From Paenibacillus algicola (GTDB lineage: Bacteria; Bacillota; Bacilli; Paenibacillales; Paenibacillaceae): a DNA stretch of 64,000 bases. The notes beneath the pieces were generated by a model. That model did not search any database, was not told where the DNA came from, and was given only the letters and a program-made list of their open reading frames with translations. Shown in pieces: positions 1-64,000 of this stretch. The stretch's first letter is position 1; each line of letters starts with the position of its first letter. The stretch lies in the NCBI RefSeq assembly GCF_005577435.1, contig NZ_CP040396.1, forward strand, positions 4,171,001-4,235,000, read 5' to 3'. The position numbers were made by a program, and so were the translations under genes.

Positions 1-2
1 CC

Positions 3-353
3 CCGCTGGAGGTCGCGTTCATTCAGCTGCTGCACTGTATCACCTTCGGGGGATACTTCTATGTCGGCACCCAGCTGACGATGCTGTTCGTGCCCCGGCC
101 ATTCCGCGCGACAGGACAAGCGCTGTACACCCTGTCCTGGAGCGGGATTTCCGGCGTCATTGGCGGCATTGCCGGCGGCTGGATCTTTCAAAGCTTCGGC
201 GCCCAGACCATGTACCGCACGGGCATGATGCTTGCCCTGATCGGCGCCCTCGGCTTTGCATGGATGTGGTTCCTGCTTCGCACCCAGGGCTACCGGCCGC
301 AGATGGTGGAGTCGTGGGACGCCGAGGAGGACGATGAGGAGGACCGGCGATAG
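3..353 (+). CDS. MFS transporter, C-terminal part (truncated by window start)
   Basis: The reading frame is open from base 3 and ends at a TAG at 351-353, so only about the last 116 residues are present. They contain two to three hydrophobic segments with glycine-rich stretches (GISGVIGGIAGGW) and an RPFRATGQAL loop. This resembles the C-terminal half of the 3-phenylpropionate/nucleoside-type (HcaT-like) major facilitator family. The tail is acidic (DAEEDDEEDRR) and probably cytoplasmic. The substrate cannot be told from this fragment. A strong hairpin follows the stop codon. Confidence 0.75.
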   Translation, partial: PLEVAFIQLLHCITFGGYFYVGTQLTMLFVPRPFRATGQALYTLSWSGISGVIGGIAGGWIFQSFGAQTMYRTGMMLALIGALGFAWMWFLLRTQGYRPQMVESWDAEEDDEEDRR

Positions 354-371
354 CCGCTCTTTGGATAGCTT

Positions 372-417
372 ATGAAGAAAAGGCCCCCTGCCTGAGCAGC
401 CGGGGCCTTTTCTTCAT
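372..417. terminator. Bidirectional intrinsic terminator
   Basis: A long inverted repeat, ATGAAGAAAAGGCCCC against GGGGCCTTTTCTTCAT, lies between the MFS fragment on the plus strand and the convergent glutaminyl-tRNA synthetase gene on the minus strand. A-rich and T-rich flanks let it serve both. Confidence 0.8.
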
Positions 418-491
418 GAATTGATGCACCTCACCATAGCTGTTTCCTGTTCCCAATGCCCGGATGCTCAAGCCTTTGCCTGCACGGCAGC

Positions 492-2228
492 TTAGGCCTT
501 GGGCAGCTGGAAGGAGCTTTTGAGGGAAACGACCCGGTTAAAGACCGGCTGACCGGGCTTCGAGTACCGGGAGTCCACGTTAAAGTACCCATGGCGGAAG
601 AACTGGAACTTGTCCTGTGGGCGGGCTTCCTTCATCTCCGGCTCTACAAAGCCATGCACAATCTCCAATGAGTTGGGATTAATGTGGTCCAGGAAGGACT
701 TCTCCGGAGAGGCCTCGGCCTGCATCCCCTCTTCGGCAGTGACGTCTCCCGCTACCTGCGGCTGCACCTCTGCCTCCGCCTCGGTCTCTTCCTCCAGGAT
801 CAAAGGCTCGTACAGGCGGAACTCCGCAGGAACCGCTTGAGAAGCCTCTACCCAGTGAATGGTGCCCTTCACCTTGCGTCCGGTAAAGCCGCTGCCGCTC
901 TTCGTTTCGGGATCGTAGGTGCAGTGCAGCTCAACCACCTTGCCGTTCTCGTCCTTGATCACCTCATTGCACTTGATGAAGTACGCATGCTTCAGACGCA
1001 CCTCGTTGCCCGGGAACAGCCGGAAATATTTGCTCGGCGGGTCCTCCATGAAATCCTCCTGCTCGATGTAGATTTCACGGGAAAAAGGAATCTGCCGCAC
1101 GCCCATCTCCGGGTTCTCCGTATTGTTCTCTGCATCCAGCCACTCCACCTGTCCTTCCGGATAGTTGGTAATGACCACCTTCAGCGGGTCCAATACAGCC
1201 ATCGTGCGCGGCGCCTTCAGCTTCAGATCCTCGCGGATGAAATGCTCCAGCATCTGGCGGTCCACCGTGCCATACGCCTTGGAAATGCCCGTCTCATATA
1301 CAAAGCTGCGGATCGCTTCCGGGGTAAAGCCCAGGCGACGCATTCCTGAAATGGTCGGCATGCGCGGATCATCCCAGCCGTCTACAATGTTCTCATCCAC
1401 CAGCAGCTTCAGCTTCCGCTTGCTCGTGACCGTCTGCTGCAGATTCAAGCGCCCGAACTCATATTGATGCGGTGCCGCTTCCATCTCGCATTCGGCAACG
1501 ACCCAGTCATAGAAGGGGCGCTGATCCTCAAACTCCAGGGAGCAAAGGGAATGCGTGATGCCTTCAATAGCGTCCTCCAGCGGATGGGCAAAGGCATACA
1601 TCGGATAGATGCACCACGTATCGCCGGTGTTATGGTGATGCGCATGGGCAATTCGGTAAATGACGGGATCGCGCAGATTAATGTTCGGGGAGGACATGTC
1701 GATTTTGGCGCGGAGCACCTTTTCCCCGTTACCGAATTCGCCGGCTCGCATGTCACTGAACAAATCCAGATTCTCCTCGACACTGCGATTGCGGTATGGG
1801 CTGTTCTGACCCGGCTCAGTCAGCGTACCCCGGCTCATGCGGATTTCGTCGGCACTCTGATCATCCACGTAGGCCTTGCCTTTTTGAATCAGAATGACGG
1901 CGCGCTTGTACATTTCCTCGAAATAATCCGATGCAAAACGCAGCTCCTCCCACTCATAGCCCAGCCACTTCACATCTTCCTTGATGGAGTTAACATACTC
2001 CGTATCTTCCTTCAGCGGGTTCGTATCGTCCAGGCGCAGGTGGGTTCTTCCTCCGAACTCGTCCGCCAGCGCGAAATTAATCCAGATGGCCTTGGCATGG
2101 CCGATATGAAGGTAGCCGTTCGGCTCCGGCGGAAAACGGGTGACCACGTGCTTGACCTTTCCGGATTTGAGATCTTCAGCAATAATATTTTTAATGAAAT
2201 TGGAGGGTGTTGCCGGATGGTTCTCCAC
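492..2228 (-). CDS. glnS: Glutaminyl-tRNA synthetase
   Basis: Class I aminoacyl-tRNA synthetase that charges tRNA-Gln directly with glutamine. The class I HIGH motif sits in [15 protein letters not shown] near residue 40, and the KMSKS-type loop appears as VTSKRKL, as in bacterial GlnRS. The anticodon-binding beta-barrel half follows and carries an acidic, alanine/glutamate-rich insertion ([12 protein letters not shown]) before the C-terminal sheet. Length (about 578 residues) fits the family. The GTG at 2226-2228 is preferred because an AAAGG sequence lies nine bases upstream; a TTG three codons earlier would touch that site. Most Bacillota make Gln-tRNA by the GatCAB amidotransferase route, so a GlnRS here is notable and suggests gene transfer (inference). 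A sigma-A promoter is visible upstream. Confidence 0.95.
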
Positions 2229-2333
2229 GTTAATCAACCTTTCATCCTGTAAATTCTCTCTCTGGCAAACCTGAATCTGAATGGCGGCGCCGAAAAAGCG
2301 GGCTCTATATCCTGTATAAGCCTGTTTCTCTTA

Positions 2334-2362
2334 AATATACCTGCTTGAGCTGTATTGTTCAA
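2334..2362 (-). promoter_or_regulatory. Sigma-A promoter for glnS
   Basis: On the minus strand TTGAAC (2357-2362) and TATATT (2334-2339) are separated by exactly 17 bases, about 105 bases before the glnS start. No T-box anticodon or specifier structure was recognised in the leader. Confidence 0.65.
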
Positions 2363-2512
2363 GGAAACCCAAGGGCGATCTGCCCGTGGCGGCTGAGGAT
2401 CTAAGCTTTGACGAATTCCTTTTCATTAGGGTAGCATGGAAGAAACTAGTTAAAAAATAGCTCCGTCGCCATGACCAGAGCTCATTTCATTTGCGGTAAA
2501 GGAGTCTTGTTC

Positions 2513-3061
2513 ATGTTTACCTATCCATTAGATGATCATGTTGAGCTGCGTCCGCTCGCACCTGAGCAGGCGAGAGCGCTGTATGAGCTGATTGATGACT
2601 GCAGGGACTGGCTGCGCCAATGGCTTCCCTGGGTAGACTCAGTCAAAGAGGTGTCTGACAGCACGAATTTCATCAAAGGCGCGCTGGCCCAGGGCGCCGA
2701 GAACGGCGGCCTCACTGCCGGCATCTGGGTGCGGGAGGAGCTCGCCGGTATCATTTCCTACCACGAGATCGACTGGAACAACCGCTCGGTCGGCATCGGC
2801 TACTGGCTGGGCAAGCCATATCAGGGACAAGGCCTGATGAGTACAGCCTGCCGGGTATTCACTGACCATGCGCTCATGCGCATGGGGCTGAATCGGGTGG
2901 AGATTCGCTGTGCCACGGCCAACCGCCGCAGCCGCGCGATCCCGGAGCGGCTGGGGTACGTGCTGGAAGGCATTGTCCGCGAAGCCGAGAAGCTGCCGCA
3001 GGGCTATGTCAATCATGCCGTGTATGGCATGATCCGCAGTGACTGGCTGCGGCTGCGCTGA
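2513..3061 (+). CDS. GNAT acetyltransferase, RimL-like
   Basis: A 182-residue GCN5-related N-acetyltransferase of the ribosomal-protein-alanine/serine acetyltransferase type. The acetyl-CoA pyrophosphate loop is seen in GYWLGKPYQGQGLM, and the C-terminal family pattern in NRVEIRCATANRRSRAIPERLGY. The start ATG at 2513 has AAAGGAG eight bases upstream; an in-frame ATG 14 codons earlier has no ribosome binding site. The gene is transcribed alone. The acceptor substrate is unknown. Confidence 0.9.
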   Translation: MFTYPLDDHVELRPLAPEQARALYELIDDCRDWLRQWLPWVDSVKEVSDSTNFIKGALAQGAENGGLTAGIWVREELAGIISYHEIDWNNRSVGIGYWLGKPYQGQGLMSTACRVFTDHALMRMGLNRVEIRCATANRRSRAIPERLGYVLEGIVREAEKLPQGYVNHAVYGMIRSDWLRLR

Positions 3062-3130
3062 CGCCGTGCCCTGTCAGCAGCCAGGGCGGCGATGATTGCG
3101 GCCTGAGGTATTTCCGCCGCAGCCTGCAGC

Positions 3131-3198
3131 AAGGGGCGCCAGGTGCGTGATGACTCGGCTGTAATCGCCGGGAATCAACGCCACTGGCGCCCCTTTTT
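3131..3198 (+). terminator. Intrinsic terminator after the GNAT gene
   Basis: AAGGGGCGCCAG pairs with CTGGCGCCCCTT across a loop of about 40 bases and is followed by a run of T. It lies between convergent genes. Confidence 0.6.
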
Positions 3199-3263
3199 AT
3201 GCGTAGTGCTCCCTGTATATTGGAAGCGCTCGGGTCTGATCCGCGAGGATCAGATCCTGCGCT

Positions 3264-3926
3264 TTACTCCGTCTGCTCTTGACTCGCCAGCTTCCCCAGC
3301 AGCTTCTGCAGTTGCACCCGCACGACCTCTGACAGTCGATCCAGCGCCAGGATGCGCTCTAGCACCTCCGCCCGCCGCTCCTGGCCTGCCATGGCGTACA
3401 GCACCTCCCGCACAGAGATGCGGTCCGGTTGAGCCTGCACCGGTATCAGCTCGTCTCCTGCCGATACGCTTCCCTCCTGCAGCACCCGCAGATAGAAGCC
3501 GCTGTAGCCGGTCGCAAGCACCTGCGCTGGCAGCTCCTTGATCCCGTGCTTCTGGGACAGCTTAAAGCATGGGTACCGGGGCTGGCTGACCTCCACCACG
3601 GCTTCTCCGACACGGTACACATCCCCGATGTACACCTCATCCTCCAGCAGCCCGGTTACCGTAAAGTTCTCTCCGAATGCAGCCGGCCCCATCGTCTTGC
3701 CGAGGACGCTCTCCCAGTAGGCATAATGCTCCAATGGATAGACACACACCGCTTTATCCGGGCCTCCGTGATGAACACGGTCGGCCTGGCCGTCTCCCTC
3801 CAGCTGCTCTTGTCCCAGATACAGTGGACCAGGCACCGGCTGCTTGTAAATACCGGTAAGGAGCGGCTTCCCGTTGTACTCAACCTCTACCGGCCTGCCT
3901 GCATTCAGCGCTTGAATGACTGCCAT
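3264..3926 (-). CDS. MOSC domain protein, YiiM-like
   Basis: A 220-residue protein with a MOSC (molybdenum cofactor sulfurase C-terminal) domain and a C-terminal helical 3-alpha region, as in E. coli YiiM. Family features are VHHGGPDKAV, GENFTVTGL and a conserved cysteine in QPRYPCFKLSQKHG that is expected to contact molybdenum cofactor. YiiM-type proteins reduce N-hydroxylated compounds (family knowledge). Start chosen at the ATG at 3926, which has AAAGGAG about ten bases upstream. It begins inside the 3' end of the upstream chemotaxis receptor gene, with a 47-base overlap, so the two are probably co-transcribed and translationally coupled. A second Moco protein is encoded at 7.5-9.5 kb. Confidence 0.9.
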   Translation of the reverse strand: MAVIQALNAGRPVEVEYNGKPLLTGIYKQPVPGPLYLGQEQLEGDGQADRVHHGGPDKAVCVYPLEHYAYWESVLGKTMGPAAFGENFTVTGLLEDEVYIGDVYRVGEAVVEVSQPRYPCFKLSQKHGIKELPAQVLATGYSGFYLRVLQEGSVSAGDELIPVQAQPDRISVREVLYAMAGQERRAEVLERILALDRLSEVVRVQLQKLLGKLASQEQTE

Positions 3927-5445
3927 GTTGGTTGGTCTCCTTTCCCGTTTGCTCCTGAACAGCGGACATTTCACTGCCCTCCGCCAAGCTCTGCAGCCGG
4001 GTAATCATGGATTCCAGCTCGCCGAACGCACCGGCAATGCTGGCCGTCGAAGCGGTCTGTCCTTCAAATCCGGCAGAGAGCTGCTGCAGGGAAGCACTGG
4101 TCTGCTCGATCACTGTAGAGATGGCATCAATATCTCCCAGGCTCGCCTGCGTGTTCTCCTCCAGCTTCTTGAGCATGCTCTCGATTTCAAGCGATTTGGA
4201 GGAGACCATACGGGCATCTTCCAGAATGCTGCTAAAAAAGGACGTCGTCCCCTGCGCAATGCTCTGTACCTGGGCTGCCGTTTCAATGCCCCGGCCGACC
4301 TTGTCCGAGACAACACTCGTCTGCTGCTCAATCCGGGTCAGCACCTCGGCAATACGGAACATTTCCTGCTCCGCATCGCTGGAGAGCTTCCGGATCTCCT
4401 GGGCGATCACGTGAAAGCCCCGCCCGTGCTCGCCCGAGCGAGCCGCTTCAATTCCAGCATTGAGCGCGAGAATGCTCGTATTCTTGACGATCGCTTTAAT
4501 GCTCTCCAACACGAGATGAATCTGCTCGCTGTATTCCCGCAGCGCGGACATCTCAGAGTGGGTTTCCCCCATAATATCGTCAATGCGGTGCATATTATGC
4601 TGCAGCTTCTCCAGCTGCTTCCCGCCTTCCTCCGTTGCAGTCACGGAGGCATCGGAAAGCTGCCGCATGGCTGCTGTCTCTGTGGAGATCGCTCCCAGGA
4701 AGGTTCCAGCCTGCTGCATGCTGCCATTGACCGACGACAGGCTTTCGGCCTGCACGGCCGCACCCTTCGTAATTTCGCCCAATCCCTCAGACAGCTGGAC
4801 GCCAATGCTCTCATTGCGGTCTACATCAACCTTCAGGCTCTGCCCGAACGCCTCCAGTCCAAGAACAGACTCCCGCACCATGTCCAGCACGGCATCCGAT
4901 TTTCTCTTCTCCACGACGACGTCGGATAGCAGGCGCCGTCCCATCAGGCAGACGGTCACGGCAATCGCGTTCACCATGATCAGCACAATCACATCAATCG
5001 CCGCGTCCAGCAGCGGAACCTCCGACAGCTTCGGATTCAAGAGCAGCTGGCCGACAAGTATGATCAAAGAATATGCCGCTGCCAGCAGGCTCAGCCGTTG
5101 GTTCAGATAAATCAGCGACAGGGCCACATAGATATACACAATATTACCTGAAGAAGCTGAGGGCACGAACGTAATCAGCGTACAGCCGAGGGTAAAGCAA
5201 ATGCTGACCAGAAGATATTTCCCTTGAGGCCGAGTGCCATACATGCGCTGGGCCAGCACGAGCAGCGGGGCGAAGATGGCCAGCGCGATCGTTAATGCTG
5301 TAGCCTCTGACAGCGATACCATATGAACCCCGTAGAACAGCCAGAAAATAAAGGGACAGACCGCGATCAAAATTAAAATAGTCCGGTACAAAAGCTTGGA
5401 TGCCAGCATTTCATAATCTGTGATATGCGAACGCTCGGATGTCAT
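3880..5445 (-). CDS. Methyl-accepting chemotaxis protein with multi-TM sensor
   Basis: A 521-residue receptor. The first half has about six hydrophobic segments (roughly residues 20-185) and no periplasmic sensor domain or obvious HAMP. The second half is the coiled-coil signalling domain, with the tip motif NAGIEAARSGEHGRGF that contacts CheA and CheW, here with Gly instead of the usual Ala in NAAIEAA. It should sense a membrane-linked or intracellular cue. The ATG at 5445 has AAGGAG at good spacing; an upstream in-frame ATG does not. Its 3' end overlaps the MOSC gene. Confidence 0.93.
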   Translation of the reverse strand: MTSERSHITDYEMLASKLLYRTILILIAVCPFIFWLFYGVHMVSLSEATALTIALAIFAPLLVLAQRMYGTRPQGKYLLVSICFTLGCTLITFVPSASSGNIVYIYVALSLIYLNQRLSLLAAAYSLIILVGQLLLNPKLSEVPLLDAAIDVIVLIMVNAIAVTVCLMGRRLLSDVVVEKRKSDAVLDMVRESVLGLEAFGQSLKVDVDRNESIGVQLSEGLGEITKGAAVQAESLSSVNGSMQQAGTFLGAISTETAAMRQLSDASVTATEEGGKQLEKLQHNMHRIDDIMGETHSEMSALREYSEQIHLVLESIKAIVKNTSILALNAGIEAARSGEHGRGFHVIAQEIRKLSSDAEQEMFRIAEVLTRIEQQTSVVSDKVGRGIETAAQVQSIAQGTTSFFSSILEDARMVSSKSLEIESMLKKLEENTQASLGDIDAISTVIEQTSASLQQLSAGFEGQTASTASIAGAFGELESMITRLQSLAEGSEMSAVQEQTGKETNQHGSHSSAECRQAGRG

Positions 5446-5564
5446 AAACAGCTCCTTGATGTTGATGTTCAAATCATTCCGCCCCAATCCATGAATAGGT
5501 TATAAGCAATTATAGATTATCATCGTCAATCTTTCATTTTCTTTTAAGAGGAAACCATAAAAAA

Positions 5565-5589
5565 ACAGCCCCGAGCTGATCAGGACTGT
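5565..5589 (-). terminator. Intrinsic terminator of the MFS-GNAT operon
   Basis: On the minus strand ACAGTCCTGA pairs with TCGGGGCTGT (two G-U pairs) and is followed by seven T, directly after the GNAT stop codon. Confidence 0.75.
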
Positions 5590-5598
5590 CCCGCCGCC

Positions 5599-6096
5599 TC
5601 ATAAGAAGCAGGCCATCAGTATATCATCCACGTATTGACCTTTGACATGGTATTCACGGACAAGGCGTCCTTCCTCCCGAAAGCCGCAGGTCCGGTAAAA
5701 GGCAGCCGCAGCTTCATTGCTGGACAGCACGCGCAGGCGCAGCTTCAGCTTGCCTTCCCGCCGGGCAAAGGCCTTGAAGGCTGTCATCAGCCTCACGCCG
5801 ATGCCCCGGCGGCGATACTGACGGTCCACGGCAATCCAAAGCTCATATACATGCTGGCTGCTATCCAGCTCCGTAGGCGCTTTGAAGCCCAGGTATCCGG
5901 CCAGGGTGCCATCCCCCGTCTCCGCCACCAGCTGCTGCCCGGGGGGACAGTGAAGCAGATACTGCTCCCGGGATTCCCAGACCAACGGCTGCGGCGCTGT
6001 CCGGTGATCCCACACCTGATGATCCAGCTCCATCAGCCGGCCGGCATCCTTCAAGGCAGAGAAGCGGATCATGAGCGTATCCAGATCCGTATTCAT
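5599..6096 (-). CDS. GNAT acetyltransferase
   Basis: A 165-residue acetyltransferase. The acetyl-CoA binding signature is IAVDRQYRRRGIGVRLM, and the C-terminal half has LRVLSSNEAAAAFYRTCGF, typical of GNAT motif B. The gene starts six bases after the stop codon of the MFS gene, so the two form an operon. It might modify the compound exported by the MFS protein, but this is only inferred from position. GGGGGGAG precedes the ATG. Confidence 0.9.
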   Translation of the reverse strand: MNTDLDTLMIRFSALKDAGRLMELDHQVWDHRTAPQPLVWESREQYLLHCPPGQQLVAETGDGTLAGYLGFKAPTELDSSQHVYELWIAVDRQYRRRGIGVRLMTAFKAFARREGKLKLRLRVLSSNEAAAAFYRTCGFREEGRLVREYHVKGQYVDDILMACFL

Positions 6097-6102
6097 CTTT
6101 CT

Positions 6103-7347
6103 TTACTCCCCCCTTACGGAAGATGTTTCTATGCCCGGCACCCGCCGCGCATGGATGACAAATGACAGGAAGGACAGCACCGCCATGGCGGCAGCCAGCC
6201 AGGCCACAGGCTTCAGCCCGCCTCCATCATAGAGGATTCCCATGGCATAGGGACCGAACACTCGGCCCGCCGAGCCCATCCCTCCAGCCACTCCGATGTA
6301 GAACGGGGCTGCTTTTCCCGCGCGTTCCGCAATAAATGACGGAATTGCCGGCGAGACCAGCATCTCGCCCAGTGTAGCCAGCACCATCGCGAGCACGAAG
6401 CCCGGATAGCTGCCGGTCAGCACGATTACCAGATACGACAGCAGGTAGAAGACCGCGCTGACCGACATCTGCGAGGTATCCCTTCGCGCAAAGCTTCGCT
6501 TGATCCAGCTCGTCAGCGGCTGTGCCGCAAAGATCAGAATTCCGTTCAGTGTCCATAAATAGCCGAAGGATGCCTTCGACATGCCCTCTGAAATGATATG
6601 CGGTGAAATGCCGGTATTCCAGATGGAATTGCCGAACCACATGAACAGGGAGCCCAGTCCGAGGAACAAATAAATCCGGGTGTTCCGCAGCAGGACCCAG
6701 GCGCCGCCACGGCTGCCTGGAGGAACGGCTCTCTTGAGCTTGGGGCGGCCTTCGGCTTCCTCTTGGAGAGTCGGCTCCTTCAGGTCGGTCCGGCTTAAAT
6801 AAGACAGGAAAAAGAAAGCGAATCCGGCCGATGTCAGCCCGTTCCCTACAAAGCTGACATCGTAAGAGATTTCAGCCAGGAAGCCGCTCAGCGCGGTTCC
6901 CACTGCAACTCCAATATTGTTCGCTACATAGACGACGTTGAACAATTCGCCGCGCCGGTCTGCAAAGCGGAAGCCGATGAACGCCTGGATGGCCGGCATC
7001 GACATGGCGCTGAATAAGCCGATCAGCAGCATAACAGGAAGCAGCATCGGCCAGTACCCGTCAATGAAAGGTAGAGAGAACAGGCCCATCGCATTGAGCA
7101 GGAGCGAGCCGACAATAAGCTTTTTTACGCCGATCCGGTGATACAGCGCACCGCCAAGCAGCTGCCCGGCGATCCCGCCCGCCGATTGCAGCAGAATGAC
7201 CAGGCCTGCATCCTGCATGCTGCGCCCCAGCTCATCGAACACATACATCGTCGTCAGCGGCCACATTAACGAGCCGCCGGCCGAGTTAACCAGACTTGCG
7301 GCCAGGAAGCCCTTGACTTCCTTCGGGTACGGATTTAAGAATCTCAT
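6103..7347 (-). CDS. MFS transporter, putative efflux
   Basis: A 414-residue major facilitator protein with about 12 hydrophobic segments. The central cytoplasmic loop (SRTDLKEPTLQEEAEGRPKL) separates two six-helix halves. The first half has GAALYHRIGVKKLIVG in place of the classical GxLaDrxGrk loop. It resembles multidrug exporters of the YitG/YttB kind, but the substrate is unknown. First gene of a two-gene operon with the downstream acetyltransferase. Confidence 0.88.
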   Translation of the reverse strand: MRFLNPYPKEVKGFLAASLVNSAGGSLMWPLTTMYVFDELGRSMQDAGLVILLQSAGGIAGQLLGGALYHRIGVKKLIVGSLLLNAMGLFSLPFIDGYWPMLLPVMLLIGLFSAMSMPAIQAFIGFRFADRRGELFNVVYVANNIGVAVGTALSGFLAEISYDVSFVGNGLTSAGFAFFFLSYLSRTDLKEPTLQEEAEGRPKLKRAVPPGSRGGAWVLLRNTRIYLFLGLGSLFMWFGNSIWNTGISPHIISEGMSKASFGYLWTLNGILIFAAQPLTSWIKRSFARRDTSQMSVSAVFYLLSYLVIVLTGSYPGFVLAMVLATLGEMLVSPAIPSFIAERAGKAAPFYIGVAGGMGSAGRVFGPYAMGILYDGGGLKPVAWLAAAMAVLSFLSFVIHARRVPGIETSSVRGE

Positions 7348-7461
7348 GAGAACAGCCTCTTTGATTTCATAATAGGTGTGATTATTGTGAATTCACTCCA
7401 GCAAGGCATAAATTCCACGAGAATCAGTATGTCGTACACAAGCTTTGGCGCGCAAGCACAC

Positions 7462-9525
7462 TCAGTGACGCTTTACATCGACAACAGTGGAGAAAAACAC
7501 CGCGCCCTCCCCTAAATCCGACAGCCGGTCAGGGGTGAGGGCATTGGCGCGCTGACGCCGGCCATTGCCGTCCCACCACAGCCCCTGGCTCACCACAGTG
7601 CCGGGAAGCATCTTGTCTGTCACCTTTGCCCGGGCCTCGTACACGCCGCGGTCATTATATACCGTCACTTCATCCCCGTCCTCAATGCCGCGCTCTGCAG
7701 CATCCTCCGGATGAATCTGCAGGAACGGCTCCTTCTCCAGCTTCTGGTGCTTCGGCACATTGGCGAAGGTCGAGTTCAGGAAATTATGGTTTGGCGGTGA
7801 GATGAACATTAGCGGATAGCGATTTCCTTTTCCCCTGCGGACGCCGTCATAGCCCTCTTTGAGCGGAATGTACGTGGGCAGGGGCGGGAGCCCGGCGGCT
7901 TCCAGCGCTGCGGAATAGAGCTCGATTTTGCCGGATGCTGTAGGCAGCTGTTCCAGAAAAGTCTCGTAAGGCGTCATATCCAGCTTCACGCGCCGGTGCT
8001 CCTTCAGGCCATCCCAGGTTACGCCGTTCAGATAAGGGTTGTGCGGATACTCCAGGCCCTTTGTGATCATGTCCTGTTCACTCTCATTAAAGGCAGGATC
8101 CTCAAAGCCCATCGCCCGGCCCAGGGCGGCGAAGAGCTCGACGTTGCTGCGGCTCTCTCCCACTTTGGGAATAACCGGCTCCTGAAGCTGAATATATTGG
8201 TGCCAGTATGAGCCGTATACGTCAGTGTTCTCAAAGGTAGAGGTCGCCGGCAGCACGATATCTGCGTATTTGGCTGTGTCCGTCATGAACAGATCATGCA
8301 CAACAGTGAACAGGTCCTCCCGGGCGAAGCCCGCCTTGACCCGTTCGGCATCCGGCGCTACGACCAGCGGATTGCTGCAGTACACGAACACCGCCTTCAC
8401 CGGCTTCTCCTCCATAGCCAGCGCCTCCCCAATCCGGTTCATGTTGATGACCCGGGCATCGGGATTCGGCCGCAGATCCGGACGCTCCAGCGCCTCGCTG
8501 TTCATGCTGCTGTAGCCGCCATTGGATTTGGACGCGCCGCCGCCCCGCTTCTGCCAGTGACCGGTCAAGGCGGGCAGACAGGCTACGCTCCGCACAGCCA
8601 TTCCGCCATTGTCATGGTGCTGCAGCCCGTTGCCGATATGAATATAGGCGGCCTCGGCCTGACCGTACAGGGTCGCCAGCTTCTCAATATCTGCCACCGG
8701 AATTCCGGTGATAGAAGATACATGCTGCGGCGTATACTGCTTCACATGCTCCCTCAGCTCCTGATGTCCCAGCGTATAGCGTTCCAGAAACGGCTCATTC
8801 ACCAGTCCATCCCGGAACAGGACATGCATCATGCCGGCGGCGAGCGCACTGTCTGTGCCGGGGTGCAGCGGAATGAACCAGTCGGCCCACTGCCCCGTCT
8901 GATTCTTGTGAACGTCAATGACGACGACCTTCGCTCCGTTCTTCCGAGCCTTCTCGGCCAATACGACCTGGTGCATGTTCGTGCTGACAATATTGCCGCC
9001 CCAGACCAGAATCACGTCCGCATTCACGGTCTCCTCCGGTACAGTCCCCCGATTGGCGCCCATGACGGAAATCCAGCCTGCATTGCCGGCCGCGTTACAG
9101 ATCGTCTGCTTCAGCCTGCTCGCACCCAGCGCATTAAAAAACCGGCGGTCCATGCCGTCCACACTGAGCACACCCATATTGCCGTAGAAGCTGTACGGCA
9201 GGATGCTCTCCGATCCGTATTCCTCAATCAGGCTGCGGTAGCGGCCTGTAATTTCCGTAATGGCTTCCTCCCAGGTGATCTCTTCAAAATTCCCCTCACC
9301 CTTGGCTCCAATCCGCCGCAGCGGATACAGCAGCCGCTCGGGATGATAAATCCGCTCGGCCATGTGGCGCACCTTATTGCAGATTGCTCCCTGGGTGATA
9401 GGGTGCTCCGGATCTCCGGTCACTTTTACAATTCTGCCTTCCTGCTTATGCAGCAGCAGCCCGCATGTATCCGGGCAGTCCAGCGGACATACCGCCGGGA
9501 AGACGCCTTCCTTCTCGTGAATCAT
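7462..9525 (-). CDS. Molybdopterin-dependent oxidoreductase (YyaE/YoaE-like)
   Basis: A 687-residue DMSO reductase-family enzyme. The N-terminal [4Fe-4S] ligands are C13, C17, C21 and C49 (C-x3-C-x3-C-x27-C). Molybdopterin-binding signatures include ILVWGGNIVSTNMH and YADIVLPATSTFENTDVYG, and a C-terminal dinucleotide-binding domain ends the protein. No Tat signal is visible, so the enzyme is cytoplasmic, like Bacillus YyaE/YoaE, whose substrates are unknown. No electron-transfer subunit is encoded next to it. An imperfect Rex-like half site lies upstream at 9646-9662. Confidence 0.92.
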   Translation of the reverse strand: MIHEKEGVFPAVCPLDCPDTCGLLLHKQEGRIVKVTGDPEHPITQGAICNKVRHMAERIYHPERLLYPLRRIGAKGEGNFEEITWEEAITEITGRYRSLIEEYGSESILPYSFYGNMGVLSVDGMDRRFFNALGASRLKQTICNAAGNAGWISVMGANRGTVPEETVNADVILVWGGNIVSTNMHQVVLAEKARKNGAKVVVIDVHKNQTGQWADWFIPLHPGTDSALAAGMMHVLFRDGLVNEPFLERYTLGHQELREHVKQYTPQHVSSITGIPVADIEKLATLYGQAEAAYIHIGNGLQHHDNGGMAVRSVACLPALTGHWQKRGGGASKSNGGYSSMNSEALERPDLRPNPDARVINMNRIGEALAMEEKPVKAVFVYCSNPLVVAPDAERVKAGFAREDLFTVVHDLFMTDTAKYADIVLPATSTFENTDVYGSYWHQYIQLQEPVIPKVGESRSNVELFAALGRAMGFEDPAFNESEQDMITKGLEYPHNPYLNGVTWDGLKEHRRVKLDMTPYETFLEQLPTASGKIELYSAALEAAGLPPLPTYIPLKEGYDGVRRGKGNRYPLMFISPPNHNFLNSTFANVPKHQKLEKEPFLQIHPEDAAERGIEDGDEVTVYNDRGVYEARAKVTDKMLPGTVVSQGLWWDGNGRRQRANALTPDRLSDLGEGAVFFSTVVDVKRH

Positions 9526-9645
9526 CTATGTCGTCATCCTCTCGTCTCGTACCCCGATGCCATCCTTGATATGACAATATTCTACCCCTTATCTTAGAAC
9601 GAAATCCGGGATGCCGTAAAGCGGGAAGAGCGCCCGAAATATTTT

Positions 9646-9662
9646 TTGACAAAATATTCACC
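9646..9662 (-). promoter_or_regulatory. Imperfect Rex/FNR-like half site upstream of the molybdoenzyme
   Basis: TTGACAAAATATTCACC (plus strand) shares AAAATATTCACC with the first Rex-type site in front of the NADH oxidase gene, but its left arm is degenerate. It is 120 bases before the oxidoreductase start. The rest of the 9526-9764 interval shows nothing else convincing. Confidence 0.3.
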
Positions 9663-9764
9663 CCCCTGTTTCATCCCTCGGTGCGCCGGGTAATTTGGTA
9701 TCAACAGCAAGAGGAGGAACCCAGACCCTTTCTCTCCTTGCCGTATCATGGACCACTCCCAAAA

Positions 9765-9813
9765 AAATTCGCCGCAACGAGTTTCTTCCCCCGAAACTCG
9801 ATGCGGCGAATTT
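9765..9813 (-). terminator. Second, very strong terminator hairpin
   Basis: AAATTCGCCGCA plus ACGAGTTTC pairs almost perfectly with GAAACTCG plus ATGCGGCGAATTT across a six-base loop. Runs of A and T flank it, so it works in either direction. On the minus strand it backs up the NADH oxidase terminator. Confidence 0.75.
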
Positions 9814-9844
9814 GTTTTTTTGTGTCTGTTTCATTTTCAAAAGC

Positions 9845-9888
9845 AAAGGCTGCCCCAAGAGAAGATGTTCATCTTCCGGGACAGCCTT
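9845..9888 (-). terminator. Terminator of the NADH oxidase gene
   Basis: AAGGCTGCCCC faces GGGACAGCCTT, with an inner GAAGATG/CATCTTC arm. It lies about 35 bases after the stop codon on the minus strand, and T-rich sequence follows. Confidence 0.7.
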
Positions 9889-9921
9889 TTTAAATGGGTT
9901 ATGCCGCTTATACCGTTTCCT

Positions 9922-11280
9922 TTACACCTGCACCGGATCCTTCACGAGCTTCGGCAGTGCCTCCAGGCCCGCCGTGTTCAGGAAGTTCCACGGCTTGTTG
10001 TAATGCGGCTGGAAGAAGAAGTCGACAAAGGCCAGCTGGTCAATCGTCATCTTGTTCTGGATACATACCGAGAGGGTGTTGACCGATTGGGTCAAGTCCG
10101 CTCCGGAGATCAGCTGGGCGCCCAGAATCCGGCGGTCCTTCTTGTCAAAGACGACCTTTAGCGTAACCTCCTCCGACGTCGGCATGAACTCGGGGCGGTA
10201 GTGCTCCTTGATCGTCACCGTGTCGAAATCCAGCTCCTCCTCCTTCGCAGTCAGCTCCGTCAAGCCGGTGGAGGCGATGTGATGGCTGTAAATTTTCAAG
10301 CCCGAGGTGCCCTGGGTGCCCATATACTCCGTCGTCGGCTTGGCCAGGTTGCGCGCTACGAGTGTGCCCATCCGTACCGCATTCGTGGCCAGCGGGATGT
10401 ACATCGCCTTGCCGGTCGGGTTGTACCGGACAGCGCAGCTGTCGCCAGCGGCGAAGACGTCTTTTTTGCTGGTCTGCATGTAGGAATCGACGACGATCGC
10501 CCCATTCTTCAGCATCTCAACCTGACCCTTCAGCAGCTCGGTGTTCGGGCGGAAGCCGATGCACAGAATGACCATATCGGTTTCAATCGTGCCTTTATCG
10601 GTGATGACGCGCTTCACCTGGCCATGCTCGCCCTCAAAGGATTTCACAGTCTGTCCCAGCGCCAGTTCAATGCCCTTCTGGCGGAACGACTCCTCGACTT
10701 TATCGCTGAATTCCGGGTCCAGATATTTATTCAGAATCCGGTCCACGCTATCGACGAGGGTCACCTTCTTGCCGTTCTGCTGAAACGCCTCCACCAGCTC
10801 CACACCGATATAGCCGGCGCCAACCACCGTGATGTGCTTCGCATGCTTCGACTTCTCAATAATGGTATTGGAATGATTGTAGTTCTTGCTCAGCAAAATA
10901 TTGTCCAGATCAATGCCGTCCAGCTTCGGAATGATCGGCCAAGAGCCGGTCGTCACAATCAGCTTGTCGAACGTATCCTCCAGCGTTTCGCCGGTGTCGA
11001 GGTTGCGCGCAGTCAGCTTTTTGCCGTCCGTATCGACAGAGACGACCTCATGCTTCATCTTCGTCGTTACGCCCATTTCCGCCAGCTGGTCCGGGGAGGA
11101 GTAGAACAAGCCGTCCGGATCCTTCACGACCCCGCCGACATACAGCGCAATTCCGCAGCTCAGGAATGAAATATTATCATTGCGTTCATATACGGTAATT
11201 TGAGCCTCCGGGTACAGCTTCGCGGTATTCACAATTGCTGCCGTTCCGGCATGGGTACATCCGATCACTGCTACTTTCAT
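9922..11280 (-). CDS. nox: FAD-dependent NADH oxidase / CoA-disulfide reductase family
   Basis: A 452-residue flavoprotein of the pyridine nucleotide-disulfide reductase class I family. The FAD-binding fold begins at once (VAVIGCTHAGTAA). The single redox cysteine is C42 in SFLSCGIALYVGG, as in water-forming NADH oxidases, NADH peroxidases and CoA-disulfide reductases. The NAD-binding GAGYIGVELVEAF and a C-terminal dimerisation domain follow. It would regenerate NAD+ while reducing oxygen or a disulfide. ATG at 11280 has AAGGAGG nine bases upstream; an in-frame ATG seven codons earlier overlaps this site. The promoter carries three Rex-type palindromes, which fits NADH/NAD+ control. Confidence 0.93.
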   Translation of the reverse strand: MKVAVIGCTHAGTAAIVNTAKLYPEAQITVYERNDNISFLSCGIALYVGGVVKDPDGLFYSSPDQLAEMGVTTKMKHEVVSVDTDGKKLTARNLDTGETLEDTFDKLIVTTGSWPIIPKLDGIDLDNILLSKNYNHSNTIIEKSKHAKHITVVGAGYIGVELVEAFQQNGKKVTLVDSVDRILNKYLDPEFSDKVEESFRQKGIELALGQTVKSFEGEHGQVKRVITDKGTIETDMVILCIGFRPNTELLKGQVEMLKNGAIVVDSYMQTSKKDVFAAGDSCAVRYNPTGKAMYIPLATNAVRMGTLVARNLAKPTTEYMGTQGTSGLKIYSHHIASTGLTELTAKEEELDFDTVTIKEHYRPEFMPTSEEVTLKVVFDKKDRRILGAQLISGADLTQSVNTLSVCIQNKMTIDQLAFVDFFFQPHYNKPWNFLNTAGLEALPKLVKDPVQV

Positions 11281-11368
11281 ATTCTTATTCCTCCTTGGCA
11301 TGATGGTATTTCATTAAGCTCGTCTGTCGTTCATTTTTCGGACTTTGTTTGTCATTTGCCGCTTGTTA

Positions 11369-11386
11369 TTGTGAAAATATTCACCT
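11369..11386. promoter_or_regulatory. Rex-type operator 1 (nox, downstream of the promoter)
   Basis: TTGTGAAAATATTCACCT matches TTGTGAAN4TTCACAA in the core, with mismatches at the last bases. It lies just downstream of the -10 element of the nox promoter, in the 5' leader. Confidence 0.6.
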
Positions 11387-11399
11387 TGTTCATGTCTTT

Positions 11400-11428
11400 A
11401 TTATATTGTGAATTAGTTCACAACGCAA
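11400..11428 (-). promoter_or_regulatory. Sigma-A promoter for nox
   Basis: On the minus strand TTGCGT (11423-11428) and TATAAT (11400-11405) are separated by exactly 17 bases, and the spacer is the perfect Rex-type palindrome. The predicted transcript has a leader of about 115 bases before the ATG. Confidence 0.75.
11406..11423. promoter_or_regulatory. Rex-type operator 2 (nox, in the promoter spacer)
   Basis: TTGTGAATTAGTTCACAA is a perfect 7+4+7 inverted repeat and a full match to the Rex consensus. It also fits the TGTGA-N6-TCACA pattern of Bacillus Fnr. Its position between -35 and -10 argues for a repressor, so Rex is the better guess. Confidence 0.75.
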
Positions 11429-11451
11429 TAGGCTGCAGCAATCCTCACACT

Positions 11452-11469
11452 TTGTTCACAATTTCACAA
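11452..11469. promoter_or_regulatory. Rex-type operator 3 (nox, upstream)
   Basis: TTGTTCACAATTTCACAA keeps the right arm of the Rex consensus and most of the left arm. It is upstream of the -35 element. The remainder of the 11281-11693 gap has no gene. Confidence 0.5.
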
Positions 11470-11629
11470 TCTTTGATCTCTGGGAACACTTCTATGGCAA
11501 TGAGCTATGAGCTAGAGAATGTCGGGAATATTGGTTTTTTTAATTAATACCAGTGCTGGAGGCTTTTGAACCAGCTTTTCACAGTTATTTCTGCACGATG
11601 TGCGTTTGGACAGCAGACAAATGGAACTC

Positions 11630-11672
11630 AAAAAAAAGACCACCGGCAGGCGCCCGCCCACCAATGATCTTA
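11630..11672 (-). terminator. Probable terminator after the hybrid kinase gene
   Basis: On the minus strand a GC-rich, self-complementary stretch (GGGCGGGCGCCTGCC) is followed by GGTGGTC and eight T, about 25 bases after the kinase stop. The stem is not clean. Confidence 0.4.
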
Positions 11673-11693
11673 TTGTCTCTTAATCCGATCACA

Positions 11694-13439
11694 TTATTCC
11701 TGGCTCTCCAGCATCGCATTCAGGCTGCCGCAGGCTTCCTCATAGGCAGGCTGCAGTTGTCCGAACGTATGAAGGCCCTGCTCCAGTCGGCCTGCCTTAC
11801 ATAACGCCTCAATCTCTGCCAGCAGCCGGGAGAATTCCTGAACGCCCAGACTGAGACTGCCGGACTTCATGTCATGGGCTGCCGCCGCCGCCTCGGCGCT
11901 TCTGCCTTGCTGCAGCAGCTTGTGCAGCCGCTCCATTTTGTCCGGCATATCCTCCTGGTACATTTGGAACAGCAGTGCCAGCAGCTCCTGACTGCCGTCT
12001 TCCTGAATTTCGATAATTTCGTGAATCGTTTTGTAATCCAGCACCGGCCGATCACTTTGAGCCGTTTTTTCAGGGAGATAAGCTTCCAGGATGGCGGCCA
12101 GAGCATGGGCATGCACCGGCTTGGATACGAAATCATTCATACCGGCATCCATGCACTGCCTGCGCGCCCGCTCATCGGTGCTGCCTGTCATCGCCACCAG
12201 CGGCACAGCCGGCTTGCCCAGCTGCTGCTCCTCAGTGCGGATTTGAGCCGCGGCTTCCGCTCCGCTCAGCTTGGGCATCATATGATCCATCAGGATGAGG
12301 GCATAGGTGTTCTCGCGCGCCTTCTGTACGGCCTCCAGCCCGTTCCGGGCCCAGTCCACCTGCTGCAAGCCCAGCTTACGCAGCTGCATCCCCACCACCT
12401 GACGGTTGATGTCATTATCCTCCACCAGCAGCACCGGGACAGACAGATCCCGGCTGGTCGTCTGCAGCGGCTGCTGCTCTGCATATGCGGCGCGAAGCGC
12501 TTCCACGGAGCGGTTACCGCTTTCCTGGCCGACAGCCGGCTCCAGCGGAATTTCAAACCAGAATAAGGTGCCCCGGCCTTCTTCACTGGATACTCCGATT
12601 CTCCCCCGCATCAGCTCGACAAGCGACTTGCAGATGGACAATCCTAACCCTGTGCCTCCATACTCTGGGGAGCCGCCTTCATCGGTCTGCATATAGGGCG
12701 TAAACAGATTCTTCTGATCCTCTGCTGAGATCCCCATGCCGGTGTCCTCGACCTCGAAGCGCACCAGGCTCTGGTTCTCGCCCTGGCCTTCAAGCTCTGC
12801 CGGCTTCACACGGATCATGATCTGCCCGTCCTGTGTGAACTTGTTGGCATTGCCGAGCAGATTCAGCATCACCTGATTGATCCTTCCTGCATCGCCAATC
12901 CACTGCCGCTCCAGCCGTTCGTCCAGAAGCATAGACAGCCGGTTGCCGTTGTTCTCCAGCTTGTCCTGCAGCAGCCTGGAACTATGATCCAAAATAACAT
13001 GCAGATCGAAGGCCTCCCGCCGCAGCTCCATTTTGCCCGCATCAATCTTGGATAAGTCCAGCAAATCGTTGATCATATGAATGAGCAGCGCTGCGGAATC
13101 GCGGATCAAGCCCACCGATTGCCGGTTAACATCCGTCAAGCCCGGCTGCTCCAGCATCTCCGCCATGCCCATGATGGCATTCATCGGTGTACGGATCTCA
13201 TGACTGATCACAGCCAGCAGCCGACCTTTCGCTTCATTAGCCTGCTCTGCCTCCAGGCGGGTCCGCTTGAGCTCGGCATTGTTCTTTGCCAGCCGGCGCT
13301 GCAGCGTGACCAGCTCATTATTCATAGCGGTAAATTCACCGAGCACCTGCTCTTCCCGTTCCCTCGCCCGGATGATCTGATCGGACATCTCTCTGATCGT
13401 CTGCCGCAGCCGTTCCGCCTCTGTATTAGGGTCATGCAT
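11694..13439 (-). CDS. Soluble hybrid histidine kinase: HisKA-HATPase-REC-HPt
   Basis: A 581-residue cytoplasmic hybrid kinase with no transmembrane segment and no PAS, GAF or other sensor domain. Residues 1-70 form a predicted coiled coil. The phosphoacceptor is H80 in VISHEIRTPMN. The ATPase has the N box (LLGNANKF), the G1 box (EDTGMGIS) and the G2 box (GGTGLGLS). A receiver follows with D385 in LILMDHMMP and K440. A C-terminal HPt domain has H522 in AHDMKSGSLSLG. Such a full phosphorelay needs an external input and a final response regulator, and neither is in this protein. The cobalamin-binding gene ends only 38 bases upstream on the same strand and is the natural input candidate (inference). 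GGGAGG lies nine bases before the ATG. Confidence 0.93.
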   Translation of the reverse strand: MHDPNTEAERLRQTIREMSDQIIRAREREEQVLGEFTAMNNELVTLQRRLAKNNAELKRTRLEAEQANEAKGRLLAVISHEIRTPMNAIMGMAEMLEQPGLTDVNRQSVGLIRDSAALLIHMINDLLDLSKIDAGKMELRREAFDLHVILDHSSRLLQDKLENNGNRLSMLLDERLERQWIGDAGRINQVMLNLLGNANKFTQDGQIMIRVKPAELEGQGENQSLVRFEVEDTGMGISAEDQKNLFTPYMQTDEGGSPEYGGTGLGLSICKSLVELMRGRIGVSSEEGRGTLFWFEIPLEPAVGQESGNRSVEALRAAYAEQQPLQTTSRDLSVPVLLVEDNDINRQVVGMQLRKLGLQQVDWARNGLEAVQKARENTYALILMDHMMPKLSGAEAAAQIRTEEQQLGKPAVPLVAMTGSTDERARRQCMDAGMNDFVSKPVHAHALAAILEAYLPEKTAQSDRPVLDYKTIHEIIEIQEDGSQELLALLFQMYQEDMPDKMERLHKLLQQGRSAEAAAAAHDMKSGSLSLGVQEFSRLLAEIEALCKAGRLEQGLHTFGQLQPAYEEACGSLNAMLESQE

Positions 13440-13477
13440 TTGCCTGTCCCTCCCTTACTTGTTGCTTCCAAACACCG

Positions 13478-14548
13478 TCACGTCGCCGGCTTCGTCAGGA
13501 CCAGCTGCTCCGCGGCAGCCACCGTAGCTTCAGCATCCGGCGCACAGCCATCCGCTCCGACCTCCCGCCACAGGTTAGGGTCCAGGTTGAAGGGCAGTCC
13601 TCCAACCATAATCTTCACATGCTTGTACCGCTCATCGGCCCGAATCTTGCGGATGAGGTCCCGCACCAGATGGATATGATAGGTCATCGTAGCCGATATC
13701 GCGACCACATCCGCGTCATGCTTCTCAATGGCTTGCAGCAGGCTGAAATCCGGAACGTCTGCTCCGAGATAATACGTGTCCCAGCCGTGCAGCTCGAACG
13801 TGTCGGCCACCATACGCAGCCCGATCTCGTGAGTCTCCTTGCCGACACAGGCCGCTACCAGGGTCAGGCCCTTACTGCCCACCGTCATCCAGTGCGGATA
13901 CAGACTGGAAATAATCGACTGGGTAACCGCTGTGCAGTAGTGCTCCTGAGCGACACTCACACGCCCCAGCTGCCAGAGCCTCCCGATCTCATACTGTGCC
14001 GCCTGAAAAATATGCTTGTACAGCGCAGAAATGCCGATTTCCCGCTCCAGCAGCCCGTGAATCAGGCTGGAGGCTTCCCGGCGCTTTCCTTGCAGCAGCA
14101 GCTCCAGATAATCTGCCGCCTCCTTTGCCAAAGGGTTGTCCTCCGTAATATAGGAATCCAGCGTCACCGTCTCCACAGACTGCATCATCCCCATGTCCAA
14201 ATAATCCAGGACGGTTCCTTTGTCTTGATGATCAAACCGCTCATCCAGCGCTTTCCTCATCGCTTCCAGATTCACCCTTAAATCCTCGCCTGTCACCTTG
14301 TAGCCTTCGAGCAGTACCTTTAACCACGATACATAATGTAAAAATAAAGCCGGACTCTTGACCAGCACACTCTCCGCTAAATAATTCAGCGTATACAGCG
14401 AGTCACGCCGGGTCTTTTCTTTTCCGGAAGGGCCGAAGCGGTCCTGCAGATCCGGCTGCCTGTTGTATTGCTGCTCCGTGATCCAGTCCGCAAGCTTCTC
14501 GGCCTCGTTCAGCAATGCATCTCCGGCGGTCTTTTCTGTCATTCCCAT
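13478..14548 (-). CDS. Stand-alone cobalamin-binding protein with photoreceptor-type signature
   Basis: A 356-residue protein with an N-terminal helical region (1-130) of no recognised family, a four-helix cobalamin cap (about 140-215) and a Rossmann-type B12-binding domain (about 225-350). The lower-axial-ligand motif E-x-H-x-x-G is ETHEIG with H240. The cap has W192-x9-E202-H203, which is the signature of adenosylcobalamin photoreceptors of the CarH/LitR type. Unlike CarH it has no MerR DNA-binding domain. It sits 38 bases before a sensorless hybrid kinase and 47 bases after an ABM-fold gene. It may sense light or B12 and control the kinase (inference). Corrinoid methyltransferase partner proteins share the fold but usually lack the W-x9-EH motif. 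Confidence 0.9.
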   Translation of the reverse strand: MGMTEKTAGDALLNEAEKLADWITEQQYNRQPDLQDRFGPSGKEKTRRDSLYTLNYLAESVLVKSPALFLHYVSWLKVLLEGYKVTGEDLRVNLEAMRKALDERFDHQDKGTVLDYLDMGMMQSVETVTLDSYITEDNPLAKEAADYLELLLQGKRREASSLIHGLLEREIGISALYKHIFQAAQYEIGRLWQLGRVSVAQEHYCTAVTQSIISSLYPHWMTVGSKGLTLVAACVGKETHEIGLRMVADTFELHGWDTYYLGADVPDFSLLQAIEKHDADVVAISATMTYHIHLVRDLIRKIRADERYKHVKIMVGGLPFNLDPNLWREVGADGCAPDAEATVAAAEQLVLTKPAT

Positions 14549-14589
14549 GCTTATCCCTTCCTCTCTATAGATGTATGCTGCAATGAGAA

Positions 14590-14609
14590 TACGGGCTATT
14601 CCGCCCGTA
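14590..14609. other. Short hairpin at the ABM-B12 gene junction
   Basis: TACGGGC and GCCCGTA flank a six-base loop at the end of the ABM gene. No T run follows, so it is more likely a processing or attenuating hairpin than a full terminator. Confidence 0.35.
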
Positions 14610-14901
14610 CGTGGTATCTTCGAACCATCGGCTTGATGCCGGCCAGCTCCTGATCCGGATATTTTTTCTCCAGCTCATGGATCCGCTTGAAATCCTCACT
14701 CGTTACCCAAGCCAGATAATGCTCCTTCTTCTCCCACGTCATGTGAACCGTGAGCTCTCCCGGCTTATGCTCGTTCTGAAGCAGCTGAAATGAAAGAAAG
14801 CCAGGCTGCTTATCGACGGACCGGCTTCGGTTGACATATAATTGGACCAAGTCCTCTGCCTTGTGCACAGGCACCTCTACGACGGATTGAACGATATACA
14901 C
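14596..14901 (-). CDS. Antibiotic biosynthesis monooxygenase (ABM) domain protein
   Basis: A 101-residue single ABM domain (dimeric alpha-beta barrel) as in IsdG/HmoA-type heme-degrading enzymes and quinol monooxygenases. Visible family features are QPGFLSFQLLQNE, MTWEKKEHYLAWV and FKRIHE. Heme degradation is plausible but the catalytic residues cannot be assigned with certainty. The start is a GTG at 14901 with GGGAGG seven bases upstream. It is the first gene of a probable three-gene unit with the B12-binding protein and the hybrid kinase. A TATAAT sequence (14966-14971, minus strand) precedes it. Confidence 0.85.
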   Translation of the reverse strand: MYIVQSVVEVPVHKAEDLVQLYVNRSRSVDKQPGFLSFQLLQNEHKPGELTVHMTWEKKEHYLAWVTSEDFKRIHELEKKYPDQELAGIKPMVRRYHVRAE

Positions 14902-15117
14902 GTAACGACCTCCCGAGGTTTAGCAGCTCTAGTATGAATATGAAATCGGTATAGATACTTCCCCTATTATAGCGCATTTGGAGACAGGTTTATATGAAAA
15001 CACCGGAATTGGCGGCAAAAAGGACAGCCTTTAGATGATTAAAGCAAGCAGGTTCCGGGTACAAGATTTATGCCAAAATGACTTGGCTGAATACATAGAA
15101 ACGAGGTTGTACCGTTC

Positions 15118-15678
15118 ATGAGACTGGAGACAGAAATGTTTGTGTCTGTATGGCATCTGGCCGTGCCGGTGCTGGTGCTCATTGCCTTCATCGGCATGGT
15201 TGCCGGAGGCTACGACCGGAGAACGACGCTCAAGAGCACAGGCTGGTCGCTGGTGGTATTCTATGCCTTTGTCACGTTTACGACCGTGATCGTGTCCCAG
15301 GAGTCGCTCTACGTGGAAGAGAAGATGGTACAGGACATGGATGAATATCATGCGGAAATCAAGGACAGGCTTCCCTTCTCGGAGGCGCCGGGCATTGTGG
15401 CTTATGTGGGGGCGTTTCTGGACGAGGACGATGGTACCAAATGGGTCATCTACGCCGGCAATTACGGCTCGGCTCCGTTTACCGGAACCGTTAGCGTGAC
15501 GGTGATGGATGAAGACCGGGTTACCGAGCTGCTGAAGCGCACCTTTGAAGAGGTTCACCTTGCACCGGGAGAGAAGAAGGAGCTGGATACGGTGTATTCC
15601 TTGGAGAGCAGAGATAACCCGTATCTTATGCAGTTCAAGGCTGCTCCGGCTTCAAGTGCAGGTGCGGATGCTCCTTGA
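15118..15678 (+). CDS. Unrecognised membrane-anchored protein
   Basis: A 186-residue protein that I do not recognise. Two hydrophobic segments (about residues 12-31 and 43-60) are followed by an acidic soluble region of about 125 residues, probably outside the cell, that contains a beta-rich part (WVIYAGNYGSAPFTGTVSV) resembling an extracellular FxLYD-like or CARDB-like sandwich. A GAGG sequence precedes the ATG, and the codon pattern looks coding throughout. It is monocistronic and ends at a very strong terminator. Confidence 0.75.
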   Translation: MRLETEMFVSVWHLAVPVLVLIAFIGMVAGGYDRRTTLKSTGWSLVVFYAFVTFTTVIVSQESLYVEEKMVQDMDEYHAEIKDRLPFSEAPGIVAYVGAFLDEDDGTKWVIYAGNYGSAPFTGTVSVTVMDEDRVTELLKRTFEEVHLAPGEKKELDTVYSLESRDNPYLMQFKAAPASSAGADAP

Positions 15679-15725
15679 AGTTATTCCTATAGGCGGCCGC
15701 ATCCTGACACAGCTCTGCTTGACCT

Positions 15726-15776
15726 GTAAAGGCCTGCCCTAGAAGCACCTCAGTGCTTCATAGGGCAGGCCTTTAC
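15726..15776 (+). terminator. Very strong terminator
   Basis: GTAAAGGCCTGCCCTA pairs with TAGGGCAGGCCTTTAC, and the loop contains a further GAAGCAC/GTGCTTC stem. It lies between convergent genes. Confidence 0.85.
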
Positions 15777-15789
15777 TTATCCTCTGCTG

Positions 15790-15819
15790 AGCGTCCCGCC
15801 CATTGGCATGGGCGGGACG
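15790..15819. terminator. GC-rich hairpin between convergent genes
   Basis: GCGTCCCGCCCA pairs with TGGGCGGGACGC. Only a weak T run (TTCTT) follows on the plus strand. It could stop transcription of the minus-strand membrane protein gene or act as a second stop for the plus-strand gene. Confidence 0.55.
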
Positions 15820-15831
15820 CTTCTTGAATGA

Positions 15832-17034
15832 TTACCCGCTGTTCTGGACAGCGTGATGCCTGGCTTTAGCGCCGTCCCGTCTGCGGCGCAAGCCAAGGGC
15901 CAGCAGATAGGGCAGCCAGATAAAGACCGGTGCTACCATCGACATCCCGATCAGCCCGCCGCCGATCGAATAGAGGGCACTCCCCTCCTCACTGCTCCCG
16001 GCAATCATATCCAGCACCAGCTGTGTCACAAACAGACCGCCCCAGCAGACCAGCAGATGAGGCCAGCGGAGGCGCTTGACCAAGAAGAAGAACAAGAAGC
16101 TCATGACGAGCATCAGCAGTACCGGAATGATCACCCCGTCAGGATCTATCCTGCCAGCGACTGCCTGATTCATAATGAGCCAGCTGAGGAAGAACTGGAG
16201 TACAAACACCATCCAGCCCAAGGGACCCACATTGGCAAACACCGCTTTTTGAGCCTGCTGTGCCTCCTGCTCCTCGATCCGCCGAATTTCCGCATCCAGT
16301 GCCTCCAGCTCTTCCGGACCCGGCGCTCGCTGCTCCTCTTCCTCGACCTTCTTCTCAATGAAGGGCCGGAACGCCCGCTCGATATTGTTCTCAAACACGG
16401 CGGCGCCCCGATTCTCCTCCTCCCGGAGAACGTAGATGGCCGCTTCATCCTCGTCCACGACCACCACCGACGACAGCCAGAGCGGGATGCCATGCGGAGC
16501 CAGTGTCTTCAGCCACTCGTTCGCCTCCCGCGTCTCTGCCAAAGGCACGCTGATCATCTTCTCGCCTCCGCCGCTGTTGTAGATCAGGTGAATGACCGGC
16601 CACAGCTCGACCTGGGGCGCGCGTTCCCGGAAGGAGGTTTCTTTGTAGGCGTAGCTGTACATCATCACATGGCGTCCGTAGTACATCTCGGAGATGTCCT
16701 TCAGACGGATGCTGCCGCTTTGCTCCTCCCGGGTCTCCCGGTCCCACACGGTATACCTCAGTACATCTTCATAGATGGCAAAATAATCATTATGACGGTT
16801 ATGCCAGATGCGCGTCGCCAGGCTCCTCCACAGCGATCGAATCATCCATAGGCCTAGAGGTATGGCCAGCAGGGTGAGCGCCATCCAGCCCGATGGCCAT
16901 AGGGTCAGCAAGATTACCGGACCCACAACCAGCGCCAGTCCCAGCAGCATTCCTATTATCATCATTTCAAACGTCAGTATCCAGTAGAAGGGCTGCATTT
17001 TGCGCTCCCGATATTCGTGAATCGCCGTGGACAC
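15832..17034 (-). CDS. Unrecognised multi-pass membrane protein
   Basis: A 400-residue protein without a family I can name. Two N-terminal transmembrane segments (about 15-65) lead into a cytoplasmic domain that begins like a bacterial PH domain (YFAIYEDVLRYTVWDRETREE). Then come a glutamate-rich coiled segment (about 230-262) and four C-terminal transmembrane segments. The start is a GTG at 17034 with AAAGGAG upstream. The very basic C-terminus (LRRRRDGAKARHH) is probably cytoplasmic. It stands alone on the minus strand. Confidence 0.75.
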   Translation of the reverse strand: MSTAIHEYRERKMQPFYWILTFEMMIIGMLLGLALVVGPVILLTLWPSGWMALTLLAIPLGLWMIRSLWRSLATRIWHNRHNDYFAIYEDVLRYTVWDRETREEQSGSIRLKDISEMYYGRHVMMYSYAYKETSFRERAPQVELWPVIHLIYNSGGGEKMISVPLAETREANEWLKTLAPHGIPLWLSSVVVVDEDEAAIYVLREEENRGAAVFENNIERAFRPFIEKKVEEEEQRAPGPEELEALDAEIRRIEEQEAQQAQKAVFANVGPLGWMVFVLQFFLSWLIMNQAVAGRIDPDGVIIPVLLMLVMSFLFFFLVKRLRWPHLLVCWGGLFVTQLVLDMIAGSSEEGSALYSIGGGLIGMSMVAPVFIWLPYLLALGLRRRRDGAKARHHAVQNSG

Positions 17035-17106
17035 GTTGGGCCACTCCTTTATACAGAAGATTTATGTACAGCTGCAGTCCCTGCAGCCAAAGCAAAAGCA
17101 CAAGCA

Positions 17107-17141
17107 AAAGCCCCTCCCCGGTGCACGACCGGAGAAGGGCT
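17107..17141 (-). terminator. Terminator after the DUF3243 gene
   Basis: On the minus strand AGCCCTTCTCCGGT pairs with ACCGGGGAGGGGCT and is followed by TTTTGC. Confidence 0.7.
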
Positions 17142-17153
17142 GAGGCCATATGA

Positions 17154-17507
17154 TTAGTGATGGCTGGATTCGTTCTGAGCCAGCTTGACCAGCATGTGGG
17201 CCAGCTTGTGGCGCTCCTCTTCCGAACCCACCTTCCACAGCTCCTGCAGCAGCTTCTCTTCGCTGTTGCGCGGATCTTCGTGCTCGGCCAGATAGTTGGC
17301 TACCTTCTCGGCGCCCTTGGCCAGCTGCTCCTCGCCAAGACCGATGCTTTCTGCCAGTTTGATACGTTTATGCAGGTAGGATTTGAAGGTATCAAAGTTG
17401 GCCAGGATTTGATCCTTTTCCCCTTGATCCATCTTGTTCATGGCATCGTCCACTTTGTTCATATCAAGCTCACCGTCTTTTTTGACTACATGATTATGTT
17501 CAGACAT
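17154..17507 (-). CDS. DUF3243 domain protein
   Basis: A 117-residue, charged, all-helical cytoplasmic protein. The DUF3243 region spans about residues 30-112 (FDTFKSYLHKRI, VANYLAEHEDP, LLQELWKVGSEEERHKLAHMLVKL) and is like Bacillus YmfJ. The function of the family is unknown. It is monocistronic with its own terminator. Confidence 0.88.
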   Translation of the reverse strand: MSEHNHVVKKDGELDMNKVDDAMNKMDQGEKDQILANFDTFKSYLHKRIKLAESIGLGEEQLAKGAEKVANYLAEHEDPRNSEEKLLQELWKVGSEEERHKLAHMLVKLAQNESSHH

Positions 17508-17629
17508 GTCTAACGCCTCCTCAGTAAATTTTTACTATATTCGGTAACGTAGAATTATTAAACCCCAGGGGCATGCCTGAATCAGAATCTGCAGATTAGA
17601 CAAAGAGTTTACATCGGCTATACAACCAA

Positions 17630-19105
17630 TTAACGAGTGCGCCCGCGCCGTCCGCTGCCTGAACCTCCGCTGCCGGCATGTCTGCTGGAGCCGCCAGAGC
17701 TCCGGCCGCTTCCGCCTGTACCTCTGCCGCCGCTGCGGCCGGCTCCCGTGCTGCTCTTGCCGGATCTCGGCCCGCCGCTGCTCTGTCCGCCTCTGCCGCC
17801 AGACGTCCGGCCCCGGCCGCCGGATGCCTCGCTCCGGCGCGAACCTTCGCTGCGTCCGCGTCCACCCGAGGTGCCGTCCCGGCGCTCGCGTCTCTCGCCG
17901 CTGCCTTCCCGGCCCTCGGAGGAGCCGTTGCTTCGGCTGCTGCGCTGACCGGACGATCCTTCGCGGACTTCACCGCTGCGGCCGTCCCAGGTGATCCGCT
18001 TCAGCTTGATGGAGAGGGTGCGCTCCAGCTTCTCCAGATCAAATCCGTCCTTCGGTGCCGCGAATGTTACCGCAAGACCCGTGCCGCCGGCACGTCCCGT
18101 CCGGCCGATCCGGTGGACATAGCTCTCGACATCATGCGGCATGTCGTAATTATACACGTGGGTCACGCCTTCCACGTCCAGTCCCCGCGCCGCGACATCG
18201 GTCGCCACCAGCAGCTGAAGCTTGGCTTCCCGGAACCGCTTCATGACCGCTTCGCGTTTCGCCTGGGACAAGTCGCCGTGCAGCTCGTCGCTGGCATAGC
18301 CGTGCGACAGGAGCGCTTCGTTCAAGGTCTGGGCGCGCCGCTTCGTGCGGCAGAAGATCATCGCCAGATACGGCTGGTGCAGCTCCAGCATGCCCTTCAG
18401 TGCATCCTGCTTCGTCCGGTCCGTGCACTCTACCAGCACCTGCTTGATATTCTGCAGCGGAATGAGCGAGCTGCCGCCCTCCTTGATGACAATATCCACG
18501 GGCTTGTTCATATAATTTGCAGCAAGCTGCTTGACGCGATCCGGCATCGTAGCCGAGAACAGCATACTCTGACGCTTGTACGGCAGCGCTGCGATGATCG
18601 CCTCCACCTCATCCAGAAAGCCCATATGCAGCATCTGATCCGCTTCATCCAGCACGAGCTGCTTCACGCCGCCCAGCTCCAGCGTGCCGCGCCGCAAATG
18701 ATCCAGCAGTCTCCCTGGAGTACCGATAATCAGATGACGGCCGCCCTCCAGCTTGCGCAGCTGCTTCTCCACATCCTGACCGCCATAGACGGCCAGAAGC
18801 TTGACGCCTTCCGGGGTGCCGGAGGACAGCTTCCGCGCCTCTTCGGTAATCTGCAGCGCCAGCTCCCGCGTCGGCGCTACGATCAGTGCCTGCGGATACG
18901 GCTTGGCGGCGTCAATCTGCTTTAAGATCGGCAGCATAAACGCCAGCGTTTTGCCGGTCCCGGTACGCGCGCGGGCAATGATATCCTTTCCCGCAAGGAG
19001 CATCGGTATACTCTCTTGCTGCACCGGGGTCGGCACAGAAATTCCCTGCTCCTTCAGCCTGCGTACCATTTTCTCATCGATGCCTAATTGTTGAAAGTTC
19101 GGCAA
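17630..19105 (-). CDS. DEAD-box RNA helicase, RhlE/CshA-like, with RGG-like tail
   Basis: A 491-residue ATP-dependent RNA helicase. Motifs are Q motif (PTPVQQESIP), I (ARTGTGKT), Ia (PTRELA), II (DEAD in LVLDEADQM), III (SAT), V (ATDVAARGLD) and VI (HRIGRTGRAG). After the two RecA domains there is a tail of about 100 residues made of G, S and R (GGRGRTSGGRGGQSSGG), which is likely disordered and RNA-binding. The TTG at 19105 has GAGGTG upstream and gives the family-like start M-PNFQQLGI; the GTG three codons earlier lacks a site. It begins ten bases after the ThuA stop. Confidence 0.93.
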   Translation of the reverse strand: MPNFQQLGIDEKMVRRLKEQGISVPTPVQQESIPMLLAGKDIIARARTGTGKTLAFMLPILKQIDAAKPYPQALIVAPTRELALQITEEARKLSSGTPEGVKLLAVYGGQDVEKQLRKLEGGRHLIIGTPGRLLDHLRRGTLELGGVKQLVLDEADQMLHMGFLDEVEAIIAALPYKRQSMLFSATMPDRVKQLAANYMNKPVDIVIKEGGSSLIPLQNIKQVLVECTDRTKQDALKGMLELHQPYLAMIFCRTKRRAQTLNEALLSHGYASDELHGDLSQAKREAVMKRFREAKLQLLVATDVAARGLDVEGVTHVYNYDMPHDVESYVHRIGRTGRAGGTGLAVTFAAPKDGFDLEKLERTLSIKLKRITWDGRSGEVREGSSGQRSSRSNGSSEGREGSGERRERRDGTSGGRGRSEGSRRSEASGGRGRTSGGRGGQSSGGPRSGKSSTGAGRSGGRGTGGSGRSSGGSSRHAGSGGSGSGRRGRTR

Positions 19106-19115
19106 AACATCCACC

Positions 19116-19766
19116 TCATTGTATTATTTTACCAGGATAACGCGAAGCCCATTTCGCTCCCTGTACGATCATTTTTCGGAATGGCTCATGCATGAAAGAA
19201 GGCTCATGATGTCCCGGCATCAGCACGACGACCCGGCCGATTCCGTAGGTATGGCACCATGCCGCCGGCCAGCGCTCACCCTCGTGCTCATATTCCAGCA
19301 GTACCTGTCTCTCCGTAAACGGATCCAGCTTGAAGCGATACGGCTCTTCTTCCATCTCAAAGGCTTCTACGCCCTCGATAATGTCATGACCCTCTGCCGC
19401 CGGCATAAACTTCAGGGGCTGCATCGGCGGATGTCCGTCGAAGCGGGCTCCCAGCAGCTGCGCCAGCTCATAGCGGTTCGCCAGCGAAACGCCGTTATGC
19501 AGCACGAGCAGCCCGCCGCCGCCGCTCACATAGGACAGCAGGCCCGCGGTCTGCTGGGGCGATACCTTCTCATCCCACAGATCGCTGTAGGCGATACAAA
19601 GGTCGTAGGGATACAAATTGCTCTCGCGAAGCATTTTGTGATTCTCCGTGCACTGCACGGTAAACATATCATTCAGCAGATGCGATACCTGCGTGTCAAT
19701 GCCTTGCAGCGGATGAAACTTGGGATGCGTGTAGCTTCCCAGTAAAAGTGCCTTTCTCTTGTCCAT
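19116..19766 (-). CDS. ThuA domain protein
   Basis: A 217-residue protein with the ThuA fold (class I glutamine amidotransferase-like), first named from trehalose utilisation. Family features are LLSYVSGGGGLLVLHNG, DGHPPMQPL and the ending VVVLMPGHHEPSF. The enzymatic role is unclear. ATG at 19766 has AAGGAGG six bases upstream. It lies between the HemD-family gene (54-base gap) and the DEAD-box gene (10-base gap). Confidence 0.88.
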   Translation of the reverse strand: MDKRKALLLGSYTHPKFHPLQGIDTQVSHLLNDMFTVQCTENHKMLRESNLYPYDLCIAYSDLWDEKVSPQQTAGLLSYVSGGGGLLVLHNGVSLANRYELAQLLGARFDGHPPMQPLKFMPAAEGHDIIEGVEAFEMEEEPYRFKLDPFTERQVLLEYEHEGERWPAAWCHTYGIGRVVVLMPGHHEPSFMHEPFRKMIVQGAKWASRYPGKIIQ

Positions 19767-19820
19767 GATATTCCTCCTTGCGAATTCAGGCTTGATCTCA
19801 AGCACTGTGATCCTAAGGGC

Positions 19821-20633
19821 TTACCCCCGTTCTGCAAAATAGCGCCCCAGCGCCACCAGCATGCTGCCCATCCGCTCTTCCTCCGGCACGACCTGCGGCT
19901 CGATGCCTTCCTCGATCAAGCCCTGCGCGGTCACTTTGCCCACCGCACAGACGATAACCGGACCACATAAAGCTGCAGCAAGCGGCTCCCAGGATTCCTT
20001 CCGGCGCGCATATTCCGCAAGAAAACGGAACTGCGGCGCACTCGTGAACGCAACCGCATCCACCTGGTGACGGATGATCTCAATGAGGAGCAGTCCCAGC
20101 TCCTCCTCTTCAGGCGGAATATGCTTGTAGGGCAGGATTTGCACGGTCTGGGTCTCTTTCTCCTGAAGCCATGCCACAAGCTGCGGTGCAGACTCTCCGT
20201 GGAGCTGCAGAGTAACCCGCTTTCCTTGTATATCATAGCCTTCAAACGCCCGAATCAATCCTGCGGTGCTTCCGTCATCATCGCGCACAAGCGGCTTCAG
20301 GCCCCGCTTCTTGAGTGCATTGACCGTTTTGTAGCCGCGGGCGGCAATACGGGTGGTCTGAAGGATCTGCAGCAGCTTCTCCTGTACGCCCATCTGCTCC
20401 GCCATATCCATAATCGCCTCAAAGCCGATTCCCGTTGTAAACAGGCTCCAGTCCGGCGGATGCTCTACCCAGTCCGTGATGGAGGCCCGAAGCGCCTCAT
20501 CATCCAGAAACACCGTGCCCTGAGCCGGCCGGATCAGCGGTGTGCCCCCCATATTCTCTACCAGCTTGGCCATATCCGTGGCCTTGCGCGGTCCTGTCAA
20601 AGCGATGACTTTCCCTTTCATAGGCTGTGCCAT
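19821..20633 (-). CDS. Uroporphyrinogen-III synthase family protein
   Basis: A 270-residue HemD-family protein with two Rossmann-like lobes (for example LTGPRKATDMAKLVENMGG, FTTGIGFEAIMDMAE, DAVAFTSAPQFRFLAEYA, AVGKVTAQGLIEEGI). HemD closes the tetrapyrrole ring to uroporphyrinogen III. No other heme or cobalamin synthesis gene is nearby, so it could be a second or divergent copy. The start is the ATG at 20633 with GGGAGG upstream; the open frame extends 47 codons further without a site. Confidence 0.88.
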   Translation of the reverse strand: MAQPMKGKVIALTGPRKATDMAKLVENMGGTPLIRPAQGTVFLDDEALRASITDWVEHPPDWSLFTTGIGFEAIMDMAEQMGVQEKLLQILQTTRIAARGYKTVNALKKRGLKPLVRDDDGSTAGLIRAFEGYDIQGKRVTLQLHGESAPQLVAWLQEKETQTVQILPYKHIPPEEEELGLLLIEIIRHQVDAVAFTSAPQFRFLAEYARRKESWEPLAAALCGPVIVCAVGKVTAQGLIEEGIEPQVVPEEERMGSMLVALGRYFAERG

Positions 20634-20751
20634 ATGATCCCTCCCTGATGACCTGCTTTCGCGAAGCAGACCTTCACCATCCAATGATTCCTTCAGTATA
20701 CTTGTCCTTCTCTGGAATAGAAAGGGATAGACCTCATTTCCATGAAAAATA

Positions 20752-20783
20752 GCCGCCCCTGTGCAGCGAAGCACAGAGGCGGC
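20752..20783 (-). terminator. Terminator of katA
   Basis: GCCGCC and CTGTGC pair with GCACAG and GGCGGC, and ATTTTT follows on the minus strand, between katA and the HemD-family gene. Confidence 0.8.
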
Positions 20784-20798
20784 CTGATTTGATTCTGA

Positions 20799-22259
20799 TT
20801 AAGCTTGCGGTCCGGACATATGGGCGCTAATATCAATTCCCAGCCCTTGCGACAGCTTCATGCCCAGCTCCCGGTCTGCCTGGAAGAAGTGGCACAGCGC
20901 CCGCATTTGAATATCGTGCTTCACCTGGCTCAGATCCTGAATCAGGTTGTGCAGAAGGCTGGCTTTGCCCTGCTCGGTGAAGGAGCGGTACAGCTCTCCT
21001 GCTTGTGTGTAGTCATCGGTCTTCTGAATCCGCTGGCGCACCGTGCTTCCATGGAGCGGACTTTCGCTCTCCCGGTATGCGTGATCCTCCGACGGTCCTG
21101 AGGTGTAGCTGTTCGGCTCATAGTTTACCGGTGACGGGTCCTGCTTCACGTTCATCAATCCATCGCGCTGATGATTGCGAACCGGAGCATACGGGCAGTT
21201 GATCGGAATCTGCAGGTAGTTCGCGCCCAGACGATGGCGCTGGGTGTCCGGGTAGGAGAACAGGCGTCCCTGCAGCAGCTTATCCTCTGACGGCTCAATG
21301 CCCGGCACGAGCACGCTTGGGGAGAAGGCGGACTGCTCCACTTCAGCAAAGAAATTATCCGGATTGCGGTTCAGCGTCATCGTGCCGACCGTATGCATCG
21401 GGAAGCGGTCCTCCGGCCAGGTTTTGGTCGGGTCCAGCGGATCAAAGGCCAGGGCATCCATTTCTTCCGGCAGCATCATCTGCACCTGCAGGCGCCACTG
21501 CGGGAACTGTCCCTGCTCAATATGCTCCCTCAAATCGCGGGTTGCATGGTTGAAGTCGCGTCCCTGCATGGCTCCCGCCTCATCCGCCGTGAAGGTTTCT
21601 ACACCCTGCAGCGTTTCCCACTTGTATTTCACGTACGTAACCTTGCCCTCTGCGTTCACCCACTTGAAGGAATGGACGCCAAATCCGTCCATCTGCCGGT
21701 AATTAGCCGGCGTCCCGTGATCGGAGAACAGCCAGGTCATCATATGCGTCGATTCCGGTGTAAGCGTCATGAAGTCCCAGTACCGGCCAGGGTCCTGAAT
21801 GTTAGTATCCGGTGCCGGCTTCAAGGAATGAACCATATCCGGGAATTTCATAGCATCGCGAATGAAGAAGACCGGAAGGTGGTTGCCGACAATATCATAG
21901 TTGCCTTCTTCGGTATAGAACTTCACCGCGAAGCCTCTCGGATCACGGGCAGTTTCCGGCGAGCCGACACCGTGGATCACGGTAGAGAAGCGGACGAATA
22001 CCGGCGTCTCCTGTCCCGCCTCCTGCAGAAAAGCAGCCCGGGTGTGGGATTTCATGCTGTTCTCGGTCACAAATACACCATGCGCTCCGGCGCCGCGGGC
22101 GTGCACGACACGCTCCGGAATCCGCTCACGGTCAAAGTGAGCGAGCTTCTCCAGCAGATGGTAATCCTCCAAGAGTGTCGGGCCGCGCTGACCTGCGGTT
22201 TTGGAATGCTGATTGTCACCTACAGGAGCGCCCTGATTGGTCGTTAATCTCGTATTCAT
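20799..22259 (-). CDS. katA: Catalase (KatA-type, clade 3)
   Basis: A 486-residue heme catalase that breaks down hydrogen peroxide in the cytoplasm. The catalytic histidine is H53 in [12 protein letters not shown]. The distal asparagine region is GNYDIVGNHLPVFF, and the proximal tyrosine lies in RLFSYPDTQRHRLG. Length and the start (TTNQGAPVGDNQ) match Bacillus KatA. GGAGG is nine bases before the ATG. A palindrome in the upstream region matches the one over the perR promoter, so peroxide-inducible control is likely. Confidence 0.96.
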   Translation of the reverse strand: MNTRLTTNQGAPVGDNQHSKTAGQRGPTLLEDYHLLEKLAHFDRERIPERVVHARGAGAHGVFVTENSMKSHTRAAFLQEAGQETPVFVRFSTVIHGVGSPETARDPRGFAVKFYTEEGNYDIVGNHLPVFFIRDAMKFPDMVHSLKPAPDTNIQDPGRYWDFMTLTPESTHMMTWLFSDHGTPANYRQMDGFGVHSFKWVNAEGKVTYVKYKWETLQGVETFTADEAGAMQGRDFNHATRDLREHIEQGQFPQWRLQVQMMLPEEMDALAFDPLDPTKTWPEDRFPMHTVGTMTLNRNPDNFFAEVEQSAFSPSVLVPGIEPSEDKLLQGRLFSYPDTQRHRLGANYLQIPINCPYAPVRNHQRDGLMNVKQDPSPVNYEPNSYTSGPSEDHAYRESESPLHGSTVRQRIQKTDDYTQAGELYRSFTEQGKASLLHNLIQDLSQVKHDIQMRALCHFFQADRELGMKLSQGLGIDISAHMSGPQA

Positions 22260-22290
22260 AGATGTATGCCTCCGTTATTGTGAATTTGAT

Positions 22291-22307
22291 TTTAGACTGG
22301 ATCTAAA
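22291..22307. promoter_or_regulatory. PerR-type operator upstream of katA
   Basis: TTTAGACTGGATCTAAA, an inverted repeat TTTAGA-N5-TCTAAA, lies 32 bases before the katA start. Its reverse complement differs from the perR operator (23692-23708) at only two positions. Confidence 0.65.
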
Positions 22308-22472
22308 TTTATAAACTGATTGTAGCATTGGGAGGCGGGTTCATGCATGAGCAATCCATGAGCCTTTCATGAGGGTTAGCTGATTGGTTTATGATGCTTT
22401 TATGATTCAAGCATGAAGATTTCATGAAATGAGCTTAAGCAGGGAGCAGCCTGACGGCCTGTTTCTGTGCAA

Positions 22473-22512
22473 GAAAAAAAGGAGTCAGTCCGCCAGGCGG
22501 TATCCGACTCCT
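22473..22512 (-). terminator. Terminator of the perR-regulator operon
   Basis: On the minus strand GGAGTCGGATACCGCC folds on GGCGGACTGACTCC and seven T follow. The stop codon of the regulator gene lies inside the hairpin. Confidence 0.75.
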
Positions 22513-23294
22513 CTTACGGTTGCTATATATTGCGGGGCGCCGGCATGGTCACCGAGCTTTTTGCGCAGGCTTTTGATATGGACGTCCACTACATTGCTGC
22601 CTCCGAGAAAATCGGTGTCCCAGATTTCACTCATCAGCTCTTCACGCGTGCGCACTGCGCCTTTGCTGTCAAGCAGCAGGATAAGCAGGCTGTACTCCGT
22701 CTTCGTCAGATGCACGGGGAGAGCCCGGCGCTGCACGGTCATCTTGTCGCGGTCAATCCACAGGTCCTTATAGACTTCACGGCTCGGCGATTCTGGCATG
22801 ACCTCCGGCTGAGACGCGGCATGAACACGAATGCTGCGCTGAATCTGATACATCAGGGTCTGCGCAGAACGGGCCGGCCAAACCAGAAGCTCCTTGTCCA
22901 GCATGGACGTGCTGGCGCTGTTCATCAGCGTCTCGTTAACAAGGTACATCACAGGAAGCTGGACTCCCTCCGGCATGAGCATCACGCACTCCTCGTCAAA
23001 TTGTCCTGGCGTATCGCAATGCGTCAGATCGGCGATCACAAGGCCGGCGGTAAGGGCCGAGGTCAGGCGGGGCTCCCATCTGCGCATCATCATGACATCA
23101 AAGCAATGCTCCGACAAAATAAGCCCCAGCTCATGTACGCGTCCCGGCTGGCGGCTCAGCATCGCGGCGCGGTATAGAGACACCGGGCAGGATAATTCCT
23201 CCAGCGGCTTGCTGTATGGCTCTGGCCAGGATGTTCCTGCAAAAGAGACGATTCCGCCTCTTGTCTGTGCTACTTGCTTCGCTTGGTTTGACAT
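22485..23294 (-). CDS. Winged-helix regulator with degenerate N-terminal domain
   Basis: A 269-residue protein. The C-terminal 95 residues are an OmpR/PhoB-type winged helix (TKTEYSLLILLLDSKGAVRTREEL, VDVHIKSLRKKLGD, IATVRGVGYRLAD). The N-terminal 150 residues are weakly receiver-like, but no clear phosphoacceptor pocket is visible, so it may be a pseudo-receiver or a different ligand domain. The gene overlaps the end of the perR-like gene by 25 bases, with its GGAGG inside that gene. The ATG at 23294 is preferred over a GTG three codons earlier that is too close to the GGAGG. A role in the peroxide response is inferred from the operon only. Confidence 0.85.
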   Translation of the reverse strand: MSNQAKQVAQTRGGIVSFAGTSWPEPYSKPLEELSCPVSLYRAAMLSRQPGRVHELGLILSEHCFDVMMMRRWEPRLTSALTAGLVIADLTHCDTPGQFDEECVMLMPEGVQLPVMYLVNETLMNSASTSMLDKELLVWPARSAQTLMYQIQRSIRVHAASQPEVMPESPSREVYKDLWIDRDKMTVQRRALPVHLTKTEYSLLILLLDSKGAVRTREELMSEIWDTDFLGGSNVVDVHIKSLRKKLGDHAGAPQYIATVRGVGYRLAD

Positions 23295-23665
23295 TCGGGA
23301 CACACTCCTCCGAATACCACATGGGCATGATTAATGGTATAGCCTGTCTCTTCCGCGACCACGCGGTTCCATTCCGGCGGAACCTCGGTCATGACCTCAT
23401 CAACCTTGCCGCATACCTCACACATAATATGCTGATGCTCGTCCGTGCGGGCATCATAGCGGCTTGCGCTCTCCCCCAGCTTCAGCTCCCGGATCATTTG
23501 CTTATCGGTCAAATAGCGCAGCGAGTTATAAACCGTGCCATACGCCAGATTATATCCCTTCTCCACCAAGCGGTTCATAATATCCGAAGCGGTAGGATGG
23601 TCTTCCGAATCCCGCACGACGTCAAACACCGCCTGGCGCTGTGTTGTTAAATTTAATGCTCTCAA
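23270..23665 (-). CDS. perR: PerR-type Fur family repressor
   Basis: A 131-residue Fur-family metalloregulator. In numbering from the alternative GTG three codons upstream (at 23674), H26, D74, H80, H82 and D92 align with the five PerR regulatory metal ligands (H37, D85, H91, H93, D104 in B. subtilis). D92 is Asp as in PerR, not the Glu common in Fur. C85-x2-C88 and C125-x2-C128 form the structural zinc site. The TTG start at 23665 has AAAGG eight bases upstream, whereas the GTG touches it. The promoter overlaps an operator shared with katA, so it probably represses itself and katA and is released by peroxide oxidation of its histidines (family knowledge). Confidence 0.9.
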   Translation of the reverse strand: MRALNLTTQRQAVFDVVRDSEDHPTASDIMNRLVEKGYNLAYGTVYNSLRYLTDKQMIRELKLGESASRYDARTDEHQHIMCEVCGKVDEVMTEVPPEWNRVVAEETGYTINHAHVVFGGVCPECQTKRSK

Positions 23666-23691
23666 AGGTCTCACCCTTTATTTAATTTATT

Positions 23692-23708
23692 TTTAGATCA
23701 AGTATAAA
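23692..23708. promoter_or_regulatory. PerR-type operator over the perR promoter
   Basis: TTTAGATCAAGTATAAA covers the -10 element of the perR promoter. It matches the katA site TTTAGATCCAGTCTAAA at 15 of 17 positions. Confidence 0.65.
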
Positions 23709-23729
23709 TCTTGATGGAGCTTCAGTCAA
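23701..23729 (-). promoter_or_regulatory. Sigma-A promoter for perR
   Basis: On the minus strand TTGACT (23724-23729), a 17-base spacer and TATACT (23701-23706). Confidence 0.75.
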
Positions 23730-23885
23730 CCCTTTCCCATCTTACTCCGGGACTAAAGCCCTGTTCATTGGTAAAATATGAAACCGCATATCGACACCAT
23801 TCGTTTCTTTTCGTAATATAAAGAGAAATGTGCTGTTGGCAGCTCTCTTCATGGAGAGCATGCTTCGGAAAGGAATGTCGAATTC

Positions 23886-24977
23886 TTGGTCAATATATTG
23901 TTTATCAATGCCTGTGTGCTGGTAACCTTTCTTTATCTGACCGGCCTGCTATCTACCAGATATGCCTACAACCTGGAGGCGCCGAGCCTGCGGGTACAGC
24001 TCGTTTCCGGCATCATGTTCGGAATGTATGGCATTATCCTCATGCATTATTCTTTTCCCATTAACAATGAAGTCATATCCGATCTCCGGCATCTGGCGAT
24101 TGTGATCGTTGCGGGCTATGTGGGCTGGCTCCCCTCGCTTATTTCCGGGGTGCTTATTACGGCTGGCCGGATTGTGCTGTTTGGTCTGAGCCAGGTATCC
24201 ATAATCGCCGGTGCGGGCATGCTTGTGATCGCTGTGCTCTGTGCCCTTATCGCCTTACATACCGGGAAGCGCCTTCAGAAGCTGCTGATCATGAATCTGA
24301 TCTCGATTATCGTGATCTCGATCGTGCTGACGATCAACGTCCACGAGCTGCTGCTGGAAGTCGTCGCCATCTATTTAAGCATTTCTACAGCAGCTACACT
24401 CGTCATCTATGCCTTGCTGGAATATTCTCTCGCCTCGAACCGGCTGTTCGCCCGGATGACGCTGCAGGCTCAAACCGATCACCTGACCAGCCTGCATAAT
24501 CTCCGCCAATTCGAGCTGCTGCTGAACCAGCATTTCCGGCAAGCCCGGCGAAGCCAGGAGCCGCTGGGCGTTATTGCCCTGGATATAGATCATTTCAAAA
24601 AAATAAACGACACCTACGGCCACGCGGCCGGAGATGTCGTTCTAAAGCAGCTGAGCTCGCTCTTGAAGCTGCACGCTCGCCCCACGGATGAGGTATCCCG
24701 GAACGGGGGCGAGGAATTTACTGTTCTCGTTCCCCGCCTGGCCTCTCACGAGGTGACGCTGCTGGCGGATAAAATCCGCAGGGCGGTCGAGCAGCATGTG
24801 TTCATGCTGGGCGATGGCACCGCCCTGAAAGTGACCGTGTCTGCCGGCGTTGCCGTTTACCCGGACACGCTGAAATGTGATGATGTGCAGGAGCTGCTTC
24901 ATCAGGCCGACGAGGAGCTGTACCGGGCCAAGCAGGAGGGACGGAACCGGGTCTGTACCGGCTCAGCTCAAGCCTGA
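23886..24977 (+). CDS. Membrane diguanylate cyclase (5TMR-GGDEF)
   Basis: A 363-residue protein with about six transmembrane segments of the 5TMR/LYT type (residues 1-190), like Bacillus DgcK (YhcK). A GGDEF domain follows that makes cyclic di-GMP. The active-site signature is NGGEEF. Metal and substrate residues are seen in ALDIDHFKKINDTYGHAAGD, and SAGVAVYP and ADEELYRAKQEGRNRV complete the domain. No RxxD inhibitory site is obvious five residues before the signature. The start is a TTG at 23886 with AAAGGA eleven bases upstream. It is divergent from perR. Confidence 0.9.
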   Translation: MVNILFINACVLVTFLYLTGLLSTRYAYNLEAPSLRVQLVSGIMFGMYGIILMHYSFPINNEVISDLRHLAIVIVAGYVGWLPSLISGVLITAGRIVLFGLSQVSIIAGAGMLVIAVLCALIALHTGKRLQKLLIMNLISIIVISIVLTINVHELLLEVVAIYLSISTAATLVIYALLEYSLASNRLFARMTLQAQTDHLTSLHNLRQFELLLNQHFRQARRSQEPLGVIALDIDHFKKINDTYGHAAGDVVLKQLSSLLKLHARPTDEVSRNGGEEFTVLVPRLASHEVTLLADKIRRAVEQHVFMLGDGTALKVTVSAGVAVYPDTLKCDDVQELLHQADEELYRAKQEGRNRVCTGSAQA

Positions 24978-25001
24978 GCCGGTGCAGTCCCGCTGCCGGG
25001 T

Positions 25002-25949
25002 TCAGGCGGTCAGAATGCTCTCGATCGCCTGAACGATATCCTCACTGAGCTTGATGCCAGAGGCACTCACATTCTCCTCCACCTGCTCCGGACGGCTTGC
25101 TCCTACAAGGGCACTGCTGACGTTCTGCTGACGGAGCACCCAGGCCAGCGCCAGCTGGCTCATGGTAATATCCAGCTCATTGGCAATCGCCGTCAGCTGA
25201 TGAACCTTCTCAACTCTATCCCCATTCAGCTTCATCCGGTCGGCGCCCAGCTTGGCGGCGCGGCTGTCCTGAGGCATTTCTTCCTTGGAGGCAGAAGTGT
25301 ACTTGCCGGTCAGCAGGCCCTGGGCCAGTGGAGAATACACCACTTGTCCAATTCCTTTTTGCTCGCCCAGCGGAATAATTTCCTTCTCGATCTCCCGATC
25401 AAACATATTGTACAGCGGCTGGTTCACCACGATCCGGTCCAGCAGCAGCCGGTCCGCCACCGCCAGAGCCTCCTCCATCTGTGCCGCAGTCCACATGCTC
25501 ACGCCGACATACAGCACCTTGCCGCTGCGCACCAGGTCATCCAAAGCACGAAGCGTTTCCTGGACCGGTGTGTCCTGATGAAACCGGTGGCAGTAATATA
25601 TATCAATGTAATCCATGCCCAGGCGCTTCAAGCTGGCGTCACACTGCTCCATAATGTGCTTGCGTGACAAGCCCTGGTCGTTTACGCCGTCACCCATTCT
25701 GCCGAACACCTTGGTCGCCAGCACGTAGGATTCCCTTGGAAATGCCCGCAGCGTTTCTCCCACGACCACCTCCGCTGCGCCCCGTTCGTACACATTCGCC
25801 GTATCAAAAAAATTCACGCCCAGCCCATAGGCGGTCTGAATGGATTTCACGGCATTCTCCCGCTCCACATAACCTCCGTAGGTCAGCCAGCTTCCGAGAC
25901 TGATGTCACTTACCTTGAGACCGCTTGCGCCAAGTCTTCTAAATTCCAT
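25002..25949 (-). CDS. Aldo/keto reductase
   Basis: A 315-residue NADPH-dependent reductase with a TIM barrel, of the Kv-beta / L-glyceraldehyde-3-phosphate reductase group. The catalytic tetrad region is FFDTANVYERGAAE (Asp and Tyr), VLATKVFG (Lys) and YYCHRFHQ (His). The C-terminal cofactor region is ALVGASRPEQVEENV. GGGAGG is eight bases before the ATG. Its physiological substrate is unknown. Confidence 0.92.
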   Translation of the reverse strand: MEFRRLGASGLKVSDISLGSWLTYGGYVERENAVKSIQTAYGLGVNFFDTANVYERGAAEVVVGETLRAFPRESYVLATKVFGRMGDGVNDQGLSRKHIMEQCDASLKRLGMDYIDIYYCHRFHQDTPVQETLRALDDLVRSGKVLYVGVSMWTAAQMEEALAVADRLLLDRIVVNQPLYNMFDREIEKEIIPLGEQKGIGQVVYSPLAQGLLTGKYTSASKEEMPQDSRAAKLGADRMKLNGDRVEKVHQLTAIANELDITMSQLALAWVLRQQNVSSALVGASRPEQVEENVSASGIKLSEDIVQAIESILTA

Positions 25950-26075
25950 TCATATAACCTCCCGCTGTGATGATAGGTACCTCTTTATTCTACCATTCAC
26001 GGACCTCTAAAAGCACGTCCTGGATGCCCTCTATACCATGGGCAATTCCTGGCTGCGGGGAAGAGGTAACAACCT

Positions 26076-27197
26076 TTAACGGCTATAGCCTGTTCCCTTA
26101 ATCTGCGTATCCACCTCTACCTTGAACGTAATGTGCGGATACATGGCTTCCCACTGCTGCTTCTCGGTATTGTTATTCCAGTGCGTGGCAAAGTATCTCA
26201 GCCCGAAGCCTAACGGATCGGTGCCGGTTTCCCGAATCTTCTCCAGCAGCTTCGTGACCTCTTGCGACAGACTCTCATTAAATGCCTTCTCCAGCTCCTT
26301 CAACTCGCTGTGGGTCAGCTGATCGTAGTCTTCCTTCTCCTCCAGGTTGCCGCCAATCGTCAGCTTATATTGAATTTCTTCCTTGCCCGGCTCCGGAACT
26401 ACAATCTTGAACCTGGCCCGGCTGCGGTCCACGTTCATTTCATAGCGGCTGCCGTTCATCGTCGTTCCGAGATCTGTCAGCAGGTTCCGGATCATCAGCA
26501 CGTTCAACAGCTTGCTCTCCTCCGGCTCCAGCATCAGCTTCACCCGCTCCTTATCCATGAGAGCCGTCTTGTTAATGTTCAACACGCCTTCTTCCTTGTT
26601 ATCCACTGTAATGACCGGCATATAGGGATCTATTCCGCTTTCCCTTACGCGGCGGTCCACATCAAATAAATACGTCTTGGCAATGTATGGCGACTCAGTC
26701 CCTTCCTCACTGAGTGCCAGCGCCTTCGCGTTGCCGGCAATCCGCTCGGTAGCGGGGCTGATGTTCAGAATGGTCCTGGCATCCGGCACCGCTACCGCCG
26801 GATACATAATGAGCTGCGTATCCCGGCGGCGGATAATCCATTCCTCCACGTCCCGAATTCCTTTCCGGGCGTAGGCTTCACCCAGCAGCAGGACGCGGCA
26901 GTGCGCGAAATCCAGCTCCTTGTCCACCTTGGATTTGATTTCTCTTACGGCTCTCGCTACAGAGGATGAATCCTGCTGAATAATAATAGATTTCAGCTCT
27001 CCGGACTTGGGGTCTCCTGTCGGCACGGCAATCTTGAACGTATACCGCAGCATCTCGGGACGGTCCTCTACCACATCCACACCCATGGCCACAATGAACA
27101 GCCGCAGGTCAATGTCCCGGAACTCACAGCCCCCGATCAGAATCGAGCACAAGCAGAGCAGGATCAGGACCCTCTTCCGTAATGTTCTCAAGCTCAC
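26076..27197 (-). CDS. Spore germination lipoprotein, Ger(x)C family
   Basis: A 373-residue lipoprotein. The signal peptide ends at the lipobox LIGGC, followed by EFRDIDLRLFIVAMGVD, typical of GerAC-type proteins. It is the C subunit of a nutrient germinant receptor in the inner spore membrane. The GTG start at 27197 has AAGGAGG eight bases upstream and overlaps the GerB stop codon (GTGA). The C-terminal part has the usual helical region (LEKIRETGTDPLGFG). Confidence 0.94.
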   Translation of the reverse strand: MSLRTLRKRVLILLCLCSILIGGCEFRDIDLRLFIVAMGVDVVEDRPEMLRYTFKIAVPTGDPKSGELKSIIIQQDSSSVARAVREIKSKVDKELDFAHCRVLLLGEAYARKGIRDVEEWIIRRRDTQLIMYPAVAVPDARTILNISPATERIAGNAKALALSEEGTESPYIAKTYLFDVDRRVRESGIDPYMPVITVDNKEEGVLNINKTALMDKERVKLMLEPEESKLLNVLMIRNLLTDLGTTMNGSRYEMNVDRSRARFKIVVPEPGKEEIQYKLTIGGNLEEKEDYDQLTHSELKELEKAFNESLSQEVTKLLEKIRETGTDPLGFGLRYFATHWNNNTEKQQWEAMYPHITFKVEVDTQIKGTGYSR

Positions 27198-28312
27198 GCC
27201 GCCGACCTCCTTTTCAGCACACAATAGCCGAGCAGGAGGAGGAGCAGCATTTCGGCAAAGAACCGGGTATTCAGAAACCAGACCGCCATTGTATTGTTAG
27301 AGAATTGATCAACCAGATAAGCCGCTCCCAGCACGAGCGCGGAGAAGATACCCAGCACCCACCAGGCCAGTCGGCTCTGTGACTTCTCCTCCTTCGGACA
27401 CCCGCCTTCGGACGATTTGTGCTGCCGGAACACCCCGAGCACCAGCTCCTTGGCAACATGCCAATGAATAATGGAGTTTACGAGGGAGAGTGAGAGGTAA
27501 ACGACATAGAACACATAGGTCATCCGCTCAATAATGAAATACCGGATCCGCAGAGAATCGACCGTGGAAAAGGAAGGATATACGTGGTAACCAGCCCCCT
27601 CCACGCCCAGTAATCCGATCGGCGCAAACATAGCCATGACGACGATCAAGGCACCGATTGCAGCAATGACCCAAAATCTACGGACCTGTACCTTTTCAAA
27701 CACGCGGTTGAAGATGACCAGATTCGCATATCCGCTAAAGATATACGTTGCCCCCGCAATCGAGGTGAGCGTCGGTGCATGACCCATAAAGGTCATGGCC
27801 TGCCGAACCGCATCCCATTGAAAGTACGGGCTGCTCAGTCCGCGGTAGGTCATATAAATGATTAAGGGCACCATAATGAAAAGTACAATCTCCAGCGCGT
27901 ACAGAAGTGACTCACTGCCTCTGCGCGCACTCAGGCTTACGAGGATCAGAAATCCGATCAGAATCGCGTACGGAGATACATCCGGGCTGATATATCGCCC
28001 GGTCACATCCACGAAGCCGACCAGCGTCACCGCACTGGCATAGAACCAGACAAACGCCAGCATGAATAGCAGCGGCTTGTAGATCCAGCGCGACATATAT
28101 TTCGCGAAGATTTCCGGGACGCCCATGCCCGGAAATTTCTGAATCATACGGACAAACAGCGCAATTGTGACCAGCCCAATCGGGATCGCAACCATGACTC
28201 CCAGCACCGAGCCCCTGAACCGGTCATGAATTAAGATCCGCGGCACGAAATTAACCAGATTCATCAGCGCGTTGAGCAGAAACAGGTAGTAGAAATAGAC
28301 ATTCTTGACCAT
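27194..28312 (-). CDS. Spore germination permease, GerAB family
   Basis: A 372-residue APC-superfamily-like permease with about ten transmembrane segments. It forms the B subunit of the germinant receptor, the one that usually binds the nutrient ligand. GMGVPEIFAKY and the end LLLGYCVLKRR fit the family. Its ATG overlaps the gerA stop codon (TAATG) and its stop overlaps gerC, so the three subunits are coupled. Confidence 0.93.
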   Translation of the reverse strand: MVKNVYFYYLFLLNALMNLVNFVPRILIHDRFRGSVLGVMVAIPIGLVTIALFVRMIQKFPGMGVPEIFAKYMSRWIYKPLLFMLAFVWFYASAVTLVGFVDVTGRYISPDVSPYAILIGFLILVSLSARRGSESLLYALEIVLFIMVPLIIYMTYRGLSSPYFQWDAVRQAMTFMGHAPTLTSIAGATYIFSGYANLVIFNRVFEKVQVRRFWVIAAIGALIVVMAMFAPIGLLGVEGAGYHVYPSFSTVDSLRIRYFIIERMTYVFYVVYLSLSLVNSIIHWHVAKELVLGVFRQHKSSEGGCPKEEKSQSRLAWWVLGIFSALVLGAAYLVDQFSNNTMAVWFLNTRFFAEMLLLLLLGYCVLKRRSAA

Positions 28313-29664
28313 TATTTGCCCTCCCCTGTCAGCTTGCGGATGGCGAACATTTTCAGATATGGCTGACCGAAGCTGCGCAGACTCGTAAGGTAGACAATCA
28401 AGCCGATAATTCCCAGCACGATGCCTACAAGACCGAAGAAGGTGGCCAGTCCGATAAATATATATTTCGTCACACGGATGCCAAAGCTCATCATCGAAAC
28501 CGGGATTACGAAGTTGGAAATCGCGACGGCCGCCACGATGATGATCATGATATTACTTACAAGCCCGGCCTCCGTTGCAGCGGTTCCCAGAATCAAGCCG
28601 CCTACGGTCGTAGCCGTGGGTCCGATCGCCTTGGGAAGCCGCACACTGGCCTCAATCAGAAACTCCATGGCGAGCAGCATGAACAGCACCTCCATGAACG
28701 AGGGATAGGGCACCGTCGCTCGGCTGCCCGCGATAAGAAGCGCAATCTGCATCTTGAGAATTTCAGGATTGTAGGAGGTAAAAGCCACATAGAGCGCAGG
28801 CAGCAGCAATGTCGCCAGCAAGCCAATGTAGCGAATGGCTTTCAGGAACCACCCTACCGGCGGCAGCTGGATCTGGTCATCCATGGCCGTGAAGAAATCA
28901 TTGAAGATGGCTGGCAGCAGCACGGCGTAGCCGGTCGTATCCATCAGCACCACGATTTTACCCTGAGACAAATTCAGGACCGTCCGGTCGGGACGCTCAC
29001 TGACCATCATCGTCGGGAACAGACGCCATCTCGGCTTCATCGAAAAACGCTCAATTTCCGATGCCGCTTGAATCACGTCAGCGTCAATATTGCCCAGCCT
29101 CTCCCTCAGCTCCTTTAGTACGGCATGATCTACCCGGGTTGTATCATAGACAATGGCAATCCGGGTCTGTGACACCTTGCCAATGCTCATATACTCTGAT
29201 TTGAGATCCACACTTTGATAGCGGCGCCGGATCAGGTTCATATTGATGTCTATATCCTCTGTAAAAGAGTCGGTCGGGCCCTGGATCACATTCTCCGTGC
29301 TAGCCTCGGACACACTGGAGCCCTGCACCTTGAGTGCATTAAACAAATAGATGTGCTCCCTGATAAACAGCACCACCGAGCCCTTCAGCAGCGCCTCTAT
29401 GGCTTCCTCTTTCGACTGAGGCTGCTGAATGGAGGGGAAGGAGTCCATATACTGCTGATATTGCTCCAGACTGTTCATCTCGTAGAACCGGTTTACCAGC
29501 TGCTCTTGAATGAGCGAGGGATCGGTCATCGATTTCAAATACACCATGCTCAGCTGCTCTTCCCCGCTGGATAAGGTGCACACCTCTTTATCCCCCATCT
29601 CCTCCAGCTGCTGCTGCAGCCACTGCAGGGTGTCTTCGCTTTCTGTCGTTGTTCCGGATTTCAT
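28312..29664 (-). CDS. Spore germination protein, GerAA family
   Basis: A 450-residue A subunit of a germinant receptor. A hydrophilic N-terminal domain (about 1-230) carries family features such as VRRRYQ-like LIRRRYQSVDLKSEYMSIG and VAIVYD-like IAIVYDTTRVD. Five transmembrane segments follow, with LIAGSRATVPYPSFMEVLFML, the most conserved GerA stretch. First gene of gerA-gerB-gerC. AAGGAG precedes the ATG. Expression in the forespore (sigma-G) is expected, but no convincing sigma-G promoter could be identified by eye. Confidence 0.94.
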   Translation of the reverse strand: MKSGTTTESEDTLQWLQQQLEEMGDKEVCTLSSGEEQLSMVYLKSMTDPSLIQEQLVNRFYEMNSLEQYQQYMDSFPSIQQPQSKEEAIEALLKGSVVLFIREHIYLFNALKVQGSSVSEASTENVIQGPTDSFTEDIDINMNLIRRRYQSVDLKSEYMSIGKVSQTRIAIVYDTTRVDHAVLKELRERLGNIDADVIQAASEIERFSMKPRWRLFPTMMVSERPDRTVLNLSQGKIVVLMDTTGYAVLLPAIFNDFFTAMDDQIQLPPVGWFLKAIRYIGLLATLLLPALYVAFTSYNPEILKMQIALLIAGSRATVPYPSFMEVLFMLLAMEFLIEASVRLPKAIGPTATTVGGLILGTAATEAGLVSNIMIIIVAAVAISNFVIPVSMMSFGIRVTKYIFIGLATFFGLVGIVLGIIGLIVYLTSLRSFGQPYLKMFAIRKLTGEGK

Positions 29665-29859
29665 CCGTCCTGTCTCCTTCCGGATTCCATCTTCCTTTGC
29701 TGATGACAGGTATTTTTTTCATTGAGCGGCTAAATTATGTATGAAGCTTGGCGAGAAGTCCTCGCTTTTTTTCAAAAATGCTGATCCAGGCAATCGTTTC
29801 TTTTACCCTGTCGGTGGTAATAATGGATGACGATGATACCGATCAATGGAGGCGATACG

Positions 29860-31416
29860 ATGGACGGTCCAATGAAGGGACACAGTGAACTGCCGCAGCT
29901 GCCGGAATCTCTATGGAGGGCGACGACAGAGCTGCCGGCTTTTCCAAGGCTGGCGGAGGATATCGAGACCGAGGTTGCTATTGTCGGTGCCGGGATTACG
30001 GGCATTACAGCGGCTTATCTCCTGGCCAAGGAAGGAAAGAACGTCGTTCTGCTGGATGCAGGGTCCATTCTGGACGGGGCTACCGGCTTCACGACCGCCA
30101 AGGTGACGGCGCAGCATGGACTGATTTACAATGAGCTGATGCAGCATTTTGGCGAGGAGCAGGCCCGGCTGTATTATGAAGCCCAGACGGAAGCGATGGA
30201 TTGGATGAAGGCGATGGCGCGTGAGCTCAATGCGGAATGCGACTGGGTGGAAGAGGATGCATACATCTACACAACGGAAGAGGATAAGAAAAAATCCCAG
30301 CTGGAGGAGGAATACCAGGCGTATCAGAAGCTGGGCATTCCGGGGGAGTGGCTGGACCGGCTGCCGCTGCCGATGCAAATTACCGGCGCGATCAAAATGC
30401 CTGGGCAGTACCGCTTTCATCCGCTGGCATATTTAAAGCGCTTGGTGGAGGAGTTCCTGAAGCTGGGCGGAAAAATTTATGAGAATACGACCATGGATGA
30501 GCAGGCCGACACAGAGGGCCCTGTTAAGCTGTACACCGAGCGCGGACATCATCAGGTTACGTGTCAGCATGCCATTTCGGCCTCCCATTTTCCGTTCTAT
30601 GACGGGAAGGGCATGTATTTTGCCCGGCTGCATGTGGAAAGGTCCTACGTCGTGGCTATCAAGCCGGAAACCGCTTATCCGGGCGGCATGTATTTGAGTG
30701 TGGATCAGCCTTCCCGATCTCTTCGATCGGTCAGCTATGCCGGAGAGGAGCTGGTTCTGGTCGGCGGGGAAGACCATGTCACCGGACGCAGTCAATGCAC
30801 GCACGGACACTACGAGAAGCTGGAGGTGTTCGGCGGCAACCTGCTGGGCGCCTCGGCTATTCCGTACCGCTGGTCCACCCAGGATCTGATTACCATCGAC
30901 AACCTTCCTTACATTGGACCGCTCACCTCGAAGGAGGACCGCATCTTCGTCGCGACCGGCTACCGCAAGTGGGGCATGAGTAACGGAACAGCGGCAGCGC
31001 TTCTCCTGAGAGATCAGATTCTGGGGAGAGACAACCGCTTCAGCAGCTTGTTCTCACCGTCCCGGTTCAAGGCTGATCCATCGATCAAGAACCTCGTGAC
31101 TCAGGGGGCAGGTGTGGCGAAGGAGCTCATCTCCGGCAAGCTGGATCTGAGCCATGCCAAGATCAGTGAGGTGAAGCCGGGTGAGGCCGCAGTCGTCCGC
31201 CATCACGGGCAGCGTGCGGGGGCTTACCGTGACGAGCAGGGGCAGCTGTTTCTGGTGGATACGACCTGTACTCATATGGGCTGCGAGACGGAGTGGAACG
31301 ACGGCGAACGGTCATGGGACTGTCCGTGCCACGGCTCGCGGTTCGGATTTGACGGTAAAGTGCTGGAAGGGCCGGCGATCGAGCCGTTGCGCAAGCTGGA
31401 CCACGAAGAAGACTAA
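29860..31416 (+). CDS. FAD-dependent oxidoreductase with C-terminal Rieske domain
   Basis: A 518-residue DAO-family flavoprotein, like Bacillus YhfW. The FAD fold is VAIVGAGITGITAAYLLAKEG. The C-terminal 50 residues are a Rieske [2Fe-2S] domain with C470-x-H472 (CTH) and C488-x2-H491 (CPCH). C475 and C490 are also present and could form the disulfide seen in some Rieske proteins. The physiological substrate is not known. The ATG at 29860 has GGAGG seven bases upstream; earlier ATGs lack a site. Confidence 0.93.
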   Translation: MDGPMKGHSELPQLPESLWRATTELPAFPRLAEDIETEVAIVGAGITGITAAYLLAKEGKNVVLLDAGSILDGATGFTTAKVTAQHGLIYNELMQHFGEEQARLYYEAQTEAMDWMKAMARELNAECDWVEEDAYIYTTEEDKKKSQLEEEYQAYQKLGIPGEWLDRLPLPMQITGAIKMPGQYRFHPLAYLKRLVEEFLKLGGKIYENTTMDEQADTEGPVKLYTERGHHQVTCQHAISASHFPFYDGKGMYFARLHVERSYVVAIKPETAYPGGMYLSVDQPSRSLRSVSYAGEELVLVGGEDHVTGRSQCTHGHYEKLEVFGGNLLGASAIPYRWSTQDLITIDNLPYIGPLTSKEDRIFVATGYRKWGMSNGTAAALLLRDQILGRDNRFSSLFSPSRFKADPSIKNLVTQGAGVAKELISGKLDLSHAKISEVKPGEAAVVRHHGQRAGAYRDEQGQLFLVDTTCTHMGCETEWNDGERSWDCPCHGSRFGFDGKVLEGPAIEPLRKLDHEED

Positions 31417-31428
31417 GCATACACAAAA

Positions 31429-31509
31429 AAAGGCAGGAGCTCCCTTTCGCCGATACTGCTACAGGTTCATTCCTATAGCATCCGGCCAGGGTGTCTCCTG
31501 CCTGTTTAA
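31429..31509 (+). terminator. Terminator between convergent genes
   Basis: AGGCAGGAG pairs with CTCCTGCCT across a long loop, with seven A before it and TTT after it. Confidence 0.5.
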
Positions 31510-31530
31510 CATGTCAGCACAATGTCCGCA

Positions 31531-31989
31531 TTAAGCGGTCACCGGTGCCAGTTCTTCGTGATAGGCTGCAAGTGACTGTTCAATGATAACGCTGATGAAG
31601 GAGGGATCGACCTCGGTCAGCCATCCTCTGGCGTAGCTCCAGGCCTTCTCTTCGATCTGCAGCGCAATCTCGGTCCGGGCGCGCTCATCCTCGGCGGCAT
31701 CCAGGCGTTCAATCATGACGGACAGCTCGTCATCCATCGCGTGTCCCAGCTCGTGGGCAAACACTACTGTAAAGTAATCGTAGACAGACTCCAGCGATCC
31801 AAACAACTGCAGGCACTGCTGCTGAATAACCTCGGTATACATCGTTACCGCGTGAGCGTCCATTCCGTATTTCCCGCCGATTAATCGGCCCCCCGGAAAA
31901 CGGGACTCCAGCTTCACCGCAACTCCGCTTCCCGACCGGAGCAGCATGTCCGAAACCAATCGGTTCAATACGGATTTCTTCAAATTCAT
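31531..31989 (-). CDS. Small HExxH putative metalloprotein
   Basis: A 152-residue protein I cannot place in a named family. It has a zincin motif HELGH in VVFAHELGHAMDDEL (around residue 80) and a downstream EEKAWSYARGWL that could give the third zinc ligand. The arrangement resembles IrrE/ImmA- or SprT-like minimal metalloproteases. There is no signal peptide, so it acts in the cytoplasm. GGGAG is six bases before the ATG. It is transcribed alone. Confidence 0.75.
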   Translation of the reverse strand: MNLKKSVLNRLVSDMLLRSGSGVAVKLESRFPGGRLIGGKYGMDAHAVTMYTEVIQQQCLQLFGSLESVYDYFTVVFAHELGHAMDDELSVMIERLDAAEDERARTEIALQIEEKAWSYARGWLTEVDPSFISVIIEQSLAAYHEELAPVTA

Positions 31990-32137
31990 TCATGGCTCCC
32001 TTACCCAATACTCACATCATTATAAGAGACATGATACAGGATATGCAATGCTCTGAGACATATTCCCTGACCTCAATCCGGCCCCCTGCATCCCGCTTGC
32101 CTGCTGCAATCCCCGGTCCTATCACCCTTAAAGAGAT

Positions 32138-33451
32138 TTAGTTATGGGCAAAGAAAATCAGCTGCACCAGAAAGAGTACGGCAAATACATAGACGAAGGG
32201 GTGCACATCCCTGAACTTGCGCTTCGCGATCTTCATGACCGGATAAGAAATGAAGCCGAGCGCAATCCCGTTCGCGATGCTTGACGTCAGCGGCATGCTG
32301 ATGATGACCAGAAACGCCGGAAAGGCTTCCTCAAAATCATTCCACTCGATGTCAGACACACTGCGAATCATCATGCAGCCGACAATAATCAAGCTCGGTG
32401 CCGTAATAGCCGCTACCCCTGACAGAGACCCGATCAGCGGGCTGAAAAAGGCAGCGACCCCGAATAAGGCCGCCACCGTCAGTCCCGTAATGCCGGTCTT
32501 GCCTCCGGCTCCAACGCCGGCCGCCGATTCCACCGTCGCCGCTGTCGGGCTTGTGCCCAGCATGGAGCCGACCATGGTGCCGACGGAATCGGCAGCAAAC
32601 GCACTTCCCGCTTTCTCCAGCCTGCCTTCACGCAGCAGTCCTGCCTGCTTCAGAATGGCCAGCATCGCCCCTGTGGTATCAAACAGCATCACCAGCAGAA
32701 ACGAGAATACGACACTGTATAAGCCGTATTCAATAACCTGCTGTACCGACGTCACAGGATTAAAGACGAGAATTCCCTCTGGCAGCCTCGGCAGTGAGAC
32801 CAGCCCCTGATCAAAGTGAAGCTGACCTGTGAACCACGCAATGATACCGGTCAGGATCATCCCGACAAACAGCGCCCCCTGCACATTCAAAGCGAACAGC
32901 GCAATCGTGATCGCAATCCCGGTCAGCGTCAGCGCTACCCCTGGCTCGGTGAAGTCTCCTAGCGTAACGAGATTACTCTCATGATCCGCAATGATGCCGG
33001 AGAGCCTCATGCCGATAAAGGCAATGAACAGCCCGATGCCTGCAGCGATCGCATGCTTCAGATTGTCGGGGATCGCATGGATCAGCCGCGTCCGCAGTGA
33101 AGTCATGGAGATCAGCAGAAATATAATACCCGACACAAAAACGGCCGAGAAGCCGACCGTGTACGGGATATCATGACCGCCTACGACAGAGTACGTAAAA
33201 TAAGCGTTCAGCCCCATCGCCGGGGCGATGACGACTGGATAATTGGCGAACCAGGCCATGAACATCGTTCCGATCACTGCGGCAGCAATGGTGGCCGTAA
33301 AGCTCTGATCAAACGGCACACCCGCGTCCTTCAGAATCATCGGGTTGACAATGATAATATAAGCTACGGTGAGAAACACCGTCAGGCCCGCGACCATCTC
33401 GGTCTTGAGCGTTGTATTTCGTTCCTTCAGTCTGAACCTGTTGTTTAACAT
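32138..33451 (-). CDS. NCS2-type purine permease, AzgA family
   Basis: A 437-residue membrane transporter with about 12 to 14 hydrophobic segments. It belongs to the guanine/hypoxanthine (PbuG/PbuO, AzgA) group. Diagnostic stretches are VIAPAMGLNAYFTYSVV and GTSPTAATVESAAGVGAGGKTG. ATG at 33451 follows AAGGA; the open frame extends 14 codons further without support. No purine riboswitch was recognised in the short leader. Confidence 0.93.
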   Translation of the reverse strand: MLNNRFRLKERNTTLKTEMVAGLTVFLTVAYIIIVNPMILKDAGVPFDQSFTATIAAAVIGTMFMAWFANYPVVIAPAMGLNAYFTYSVVGGHDIPYTVGFSAVFVSGIIFLLISMTSLRTRLIHAIPDNLKHAIAAGIGLFIAFIGMRLSGIIADHESNLVTLGDFTEPGVALTLTGIAITIALFALNVQGALFVGMILTGIIAWFTGQLHFDQGLVSLPRLPEGILVFNPVTSVQQVIEYGLYSVVFSFLLVMLFDTTGAMLAILKQAGLLREGRLEKAGSAFAADSVGTMVGSMLGTSPTAATVESAAGVGAGGKTGITGLTVAALFGVAAFFSPLIGSLSGVAAITAPSLIIVGCMMIRSVSDIEWNDFEEAFPAFLVIISMPLTSSIANGIALGFISYPVMKIAKRKFRDVHPFVYVFAVLFLVQLIFFAHN

Positions 33452-33521
33452 AGATGCATTCCTTCCGCCTGTGATTTCCTCATTGTAGAGCAATACACAG
33501 GAAAGTTACAACGCTGGCGTA

Positions 33522-33562
33522 TAAAAAAAGCCGGAGCTCCCATCGGGACGCTCCAGCTTATC
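33522..33562 (-). terminator. Terminator of the MMPL gene
   Basis: On the minus strand AAGCTGGAGC pairs with GCTCCGGCTT and is followed by seven T. Confidence 0.8.
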
Positions 33563-33586
33563 TTCTCCGGCCAGGCCGGGATCTAA

Positions 33587-35806
33587 TCAGGCCTGCTCCT
33601 TGACAGCGGCCCCTTCCTCATAAGGAGCCTTGCCAGGCCAGAAGGCGCGGCGGCCCAGCAGGGTCGTAATGGCCGGTACGAGGAACGGACGAACGATAAA
33701 GGTGTCCAGCAGGACGCCGATCGCAGTAATAACACCGAACTGCACGAGCACCTGAATCGGCAGCGTAGCCAGCACGGCAAAGGTTGCCGCAAGGATCAGG
33801 CCGGCCGAGGTGATGACCGAGCCGGTTTCATGCACACCCTCGCGGATGGCCTGCTTCAGCGGCATGTGCCGGCTTTTTTTCCAGATGCTAGAGATCATAA
33901 AGATGTTGTAGTCTTCGCCCAGCGCAACCAGGAATACGAAGGAATACAGCGGAATGGAGCCTTGAATGGCTTCGGCTCCCCAGCCGTAATGAAGCACGAG
34001 CCAGCCCAGTCCAAGCGCCGAGAAGTAGGACAGGATGACGGTCAGCACCAGATACACGGTAGCTACGACAGAGCGTAAATAGAGGAGCAGCAGCAGTGTA
34101 ATCATGCCGATGACGACCGGAATAATAATCCGGGTGTCGCGGTCACCGATCAGCTCGGTATCGTATTGCACCGCCGTTTGCCCGGACACCCATACCTTGG
34201 AGGCCGCGTCCTGGATGCCAGCCTCGGTCAGTGCACTCTCGGCGAGACTGCGAATGTCGGGAATCAGATGCATGGCCTCCAGATCATACGGATTCATGGC
34301 CAATTCCACATCGACTGCCTTAATATTCGGATTCTCCGCTCCTTCTGCCGGCTCTCCTGCCTGGCTGACGAAGGACTGGGATTCCAGGATGCCCTGAATA
34401 TTGATTTCCTGGCCTTCTGTATCCAGCATCACTTTGACGGGAGCGAGTTCACCAGGTGTAAATTCCTCGGCAATAATGCTGAAGCCTTCCCGGGAAGGCA
34501 TATCCTCCGGAAATGAGGACAGAATGTCATACGTAAATTTCAACTGCGGTGTAAAAGCGGCAAGACCGCCGAGCAGGACGACCCCGGTCAGGACAACCGT
34601 CCAGGGACGGGTGGTCACCAGGCGTCCGATCCAGTTGTCCGACTGGACCTTGCGGTGCTTGACCGGCTTGTTTCTGCGCTTGGCGCGCTCTTCTTCCATC
34701 GCCGGCGTCCGCGGGACGAACGGGAAGAATGAGGCGCGGCCCAGAATGGCCAGCAGCGCCGGCACGAGCGTCAGACTGGCAATGAACATAATCAGAATCG
34801 CCAAGCTGAATGGAATGGCGAACCGGTAATAGGCGCCGTATTGGGCAAACAGCAGCGCCAGCATGGCAATGACGACGGTGATGCCGCTCATGGCAATGGC
34901 GCCGGAGGACTGAGTCATCGCCCGGAACAAGGCGCCGCTCTTGCTCTCCTCTTCCCGCAGATCCTGACGGAAACGAGAGATGAGGAACAGGCAGTAGTCT
35001 GTGCCTGCGCCGAACAGCAGGACCGTCATAATCGCAATGGCCTGGCTGTCAACCGTAATCCAGCCCTCGCCGGCCAGAAAGCCCAGCACGGGACTGATGA
35101 CGCCATAAGCGAAGCCTACAGCCACGAGAGGAATAAGGGCCAGAATCGGTGAGCGGTAAATCAGCAGCAGGATGACGAGCACGATGAGCACGGTCGCAAT
35201 CAGCAGTGAGACATCCGCATCCTCAAACAAGCCGGTGGCATCCACCGAAATTCCGGCAGGACCAGTTACCCGGGCGGTGAGCTCCTCTCCTCCAAGGCTC
35301 TCCTCGAACGGATTGGCTCCGGCGATGTCCTTCGTCAGCTCCTGGATCTGCTCCAGGCCTTCTTCCGTCTCCTTCGCCCCTGCCGATTCTTCAAAGAATA
35401 CAGGGGTCACAAGGCTGCTGCCGTTCTCCGACAGCTGCTGCTTCAGTGCCGGCAGCGGCAGCTTGTCAAAGGGAATGACCTCCGGCAGCTGATAAGGCAC
35501 CGGACTTGCCGACAGCCTCCCATACAGCTGCTGAATGACGCCGAGATCCTCATCCGTCAAGCCGCCGGTCCGCTGCCATACGAGCAGCGCCGGAACCCCT
35601 TCTCCGCTGGGGAACTCGCGCGCGGCAACCTGATCTGCCTGCACGGACAGGCTGTCCTCCGGCAGATTCGGTGCATTGTTGGTTTCCTTCTCGTTGACCA
35701 TCGGCCAGGCCACGCTCAAAATAGCAACCAGGGCAATCCATACTAAGAGTGTAATCCATTTGGTCTTGGGACCAGCCACCCATCGGCCGAAGCCATGCTC
35801 TTTCAT
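33587..35806 (-). CDS. MMPL/RND-family exporter, YdfJ-like
   Basis: A 739-residue transporter with the duplicated RND layout: one transmembrane helix, an external domain and five to six helices, repeated twice. MMPL features include ILLLIYRSPILALIPLVAVG and the conserved FGAGTDYCLFLISRFRQD and VALGEDYNIFMIS, whose acidic residues are expected to carry the proton relay. The ATG at 35806 has GGGAG upstream and gives the normal short N-terminus; the upstream open frame of 90 codons is leader. It is divergent from a TetR gene that probably represses it. Confidence 0.92.
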   Translation of the reverse strand: MKEHGFGRWVAGPKTKWITLLVWIALVAILSVAWPMVNEKETNNAPNLPEDSLSVQADQVAAREFPSGEGVPALLVWQRTGGLTDEDLGVIQQLYGRLSASPVPYQLPEVIPFDKLPLPALKQQLSENGSSLVTPVFFEESAGAKETEEGLEQIQELTKDIAGANPFEESLGGEELTARVTGPAGISVDATGLFEDADVSLLIATVLIVLVILLLIYRSPILALIPLVAVGFAYGVISPVLGFLAGEGWITVDSQAIAIMTVLLFGAGTDYCLFLISRFRQDLREEESKSGALFRAMTQSSGAIAMSGITVVIAMLALLFAQYGAYYRFAIPFSLAILIMFIASLTLVPALLAILGRASFFPFVPRTPAMEEERAKRRNKPVKHRKVQSDNWIGRLVTTRPWTVVLTGVVLLGGLAAFTPQLKFTYDILSSFPEDMPSREGFSIIAEEFTPGELAPVKVMLDTEGQEINIQGILESQSFVSQAGEPAEGAENPNIKAVDVELAMNPYDLEAMHLIPDIRSLAESALTEAGIQDAASKVWVSGQTAVQYDTELIGDRDTRIIIPVVIGMITLLLLLYLRSVVATVYLVLTVILSYFSALGLGWLVLHYGWGAEAIQGSIPLYSFVFLVALGEDYNIFMISSIWKKSRHMPLKQAIREGVHETGSVITSAGLILAATFAVLATLPIQVLVQFGVITAIGVLLDTFIVRPFLVPAITTLLGRRAFWPGKAPYEEGAAVKEQA

Positions 35807-35975
35807 TTCCTTATTCTCCCTTCTTTCTGGCGCTTTTACGCGCATTTCAGCTTCGTACACTTGAAAAAGGCACGCGGTTTTGTCAAAATCTTGTTTATAG
35901 CCGCCTTTTCGGGTTTCACCCGGGAATAACGAGTTTATTATCTCGCTAACAAGGCAGCTCTCTAAGCTGAAATTA

Positions 35976-36004
35976 ATTATATATACCGGAAGGTTAATTA
36001 TCAA
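35976..36004 (-). promoter_or_regulatory. Sigma-A promoter for the MMPL gene
   Basis: On the minus strand TTGATA (35999-36004), a 17-base spacer and TATAAT (35976-35981). TTAATTAT occurs twice across this promoter (35973-35980 and 35994-36001) and may be part of a TetR operator. The leader of about 165 bases includes two inverted repeats, CGAG-N8-CTCG and CGGGT-N3-ACCCG. Confidence 0.7.
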
Positions 36005-36041
36005 ATCCAATATAAGATTGTGCAGAAAGAAGGATCCAGCT

Positions 36042-36644
36042 ATGTCATCCAATCTCCGATCTCCCGGCAGGCCCAAGCGGAAGAATCAGGAGCCGTCGGT
36101 GCAGGAAACCGTATTGATCAAAGCCTCTATGCTATTTATGGAGCTTGGTTATGAAGCCGTGTCCTTGCAGCAGATTGCCAAGGCCTGCGGGATTACGAAG
36201 GCCTCGATATATTACTATTACAAGGGAAAGCCCGAGCTGTTTACTGCGGCACTGACAGCCGTCATGCACCGGGTCAGCCAGCGCACCGCGGCTCTTCTAG
36301 ATCAAGAAATGTCTTTGCGGGAGCGGCTGATTCTGCTGGCCGAAACCAAGCTGAGCCGGCATCATGCCGATTTCGAAACCATTATGAGAGAAGCCCGCTC
36401 CTCGCTGTCTCCAGAGCAGCTGAACGAAATCCACCGAGCCGAAGACGGCATTCACGATATTCTGGCCGAGCATCTGCGCCGGGGTATGGAGTCCAAGGAG
36501 ATCCGCGACATGGACCCCCTGCTCGCGGCTCATGCGATCTCGTCCGTGCTGATGGTCGGCAACCGTGAAATTGCCAAGGGCACGCCCGCTCCCCAGCTGG
36601 CACGGGACATTATTGATATGTTCTGGCTGGGACTGCAGCGCTAA
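36042..36644 (+). CDS. TetR family transcriptional regulator
   Basis: A 200-residue repressor. The N-terminal helix-turn-helix (SLQQIAKACGITKASIYYYYKGKPELF) follows a basic stretch (GRPKRKNQ). The C-terminal ligand domain is of the TetR_C type (LSRHHADFETIMREAR). ATG at 36042 has AAGGA seven bases upstream. It is divergent from the MMPL exporter, whose promoter lies in the shared 235-base region, so it is the likely local repressor. Confidence 0.92.
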   Translation: MSSNLRSPGRPKRKNQEPSVQETVLIKASMLFMELGYEAVSLQQIAKACGITKASIYYYYKGKPELFTAALTAVMHRVSQRTAALLDQEMSLRERLILLAETKLSRHHADFETIMREARSSLSPEQLNEIHRAEDGIHDILAEHLRRGMESKEIRDMDPLLAAHAISSVLMVGNREIAKGTPAPQLARDIIDMFWLGLQR

Positions 36645-36660
36645 GAAGCGTTCAGCAGGC

Positions 36661-37545
36661 TTACCCGGTCAGAAACTGCAGCGCCTGTGAAGAAACCTGA
36701 AGCTTCGCAGGCGTATCCAGATACTTCTCCCCGTCCATATCCGCCTTCATGGGCTTTGCGGTCGAAAGAGCAACACGGGTGGCCTGGAAATAAGAAATGC
36801 TCTCATCTCCCGGACGCCACTCCTCCTGATTCTTGCGGCTGAGCAGCTCTTTAAGCAGGGGCAGCCCGGCCTCGCGAATGACCATCACATCCAGCTTTCC
36901 GTCTTCCAATGCGTTGTTCGGGAACGGTAAAGGCTGCGTGCCCAGAAAACGTCCATTGGACACATAAATCATAACCGCTTCATCCTCCAGGGTACCGCCC
37001 TCCCATTCCAGCCTGTAGCGGAACGGCTCGGCAGAGCGCACGGTCTGCAGGGTACTGATGAAATAGCTGATTTTGCCCAGCGCTCCTTTCAGGCCGGAGG
37101 AGATGTTATCGGACGCTTCCGTAATAAGGCCAATACCGTAAAAATTAGTGAAGACCCGATCCCCTGCTACGCCCAGATCCACATAACGGCGGCGGCCTTG
37201 AAGCAGCTGCTGAGCCGCCAGCAGCGGGTCCGGCGGCAGATTGAGCGACCTGGCGAAGTCGTTGCAGGTGCCTGCCGGTAGGATGCCGATCAGCGGCGGC
37301 GCCTGCAGACGCGCAAGGCCATTAATACACTCATGTACGGTGCCGTCACCGCCCATAATGAACACCAGATCAAACTCCTCTCCCCGCTCCTTGCATACCT
37401 GCTCCCCGTCACCGGGCTTCAAGGTCTGATAGAGGAGAAGCTCCCGGACGGCCGGAGCAAGAATCGCACTCACACTGCCTAGCAGCCCGGCCCAATCCTG
37501 CTGTCCCGCCTTCCCGTTATAAATCAGCATCGCCCGATTGTACAT
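36661..37545 (-). CDS. Diacylglycerol kinase-family lipid kinase
   Basis: A 294-residue protein of the DAGK/YegS/BmrU family. The nucleotide-binding GGDGT is in VFIMGGDGTVHECINGL. IGILPAGTCNDFARSL is the second conserved stretch, and the C-terminal beta domain has YVSNGRFLGTQPLPFPNN. It phosphorylates diacylglycerol or a related lipid. ATG at 37545 has AAAGGAG eight bases upstream. It converges on the TetR gene. Confidence 0.92.
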   Translation of the reverse strand: MYNRAMLIYNGKAGQQDWAGLLGSVSAILAPAVRELLLYQTLKPGDGEQVCKERGEEFDLVFIMGGDGTVHECINGLARLQAPPLIGILPAGTCNDFARSLNLPPDPLLAAQQLLQGRRRYVDLGVAGDRVFTNFYGIGLITEASDNISSGLKGALGKISYFISTLQTVRSAEPFRYRLEWEGGTLEDEAVMIYVSNGRFLGTQPLPFPNNALEDGKLDVMVIREAGLPLLKELLSRKNQEEWRPGDESISYFQATRVALSTAKPMKADMDGEKYLDTPAKLQVSSQALQFLTG

Positions 37546-37694
37546 GTGAAACACTCCTTTATTGATATGTACATTGTCACATGCAAGACATATTGCTATT
37601 CTTTACCCTTGAAGAGCCTTCTATTAATCAAGCATGTCAAGCACAGGGGGCTGACCTATACAGTAACTTATTGCGGCATAGGGGTTTCATTTTG

Positions 37695-37706
37695 TTTTGG
37701 CCAAAA
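37695..37706. promoter_or_regulatory. Palindrome upstream of the two-component operon
   Basis: TTTTGGCCAAAA is a perfect 12-base palindrome 58 bases before the histidine kinase start, just upstream of a possible TATGAT -10 element. The protein that reads it is unknown. Confidence 0.35.
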
Positions 37707-37763
37707 TCTCTCTTGTCCTATGGTATGATGAGACCAGATTCTATCCTAAAAGGTGGCTTTGCC

Positions 37764-38600
37764 ATGAACTATAAGCATATTAAAATTTTGATTCTGGTCA
37801 TTCCCACGCTGACCATTGCGATCTGGGAGTTTGTGCGCCACGAATATCTGCTTCCCTATATTTCCATGGAGCTCGGGAACTGGCTGGCACCGCTGCTCGT
37901 CTTTCTCGTCAGCGTGACCCTGCTCCTGAAGCTGTTTCAGCGCATGGAGCAGCTGCAGGCACAGCTTCGTGAGGAGCAGTCGGCCAAAGCCGCGCTGCAG
38001 GAGCGCGAGGCCGTAGCGCGGGAGCTTCATGACGGCATGGCCCAGTCGCTCTTTCTGCTTGGCGTCAAGGTCGACAAGCTGAAAGCCGCCGAAACGGAGG
38101 CCGCCGCTGCAAGCTACCCCGGTCTCCACCAGGTCACTCAGGAGCTGAACGATTATGTCAGGCAGGCCATCAGCAGCCTGCGTAAGGAGCCGGAGCATGA
38201 AATGTCAAGCTGGCAGGACTCCCTTCAGCGGCTTATCGTCCAATTTGAGGAGGAGCATGGCATTCCGGTCATCATGGAATGGAGCATTCCAGAGGCTTCC
38301 TTGAGCGCCAAGGAGAAGGTGGAGCTCTACTCCTCGGTGCGGGAAGGCCTGCAGAACATTCGGAAGCATGCCGAGGCGAGCGAGGTCTATGTGCAGGGCT
38401 TGTCCACACTGGACGGAGGCTGGCGCGTAGCGATCCAGGATAACGGACACGGCATGGATGCACAGCAGCTGGAGGACCCGCGTCGCTTCGGCCTGCGAAT
38501 TGTCCGCGAGCGCGCCAGACAGCTGGGCTGGGGCATGAACCTCGCGCGGCGGGAAGGCCGGACGGTGCTGTCCATCACGAGCAGCAGGGAGGACCTCTGA
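37764..38600 (+). CDS. Sensor histidine kinase, NarL-partner type
   Basis: A 278-residue membrane kinase. Two transmembrane segments (about 8-24 and 38-58) enclose only a short external loop, so it senses in or at the membrane, as LiaS- and DesK-type kinases do. The HisKA_3 phosphoacceptor is H89 in ARELHDGMAQSL. The ATPase has N-box YSSVREGLQNIRKHAEA and G-box IQDNGHGMD. The ATG at 37764 has AAAGGTGG upstream; the open frame extends 61 codons further without support. It overlaps its response regulator by one base (TGATG). Confidence 0.92.
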   Translation: MNYKHIKILILVIPTLTIAIWEFVRHEYLLPYISMELGNWLAPLLVFLVSVTLLLKLFQRMEQLQAQLREEQSAKAALQEREAVARELHDGMAQSLFLLGVKVDKLKAAETEAAAASYPGLHQVTQELNDYVRQAISSLRKEPEHEMSSWQDSLQRLIVQFEEEHGIPVIMEWSIPEASLSAKEKVELYSSVREGLQNIRKHAEASEVYVQGLSTLDGGWRVAIQDNGHGMDAQQLEDPRRFGLRIVRERARQLGWGMNLARREGRTVLSITSSREDL

Positions 38601-39238
38601 TGCAGCCGATACGAATTCTTATCGCAGACGATCACCGCCACGCGCGGGAGGGCATGCGCGAGCTGCTGGAGCCGGAGCCGTCATTCGAGGTCGTTGCCGA
38701 GGCACAAACCGGGCAGGAGGCCCTGGAGCATACCGCTGTCTACATGCCCGACGTCATTCTGATGGACATCAATATGCCAGGCATGTCGGGCCTGGAAGCC
38801 ACCCGTCAGATCAAGAACAATTACCCCTACGTCAAGATCATTATGGTCACCGTTTCTGATGATATTACCGATCTGTTCGAGGCCATCAAGCAGGGCGCCC
38901 AGGGCTATCTGCTGAAGAACATTACGCCAGGAGCCTGGCTGGAATACGTCAGAGCCGTTGCGCTCGATGAGGCGCCGTTGACCCGTGAGCTGGCCGTACA
39001 GCTGCTGAAAGAATTCTCCACCCGGCCGCCGGCCAGTGAGCGTTCTCCGCTGACCCCAAGGGAGCAGGAAATTCTGGAGCAGGTTGCCAAAGGAAAAAGC
39101 AATCGGGACATCTCTACGGAGCTGGTGATCTCCGAGCACACCGTCAAGAACCATCTCAAGAACATTATGCAGAAGCTCCATCTCGACAATCGGGTTCAGC
39201 TGACCCGCTATGCGTACGATCAGGGCTGGGTGAAATGA
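38600..39238 (+). CDS. Response regulator, NarL/LuxR type
   Basis: A 212-residue regulator. The receiver has DD at 10-11, phosphoacceptor D56 in VILMDINMPG, and a Lys in QGYLLKN. The LuxR-type helix-turn-helix is at about 145-205 (LTPREQEILEQVAKGKSNRDIS, EHTVKNHLKNIMQKL). It is coupled to the kinase and is followed 82 bases later by the nosD-like gene, which it may control. Confidence 0.95.
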   Translation: MQPIRILIADDHRHAREGMRELLEPEPSFEVVAEAQTGQEALEHTAVYMPDVILMDINMPGMSGLEATRQIKNNYPYVKIIMVTVSDDITDLFEAIKQGAQGYLLKNITPGAWLEYVRAVALDEAPLTRELAVQLLKEFSTRPPASERSPLTPREQEILEQVAKGKSNRDISTELVISEHTVKNHLKNIMQKLHLDNRVQLTRYAYDQGWVK

Positions 39239-39320
39239 CTCTTTCGAGCTATACCCACCAGCCCCCCTTTCCTCTAGGATGGATAAAAAAACCGGCCGGA
39301 GGAAAGGAGGCTTTCTCATC

Positions 39321-40649
39321 ATGCAGTTTCTCCGCCCAGGCACGGTGCTCCGTGCCTTTTTGCTGTTTACGGTTATGGCTGCAGTCCTGCTGCCGCTGGG
39401 AATGTCCGCTGACGCGGAGGAGAGCCCCGTTCCGCTTCAGCCGCTTCTGGATCAAGCTCAGCCCGGGGAGATCCTTACCCTGGAGCCAATCACGTACAGC
39501 GGTCCTGCTGTTATTGACAAGCCGCTTACGCTGCAGGGCAAAGATGTCAAGATCGTGAACGAGACCTCCGAGCCCGCCCTGACGCTTCTCTCCAGCGGAA
39601 TTAACCTGGAGGGGATGAACCTAGTCCATTTACACCGGGACCCCGCTATTCCGGCGGTGCTGCTGCAGCAAGTTTCAGAGAGCAGGCTGTCTGGCCTCAC
39701 CATCAAGACACTGGGGGCTGGTGTAAATTTGAGGCAGGCGAAGGACGTTACACTCCGGGACATGACCATTCTGGGCAGCCAGCACCCAGGGTCTTCCCGG
39801 GGCAATGCCATGGATTTGCTGGACTCCAGCGGCATTACTATTACCGGCAGCGTCATTCAGCGAATGCAGGATGGCATTTATGTGGAAGGCGGAAGCTCTC
39901 TTTCCCTGGTGGACAATGAGGTATCCGGCTCCAGGTACGGCTTTCACCTCATGTTTACGAAGGATTTGGAGCTGCTGGATAACCGGGGCTTCGGGAACAT
40001 CACAGGCGCCATGGTCATGAGTGTCCGTCAGGCGAGTATTCAGAACAATCGCTTCGAGAAGCAAAGTCAGAACGTGAATGCTCAAGGGCTGCTGCTCTTT
40101 GAGGTGTATGACTCCACCATTGCCGGCAATATCGCCGAGGGGAATCGGGTCGGGTTCTATATTCAGGGCTCGGAGAATAACCGGCTTCTATCCAATGAGC
40201 TGCGGAGCAATTTTATCGGCATCCAAATGCTGAGCTCGGCAGACAATGTGCTCCACAACAACACCTTGACCGCCAATGTCGTGGCCGCTCAAGCCGTGGA
40301 TAGCAGCGGTAATACGTCAGACGGTAACTACTGGGACAGTGCACCGACGCTGGATGTGGACGGTTCAGGCTTCAGCGGCCTGCCGTACTCGGTAAATCCC
40401 TTCTTTCTGCAGATTTCCGGTCCGGTGCCGCCCTTCCAGCTGCTGTTCCAGTCACCGGGAATGCCCGTGCTGGAGCAGCTGTTCCAGAGCGGCGCTGAGA
40501 CGTGGCTGAGGGATGCTGCCCCATTGCTGGAGCCGCCTGCAAGCAGGAATGCTGAAGGAGAAGCAGAGACCGGCGTGCTGCTGTTGTCGCTGCTGCTCTT
40601 GGGAGTCGGATCTGCCACTATACTTAAATTCAGGAGGTTCTCGACATGA
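39321..40649 (+). CDS. nosD: NosD-like exported beta-helix protein
   Basis: A 442-residue protein with a signal peptide, followed by parallel beta-helix (CASH/PbH1) repeats such as NRLLSNELRSNFIGIQM and VLHNNTLTANVVA. A C-terminal transmembrane segment ending in KFRRFST may anchor it. NosD is the extracytoplasmic partner of the NosFY ABC transporter in copper-centre maturation of nitrous oxide reductase. ATG at 39321 has AAAGGAGG ten bases upstream. It overlaps nosL by four bases (ATGA). Confidence 0.88.
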   Translation: MQFLRPGTVLRAFLLFTVMAAVLLPLGMSADAEESPVPLQPLLDQAQPGEILTLEPITYSGPAVIDKPLTLQGKDVKIVNETSEPALTLLSSGINLEGMNLVHLHRDPAIPAVLLQQVSESRLSGLTIKTLGAGVNLRQAKDVTLRDMTILGSQHPGSSRGNAMDLLDSSGITITGSVIQRMQDGIYVEGGSSLSLVDNEVSGSRYGFHLMFTKDLELLDNRGFGNITGAMVMSVRQASIQNNRFEKQSQNVNAQGLLLFEVYDSTIAGNIAEGNRVGFYIQGSENNRLLSNELRSNFIGIQMLSSADNVLHNNTLTANVVAAQAVDSSGNTSDGNYWDSAPTLDVDGSGFSGLPYSVNPFFLQISGPVPPFQLLFQSPGMPVLEQLFQSGAETWLRDAAPLLEPPASRNAEGEAETGVLLLSLLLLGVGSATILKFRRFST

Positions 40650-41194
40650 GAAAAATAACATGGATCGTATTCGCAAGCCTGCTGCTACTGCTTTCCGCCG
40701 GCTGCGGCAGAGAGGAATATGCCGCTGTCCCGATTGATGAGCAGGTCGATAAGTGCCCGGTCTGCAATATGCAGGTCAAGGATAATGCCTATGCGGTTCA
40801 GCTCCAGCTAAAGGATTACAGGACGTTAAAGTTTGATGATCTCGGCGATCTGTACGTGTGGAAGCAGGAGCATGGCACCGAGGACATCGGAGCCCAGTTT
40901 GTTCGCGATTATTTCACACTGGAATGGCTGCATTTGAAGGATGCTTTTTATGTTTATGATGATGGCATCCGTACCCCCATGGCGTTCGGCATGGTATCGT
41001 TCAAGGACGAGCCGAGTGCCGAGCGGTTTATGCAGGAATACGGCGGCGGAACGCTGTTAACGGCGGCGCAGCTGGAGGAGCATGAATGGAAGTCCCACAT
41101 GGATATGATGGAGGACATGCACGGCAGTCAGCAGCATCAGGGGGAGGAGAAGCACGGAGATGGCCAGGCTGAGCAAGGCGGGGGTCATGAATAA
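40646..41194 (+). CDS. nosL: NosL-like copper lipoprotein
   Basis: A 182-residue lipoprotein with lipobox LSAGC. The NosL copper motif is KCPVCNMQV. The conserved TLKFDDLGDLYVWKQEH and the final fold match NosL, a Cu(I) chaperone for nitrous oxide reductase. The C-terminal 45 residues are rich in His, Met and Glu (HMDMMEDMHGSQQHQ), which suggests an added metal-binding tail. It sits between nosD and nosY in a tight operon. Confidence 0.9.
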   Translation: MRKITWIVFASLLLLLSAGCGREEYAAVPIDEQVDKCPVCNMQVKDNAYAVQLQLKDYRTLKFDDLGDLYVWKQEHGTEDIGAQFVRDYFTLEWLHLKDAFYVYDDGIRTPMAFGMVSFKDEPSAERFMQEYGGGTLLTAAQLEEHEWKSHMDMMEDMHGSQQHQGEEKHGDGQAEQGGGHE

Positions 41195-42038
41195 GCATCA
41201 GCCGGAGGATTTTCTAAGCCTGAGAGCGGCGTCCGCGATGGCTTCCCGGGAAATCAAGCTGGGCTTTCGCAGCGCATGGGCTTACTCCTTCATGGCTCTG
41301 TTCGTCCTCCTCAGCCTGGCTTTGCTGCTGATCCAGCAGCAAAGCTCCGGAGGGTATACCGGGACGACCGGGGCTGTGATGAATCTGCTCCTGTATCTGC
41401 TTCCGCTCATGGCGCTGCTGCTCGGCTCCTTCTCTATTGCAGCCGAACGAGAAGAGGGGGGCTGGCAGCTTCTCTCGACATATCCCATCAGCACCTGCGG
41501 ATATGTCACGGGGAAATTTGCAGGCACACTGGCTGTCCTGCTAATCATTGTTGCGGCCGGCTTCGGCCTTTCCGGACTGGTCAGCTTTCTGGTGACACAG
41601 ACATACACCTTTAGCACCTACATCCTGTTTCTCACGTTCTCAGCTTGTCTGATTGTTTCTTTTTTGAGCCTGTCTCTGCTGATCGGCGCCCTTTCCAGCA
41701 ATCGCTGGCAGGCCTTGACCCTCTCGGTCGCCGTCTGGTTCCTGCTCGTGCTGGGCTGGCCCACCTTGATCATTGCGGTGCTGGGGATGCTGCCCTACCT
41801 CTGGATCAAGCCGGTTCTGATGACACTGGTCTTTCTGAATCCTGCCGAGCTGTCCCGGCTGTTTCTCGTCATCAAGCTGGGCGGCGGAGCGGTGCTCGGT
41901 CCTGAATATTACAAATGGGTCGGCTTGATGGCTCAGCCGGAGGGCACCCTGATCTTCTTGAGTGTCAGCACAGTATGGATGGTGCTGCTGCTGGGCCTGT
42001 CTGCCTGGATCATGCAAAGGAGGCGAACCCATGTCTGA
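41187..42038 (+). CDS. nosY: NosY-like ABC transporter permease
   Basis: A 283-residue ABC-2-type permease with six transmembrane segments and the NosY-like opening ASREIKLGFRSAWAYSFMALF. An ATG at 41160 is an alternative start (292 residues, with GAGGAG ten bases upstream); 41187 was chosen because it overlaps the nosL stop and leaves a normal N-terminus, but this is uncertain. It overlaps nosF by eight bases. Confidence 0.88.
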   Translation: MNKHQPEDFLSLRAASAMASREIKLGFRSAWAYSFMALFVLLSLALLLIQQQSSGGYTGTTGAVMNLLLYLLPLMALLLGSFSIAAEREEGGWQLLSTYPISTCGYVTGKFAGTLAVLLIIVAAGFGLSGLVSFLVTQTYTFSTYILFLTFSACLIVSFLSLSLLIGALSSNRWQALTLSVAVWFLLVLGWPTLIIAVLGMLPYLWIKPVLMTLVFLNPAELSRLFLVIKLGGGAVLGPEYYKWVGLMAQPEGTLIFLSVSTVWMVLLLGLSAWIMQRRRTHV

Positions 42039-42786
42039 AACAGCCGTATTGCAGCTAGAGCAGGTCTCCAAGGTCATCAAAGGGCAAACCCTGCTCCAGC
42101 CGCTCCATCTAAAGCTTGAAGCCGGCCGAATCCTCGCACTGTGCGGCGGCAACGGCGCGGGCAAAAGCACGCTGCTCCGTCTGGCCGCCGGATTGTCCTC
42201 CCCCAGCAGCGGCACGGTATCTGTGCTGGGCATGAATTGGAAGCGGCAGTTCAAGAGATGCGCCGACAGTATCGGGTACATGCCGGATGATTTTCAGTTC
42301 GGCGAGGCGCTCACGGCTTACGAGACGCTGTCCTTCTACGCCTCTCTCCGGGGCGCAGCGCCGGCCAGAGTCCACGAGCTGCTGGAGCGGACCGGGCTCC
42401 GCGAGGTGAAGGACCGGAAGGTCGCGGCCTTTTCCAAGGGCATGCGCCAGCGGCTGCTCTTCGCTCAGGCCCTGCTCGCGGCACCGCCCTTGCTGATCCT
42501 GGATGAGCCGACGAACGGACTCGATCCCTACTGGATGAACGCCTTTGCCGAGCTGGTCTCGCAATGTGCCTCTGAAGGACAGAGCGTGATCTTCTCGACG
42601 CATCAGCTGAATGTGGCGGAGCAGTCGGCGGACGAGGTTATTTTTCTGGATGCCGGTCATGTCCGGTACCAGGGCGCGGCTGCACCGCTGAAGGAGCAGT
42701 ATGCACAGCAAGGCGGATTGTACGGAGCGTTCGCGGACCTGGTCATGAGCAAGGCCGGGAGCTCCCGGCCGGCTGCAGCACCATAA
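42031..42786 (+). CDS. nosF: NosF-like ABC transporter ATPase
   Basis: A 251-residue ATPase. Walker A is GGNGAGKST, the signature is FSKGMRQR, and Walker B is LLILDEPTNGLD, with the switch His in FSTHQLN. With NosY it would energise NosD. AAAGGAGG is seven bases before the ATG. Last gene of the kinase-regulator-nosD-nosL-nosY-nosF unit; no nosZ is present in the window. Confidence 0.92.
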   Translation: MSETAVLQLEQVSKVIKGQTLLQPLHLKLEAGRILALCGGNGAGKSTLLRLAAGLSSPSSGTVSVLGMNWKRQFKRCADSIGYMPDDFQFGEALTAYETLSFYASLRGAAPARVHELLERTGLREVKDRKVAAFSKGMRQRLLFAQALLAAPPLLILDEPTNGLDPYWMNAFAELVSQCASEGQSVIFSTHQLNVAEQSADEVIFLDAGHVRYQGAAAPLKEQYAQQGGLYGAFADLVMSKAGSSRPAAAP

Positions 42787-42791
42787 CATCA

Positions 42792-42842
42792 AAGGGTCCC
42801 GGGCAGGATGAGAAGCTTCTCTCCTTTGCCGGGACCCTTTTT
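42792..42842. terminator. Bidirectional terminator after nosF
   Basis: AAAGGGTCCCGG pairs with CCGGGACCCTTT, followed by T, with an inner GAGAAGCTTCTC palindrome. It separates convergent operons. Confidence 0.85.
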
Positions 42843-42856
42843 GACTTGCGTGTTCG

Positions 42857-44800
42857 TCAGCCTGCCTGCTGCTTCTCGCTGAATTGGCTGTTGTAAAGAT
42901 CGGCATAGAAGCCTTCCTGGGCCAGCAGCTCCTCATGGCTGCCCTGCTCCACAATGCGTCCCTTGTTCATGACGAGAATCAGGTCGGCATTCTTGATTGT
43001 GGACAGGCGGTGGGCGATGACAAAGCTCGTTCGGCCCTGCATGAGCTGCTTCATCGCTTTTTGGATATACAGCTCGGTTCGGGTATCCACACTGCTGGTC
43101 GCCTCATCCAGAATGAGGATGGACGGATTGGACAGGATCGCTCTCGCGATGGTCAGAAGCTGCTTCTGTCCCTGCGAGATGTTAGAGGCTTCCTCGTTCA
43201 GCACGGTATCATAGCCGTCCGGAAGCGTCCTTATAAAATGATCCGCATGCGCCGCCTCTGCCGCCCGTACAATATCGTCCTCGCTGGCGCCTTCCCGCCC
43301 ATAAGCGATGTTGTCCCGGATGCTTCCATTGAAGAGCCAGGTGTCCTGAAGCACCATGCCGAACAAGCCGCGCAGCTCACTGCGCTTCATGTCAATAATG
43401 TCGGTGCCATCAATCGTAATCGCCCCGCCGTTCAGCTCGTAGAAGCGCATGAGCAGGTTGATGAGGGTTGTTTTTCCGGCTCCGGTTGGCCCTACGATCG
43501 CGACCATCTGGCCTGGGGCTACAGACACATTCATATCCTCGATCAGTAGCTGGTCCGGCTTATAGCCAAAGGCCACCTGCCGGAATTGTACCTCGCCCCG
43601 GACCGGTGCAGCCGTCTGCTGCAAGCCTGCCGCCTCCGGAATCTCCTCCTCTTCATCCAGCACTTCAAATACGCGTTCTGCGGAAGCAATCGTGGACTGA
43701 ATCACATTCGCAATGTTCGCCAGCTGGGTAATCGGCTGGGTAAACTGACGGGAATATTGAATGAAGGCGAGAATATCGCCGACCGTGATGGAGCCGCGCG
43801 TCACCAGAATGCCGCCCAAAATGCTGACAATGACGTAGCCGATGTTGCCGATAAACATCATCAGCGGCATAATGACCCCAGAGATAAACTGGGCTCTCCA
43901 GCCGGCCTCATACAGCTTGTCATTGACCTTGTCAAATTCCTGAATGCTCTGCTTCTCACGGCCGAACGCCTTCACCACACGATGCCCCGTGTACATCTCC
44001 TCCACATGGCCGTTCAGCTGGCCCAGATGCTTCTGCTGGTCTGCGAACTGCTTCTGGGAACGCTTGGCGACCGAGATCGTGACGATCACGCTGAGCGGCA
44101 GCGTCAGAATCACGACCAGCGTCATCAGCGGGCTGATCCAGAGCATCATGACGATGACGCCGACCAGGGTCACGAGAGATGTAATGAGCTGTGTCAGGCT
44201 CTGCTGCAGGGTGCTGGCGATATTGTCCATATCGTTCGTCACCCGGCTGAGCGTCTCCCCGTGCGAGCGGGCGTCAAAATATTTCAGCGGCAGGCGGCTC
44301 AGCTTATGGTCCACTTCTTCCCGAAGATCATACACTGTGCGCTGGGCAACCCCTGCCATCACGTATTGCTGGATATAGGCGAATACGGAGCTCAACAGGT
44401 ACAAGCCTCCCAGCCAGAGCAGAATCTGCTGGAGTGCGGCAAAGTCAATGCTGGCTGCCGGATCTCCCTGAATCGCCTTCCAGCCATCAAACAGGACATC
44501 GGTCGCTTCGCCCAGAATCTTCGGACTGAGGATGCCGAATAAGGTACTGAGCAGCGCCGCCGCCAGCACGAGCAGCAGCTTGCCCCGATGCGGCTTCAGA
44601 TAGCCGGCCAGCCGCCGGAAGGTGCCTTTGAAATCCTTGGGCTTCTCGACAGGCATACCCGGTCCGTGCGGTCCGCCTCCGAAGGGACCGCCCCCGCGGG
44701 GATGTCCACCGCCCCGGGGATGCCCTCCGCCATGAGACGAGGCGCCTCCATGAGGAGGTCCGCTGGCATTCTGGCTGCGGATCTGTTGTTCTCCACTCAT
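42857..44800 (-). CDS. Heterodimeric ABC exporter subunit with canonical ATP site and His/Gly tail
   Basis: A 647-residue fusion of six transmembrane helices and an ATPase, of the YfiC/LmrD type. The ATPase has GPTGAGKTT, signature SQGQKQ, Walker B LILDEATSSVD with the catalytic Glu, and switch His in AHRLST. Before the first helix is a hydrophilic extension with a run of GGGHPRGGG-type repeats (residues 15-50) rich in Gly, His and Pro, which is unusual for the family and could bind metal. It starts in overlap (ATGA) with the partner subunit gene. Confidence 0.93.
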   Translation of the reverse strand: MSGEQQIRSQNASGPPHGGASSHGGGHPRGGGHPRGGGPFGGGPHGPGMPVEKPKDFKGTFRRLAGYLKPHRGKLLLVLAAALLSTLFGILSPKILGEATDVLFDGWKAIQGDPAASIDFAALQQILLWLGGLYLLSSVFAYIQQYVMAGVAQRTVYDLREEVDHKLSRLPLKYFDARSHGETLSRVTNDMDNIASTLQQSLTQLITSLVTLVGVIVMMLWISPLMTLVVILTLPLSVIVTISVAKRSQKQFADQQKHLGQLNGHVEEMYTGHRVVKAFGREKQSIQEFDKVNDKLYEAGWRAQFISGVIMPLMMFIGNIGYVIVSILGGILVTRGSITVGDILAFIQYSRQFTQPITQLANIANVIQSTIASAERVFEVLDEEEEIPEAAGLQQTAAPVRGEVQFRQVAFGYKPDQLLIEDMNVSVAPGQMVAIVGPTGAGKTTLINLLMRFYELNGGAITIDGTDIIDMKRSELRGLFGMVLQDTWLFNGSIRDNIAYGREGASEDDIVRAAEAAHADHFIRTLPDGYDTVLNEEASNISQGQKQLLTIARAILSNPSILILDEATSSVDTRTELYIQKAMKQLMQGRTSFVIAHRLSTIKNADLILVMNKGRIVEQGSHEELLAQEGFYADLYNSQFSEKQQAG

Positions 44801-46524
44801 GCGATCTCCTCCTCTGACAGCTGGGATGCTACAATCTCACGGTACACACTGCTGGTCTCCATAAGCTCCTGATGCTTGCCGATGCCGGCGATTTGGCCTT
44901 CCTCCAGCACGATGATGCGGTCCGCTTCCATGACCGTGCTCACCCGCTGCGCTACAATCAGGACGGTAGACTGTGTGGTCTCCTGCTTCAGCGCTGCGCG
45001 CAGCCGGGCATCGGTCTTGAAGTCAAGCGCCGAGAAGCTGTCATCAAACACATAGACCTCCGGCCGCCGTACCAGTGCCCGCGCAATAGACAGACGCTGC
45101 TTCTGCCCGCCGGAGACGTTGCCCCCGCCTTGGGTGATCAATCCCTCGTAGCCGCCTTCCATGGCGGATATGAATTCATCGGCCTGTGCAATCTCGGCGG
45201 CACGGGCCACCTCTTCATCGGTGGCGTCTTCTTTTCCGTAGCGAATATTCTCGGCAATCGTGCCTGTGAATAGCAGAGCCTTCTGCGGTACATACCCGAT
45301 GGCTTCCCGAAGCTGCTCCTGGGTGAGCTGCCTGACATCCACTCCGTCCAGGCTGACTGTGCCTGAGGTCACATCGTAAAAGCGCGGAATCAGGTGAATG
45401 AGCGTCGATTTGCCGGAGCCTGTGCCCCCGATAATCGCCGTTACCTCGCCGGGATTGGCCTCAAACGTAATATTGGATAATGCCGGCGCTTCAGCACCGG
45501 GATAATAAAAGGTGACGTCCTGAAACGTAATCCGGCCCTTCCCCTTCTGTGCCGGGGCCGCAGTCTTCGGATCCTCAATGTCAGGCTGCATTTGCAGCAC
45601 CTCGTTGATCCGGACTGCGGATGCCTGTGCGCGCGGGATCATGACGAACATCACAGACAGCATGATCAGCGAGAACATGATCATCATCGCATACTGCAGG
45701 AAAGCCATGAGATCGCCGACCTGCAGGTACCCGTCCTGAATGCGTGCCCCGCCAAACCAGACAATGGCGATGGTCGCCATATTCATGACCAGCATCATGA
45801 CCGGCATCATGGCGCCCATGATTTTGTTCACCCGGATCGACACCTGGGTCAGATCCTCGTTGGCCTCCTGGAACCGGTTCTCCTCATACTGGACGCGGTT
45901 GAAGGAGCGAATGACGCGCATGCCGGTCAATCCCTCGCGGGTGACCCGCCCGAGGGCGTCGATTTTGACCTGGATTTTTTTGAAGAGCGGAATGCCTTTG
46001 GAAGCAATCAGAAAAATCGCCAGACCCAGCACCGGCAGCACAATCAGCAGCACCGTAGTCAGTCCCGGATCGCGCGAAACGGCCATCAGGATGCCTCCGA
46101 TACACATGAGCGGCGCCAGCACCAGCATTCGCAGAATCATGATCGTCACCTGCTGCACCTGATTGATGTCGTTCGTGGTGCGCGTAATGAGCGAGGCCGT
46201 GCCGATGCGGTCAAATTCCTGCAGCGAGAAATTCTCGACGTGGCTGAACACGTTCTGACGTAAAATTTTGCCGAGACCTGCAGCCGACCTCGCCGCCAGA
46301 TAGCTGGCTGCGATGGAGCAGAGCACGCCTCCTGCCGCAATCGCGAGCATGATCCCGCCAACGCGCCAGATCAAGGCGATATCGCCGGTCACCACGCCCT
46401 TGTCCACAATATCTGCCATCAAGGTTGGCAGAAACAACTCCGATAGCGTCTGCAAGAACGTAAATAACAGCACCAGCAGCACAGCTCCCCGAAACGGCTT
46501 CATGTATCGTAATAAGCTCAGCAT
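44797..46524 (-). CDS. Heterodimeric ABC exporter subunit with degenerate ATP site
   Basis: A 575-residue ABC exporter half of the YfiB/LmrC type. Walker A is GGTGSGKST and the signature SGGQKQR is intact. The catalytic Glu is replaced by Asp (D495 in VFDDSFSALD), and the switch His by Gln (Q526 in VAQRVST). This is the normal asymmetry of heterodimeric exporters: one consensus and one degenerate site. It lies between the MarR gene (three-base gap) and its partner. Confidence 0.94.
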   Translation of the reverse strand: MLSLLRYMKPFRGAVLLVLLFTFLQTLSELFLPTLMADIVDKGVVTGDIALIWRVGGIMLAIAAGGVLCSIAASYLAARSAAGLGKILRQNVFSHVENFSLQEFDRIGTASLITRTTNDINQVQQVTIMILRMLVLAPLMCIGGILMAVSRDPGLTTVLLIVLPVLGLAIFLIASKGIPLFKKIQVKIDALGRVTREGLTGMRVIRSFNRVQYEENRFQEANEDLTQVSIRVNKIMGAMMPVMMLVMNMATIAIVWFGGARIQDGYLQVGDLMAFLQYAMMIMFSLIMLSVMFVMIPRAQASAVRINEVLQMQPDIEDPKTAAPAQKGKGRITFQDVTFYYPGAEAPALSNITFEANPGEVTAIIGGTGSGKSTLIHLIPRFYDVTSGTVSLDGVDVRQLTQEQLREAIGYVPQKALLFTGTIAENIRYGKEDATDEEVARAAEIAQADEFISAMEGGYEGLITQGGGNVSGGQKQRLSIARALVRRPEVYVFDDSFSALDFKTDARLRAALKQETTQSTVLIVAQRVSTVMEADRIIVLEEGQIAGIGKHQELMETSSVYREIVASQLSEEEIA

Positions 46525-46527
46525 TCT

Positions 46528-47340
46528 CTATTCTTCTCCCTTCGCTTCAGATCCCGGCGGTGGAGGCGCTGCCTCGTGCTCGGTCCAATAGATGTATACT
46601 TTCGTGAGCAGGCGGGCGAGCTCCGCGCTCTCCTCGCGGCCCAGGTACTGCACCAGCCCTTTAAAATGCGCCCGGAACGCCTCATGCGCCTGATCCGCAA
46701 TCTGCTGCCCCTCCTCCGTGAGCTCCACGCGCACCGCGCGGCGGTCCTGTGGATCCATAATGCGGGTTACGAGGCCTTTTGCCTCCAGGCCATTGATGAA
46801 CTGGGTAATCGTCGGGGACGTCACGCCCATCCGGCTGCTGATCTCGGACACCTTCAGGCTGTCTGTTTCCTGCATGGCTGCATGAAATTTCAAGGTCATC
46901 AGCACCTTGATTTCACCGCCTGTATAGCCGCCAAGGGACATCTGCTCCCACGGCCGCTTGCGAAACAGCCCAAATGACTTCATCAGCTGCCGCGCTGCCT
47001 CACCCCAGCCATCCTCCGGCTCCTCGCCGCAAGGAGCCTGGAGGTCAGGCGCCTCACTGCAGGGAGGCGCCTGCGTGGGCGAGGGCTCCTGCGATTGCGG
47101 AGGCTCCTGTGAGAGCAAGGGCTCCTGCGATTGCGGAGGCTCCTGCGGGAGCGAGGACTCCTGCGATTGCGGAGGCTCCTGCGATTGCGGAGGCTCCTCT
47201 ATGCTCGAGGAAGGGGTGTCCGTGATAGGCTCATCGGGAGTGCTGTCGCCTTCGTTTTCCCTTTCGTTCAACGGGCGCCCCCCTTTTCCATTGCTGCTCT
47301 TATAGTCCTCCGTCCGTGGAGGTCGATGAAAATCTGCCAT
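46528..47340 (-). CDS. MarR family regulator with N-terminal hexapeptide repeats
   Basis: A 270-residue protein. The C-terminal 140 residues are a normal MarR domain (LKVSEISSRMGVTSPTITQFINGLEAKGLVTR, wing DPQDRRAVRVELTEEG). The N-terminal 110 residues are Pro/Glu/Ser/Gln-rich with about six copies of a hexapeptide of type EPPQSQ, encoded by an 18-base repeat, likely disordered and variable in copy number. It is the first gene of the operon with the ABC exporter and probably represses it. A double palindrome lies about 205 bases upstream. Confidence 0.9.
   Translation of the reverse strand: MADFHRPPRTEDYKSSNGKGGRPLNERENEGDSTPDEPITDTPSSSIEEPPQSQEPPQSQESSLPQEPPQSQEPLLSQEPPQSQEPSPTQAPPCSEAPDLQAPCGEEPEDGWGEAARQLMKSFGLFRKRPWEQMSLGGYTGGEIKVLMTLKFHAAMQETDSLKVSEISSRMGVTSPTITQFINGLEAKGLVTRIMDPQDRRAVRVELTEEGQQIADQAHEAFRAHFKGLVQYLGREESAELARLLTKVYIYWTEHEAAPPPPGSEAKGEE
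47050..47205 (-). repeat. 18-bp coding repeats in the MarR gene
   Basis: About seven to eight imperfect copies of an 18-base unit, on the plus strand GGCTCCTGCGATTGCGGA, encode EPPQSQ and variants (EPLLSQ, ESSLPQ, EPSPTQ). The reading frame is kept throughout. Confidence 0.85.
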
Positions 47341-47543
47341 GCCACACCTCGCTTCTTATGCTTATTCACTCCATTTTGATTACGTCTCGTTCATGGTGAC
47401 GGTGCACCTGATGATGGATCGCGTGATGGCTCAGTAGATGACGGGCTGCTCAGTGATGATAGTTTGTCTGACAACGGTGTAATTGATGACAGCAGCTCGC
47501 TGTAAAACTAATAATATGCCAGTCGCTCTCTTTACATAGCTTT

Positions 47544-47564
47544 CTAATTAATTAGGTAACCTAA
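47544..47564. promoter_or_regulatory. Double palindrome, candidate MarR operator
   Basis: CTAATTAATTAG (47544-47555) overlaps TTAGGTAACCTAA (47552-47564). Both are perfect inverted repeats of the kind bound by MarR dimers. They lie upstream of the MarR-ABC operon, in the gap 47341-47648, in which no other gene is seen. Confidence 0.55.
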
Positions 47565-47648
47565 ATATATACTTGAGGAAAGTGTGAAGTCAAATGGATG
47601 CGCCTGCTCACATTCGTCCCTAGTTTCGGCAGCGTGAGGCTGAATGTG

Positions 47649-49430
47649 TTCGGTTTTTCGTGTTCGTTGGGCGCGGGGGCGGCCAGCGGGCGCAACGAGT
47701 TCGGTTTTTCGTGTTCGTTAGGCGCGGGGGCGGGCGACGGGCGCAACGGGTTCGGTTTTTCGCGTTCGTTAGGCGCGGGGGCGGGCGGCGGACGCATCGA
47801 GTTCGGTTTTTCGCGCTCGTTGAGCGCGGGGGCGGCCAGCGGACGCATCGAGTTCGGTTTTTCGCGTTCATTGGGCGCGAGGGCAGCAGGCGGGCGCAAT
47901 GAGTTCGGTTTTTCGCGTTCATTGGGCGCTGGGGCGGCCAGCGGGCGCAACGAGTTCGGTTTTTCGCGTTCGTTGGGCGTGGGGGCGGCCAGCGGACGCA
48001 ACGAGTTCGGTTTTTCGCGTTCATTGGGCGCGGGGGCGGGCGGCGGGCGCATCGAGTTCGGTTTTTCGCGTTCGTTAGGCGCGGGGGCGGGCGGCGGACG
48101 CATCGAGTTCGGTTTTTCGTGTTCGTTAGGCGTGGGGGCGACCAGCGGGCGCAACGGGTTCGGTTTTTCGCGTTCATTGGGCGCGGGGGCGGGCGGCGGA
48201 TGCATCGAGTTCGGTTTTTCGCGTTCATTGGGCGCGGGGGCGGCCAGCGTGCGCAACGAGTTCGGTTTTTCGTGTTCGTTAGGCGCCGGGGCGGGCGGCG
48301 GGCGCATCGAGTTCGGTTTTTCGCGTTCATTGGGCGCGAGGGCAGCAGGCGGGCGCAATGAGTTCGGTTTTTCGCGTTCATTGGGCGCTGGGGCGGCCAG
48401 CGGGCGCAACGAGTTCGGTTTTTCGCGTTCGTTGGGCGTGGGGGCGGCCAGCGGACGCAACGAGTTCGGTTTTTCGCGTTCATTGGGCGCGGGGGCGGGC
48501 GGCGGGCGCATCGAGTTCGGTTTTTCGCGTTCGTTAGGCGCGGGGGCGGGCGGCGGACGCATCGAGTTCGGTTTTTCGTGTTCGTTAGGCGTGGGGGCGA
48601 CCAGCGGGCGCAACGGGTTCGGTTTTTCGCGTTCATTGGGCGCGGGGGCGGGCGGCGGATGCATCGAGTTCGGTTTTTCGCGTTCATTGGGCGCGGGGGC
48701 GGCCAGCGTGCGCAACGAGTTCGGTTTTTCGTGTTCGTTAGGCGCCGGGGCGGGCGGCGGGCGCATCGAGTTCGGTTTTTCGCGTTCGTTGGGCGCGGGG
48801 GGCGGCAGGCGAACGCATCGAGTTCGGTTTTTCGCGTTCATTGGGCGCTTGGGCGGGCGGCGGGCGCAACGGGTTCGGTTTTTCGCGTTCATTGGGCGCG
48901 GGGGCGGGCGGCGGGCGCAACGGGTTCGGTTTTTCGTGTTCATTGGGCGCGGGGGCGACCAGCGTGCGCAACGAGTTCGGTTTTTCGTGTTCGTTAGGCG
49001 CCGGGGCGGGCGGCGCACGCATTGTGTTCGGTTTTTCGCGTTCGTTGAGCGCGGGGGCGGCCATCGGGCCCAACGAGTTCGGTTTTTCGCGTTCATTGGG
49101 CGCGGGGGCGGGCGGCGGGCGCAACGAGTTCGGTTTTTCGCGTTCATTGGGCGCGGGGGCGGCCATCGGGCCCATCGAGTTCGGTTTTTCGTGTTCGTTA
49201 GGCGCCGGGGCGGGCGGCGCACGCATTGTGTTCGGTTTTTCGCGTTCGTTAGGCGCCGGGGCGGGCGGCGGGCGCATCGAGTTCGGTTTTTCGCGTTCGT
49301 TGGGCGCGGGGGCGACCAGCGGGCGCAACGAGTTCGGTTTTTCGCGCTCGTTGAGCGCGGGGGGCGGGCGGCGGGCGCATCGAGTTCGGTTTTTCGCGCT
49401 CGCTGAGCGCGGGGGAAGGCGGCGGATATA
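47649..49430. repeat. 35-copy 51-bp tandem repeat array
   Basis: The unit begins TTCGGTTTTTCG, continues with GTTCGTTGGGCGCG-like sequence and ends GCGCATCGAG or GCGCAACGAG. It starts at 47649 and recurs every 51 bases, 35 times. Two intervals are 52 bases (48771-48823 and 49333-49385), both with an extra G in a G run. The plus strand is very rich in G and T. Because 51 is divisible by 3, long frames stay open on both strands: 47598-49406 plus (EFGFSRSLGAGAGGGRI repeats) and 49498-47561 minus (NEREKPNSMRPPPAPAP-type repeats). Variation between units falls often at the third codon position shared by these two antisense frames, but no good ribosome binding site precedes either frame and the 52-base units break them. 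Coding status is undecided. Confidence 0.95.
47853..48770. repeat. Perfect 459-bp tandem duplication inside the 51-bp array
   Basis: Units 5-13 (47853-48311) are identical, base for base as read, to units 14-22 (48312-48770), including their unit-specific variants. Units 4 and 23 differ, which sets the borders. Confidence 0.9.
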
Positions 49431-49473
49431 TCAAAGGCCCATGCCATCGACATGGACCTGCGCGGTTCTCGGC

Positions 49474-51762
49474 TTACAGCCGCTTGTAGCTCCGCCACTC
49501 CTCCGGCAGCAGCTGGTGGTACTGCCGGTTCTGGAACCGGTCGTCCACCAGCACCAGCGTGCCGGTATCGCTCTCGGAGCGGATCAGACGCCCGCCGGCC
49601 TGTAGCACCTTGTTCATGCCGGGGTAGACGTAGGCGTAATCGTAGCCATTTTTGCCAAGGCGGTCGAAATAGGTACGAATGATGTCATTCTCAAATGACA
49701 GCTGCGGGAGCCCCACTCCGACCACCACGACGGAAGAAAGGCGTTCTCCCTTCAAGTCGATACCTTCCGAAAAAATGCCGCCCATGACCGCGAACCCGAC
49801 AATGGGGCCGCCCCCGCTCTGGCGGAACGCACCCAGAAAAGCCTCCCGCTCTCCCTCACTCATCCCGTGACCCTGCAGCAGCGTGCGCATCTCAGGATGC
49901 GCCGCGCTAAACGCCGCATGGATCTCCTGCATATATGGATAAGACGGCAGAAACACCAGCGTGTTCACCGGCTTCTCCTTCACCAGCTCTGTCAGCAGCG
50001 AAAGGATCGCTCCCTTGCTCCGCTCCCGGTCCTTGTAGCGTGTAGAGACCGGCAGCAGCTTCACCTCCAGCTGGTCCGCAGAGAACGGAGACGGGATCGA
50101 CAGGCTGTAATCCTCCTCCTCCGCACCCAGCATGTCCCGGTAATACATCAGCGGGGTCAGCGTGGCGGAGAAAATAATGGTGGACCGGAAGTTCTTGCCC
50201 GCCTGCCGGAGCAGATGCGAGGGGTTTAAGCAGAACAGCTTCAGAAAGACCTCACTGCCGTCCATCTCCGCATAGGTGACATACCGCTCATCATACAGCC
50301 GGGAAATGCGCAAATATCCCTGGGCCGCAAAATAACACTCCAGCAGCAGCTCGTTCTCCTCGCCGCCCCGCCCGCTCATCAGCTCCGGCTCTGCCTGCTG
50401 CACAAACGCCTCCAGCAGCTCATCCAGCATTTCCGGCTGACTTGAGCCGACTACCCGCGGCTCCTCCCCGCTTACCTTGCGCAGCACAATAAAACGGTTG
50501 TTCACCGTCTTGGCTGCCTGATAAACTCCGGGATTCCGCTCTTTAAAAGCGCGCTGCACGTCCAGGAACATCGACTTCCTCAGCTCTGCCGAATACATGC
50601 TGCGGGCACGGTCCACCAGATTGTGACCCTCGTCCACCAGCAGCACAGAGGATTTCTTGGCATCCTCCTGCATCCGCTTCAGCGACACCTTGGGATCAAA
50701 AATATAATTGTAATCGCAAATGACAACATCGGCCGCGTAAGCCGCATCCAGCGAGAACTCGAACGGACATACCCGGTGCTTGCGCGCATAAGCCTCAATA
50801 ACCGGCCGGGTCATTGACGTCTCATGCTCCAGCAGATCCAGAATCGCCCCATTGATCCGGTCATAATATCCTTCGGAAAACACACAGCCCTCTGAAGTGC
50901 AGCCCTCTTCCGCCCCGAAGCAAATCTTGTCCTTCGCCGTCAAGGTTACCGCATGCAGCCGCAGCCCCTCGGCAGCGAGGTGCTCCAGCGCTTCTTCTGC
51001 GGCGGTCCGGGTAATGGTCTTCGCCGTTAAATAGAAGATCCGCTGCAGCGTCCCTTCTCCCATCGCTTTGATCGAAGGAAACAGCGTCGAGATCGTCTTG
51101 CCAATCCCTGTCGGTGCCTTCGCAAACAGCCTTTGCCCTTCTCCAATGCTTCGGTAGACCGCTCCCATCAGCCTTCGCTGCCCCTGCCGGTAATCCGGAA
51201 AAGGGAACGAAAGCTGCCGGATGCTCTCATCCCGCTGCTGTGCATGCTGAAGCCGGAGCCGGGCATACGGAGCGTAGCTCTCCGCTACACCAAGAGCAAA
51301 TTCTTCAAGCTCGGCAGCCGTCAAGATGCGGCGGAACGTCTTGATCTCCTGACTTCTAATCTGAATATAGGTCAGCTGCACCGTAATCGGCGTCTGCGGG
51401 TGAAGACGATTGTACATATAGGCATACATCTGGGCCTGGGCCCAGTGAACAGGATAAGTGTCCTCCTGAATCTCCTCCAGGGTGCCGGCGGTGGACTTGA
51501 TTTCGTCAATCACCGGCCCGTCCCCGGACAGAATCAATCCGTCACAGCGCCCCTCAATTGCAAAAATCAGGTCGCCGCACGGAATTTCAGCCGTGAGATG
51601 CACTTCCTTCTGGTCCTGCTCTCCATAGCTCCTCTGGATGAGCTGATGCGCTCTCGTTCCCTCGGTCAGGGAGGAGGAGGTACGGAAGCCGGACACAATA
51701 CTGCCGCTCCGGAACACGTACTCCACCAGCGGCCGGACCGATATTTCAATTCTATGGGACAT
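49474..51762 (-). CDS. XPD/DinG-like DNA helicase with N-terminal nuclease domain
   Basis: A 762-residue superfamily 2 helicase. The N-terminal 170 residues are a PD-(D/E)xK (Cas4/RecB-like) domain, with D74 in EGRCDGL and DEIK at 86-89. The helicase has Walker A APTGIGKT (216-223), an iron-sulfur insertion with C281, C288, C293 and C332, and DEGH at 377-380. The C-terminal half has the arch and motif VI region (QAGGRLIRSESDTG). Expected role: 5'-3' unwinding of structured DNA in repair. AAGGAG is 12 bases before the ATG. The 51-bp repeat array begins about 45 bases after its stop. Confidence 0.93.
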   Translation of the reverse strand: MSHRIEISVRPLVEYVFRSGSIVSGFRTSSSLTEGTRAHQLIQRSYGEQDQKEVHLTAEIPCGDLIFAIEGRCDGLILSGDGPVIDEIKSTAGTLEEIQEDTYPVHWAQAQMYAYMYNRLHPQTPITVQLTYIQIRSQEIKTFRRILTAAELEEFALGVAESYAPYARLRLQHAQQRDESIRQLSFPFPDYRQGQRRLMGAVYRSIGEGQRLFAKAPTGIGKTISTLFPSIKAMGEGTLQRIFYLTAKTITRTAAEEALEHLAAEGLRLHAVTLTAKDKICFGAEEGCTSEGCVFSEGYYDRINGAILDLLEHETSMTRPVIEAYARKHRVCPFEFSLDAAYAADVVICDYNYIFDPKVSLKRMQEDAKKSSVLLVDEGHNLVDRARSMYSAELRKSMFLDVQRAFKERNPGVYQAAKTVNNRFIVLRKVSGEEPRVVGSSQPEMLDELLEAFVQQAEPELMSGRGGEENELLLECYFAAQGYLRISRLYDERYVTYAEMDGSEVFLKLFCLNPSHLLRQAGKNFRSTIIFSATLTPLMYYRDMLGAEEEDYSLSIPSPFSADQLEVKLLPVSTRYKDRERSKGAILSLLTELVKEKPVNTLVFLPSYPYMQEIHAAFSAAHPEMRTLLQGHGMSEGEREAFLGAFRQSGGGPIVGFAVMGGIFSEGIDLKGERLSSVVVVGVGLPQLSFENDIIRTYFDRLGKNGYDYAYVYPGMNKVLQAGGRLIRSESDTGTLVLVDDRFQNRQYHQLLPEEWRSYKRL

Positions 51763-51948
51763 AGGCGGTACAGACTCCTTTTTTAGCGTACAGGTTTCTG
51801 ATCCGTATTATACCAAACTCCCGTTCCCCTGTAACCGTGAAGGAGGCTGCGGAGCAGACCTCAGCACAAAATGCCCCGAAAGCCGTTTCCGGTCTCCAGG
51901 GCACCTGCTGATCTGCTTGCGCGTACGTTTATGCCTGCCGGTCAGGGC

Positions 51949-52755
51949 TTAAGGCAGCTTGGTATCCATCTCATCCAGGCTCCTGAATTCGTAGCCCTGC
52001 TTGCGGGCCTCGTCGATGATATCGCCAAGCGCCTCGGCATTGTCCCGGGAGATGGAATGCAGCAGCAGCACGGCTCCGGGATGCAGCTGGGCCGTGACCT
52101 TCTGAAGCGCATGCTGCGGTCCCTTCTGCGCATTGACGTCCCAGTCCATGTAGGCGATCGACCAGAACACATTCGTATACCCCATTTCCTTGCTCACCGC
52201 AAGAGAACGCTCATTAAAAATGCCCCGAGGAGTCCGCAAATACTTCATCTCCTGCTGGCCGGTTACGGCATTCACCTCTGACTTCACCCGGTCCAGCTCC
52301 TGCCGCAGCTTGTCCTCCGTAATCGCCGAAACATCCGGATGGCTCCACGAATGATTGCCGATGATGTGTCCCTCTGCGGTCATTCGCTTCAAGAGATCAC
52401 CTTGCGTTCTTACATAATGGCCCGTGACAAAAAAAGCCGCCGGCACCTGCTTCGCCTTCAGCGTATCCAGGATTGCCGGCGTAAACCCGTTCTCGTACCC
52501 GTTATCAAACGTCAGGTACAGGTCCTTGCGGGCCGGATCGCCCATAAATACCGCTCCGTGCTTTTTCAAGAGCTCCTTGAAGCCCTCCTGGTCGATGGAG
52601 GGAAGCTTGCCGCCCTCGCTTTTTTTGAAGCCGAAATGAAAGGCCCGCCCTTCTCCATGGACGGAAGCCGGAAGCAGCAGATAGGTCAGCAGCGCCGTAC
52701 ACAGCAGTAACACCGAAAACATCAACCATCGGGAGCCTGGCTTCACGGTTTTCAC
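51949..52755 (-). CDS. pdaA: Delta-lactam-biosynthetic polysaccharide deacetylase
   Basis: A 268-residue exported deacetylase of the NodB fold. A signal anchor (about 10-33) precedes the catalytic domain. The metal site motif is TFDNGYENG (Asn in place of the second Asp of TFDDG, typical of PdaA), with GNHSWSHPD, LRTPRG and LLHS completing the active site. PdaA removes N-acetyl groups of muramic acid for muramic delta-lactam in the spore cortex, needed for germination. The start is a GTG with GGAGG eight bases upstream. Confidence 0.93.
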   Translation of the reverse strand: MKTVKPGSRWLMFSVLLLCTALLTYLLLPASVHGEGRAFHFGFKKSEGGKLPSIDQEGFKELLKKHGAVFMGDPARKDLYLTFDNGYENGFTPAILDTLKAKQVPAAFFVTGHYVRTQGDLLKRMTAEGHIIGNHSWSHPDVSAITEDKLRQELDRVKSEVNAVTGQQEMKYLRTPRGIFNERSLAVSKEMGYTNVFWSIAYMDWDVNAQKGPQHALQKVTAQLHPGAVLLLHSISRDNAEALGDIIDEARKQGYEFRSLDEMDTKLP

Positions 52756-52877
52756 GGTGAATACCTCCTCTAGAACGAAATTTTGCCCTTTGGCACTAGG
52801 CTCAGCCGGTGGCCGCCGCCATAGGACATATCCCGTCTACTGTTCCCTGGGAGAAGGCTTGTTATGTAAAGAAGACT

Positions 52878-53936
52878 CTATTCCTCCACCTGAATGACGC
52901 AGCCCTTGCGGTGGCTTTCCAGCGCATACTCAATGAGCCGGATGGTGCTCAGAGCATCCTCGGGATTCACCGGCACCACAGAGCCCGAGGTAATGGCGTC
53001 CGCAAGCCCCTGATAAAAAGCGTGATAGCGTCCCGGCAGCGTATCAATCTGCCCCTGTACAGCAAGGCCGCTAAACTCGGTAGCAAGCTCGCCGTACTGA
53101 TCAGGCTGATCCTCGCCCCAGCCGGGATCGCCGGGCCGCATTCCCTGCTTGAGCTGGCCCTCCTGCGGATCGAGCCCGTATTTGAGGAAGCTGCCTTTAT
53201 CTCCGTGCAGCTCAAACCTCGGTCCCGCCTGACGTACCAGCGAGCCCGCATGCAGAATGGCTCGGTGATTCTCATACGCCAGCACAAGGTGGAAATAGTC
53301 CGTCACCGCCGAGCCGGGACGCTCCTCCCGCAGATCCGCCCAGATGGATTGCGGCTTGCCGAACAGCAGCAGCGCCTGATCCAGCAGGTGTGAGCCCAGA
53401 TCATAGAGCAGCCCTGTACCGGGCTCGTCCTGCTCTTTCCAGCTGTTTTTAATATCGGGACGGTACCGGTTGAATTGGGCATAATACAGCGAGAGCCGGC
53501 CCAGCGCGCCCGTCTCCAGCAGATTGCGGGCCGTCAGGAAATCATTATCCCAGCGTCGATTCTGATATACCGTCAGCAGCACACCGCGGTTTTTGGCCAG
53601 AGCAATCAGAGCCTTGGCTTCCTCTGAGGTTACGGTAAAGGGCTTCTCTACGACCACATGCTTCCCGGCTTCAATTGCGTTCTTCGCATACTCATAATGC
53701 GTCGCATTGGGACTGGTCACAATGACAATGTCGATCGAGGCATCATTCAGCAGCTGCTCCACCTGGCTATAGACAACCGCCTCTGGCAAAGCTTTGTAGA
53801 CCTTCTCCGGATGGGAGGAGACCACCGCAGCAATCTCATAGTCCGGTATACTGCACAGGATCGGAGCGTGGAACGTGGCGCCCGAAAGGCCAAATCCGAT
53901 TAACCCCGCCTTGATGGTTGCGTTCTGTTCACTCAT
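52878..53936 (-). CDS. Gfo/Idh/MocA family oxidoreductase
   Basis: A 352-residue NAD(P)-dependent dehydrogenase. The Rossmann fold begins GLIGFGLSGATFHAPIL. The conserved EKP catalytic Lys is in HVVVEKPFTVTSEEA, and LYDLGSHLLDQALLLFG has the catalytic His region. It resembles YvaA/YrbE-like and scyllo-inositol-type dehydrogenases, but the sugar or inositol substrate is not known. The ATG has only a G-rich stretch upstream. Confidence 0.92.
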   Translation of the reverse strand: MSEQNATIKAGLIGFGLSGATFHAPILCSIPDYEIAAVVSSHPEKVYKALPEAVVYSQVEQLLNDASIDIVIVTSPNATHYEYAKNAIEAGKHVVVEKPFTVTSEEAKALIALAKNRGVLLTVYQNRRWDNDFLTARNLLETGALGRLSLYYAQFNRYRPDIKNSWKEQDEPGTGLLYDLGSHLLDQALLLFGKPQSIWADLREERPGSAVTDYFHLVLAYENHRAILHAGSLVRQAGPRFELHGDKGSFLKYGLDPQEGQLKQGMRPGDPGWGEDQPDQYGELATEFSGLAVQGQIDTLPGRYHAFYQGLADAITSGSVVPVNPEDALSTIRLIEYALESHRKGCVIQVEE

Positions 53937-54119
53937 GACTAGCTTACCCCCGCTTCATGAATTCTTCATTGCTAACAACCTCGTTATTTTACCATGTTTA
54001 CCCTTCATTGACGGGGTTTGCATAAATTTTTGCTGGAATTCATGAATGCATGATCCTTGCATATATCGCTGCCTGGTCCCTGACCGTTTAGAGGTAAGCG
54101 TTTTCCAGCGCGTCCAAGT

Positions 54120-54153
54120 GAACGCCGGCAAGACCATTCTCTTGCCGGCGTTC
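54120..54153 (-). terminator. Terminator of the second catalase gene
   Basis: GAACGCCGGCAAGA pairs perfectly with TCTTGCCGGCGTTC across a six-base loop, directly after the catalase stop. Confidence 0.75.
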
Positions 54154-54162
54154 CATGAATGC

Positions 54163-55764
54163 TTAATAAGGATCGGCTTCCTTACCCTCGCGCTTCGCTT
54201 CTTCCACAGCCTGCTCCCGCATATCGCCCCCGCCGGTGTGATGCTGGAGCCCTTCTGCCACGCGCCGGCCATAGTCTTGGTCAGCCTCGGTAAAATGCTT
54301 CACCATTTGCTCCTGAATCTCCGAGCTGCACAGGGACAGGGCACCGACCAGATTGCTGACCAGCTCCTCGCGCTCCCATTCCTCAAACGCGCGGTAGGTG
54401 TCGCCGGCCTGCTTGAAGTTCAGGCTTCGTTCAATCGGCTTGCGCACCAGACGCTCGTTATAGTGGGGCTCGTGCGGCTTGCCGGACTGCACCGCTTCCT
54501 TCAAGCCATCCATCATGGACGGCTCGTAATCCACATGCGGATTCTGCCCCGGAGCCTGGTCCACGTAATACTGCATCTGTCCGCCGCGCTGGTTCGTTGC
54601 GACTCTTTTCTTCGGTGCATTGACCGGCAGCTGCAAATAGTTCGAACCGACCCGGTAGCGCTGGGTATCTGAGTAAGAGAAGGTACGCCCCTGCAGCAGC
54701 TTGTCGTCCGAGAAATCCAGTCCATCCACCAGCACGCCGGTGCCAAAGGCGACCTGCTCTACTTCGTTATAATAATTTTCCGGATTGCGGTCGAGCACCA
54801 TCTTGCCTACCTTCAGAAACGGAAACTGCTCCGGCGGCCACAGCTTCGTAGGATCCAGCGGATCGAACTCCAGCTCCGGGTGCTCATCATCACTCATGAT
54901 CTGCACACACAGCTCCCACTCCGGGTAATCTCCGCGCTCGATCGCCTCGTACAGATCCTGGGTCGCATGGCTGTCATTCATCCCTTGAATTTCGCTGGCT
55001 TCCTTCTGTGTCAGATTGCGGATGCCCTGCTTCAGCGGCTCCCAATGATACTTGATCAGCACGGCGTTCCCTTCGGCGTTCACCCATTTGTATGTATTGA
55101 CGCCGGAGCCCTGCATCTGGCGGTAATTCGCCGGAATGCCCCACGGGGAGAACAGGAACGTGATCATATGCGTAGCTTCCGGGGAACGGGAGACAAAGTC
55201 GAACATGCCCACAGGGCCGGGGACATTAGACACCGGATCCGGCTTGAACGCATGCACCATATCAGGAAACTTGAGCGGATCGCGAATAAAAAAGATTTTC
55301 AGATTGTTGCCCACCAAATCCCAGTTGCCTTCCTCGGTATAAAATTTTACCGCGAAGCCGCGGGGATCGCGAAGCGTTTCCGGGGAGCCGGAGCCGTGCA
55401 CCACGGTGGAGAACCGAACAAATACCGGCGTCCGCTTGCCCTGCTCCTGAAACAGCTTGGCCCGGGTGTACGTCGACACCGGCTCATCTCCCACCGTGCC
55501 GTATGCTTCAAAATATCCATGCGCGCCGGCCCCGCGGGCGTGAACCACACGCTCGGGAATCCGCTCCCGGTCAAAGTGAGTAATTTTCTCCAGAAAATGA
55601 TAATTTTCAAGCGTCGTCGGTCCGCGATCGCCAACGGTGCGCACATTCTGGTTATCGTGGATTGGATGACCCTGACGGTCTGTCAGCGTCTGCCCGGTTT
55701 CCATCTCTCCCGCTGCCTCACGGTTTGGCCCTTCCATACGGCGGTTGTCTGAATGGTGATTCAT
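54163..55764 (-). CDS. Second catalase
   Basis: A 533-residue heme catalase. The catalytic histidine is in [12 protein letters not shown], the asparagine region is [14 protein letters not shown], and the heme tyrosine is in [14 protein letters not shown]. It is longer than KatA at both ends, with a hydrophilic start ([16 protein letters not shown]) and an acidic C-terminus. This fits stress- or spore-linked catalases such as KatE or KatX, but which one is not decided. ATG at 55764 has AAGGAG eight bases upstream; an ATG two codons earlier is too close. No PerR-type palindrome like that of katA was seen upstream. Confidence 0.93.
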
Positions 55765-56019
55765 CTGCATCTCTCCTTTTTATACGGCTTGCACTGGATA
55801 GAATACCCGATGAATCCAAAATTATTAGAGAACTGTTCGCTCATTTGTTCGGAACCCGAAGCGTCATGTAAATTTTCTGAAATGTGTGTAAATTTTTAAA
55901 TCATCTATTGCCTGTGCTCCTTAAATCCTGCTACGATAAGCCAGTAGCTTTCTCACGGGCTACAAGTCCAGTCGGATGTCTTGATGTAAAGCACGAATAT
56001 ATATAGAAGGAGACTACTC

Positions 56020-57237
56020 ATGTCTATACAGCAAAAAAAGACCGGTCCGCTCATTCTGCTGATGGTCAATATGTTCATCGCAATGCTCGGCATCGGCTTG
56101 ATTATCCCGATCCTGCCTGAGTTTCTGAAGGAATTCGGAGCAGGCGGCAAGACGGCCGGCTATCTCGTTGCAGCCTCCGGCCTCACCCAGTTTATCTTCT
56201 CGCCGATTGTCGGTGAATTGTCTGACAAATATGGCCGCAAGAAGATGATCGTTGCTGGTCTGGCCCTCTTTACCCTGTCCCAGCTGCTGTTCGCCTTCGC
56301 AGGCGAGGTATGGATGCTGTACCTGTCCCGCCTGCTCGGTGGTATGGGCGGCGCGGCCCTGATCCCGCCAATGATGGCGTTTGTGGCCGATATTACAACC
56401 GATGAGGACCGCGGCAAGGGCATGGGCATGCTCGGAGCAGCAATGTCTCTCGGCTTCGTCGTAGGCCCTGGCGTTGGCGGGTTCCTGTCGGAGGTCAGCC
56501 TCCGTACACCCCTGTACGTTTCCGCCGCTGTAGCTGCGGTTGCCCTAGTGCTCTCCTCTATCATTCTCCCGGAGACGCTGAGCAAGGAGCGGCAGCTGGC
56601 AGCGCGGGCGGTTACGGCCAAGAAGGAGAACATTTTCAAGCAGTTCGTGTTCTCGGCTAAAGCGCCGTATTTCGTACCACTGCTGCTTGTGTTCGTCCTG
56701 ACACTGGGTCTGATGAATTTTGAAGCGATCTTCCCGCTTTACGCTGATGCCAGCTATAACTTCTCCACGAAGCAGATCTCTGTCGTCATTACGGTAGGCG
56801 CTTTGGTGGGAACGGTCATCCAGGCGATGCTGATTGACAAAATTCTTCGCCGGTTCGGGGAAGTCAAGCTGATCTCTGCCAGCTTCCTGGCGGCGGCTGT
56901 CTGCATGGTGCTGCTGCTGCTCTCCAGCAACTTCTGGTATGTGCTGGGCATATCGGTCCTGTTCTTTGTGTTCACAGCTATCATGCGCCCTGCGATCAAT
57001 ACCCTGCTGTCCAAGATGGCTGGCAATGAACAAGGCTTTGTGGCCGGCATGAACAATGCCTATATGAGCGTGGGTAACATCGTAGGTCCGGCGATTGCGG
57101 GCAACCTGTTCGATGTTCACATTAACATTCCGTATTTATTCGGAGCCTGCATTCTGATCGGCGGTGTCGTCCTCAGTATGATCTGGGCTTCCCGCCGCGG
57201 GATAGCGCCTGCTGTCCCGGCTGCCGTGCAGGAGTAA
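56020..57237 (+). CDS. MFS multidrug exporter, Bmr/NorA-like
   Basis: A 405-residue, 12-helix transporter. Motif A is GELSDKYGRKKMIV and motif C is GFVVGPGVGGFLS, both marks of drug/proton antiporters of the Bmr, Blt and NorA group. Substrate range unknown. AAGGAG is nine bases before the ATG. It is divergent from the second catalase gene and ends at a clear terminator. Confidence 0.92.
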   Translation: MSIQQKKTGPLILLMVNMFIAMLGIGLIIPILPEFLKEFGAGGKTAGYLVAASGLTQFIFSPIVGELSDKYGRKKMIVAGLALFTLSQLLFAFAGEVWMLYLSRLLGGMGGAALIPPMMAFVADITTDEDRGKGMGMLGAAMSLGFVVGPGVGGFLSEVSLRTPLYVSAAVAAVALVLSSIILPETLSKERQLAARAVTAKKENIFKQFVFSAKAPYFVPLLLVFVLTLGLMNFEAIFPLYADASYNFSTKQISVVITVGALVGTVIQAMLIDKILRRFGEVKLISASFLAAAVCMVLLLLSSNFWYVLGISVLFFVFTAIMRPAINTLLSKMAGNEQGFVAGMNNAYMSVGNIVGPAIAGNLFDVHINIPYLFGACILIGGVVLSMIWASRRGIAPAVPAAVQE

Positions 57238-57261
57238 TTTTATCCTCTGCATTGAATGGGA

Positions 57262-57296
57262 AAGAACACCGGTGCAGGATGCCGGTGTTCTTTTTG
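57262..57296 (+). terminator. Terminator of the MFS gene
   Basis: AAGAACACCGG pairs with CCGGTGTTCTT, followed by TTT. Confidence 0.85.
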
Positions 57297-57377
57297 TGTA
57301 TAGATTTGACCTGTTTACGCTCCTTTTATAAAAGGGTAAACATTTGGTAGGCATTGGGTAGTTTGGTTAACAGCCTT

Positions 57378-57406
57378 TTGACTTCCTTTACAAAACGAGT
57401 CATAAT
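57378..57406 (+). promoter_or_regulatory. Sigma-A promoter for the LtaS-family gene
   Basis: TTGACT (57378-57383), a 17-base spacer and CATAAT (57401-57406), about 95 bases before the start codon. Confidence 0.7.
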
Positions 57407-57501
57407 ACAATTTGTTAATCCCTTACAAATATTGTTTGAATACAGCAGCGCCTGATGAGAGCTGTTTTGCTTCAAATGAATGAAAGGAAGGCGGTTTATC
57501 C

Positions 57502-59373
57502 GTGTTTGCACAGAACCGGCTTCGGCTGACAATGTCGATGACGAAGCCCTTTATCTTTTTTTCCGTCCTTATGGTGCTCAAGAGCTACCTGGCCTGGGCC
57601 GTCATCTTTGACGACGTTATGCCCTGGCGTCCGCTGCTGGCAGAAATCCCGTTTATCTGGCTGATCTTCAGCCTGATTGAAGGCTTTGCCTCCAAGCGCA
57701 AAATGGCGGTGTATATGTCAGTGAACCTGCTGCTCACCGGTATTTTTTTCGCGGCCATTATGTATTACAAATATTACGGCGTCATGGTCAATTATCATGC
57801 ACTGGAGCAGGTGAATCAGGTTACCGCGGTCAGTAACAGTGTATTCTCACTGATGGACCCTCATTTTCTGCTCATTTTTACCGACATTATTGTATTGTTT
57901 ATTCTGCTGTGGAGAAATGACAAAGTGAAGGCCTGGAAGCAGGAGCACGCCCGCAGAACCCGCCGTTCACTGGCTTCGATTGTATTTGTCTTCTCGCTGC
58001 TGCTCTGCATCTTTCAAATTCTCCCCAACCGCACAGCCATGAACGAAATCGTCCAGGCGCAAGAGATGGGCATTCTCAACTATGAGCTGTACACCATCCT
58101 GAAGTCGGAGGAGATTGAGCTCGCAGATGCAGAGAGCATTACACAGGAACGGATCCAGAAGCTCAAGGGGATCACTCCGGCAGCCGCACCGATTTATGAA
58201 GGTATAGCCCAAGGCAAGAATGTGATTCTAATCCAGATGGAGTCATTCCAGACCTTCTTGATGAATCTGAGCATTGATGGTCAGGAAATTACACCTAACA
58301 TGAACAAGATCGCGGCAGAGAGCCTTTATTTCCCGAACTTCTACCAGAATGTCGGCCAGGGAAACACCTCGGATGCCGAGTTTGTGGTCAACACCTCCTT
58401 CTACATTCCGCCCCGGGGCGCGGCGACCCAGCACTATGCTGACCGGCAGCTGCCCAGCCTTCCGAAGCTGCTGAAGGAGGATGGGTATCAGTCGGCCACC
58501 TTCCATACGAATGTTGTGGAATTTTGGAATCGTGGAGAGCTGTACAAGGCTCTGGGCTTTGATCATTATTATGACAAGGCATTTTTCGGGGAAGAGGATC
58601 AGGTGTTCTTCGGCGCTTCTGATGAAACCCTGTACCGCAAGACCGCTTCACAAATGAAGCAGCTGGGTGAGGCGGAACAGCCCTTCTACGCCCAGGTCAT
58701 CTCCATGACGGCTCACCATCCGTATACGATTCCGGAGGAGAAGCATCAGATGGAGCTGCCGGAGCGCTATGAGGACACCTTCGTGGGAGACTATATTCGC
58801 TCGCAGAATTATGCCGATTACGCGCTGGGGCAGTTTATGGAGCAGCTTAAGCAGGACGGCATTTGGGAAGACAGCCTCATTATCGTATATGGCGACCATC
58901 TGGGACTGCCCATTTATTCTCTGGACCCTGATGACAAGCAGCTGATGCGTGAAATTTTGGGCCGTGAATATGTGACCGCCGATATGATTAACATTCCGTT
59001 TATGATTTACGGTGAGGGCATCGAGCCAGGCGTTGCGCCGCAGATCGGCGGACAGATCGACATCCTGCCGACGGTAGCCAATCTGACCGGCGCTTCACTG
59101 GAAGAGCAGCTATACTTCGGTCAGGATCTGCTGAATGCAACGGAGAGCAATCTCTTGCCTGAGCGTTATTATCTGCCATCCGGCTCTTTCATCAACAACA
59201 CCAGTCTGTTTATGCCGGGCAACAGCTATGATGATGGCACGGTATACCCGCTGCCGAGTCATACCGCTGCTCAAATGTCTGCAACAGAAGATGAATTTAA
59301 CCGATCTTTGGAGCTCTTGCATTTGTCAGACAGCTACATCCGGCAGCTGCCGTTTCATACTCCGCAAGAGTAG
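57502..59373 (+). CDS. LTA synthase family phosphoglycerol transferase
   Basis: A 623-residue membrane enzyme. Five N-terminal transmembrane segments (about 10-165) are followed by a linker and an extracellular sulfatase-fold domain. The catalytic region has NVILIQMESFQ (first metal Glu) and GQGNTSDAEF (nucleophile Thr). The metal-binding IIVYGDHLGLP lies near residue 470. It should polymerise glycerolphosphate lipoteichoic acid or transfer phosphoglycerol. The start is a GTG with GGAAGGCGG upstream. Paralogues with different roles are common, so exact function is open. Confidence 0.92.
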   Translation: MFAQNRLRLTMSMTKPFIFFSVLMVLKSYLAWAVIFDDVMPWRPLLAEIPFIWLIFSLIEGFASKRKMAVYMSVNLLLTGIFFAAIMYYKYYGVMVNYHALEQVNQVTAVSNSVFSLMDPHFLLIFTDIIVLFILLWRNDKVKAWKQEHARRTRRSLASIVFVFSLLLCIFQILPNRTAMNEIVQAQEMGILNYELYTILKSEEIELADAESITQERIQKLKGITPAAAPIYEGIAQGKNVILIQMESFQTFLMNLSIDGQEITPNMNKIAAESLYFPNFYQNVGQGNTSDAEFVVNTSFYIPPRGAATQHYADRQLPSLPKLLKEDGYQSATFHTNVVEFWNRGELYKALGFDHYYDKAFFGEEDQVFFGASDETLYRKTASQMKQLGEAEQPFYAQVISMTAHHPYTIPEEKHQMELPERYEDTFVGDYIRSQNYADYALGQFMEQLKQDGIWEDSLIIVYGDHLGLPIYSLDPDDKQLMREILGREYVTADMINIPFMIYGEGIEPGVAPQIGGQIDILPTVANLTGASLEEQLYFGQDLLNATESNLLPERYYLPSGSFINNTSLFMPGNSYDDGTVYPLPSHTAAQMSATEDEFNRSLELLHLSDSYIRQLPFHTPQE

Positions 59374-59395
59374 CTTCATTGTATAAACAACCTGC

Positions 59396-59434
59396 ATCCT
59401 CTTTGGTCTCTTTGAGACGAAGGAGGATTTTTTT
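59396..59434 (+). terminator. Terminator of the LtaS-family gene
   Basis: ATCCTCTTTGGTCTC pairs, with mismatches, with GAGACGAAGGAGGAT, followed by seven T. Confidence 0.8.
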
Positions 59435-59601
59435 ATATTTATTTTTTATGTTATGTATTCTTACACAAACTTTAGACCTTTTCATGAAAATAAATCCAAT
59501 AAAACAGGGCATTTGCAAGAAAATTTATGAAATTCACGGGTATTACCTTCTTTAAGGTTGGATAATACGTCTTTTTGGACGATTTTGCCTGTAAATCAGT
59601 T

Positions 59602-59631
59602 TTGTTAAAATATCTCACATCATATTATGAT
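59602..59631 (+). promoter_or_regulatory. Promoter of the asparaginase gene
   Basis: TTGTTA (59602-59607), an 18-base spacer and TATGAT (59626-59631). The rest of the AT-rich gap 59374-59701 holds only the upstream terminator and the GlnR/TnrA box. Confidence 0.55.
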
Positions 59632-59652
59632 TCCTCCAAGAAGTCGTTTATA

Positions 59653-59669
59653 TGTAATCTTAACTTACA
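59653..59669. promoter_or_regulatory. GlnR/TnrA-type operator before the asparaginase gene
   Basis: TGTAATCTTAACTTACA is a full match to the TGTNA-N7-TNACA consensus. It lies about 15 to 30 bases downstream of the predicted transcription start, a repressing position. Confidence 0.7.
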
Positions 59670-59701
59670 TAAGACTGACACAATTACTGGAGGTTGATGA
59701 C

Positions 59702-60853
59702 ATGAAGAATTGGAAAGCTACCGGAATAAAATGGACCCTCGCCGCAAGTATGGCTGTCACCGCCATCCTGCCTCTGACGTACAGCGCTCCATCAACTTAT
59801 GCTGCTGATGCTGTCGTTTCCAAAGTGGAGGTGGTCAAACGCCTGCCTATGGTTCAGGTCATCGCGACCGGGGGCACTATTGCCGGACAGTCTGTCGATG
59901 AAACGAGCTTTACCAAATACCGCTCGGGCACCCTGCTCGTAGAGGATATGGTAGCGGCCCTGCCGAACAAGGATCAGATCGCCGACGTCAGCTCGTACCA
60001 ATTCGGTAACTCCGGCTCCAGTGCTTATACGATCGAGCAGCTGTATGATCTGTCCAAAGCTGTAGATGAAGCGTTGAAAACCCAGGACGGTGTTGTCGTA
60101 ACGACCGGCACCGATACGATGGAAGAGATTGCTTACTTCCTTGATTTGACGGTACGAAGCCCGAAGCCGGTCGTCATTACAGGCTCCATGAGACCTTGGA
60201 CGGTTATCGGATCGGATGCTCAAGCAAACCTGTACAATGCCATCAAGCTGGCAGCGAGCGGCAAAACGAAATATTTCGGAACGGTGCTGATGCTGAACGA
60301 CGAGTTCCACGCAGCACGTGAAGTGACCAAAGCGAACTCTTACCGTACAGATACCTTCGTTTCTCCGGGCGTCGGCTCCCTGGGTCATATTGACGGCGAC
60401 ATGATCCGCGTCTACCGCGCTCCATTCCGCGCAATGAAATACGGCGGCCAATGGGCTACTCCGTTTGATCTGAACAAGATTGGCAAAGAGGAGCTGGCCA
60501 AGGTCGAAATCGCCTACTCCTACCAGGATGCAGGAGCAGGTGCAATCAGCGGCTTTGCCAAGGCGGGTGCTGACGGTATTGTCACTGCAGGAACCGGCGC
60601 AGGCGGCATCTCCCGGGCTATGAGCGAGGAGCGCAAGCAGGCGATTGAAGAGGGCGTCATCTTCGTATCCACCACCCGTACCGGATCGGGCAGCAACTAC
60701 TCCAGCGGCGAAGGCATTATTGGCGGCGACAACCTGAACCCGGCTCATGCCCGCATCATGCTGCTGCTCAGCCTGTCCTTCTCCGAGAACTTTGACACCA
60801 TTAAAGGCTGGTTTGAAACCTACGGCTACGGTCAGGTAGAGGCACGCAAATAA
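59702..60853 (+). CDS. Secreted type II L-asparaginase
   Basis: A 383-residue enzyme that hydrolyses asparagine to aspartate and ammonia. A signal peptide ends near PSTYAADA. The catalytic threonine motif is VIATGGTIAG and the second threonine/aspartate motif is VVTTGTDTMEE (Thr where many family members have His). The basic catalytic residue lies in FHAAREVTK. ATG at 59702 has GGAGG eight bases upstream. The GlnR/TnrA box suggests expression under nitrogen limitation, as for ansZ of B. subtilis. Confidence 0.94.
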   Translation: MKNWKATGIKWTLAASMAVTAILPLTYSAPSTYAADAVVSKVEVVKRLPMVQVIATGGTIAGQSVDETSFTKYRSGTLLVEDMVAALPNKDQIADVSSYQFGNSGSSAYTIEQLYDLSKAVDEALKTQDGVVVTTGTDTMEEIAYFLDLTVRSPKPVVITGSMRPWTVIGSDAQANLYNAIKLAASGKTKYFGTVLMLNDEFHAAREVTKANSYRTDTFVSPGVGSLGHIDGDMIRVYRAPFRAMKYGGQWATPFDLNKIGKEELAKVEIAYSYQDAGAGAISGFAKAGADGIVTAGTGAGGISRAMSEERKQAIEEGVIFVSTTRTGSGSNYSSGEGIIGGDNLNPAHARIMLLLSLSFSENFDTIKGWFETYGYGQVEARK

Positions 60854-60874
60854 GACAGCATAAATCGTTAAAAA

Positions 60875-60919
60875 AAATCAGCCCTGCAGGCGAAGCATTC
60901 CAGCCTGCAGGGCTGATTT
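60875..60919 (+). terminator. Terminator of the asparaginase gene
   Basis: AAATCAGCCCTGCAGGC pairs with GCCTGCAGGGCTGATTT. Confidence 0.9.
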
Positions 60920-60990
60920 ATGTGCGGTTTGCAGCAGCCTCTGCTTCATGGAGGGAGCAGCCGGTTTAACGACTGCAGGTTATGTGTAAT

Positions 60991-61020
60991 TTGACATAAA
61001 GCCAATATATTTCTTATGAT
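60991..61020 (+). promoter_or_regulatory. Promoter of the CNNM/CorB-type gene
   Basis: TTGACA (60991-60996), an 18-base spacer and TATGAT (61015-61020). It implies a leader of about 305 bases. Confidence 0.6.
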
Positions 61021-61024
61021 AAAA

Positions 61025-61325
61025 GAAATATATTGAAATGTAAGCCTTGAACATATCATGCACCGTAACCCGCTGCGGATTAGGAGTGACGACGTGGACG
61101 ACCCCATACGAAGGATAAGCAGGCTGCGCCAATACGTGCGGAGCTTATCCTCTAACCGACAGGACCATCATGAACAGGCTTCCCGCATGTTTTTGATTCG
61201 GAAGCACCGGCTTCTGGAGCCTTTGAAATTCAGGTCGAATTATGTGAGAGTGCAGTGCATATTTCACAGTGGCTTTGCCGTAAGCTAGAGCAACAGATTC
61301 GGACCAGAAAAAGATAAAGGATGTG
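61025..61325 (+). other. Long structured 5' leader without a gene
   Basis: The stretch between this promoter and the CNNM/CorB-type gene has no convincing gene. It contains a hairpin of nine base pairs, AGGATAAGC/GCTTATCCT at 61112-61151, with a further inner stem. No M-box, ydaO, yybP or T-box sequence was recognised. It may be an unassigned regulatory RNA or simply untranslated sequence. Confidence 0.4.
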
Positions 61326-61332
61326 TTTTGTA

Positions 61333-62676
61333 TTGTACGACAGTATAGGCTTTAATTTATTTTTAGTGGCATTACTTATTGCTTTTACAGCCTTTTTTGT
61401 CATGACCGAATTTGCGATCGTCAAGATCCGCACCAGCCGGATTGATACCCTGGTTCTGGAGGGGCGCAAGAATTCACTCTCCGCCAAAAAGGTCGTCACC
61501 AATCTCGACGGATATCTATCGGCCTGTCAGCTGGGCATCACGATTACAGCACTCGGTCTCGGTTATTTGGGAGAGAGCACTTTTGAAGCGATATTTCACC
61601 CGGTATTCGATGCATTAGGACTGCCGACGGCGCTTTCGGGCACCATGTCCTTCTTGTTTGCATTTTTATTTATGACATACATTCACGTTGTGATCGGGGA
61701 GCTGGCGCCAAAGACACTGGCGATCCAGAAGGCAGAGCAGATTACACTGCTGACCGCCAAGCCGATCATTTGGTTTTACCGCATCATGTACCCGTTTATC
61801 TGGCTCCTGAACGGCTCCGCGAACGGACTGGTGCGGCTGTTCGGTCTTCATCCGGCCAGCGAGCATGAGGAAGCACACTCGGAGGAAGAGCTTCGCATGA
61901 TTCTGAGTGACAGCTATGAGAGCGGCAAAATCAATCAGAGCGAATACGGCTATGTCAGCCGCATCTTCGCCTTTGACGAGCTGCTGGCCAAAGAAATTAT
62001 GGTGCCCCGCACCGACATGATCTGCCTGTATGTAGATAAGCCGCTGGCGGCAAATCTGCAGATCATCAAACGGGAGCAGTATACCCGCTTTCCTGTCGTC
62101 CGCGGCGACAAGGACCAGGTCATCGGCATGGTCAATACGAAGCAGTTCTTCCTGGAGTTTGACGATAACGCCAGCGTAGATCTCTCGAAGCTGATCCACC
62201 CGGCGATGACAGTATCAGAAGCAACACCGGTCAAGAAGCTGCTGAAGAAGATGCAGCAGGAAGGCACGCACATCGCCATCCTGATTGATGAGTACGGCGG
62301 AACCTCCGGTATGATTACGATTGAGGACATTCTGGAGGAGATCGTCGGAGAAATTCGGGATGAATTCGATGATGATGAAGAGCTGGAGCTGGTTCAGCCG
62401 GAGCCAAACCGCCTCATTGTAGACGGCAAGGTGTCCATTAACCGGATCAACGATATTTTGTTAACCGACTTGAGCACCGAAGAGCTGGATACGATCGGCG
62501 GCTGGCTGTACGGGCATAACTCCGAGCTGGTCAAGGGTGACCAGTGGCAGTATAGTCACTTGACCTTCACCGTACTGGAGAAGAAGACGCACCGGTATAC
62601 GAAGCTGGAGATTGTAAAGGCAGAAGAGGAAGAGACCGATCCGGAAGCAGCGGCAGCGCTGGAGGAGCAGCATTAG
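61333..62676 (+). CDS. CNNM/CorB-type (HlyC/CorC family) membrane protein
   Basis: A 447-residue protein with a CNNM transmembrane domain (DUF21; about 1-185, FFVMTEFAIVKIRTSRID, VIGELAPKTLAIQ), two CBS domains (about 205-325, DMICLYVDKPLAANL, HIAILIDEYGGTSGMITIEDI) and a C-terminal CorC/HlyC domain (RLIVDGKVSINRINDIL). Family members move or sense magnesium. The TTG at 61333 is preferred: AAAGGATGTG, one base off the full anti-Shine-Dalgarno, lies seven bases upstream. The ATG four codons earlier is touched by that site. Confidence 0.9.
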   Translation: MYDSIGFNLFLVALLIAFTAFFVMTEFAIVKIRTSRIDTLVLEGRKNSLSAKKVVTNLDGYLSACQLGITITALGLGYLGESTFEAIFHPVFDALGLPTALSGTMSFLFAFLFMTYIHVVIGELAPKTLAIQKAEQITLLTAKPIIWFYRIMYPFIWLLNGSANGLVRLFGLHPASEHEEAHSEEELRMILSDSYESGKINQSEYGYVSRIFAFDELLAKEIMVPRTDMICLYVDKPLAANLQIIKREQYTRFPVVRGDKDQVIGMVNTKQFFLEFDDNASVDLSKLIHPAMTVSEATPVKKLLKKMQQEGTHIAILIDEYGGTSGMITIEDILEEIVGEIRDEFDDDEELELVQPEPNRLIVDGKVSINRINDILLTDLSTEELDTIGGWLYGHNSELVKGDQWQYSHLTFTVLEKKTHRYTKLEIVKAEEEETDPEAAAALEEQH

Positions 62677-62706
62677 GGCGGATGTATTATGTTTAGTAGT
62701 AGAATG

Positions 62707-62738
62707 AGCGGTATCCCGTTAGGGATACTGCTTTTTTT
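62707..62738 (+). terminator. Terminator of the CNNM/CorB-type gene
   Basis: AGCGGTATCCC pairs with GGGATACTGCT (one mismatch), followed by seven T. Confidence 0.85.
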
Positions 62739-62821
62739 CTTGTCTACACTTTAATGTGGTAGCTCTCTAATGTAATATAGCTAATATCAAATGGCTACTA
62801 GACTAGGGGGAGCAAAGACGC

Positions 62822-64000
62822 ATGAGTCGACAAATTGCAATCATCGGAAGCAGCGGAGGAAATCTTTACAATCTGGGTGGTAAAGACCCTCGAAGACTGC
62901 TGGGCGAAATTTTAATTCAAATGGAAAGTGCCGACTTAAGCTGTGCTGCGCTTCAATTTATTGCCGCAGAGGCGTCTATGGATCAGGCCAAGCCTGATAC
63001 CCGGGCTACTCTTTACTCTTGGAAGATGTCTCAAGACGAGCCGGTCATCGCGGCCCAAGGAACGCTGCAGGAAGTAAACGAGGCTGCCCGGCAGCTGGAT
63101 CAGGACATTGCAGAGCAGATTAGTTTGGGTGAAATTGACGGCATCATCGTCATGAGCGCCGACCCGGAGGGAACCAACCGCCTGGTGTTTGAAGCCGCGG
63201 CCCGTCATAAGATCCCGGTGACCGGGACGGGTGGCACCTCCATGGCTGGCATTCAATCCCGAGGCGTTCATGTCATCGCTGCATCCGGCACGACCGGCAC
63301 GACGAACCGGACACGCGCCGTCACCTTCGTAACCTCACTGTGCAAGCATTGGCGGATGCCGTACCGTCCTGTCATTGGCAGCTCGGCTGGAGCCGGGACA
63401 GGAAATGATGCGCTGTCTTCTCCGTGGAAGCGAATCAATCTGCGCGGGATTATGATGGCCTCATTGCCCGGTTTTATCGCGATGGCTCTGATCCTGGCCG
63501 CGAGTAAGGTTCCCGGGCTGTCGTCACTGTCCACCGTGTTCGAGCTCATGATCAAGGCGCTGCCGGTCATCTTGGCTGTTATTGCGGCCAAGCAGGTGTC
63601 TGAGCTGGATGAAGTGTCGATTGTAGCCGGTATTGTGGCAGGTGTGCTGTCTACAGAAGGCGGCATTATCGGCGGAATTATCGGCGGGATCGGGGCCGGA
63701 CTGCTGGTGCACTATATTTTTCGTAAATGTGTGGAATGGCGCTTTCCCGCAACGACAGTGAACATTGCCGCTGGAGGCTTGGCAGGCCTGATCTCAGGTT
63801 TAGCTGTATACTTCCTGATCGCTCCAATCGCGCTGGCCGCCGGAGAAGGCATTCGCGGCCTGATTGAAATGCTCGTTTCCTTCAGCCCGGCCATCGCTGG
63901 ATTGATCGCCGGCCTGCTCATCTGGCCAGCCATTATTGGCGGAGTATACCACGCCGCCATTCTGCCGATCGTGCTGCTGGAGATGGAACGCACCGGCAAC
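62822..64000 (+). CDS. PTS EIIC-like membrane protein, N-terminal part (cut by window end)
   Basis: The frame is open from the ATG at 62822 to the last base, giving 393 residues. Residues 1-180 are soluble: a start IAIIGSSGGNLYNLGG, then a Rossmann-like part with DGIIVMSADPEGTNRL and GTGGTSMAG. From about residue 200 there are glycine-rich membrane segments (GGIIGGIIGGIGAGL, GGLAGLISGLAVYF, PAIIGGVYHAAILPIVLLEMERTGN) that resemble a PTS EIIC_2/fructose-type permease. The joining of a soluble sensor-like part to an EIIC-like membrane part is unusual. GGGGGAG precedes the ATG. The identification is tentative. Confidence 0.7.
   Translation, partial: MSRQIAIIGSSGGNLYNLGGKDPRRLLGEILIQMESADLSCAALQFIAAEASMDQAKPDTRATLYSWKMSQDEPVIAAQGTLQEVNEAARQLDQDIAEQISLGEIDGIIVMSADPEGTNRLVFEAAARHKIPVTGTGGTSMAGIQSRGVHVIAASGTTGTTNRTRAVTFVTSLCKHWRMPYRPVIGSSAGAGTGNDALSSPWKRINLRGIMMASLPGFIAMALILAASKVPGLSSLSTVFELMIKALPVILAVIAAKQVSELDEVSIVAGIVAGVLSTEGGIIGGIIGGIGAGLLVHYIFRKCVEWRFPATTVNIAAGGLAGLISGLAVYFLIAPIALAAGEGIRGLIEMLVSFSPAIAGLIAGLLIWPAIIGGVYHAAILPIVLLEMERTGN

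Follow-up and report, generated by a model that had tools for sequence, protein, structure and literature searches.

Which signal does a soluble hybrid histidine kinase without a sensor domain answer when its gene lies directly behind that of a B12-binding protein? The question is raised by a locus of Paenibacillus algicola (contig NZ_CP040396.1) found in the window, i.e. the whole 64,000-nucleotide stretch of DNA that was analysed. The ABM, B12 protein and kinase genes are all present as the preliminary description had listed them (positions are those of the window):

14596..14901, (-): ABM-fold, IsdG/HmoB-like protein of the haem-degrading type, 101 aa
13478..14548, (-): photocobilin-type protein, 356 aa; photoglobin (N-terminal) and adenosylcobalamin-type B12-binding domain (C-terminal)
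11694..13439, (-): soluble hybrid kinase; coiled coil 1-69, HisKA 70-135, HATPase 182-300, REC 336-451, HPt 490-563
11636..11671, (-): terminator-like hairpin and T run 3' of the kinase gene, from a consensus scan

The scan found 6 such sites in the region against 3.3 expected in shuffles, and the hairpin at the kinase end has the longest stem. Rfam at gathering threshold gave no match in the window. The best reading of the locus is that a bilin/B12 photoreceptor acts in trans on a HisKA-REC-HPt phosphorelay and that the ABM protein probably handles bilin. It is likely that the three neighbouring genes form one unit converting light into a phosphorelay signal.

The 356-residue B12 protein

The B12 protein had been described as a cobalamin photoreceptor similar to CarH. 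The light-type B12 domain was identified correctly, but the N-terminal ~125 residues, a phycobiliprotein-like bilin-binding globin ("photoglobin"), were overlooked. The absence of a MerR DNA-binding domain holds (no Pfam match; CarH NCBIfam 46.8 of 400 bits), but the picture of a CarH-like sensor merely without its DNA-binding part has to be replaced by that of a two-chromophore, photocobilin-type protein. Its features are:

14174..14527, (-): photoglobin domain, residues 8-125, five helices
14402..14404, (-): Asp49, corresponding to SasPcob Asp270 by alignments and the numbering of PMC10979010
14324..14326, (-): Trp75, corresponding to SasPcob Trp296; W in 37/37 aligned sequences
13493..14134, (-): four-helix bundle and Rossmann cobalamin-binding domain, residues 139-352
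13973..13975, (-): Trp192, W of W-x9-EH; 37/37 aligned sequences
13940..13945, (-): Glu202-His203, EH of W-x9-EH; 37/37 aligned sequences
13829..13831, (-): His240, expected lower cobalt ligand (SasPcob His108); 37/37 aligned sequences

Judged by its sequence, the protein counts as a photocobilin, the combination of a photoglobin with a light-type B12 domain; its bilin domain comes ahead of the B12 domain. The photoglobin family is reportedly the subject of Schneider et al. 2022. Its members combine a globin with a B12 domain and are predicted light sensors in signal transduction (PMC10151467, PMC10979010). The protein has the five-helix bilin-binding globin, the bilin-contacting Asp and Trp (D49, W75), and both W-x9-EH and E/DxH (W192, E202-H203, E238-T-H240). 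Of the cobalamin motifs that were pointed out earlier, W192-x9-E202-H203 and ETHEIG, the residues W192, E202-H203, and H240 are kept in 37/37 sequences. In the photoglobin domain, TRRD (T46-D49) occupies the position of the phycobiliprotein CXRD motif, and the Asp49 position is D in 31/37 aligned sequences and another residue in 6/37.

The signature of light-type B12 domains consists of GxxW, EH, GxxxP, and GxxH (PMC11796333). The first three are present (G189xxW192, E202H203, G262xxxP266), but the fourth reads K237xxH240. Position 237 is G in 12/37 aligned sequences and is therefore not fixed. Photocobilins are nearest to the B12 domain in sequence (3e-28) and in structure by Z (26); by Foldseek E-value for the whole model, the B12 domain of the MerR-type regulator 8jbs ranked at the top and SasPcob fifth. 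A cobalamin adenosyltransferase is encoded in the same genome.

SasPcob, the stand-alone photocobilin of Saccharothrix syringae (PDB 8J2W/8J2X), shares both domains. Its Asp270/Trp296 correspond to Asp49/Trp75, and its Trp61, Glu71-His72, and His108 to Trp192, Glu202-His203, and His240; a single +6 offset between chain index and paper numbering also places His108, Trp61, Glu71, and His72 correctly. In SasPcob, Asp270 touches bilin rings A-C, and Trp296 packs on ring D and hydrogen-bonds to the corrin (PMC10979010). Both proteins lack a Cys at the bilin-attachment position and have Gln at the position of TtCarH His132, so no bis-His light state is expected in the 356-residue protein, which differs from SasPcob in its reversed domain order and its tie to a kinase gene and an ABM gene. 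AbDPcob (PDB 8J2Y), a photocobilin fused to a diguanylate cyclase, likewise drives a signalling enzyme, but there the output is a GGDEF fusion and His replaces the bilin Asp, whereas here the proteins are separate and the enzyme is a phosphorelay kinase. CarH/LitR proteins (TtCarH, PDB 5C8A-5C8F) share the B12-domain fold, W-x9-EH, and the His ligand; the 356-residue protein differs in lacking the MerR domain and having the extra bilin domain.

The B12 fold is also common to corrinoid carrier proteins of methyltransferase systems (MtgC/MtbC type), and MtgC is the best NCBIfam match (7.7e-17). However, the scores (61.5 of 370 and 55.3 of 350 bits) are far below the MtgC/MtbC model cut-offs, and W-x9-EH and an N-terminal photoglobin are present. 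Synteny with corrinoid methyltransferases, named earlier as evidence against a photoreceptor, was not found in what was covered: the MTTB methyltransferase family (PF06253) has no match in the window's own genome, and none of the neighbouring proteins scanned was a corrinoid methyltransferase. A carrier function is extremely improbable and was rejected on the family scores and the absence of PF06253 from the genome.

The kinase and its pairing with the B12 protein

The kinase carries the following features:

13233..13439, (-): N-terminal linker, coiled coil by appearance (EFTAMNNELVTLQRRLAKNNAEL), presumed input
13200..13202, (-): His80, HisKA phosphoacceptor; 38/38 Paenibacillaceae kinases
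12285..12287, (-): Asp385, REC phosphoacceptor; 38/38 Paenibacillaceae kinases
11874..11876, (-): His522, HPt phosphoacceptor; 37/38 Paenibacillaceae kinases

The phosphoacceptors of a hybrid phosphorelay (HisKA His, REC Asp, HPt His) are thus all in place. Among Paenibacillaceae kinases, the window's included, HisKA, HATPase, and REC were found in 38/38 and HPt in 37/38.

The proposal of a two-protein sensory phosphorelay is supported by the conserved phosphoacceptors of the 38 Paenibacillaceae kinases and by the wider distribution: in 67/79 loci, from bacteria far apart, the gene after that of the B12 protein encodes a kinase. The side-by-side arrangement, whose conservation in Paenibacillaceae had been put forward as a check, is retained in 56/57 Paenibacillaceae-type loci, where a histidine kinase is directly next. 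In the more distant loci this is the case in 11/22; others have a diguanylate cyclase or a fused kinase instead. Among Paenibacillus copies the kinase is immediately downstream in 20/22, both exceptions being truncated genes. Three loci with GGDEF partners (L076, L092, L102) present the same module beside another output. Natural fusions also occur, namely photocobilin-PAS-HATPase (L083) and B12 domain-HisKA-HATPase without a photoglobin (L099). A haem oxygenase and a phytochrome-GGDEF protein adjoin the photocobilin in L064, a light context, and a kinase, a REC protein, KaiB, and KaiC lie downstream of the B12-only match in L104.

Gene co-location may reflect co-regulation only, and the contact between photocobilin and kinase is one that we infer. 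The photocobilin could have another target and the kinase could answer a different signal, the more so as the kinase lacks a domain carried by many partner enzymes elsewhere. The retained pairing and the two fusions argue against this, as does the correlated divergence of photocobilin and kinase (r = 0.81 over 17 gene pairs with no control gene, a value that shared ancestry alone may explain), and separate targets appear quite improbable.

The missing domain is an extra one of ~115 aa ahead of the kinase linker in other lineages; many partner enzymes possess one. The kinase is probably "sensorless" because its lineage lost this domain, loss being the likelier explanation of its absence. In the tree, a split with support 96/99 places L063 and the groups of L058 and L071 together with every distant locus, apart from the other Paenibacillaceae; the domain is found on the distant side and is absent again in the L058 group. 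The tree is in effect unrooted, several inner nodes are weakly supported, and 7/79 loci (L061, L077, L078, L089, L099, L101, L104) were excluded as fragments, broken, B12-only or duplicate copies. A PAS-like label given to the domain by eye was supported by no search and was discarded: PDB sequences gave no match at E <= 1, and Pfam (15 members, E <= 0.1) gave just four weak single-member matches, the best at 0.0021. In the window's own genome the domain was not detected at E <= 0.01, in a search run without a positive control.

In the proposed mechanism, the N-terminal globin would hold bilin and the C-terminal domain adenosylcobalamin, in positions from which absorption of light by one pigment or the other could break the cobalt-carbon bond. 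Others measured that light absorbed by either chromophore triggers Co-C cleavage in SasPcob (PMC10979010). On losing the adenosyl group the photoreceptor would change its shape or its assembly; acting in trans on the kinase's N-terminal coiled coil, it would then change autophosphorylation. Phosphate would pass from His80 to Asp385 to His522 inside the kinase and from there to a separate response regulator. No response-regulator gene was seen adjoining the kinase.

The ABM gene and its possible role in bilin supply

The ABM protein has an IsdG-type ABM domain (PF03992, 8.2e-15). Its nearest NCBIfam model is HmuQ (44.2 of 130 bits) and its PDB matches are TT1380, MhuD, and HmoB. With the haem-degrading monooxygenases IsdG/HmoB/MhuD it shares the family and the Trp and His of the Asn-Trp-His triad, but the catalytic Asn is replaced by Ser (Ser6, Trp65, His75). 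Ser-Trp-His was found in 16/16 photoglobin-linked homologues aligned, the window's included. The same genome also has a paralogue (L107) that bears the Asn.

The protein had been suggested to be an oxygenase output or a partner. The output role was dropped because the same subfamily also precedes stand-alone photoglobins without this kinase next (in L115 the next gene encodes a CheB-domain protein), and a bilin-linked component upstream of the photoreceptor is the better reading of the protein. It probably makes or delivers bilin, a putative activity. An iron-acquisition or redox haem enzyme outside light sensing, located here by chance or co-regulation, is a possible though less expected alternative: the gene is directly upstream in just 12/79 loci and Ser replaces the catalytic Asn. 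Yet in 100 Paenibacillus genomes (E <= 1e-10) all 6 occurrences of the subfamily are directly upstream of photoglobin genes, in two locus types. The linkage is also seen in 5 distant loci, and in Acidobacteriota, Verrucomicrobiales, and Thiogranum MAGs a more distant ABM form again precedes photocobilins.

Haem oxygenase of the PF01126 family is absent from the window's own genome. It occurs in 7/100 genomes of the genus and in 3/21 of those with a photocobilin match (Fisher p = 0.16); being this rare, it does not explain bilin supply and was rejected as the general bilin source. The ABM subfamily is absent from 18 of these 21 genomes, PF01126 from 18, and both from 15. The absence of PF01126 from the genome and of the catalytic Asn from the ABM protein counts against the proposed bilin supply. 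It is only tentatively proposed that the three genes are a self-contained light phosphorelay in which the Ser-for-Asn ABM protein produces a bilin, perhaps one other than biliverdin, or loads it onto the photocobilin, and the photocobilin switches the kinase through the latter's bare coiled coil.

The 15 genomes lacking both enzymes would also suit a sensor of B12 status, which reports adenosylcobalamin occupancy rather than light and whose bilin pocket is vestigial. AbDPcob activity is lowered by adenosylcobalamin binding alone, and AbDPcob binds biliverdin poorly (PMC10979010). Such a sensor is nevertheless unlikely: the bilin Trp is retained in all 37 aligned sequences and the Asp in 31, light-related neighbours occur in L064 and L104, and only the G of GxxH is missing from the light signature.

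The literature already describes photocobilins and connects them with signalling; for the stand-alone ones, the paper that characterised them calls the function "less clear" (PMC10979010). To this the locus adds a soluble kinase whose pairing with the photocobilin is conserved across Paenibacillaceae and several distant groups. A two-chromophore photoreceptor thereby gains directly testable partners in culturable bacteria, and optogenetics may gain a soluble two-component system. A further question, posed by the photoglobin-linked ABM subfamily, is whether a non-canonical haem enzyme supplies photoreceptor pigment where the canonical haem oxygenase is missing. If true, the three-gene light phosphorelay would amount to a two-component system that responds to green and red, with haem turned into a photoreceptor chromophore by a new route. 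Haem oxygenase-bacteriophytochrome gene pairs likewise place a pigment-making gene beside a photoreceptor gene, but the ABM protein and the photocobilin belong to unrelated enzyme and photoreceptor families. One haem oxygenase-phytochrome pair was seen among the loci, in L064.

A photocobilin-type protein and its predicted chromophore pockets

The three open reading frames of the preliminary description are all real and, on checking the sequence, lie exactly where it placed them. They are separated by 47 nt and 38 nt:

14596..14901, minus strand: ABM gene; Pfam ABM domain
13478..14548, minus strand: photocobilin-type protein, 356 aa; Pfam B12-binding_2 and B12-binding
11694..13439, minus strand: kinase; Pfam HisKA, HATPase_c, Response_reg and Hpt
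11671-11636, minus strand: terminator-like hairpin after the kinase gene

The terminator-like site stands between the kinase gene and a downstream gene (window 9922-11301) resembling H2O-forming NADH oxidase / CoA-disulfide reductase, with scores under the curated cut-offs.

In sequence alignments with SasPcob, a solved stand-alone photocobilin (photoglobin plus light-type B12 domain), Asp49 aligns with Asp270 and Trp75 with Trp296. The SasPcob PDB chain index differs from the published numbering by a constant +6, an offset which also fits His108, Trp61, Glu71 and His72. Among 37 aligned sequences, the window's included, Trp75, Trp192, Glu202, His203, His240 and Gly262 are each present in all 37, Pro266 in 36 and Asp49 in 31. 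The bilin-binding Cys of phycobiliproteins is placed in a CXRD motif (PMC10151467). Its position, residue 46, is Thr in the window protein and Cys in 7/37; a bilin would therefore bind non-covalently, as it does in SasPcob. Residue 193, the position of TtCarH His132, is Gln in the window protein, as it is in SasPcob (PMC11796333), and His in 8/37. One glycine of the published light signature (GxxH) is replaced by Lys.

Pairing of photocobilin and kinase genes

A photocobilin homologue (E <= 1e-20) was found in 21 of 100 Paenibacillus genomes. In 20 of 22 copies the kinase gene lies immediately downstream in the same orientation, and the two copies without it are truncated genes. In a wider survey (one genome per species), the best 80 of 89 candidates gave 79 loci, so the distant loci are a sample only. 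The near relatives come from Paenibacillus, in line with the window belonging to this genus. Pairing, defined as a same-strand kinase homologue whose start lies within 450 nt downstream, was detected in 67 of these 79 loci, which are not independent because some of the species are almost identical and one region is present in duplicate (L064/L101). Within the same best 80 of 89, the pairing holds for 56 of the 57 Paenibacillaceae-type loci, which come from Paenibacillus, Saccharibacillus and a single record titled Neobacillus, and for 11 of 22 others, including MAGs assigned to Acidobacteriota, Cloacimonadota, Thiogranum and Spirochaetales. A Pfam scan of seven of these 11 (L074, L080, L081, L087, L094, L095, L104) confirmed the kinase in all seven, with a HATPase domain only in L081; the call in the remaining four rests on a phmmer match. 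The L104 B12 match spans the B12 domain only.

The 12/79 loci without a separate kinase downstream are varied. L083 encodes a photocobilin-PAS-HATPase fusion and L099 a B12 domain-kinase fusion without photoglobin. A GGDEF enzyme adjoins the photocobilin gene in L076, L092 and L102, and the L077 copy is truncated. No recognised partner was found in L084 and L085, the latter at a contig end. Sigma-factor and anti-sigma-like genes lie just upstream of photocobilin in L096, L097, L098 and L103 (Pfam was run on L097 alone). Three of these four are MAGs of Phycisphaerae/Phycisphaerales and the other is titled Alphaproteobacteria; in all of them the bilin Asp is replaced by His. In L083 (3458-7303, Verrucomicrobiales MAG) a second, 1281-aa protein with a photocobilin-like start is divergent from the ABM gene and the fusion.

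The ABM gene

The closest relatives of the ABM protein are haem-degrading monooxygenases. The IsdG triad is Asn7, Trp67 and His77, with Asn7 critical (PMC6018153), whereas the window ABM has Ser-Trp-His. In alignments the Ser falls at the position occupied by Asn in IsdI and HmoB, and it is found in all 16 aligned photoglobin-linked ABM proteins (seven, five of a distant form, three split and the window's).

The ABM subfamily (E <= 1e-10) occurs in 6/100 Paenibacillus genomes, in every case directly upstream of a photoglobin gene: fused photocobilins in the window's genome, G033 and G019, and stand-alone photoglobins in G020, G046 and G067. Stand-alone photoglobins occur in 5/100 genomes, all five with ABM somewhere in the genome (Fisher p = 8e-8 over 100 genomes, kinship uncorrected). 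In the survey (best 80 of 89 candidates) ABM is directly upstream of photocobilin in 12/79 loci: L027, L028, L046, L047, L057, L071 and L089, and, in a more distant form (profile E 6e-8 to 7e-3), L074, L083, L087, L093 and L094. PF03992 was above cut-off in all four distant forms tested (L074, L083, L087, L094). In L047, a record with the title Neobacillus mesonae, the copy resembles those of Paenibacillus and comes with ABM, reflecting a mislabelled genome or transfer.

Three observations count against a simple chromophore-supply role: ABM is absent directly upstream in 67/79 loci (best 80 of 89), 15 of the 21 Paenibacillus genomes with photocobilin have neither ABM nor PF01126 haem oxygenase, and the window's own genome has no PF01126 match. 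Bilin could also come from an Asn-bearing ABM paralogue in this genome (C1:4238637).

The kinase, its missing domain and possible light-related genes

Among 38 Paenibacillaceae kinases chosen from the 57, the window's included, HisKA, HATPase and REC are found in all 38 and HPt in 37; His80 and Asp385 align in 38/38 and His522 in 37/38. Elsewhere, partner enzymes (kinase or diguanylate cyclase) start with a common ~115-residue domain, detected in eight distant loci (L074, L076, L080, L081, L092, L095, L102, L104) and eight Paenibacillaceae loci (L057, L063, L067, L070, L071, L072, L089, L091). Profile-profile comparison supports its being shared (probability 99.7, E 1.4e-25); alignment A5 covers 15 of the 16 loci, with L071:9099-9476 as the L071 row. 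Searches with the domain sequences turned up nothing convincing in Pfam and no sequence match in the PDB.

The window kinase begins inside the linker that follows this domain elsewhere, and retains its conserved EFSxMNNELVTLQRxLAKxNxEL-like stretch. The domain is also absent from the L100 and L105 partner kinases. Since it is found on the distant-loci side of an unrooted tree, the lineage of the window has probably lost it. In other loci it is the obvious candidate for a docking domain.

The most likely model is a bilin/adenosylcobalamin photoreceptor that would regulate the kinase in trans; if so, the window kinase would receive the signal through its linker. Zhang et al. showed that a photocobilin protein alters the activity of a cyclase domain when the two are separate (PMC10979010).

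Photocobilins as such are already published. A 2022 paper reportedly predicted the photoglobin-B12 link to signalling. Within the literature collection searched, no paper joins antibiotic biosynthesis monooxygenase, biliverdin and photoreceptor, and none brings Paenibacillus together with cobalamin-binding domain, photoreceptor and histidine kinase. The points of greatest interest, and also the least settled, are the partner domain, so far unnamed, and the ABM link.

The window's genome has a cobalamin adenosyltransferase gene and a second, split photoglobin system (C1:559414-562061). There a photoglobin of 160 aa carrying a CRED motif (profile E 8e-18) precedes a 1213-aa CheB-CheR-PAS-histidine kinase, and a light-type B12 protein of 225 aa (E 2.5e-22) is divergent from the photoglobin. 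A 210-aa protein is likewise divergent from the photoglobin and kinase. A MerR-type B12 regulator, LitR/CarH-like by reading, lies 12 kb before the window (C1:4158729), adjoined by an isopentenyl-diphosphate-isomerase-like gene, also named by reading.

In Paenibacillus sp. DMB5 (L064), haem oxygenase and phytochrome-GGDEF genes lie 1.3 kb and more upstream; these, an MsrA-like gene (by reading) and the photocobilin-kinase pair adjoin at L064:3496-9077. In the Spirochaetales MAG (L104:852-8002), the B12 gene is followed in a row by genes for the kinase, a REC protein, KaiB, KaiC and another large protein; this arrangement may provide a Kai-type system with light input.
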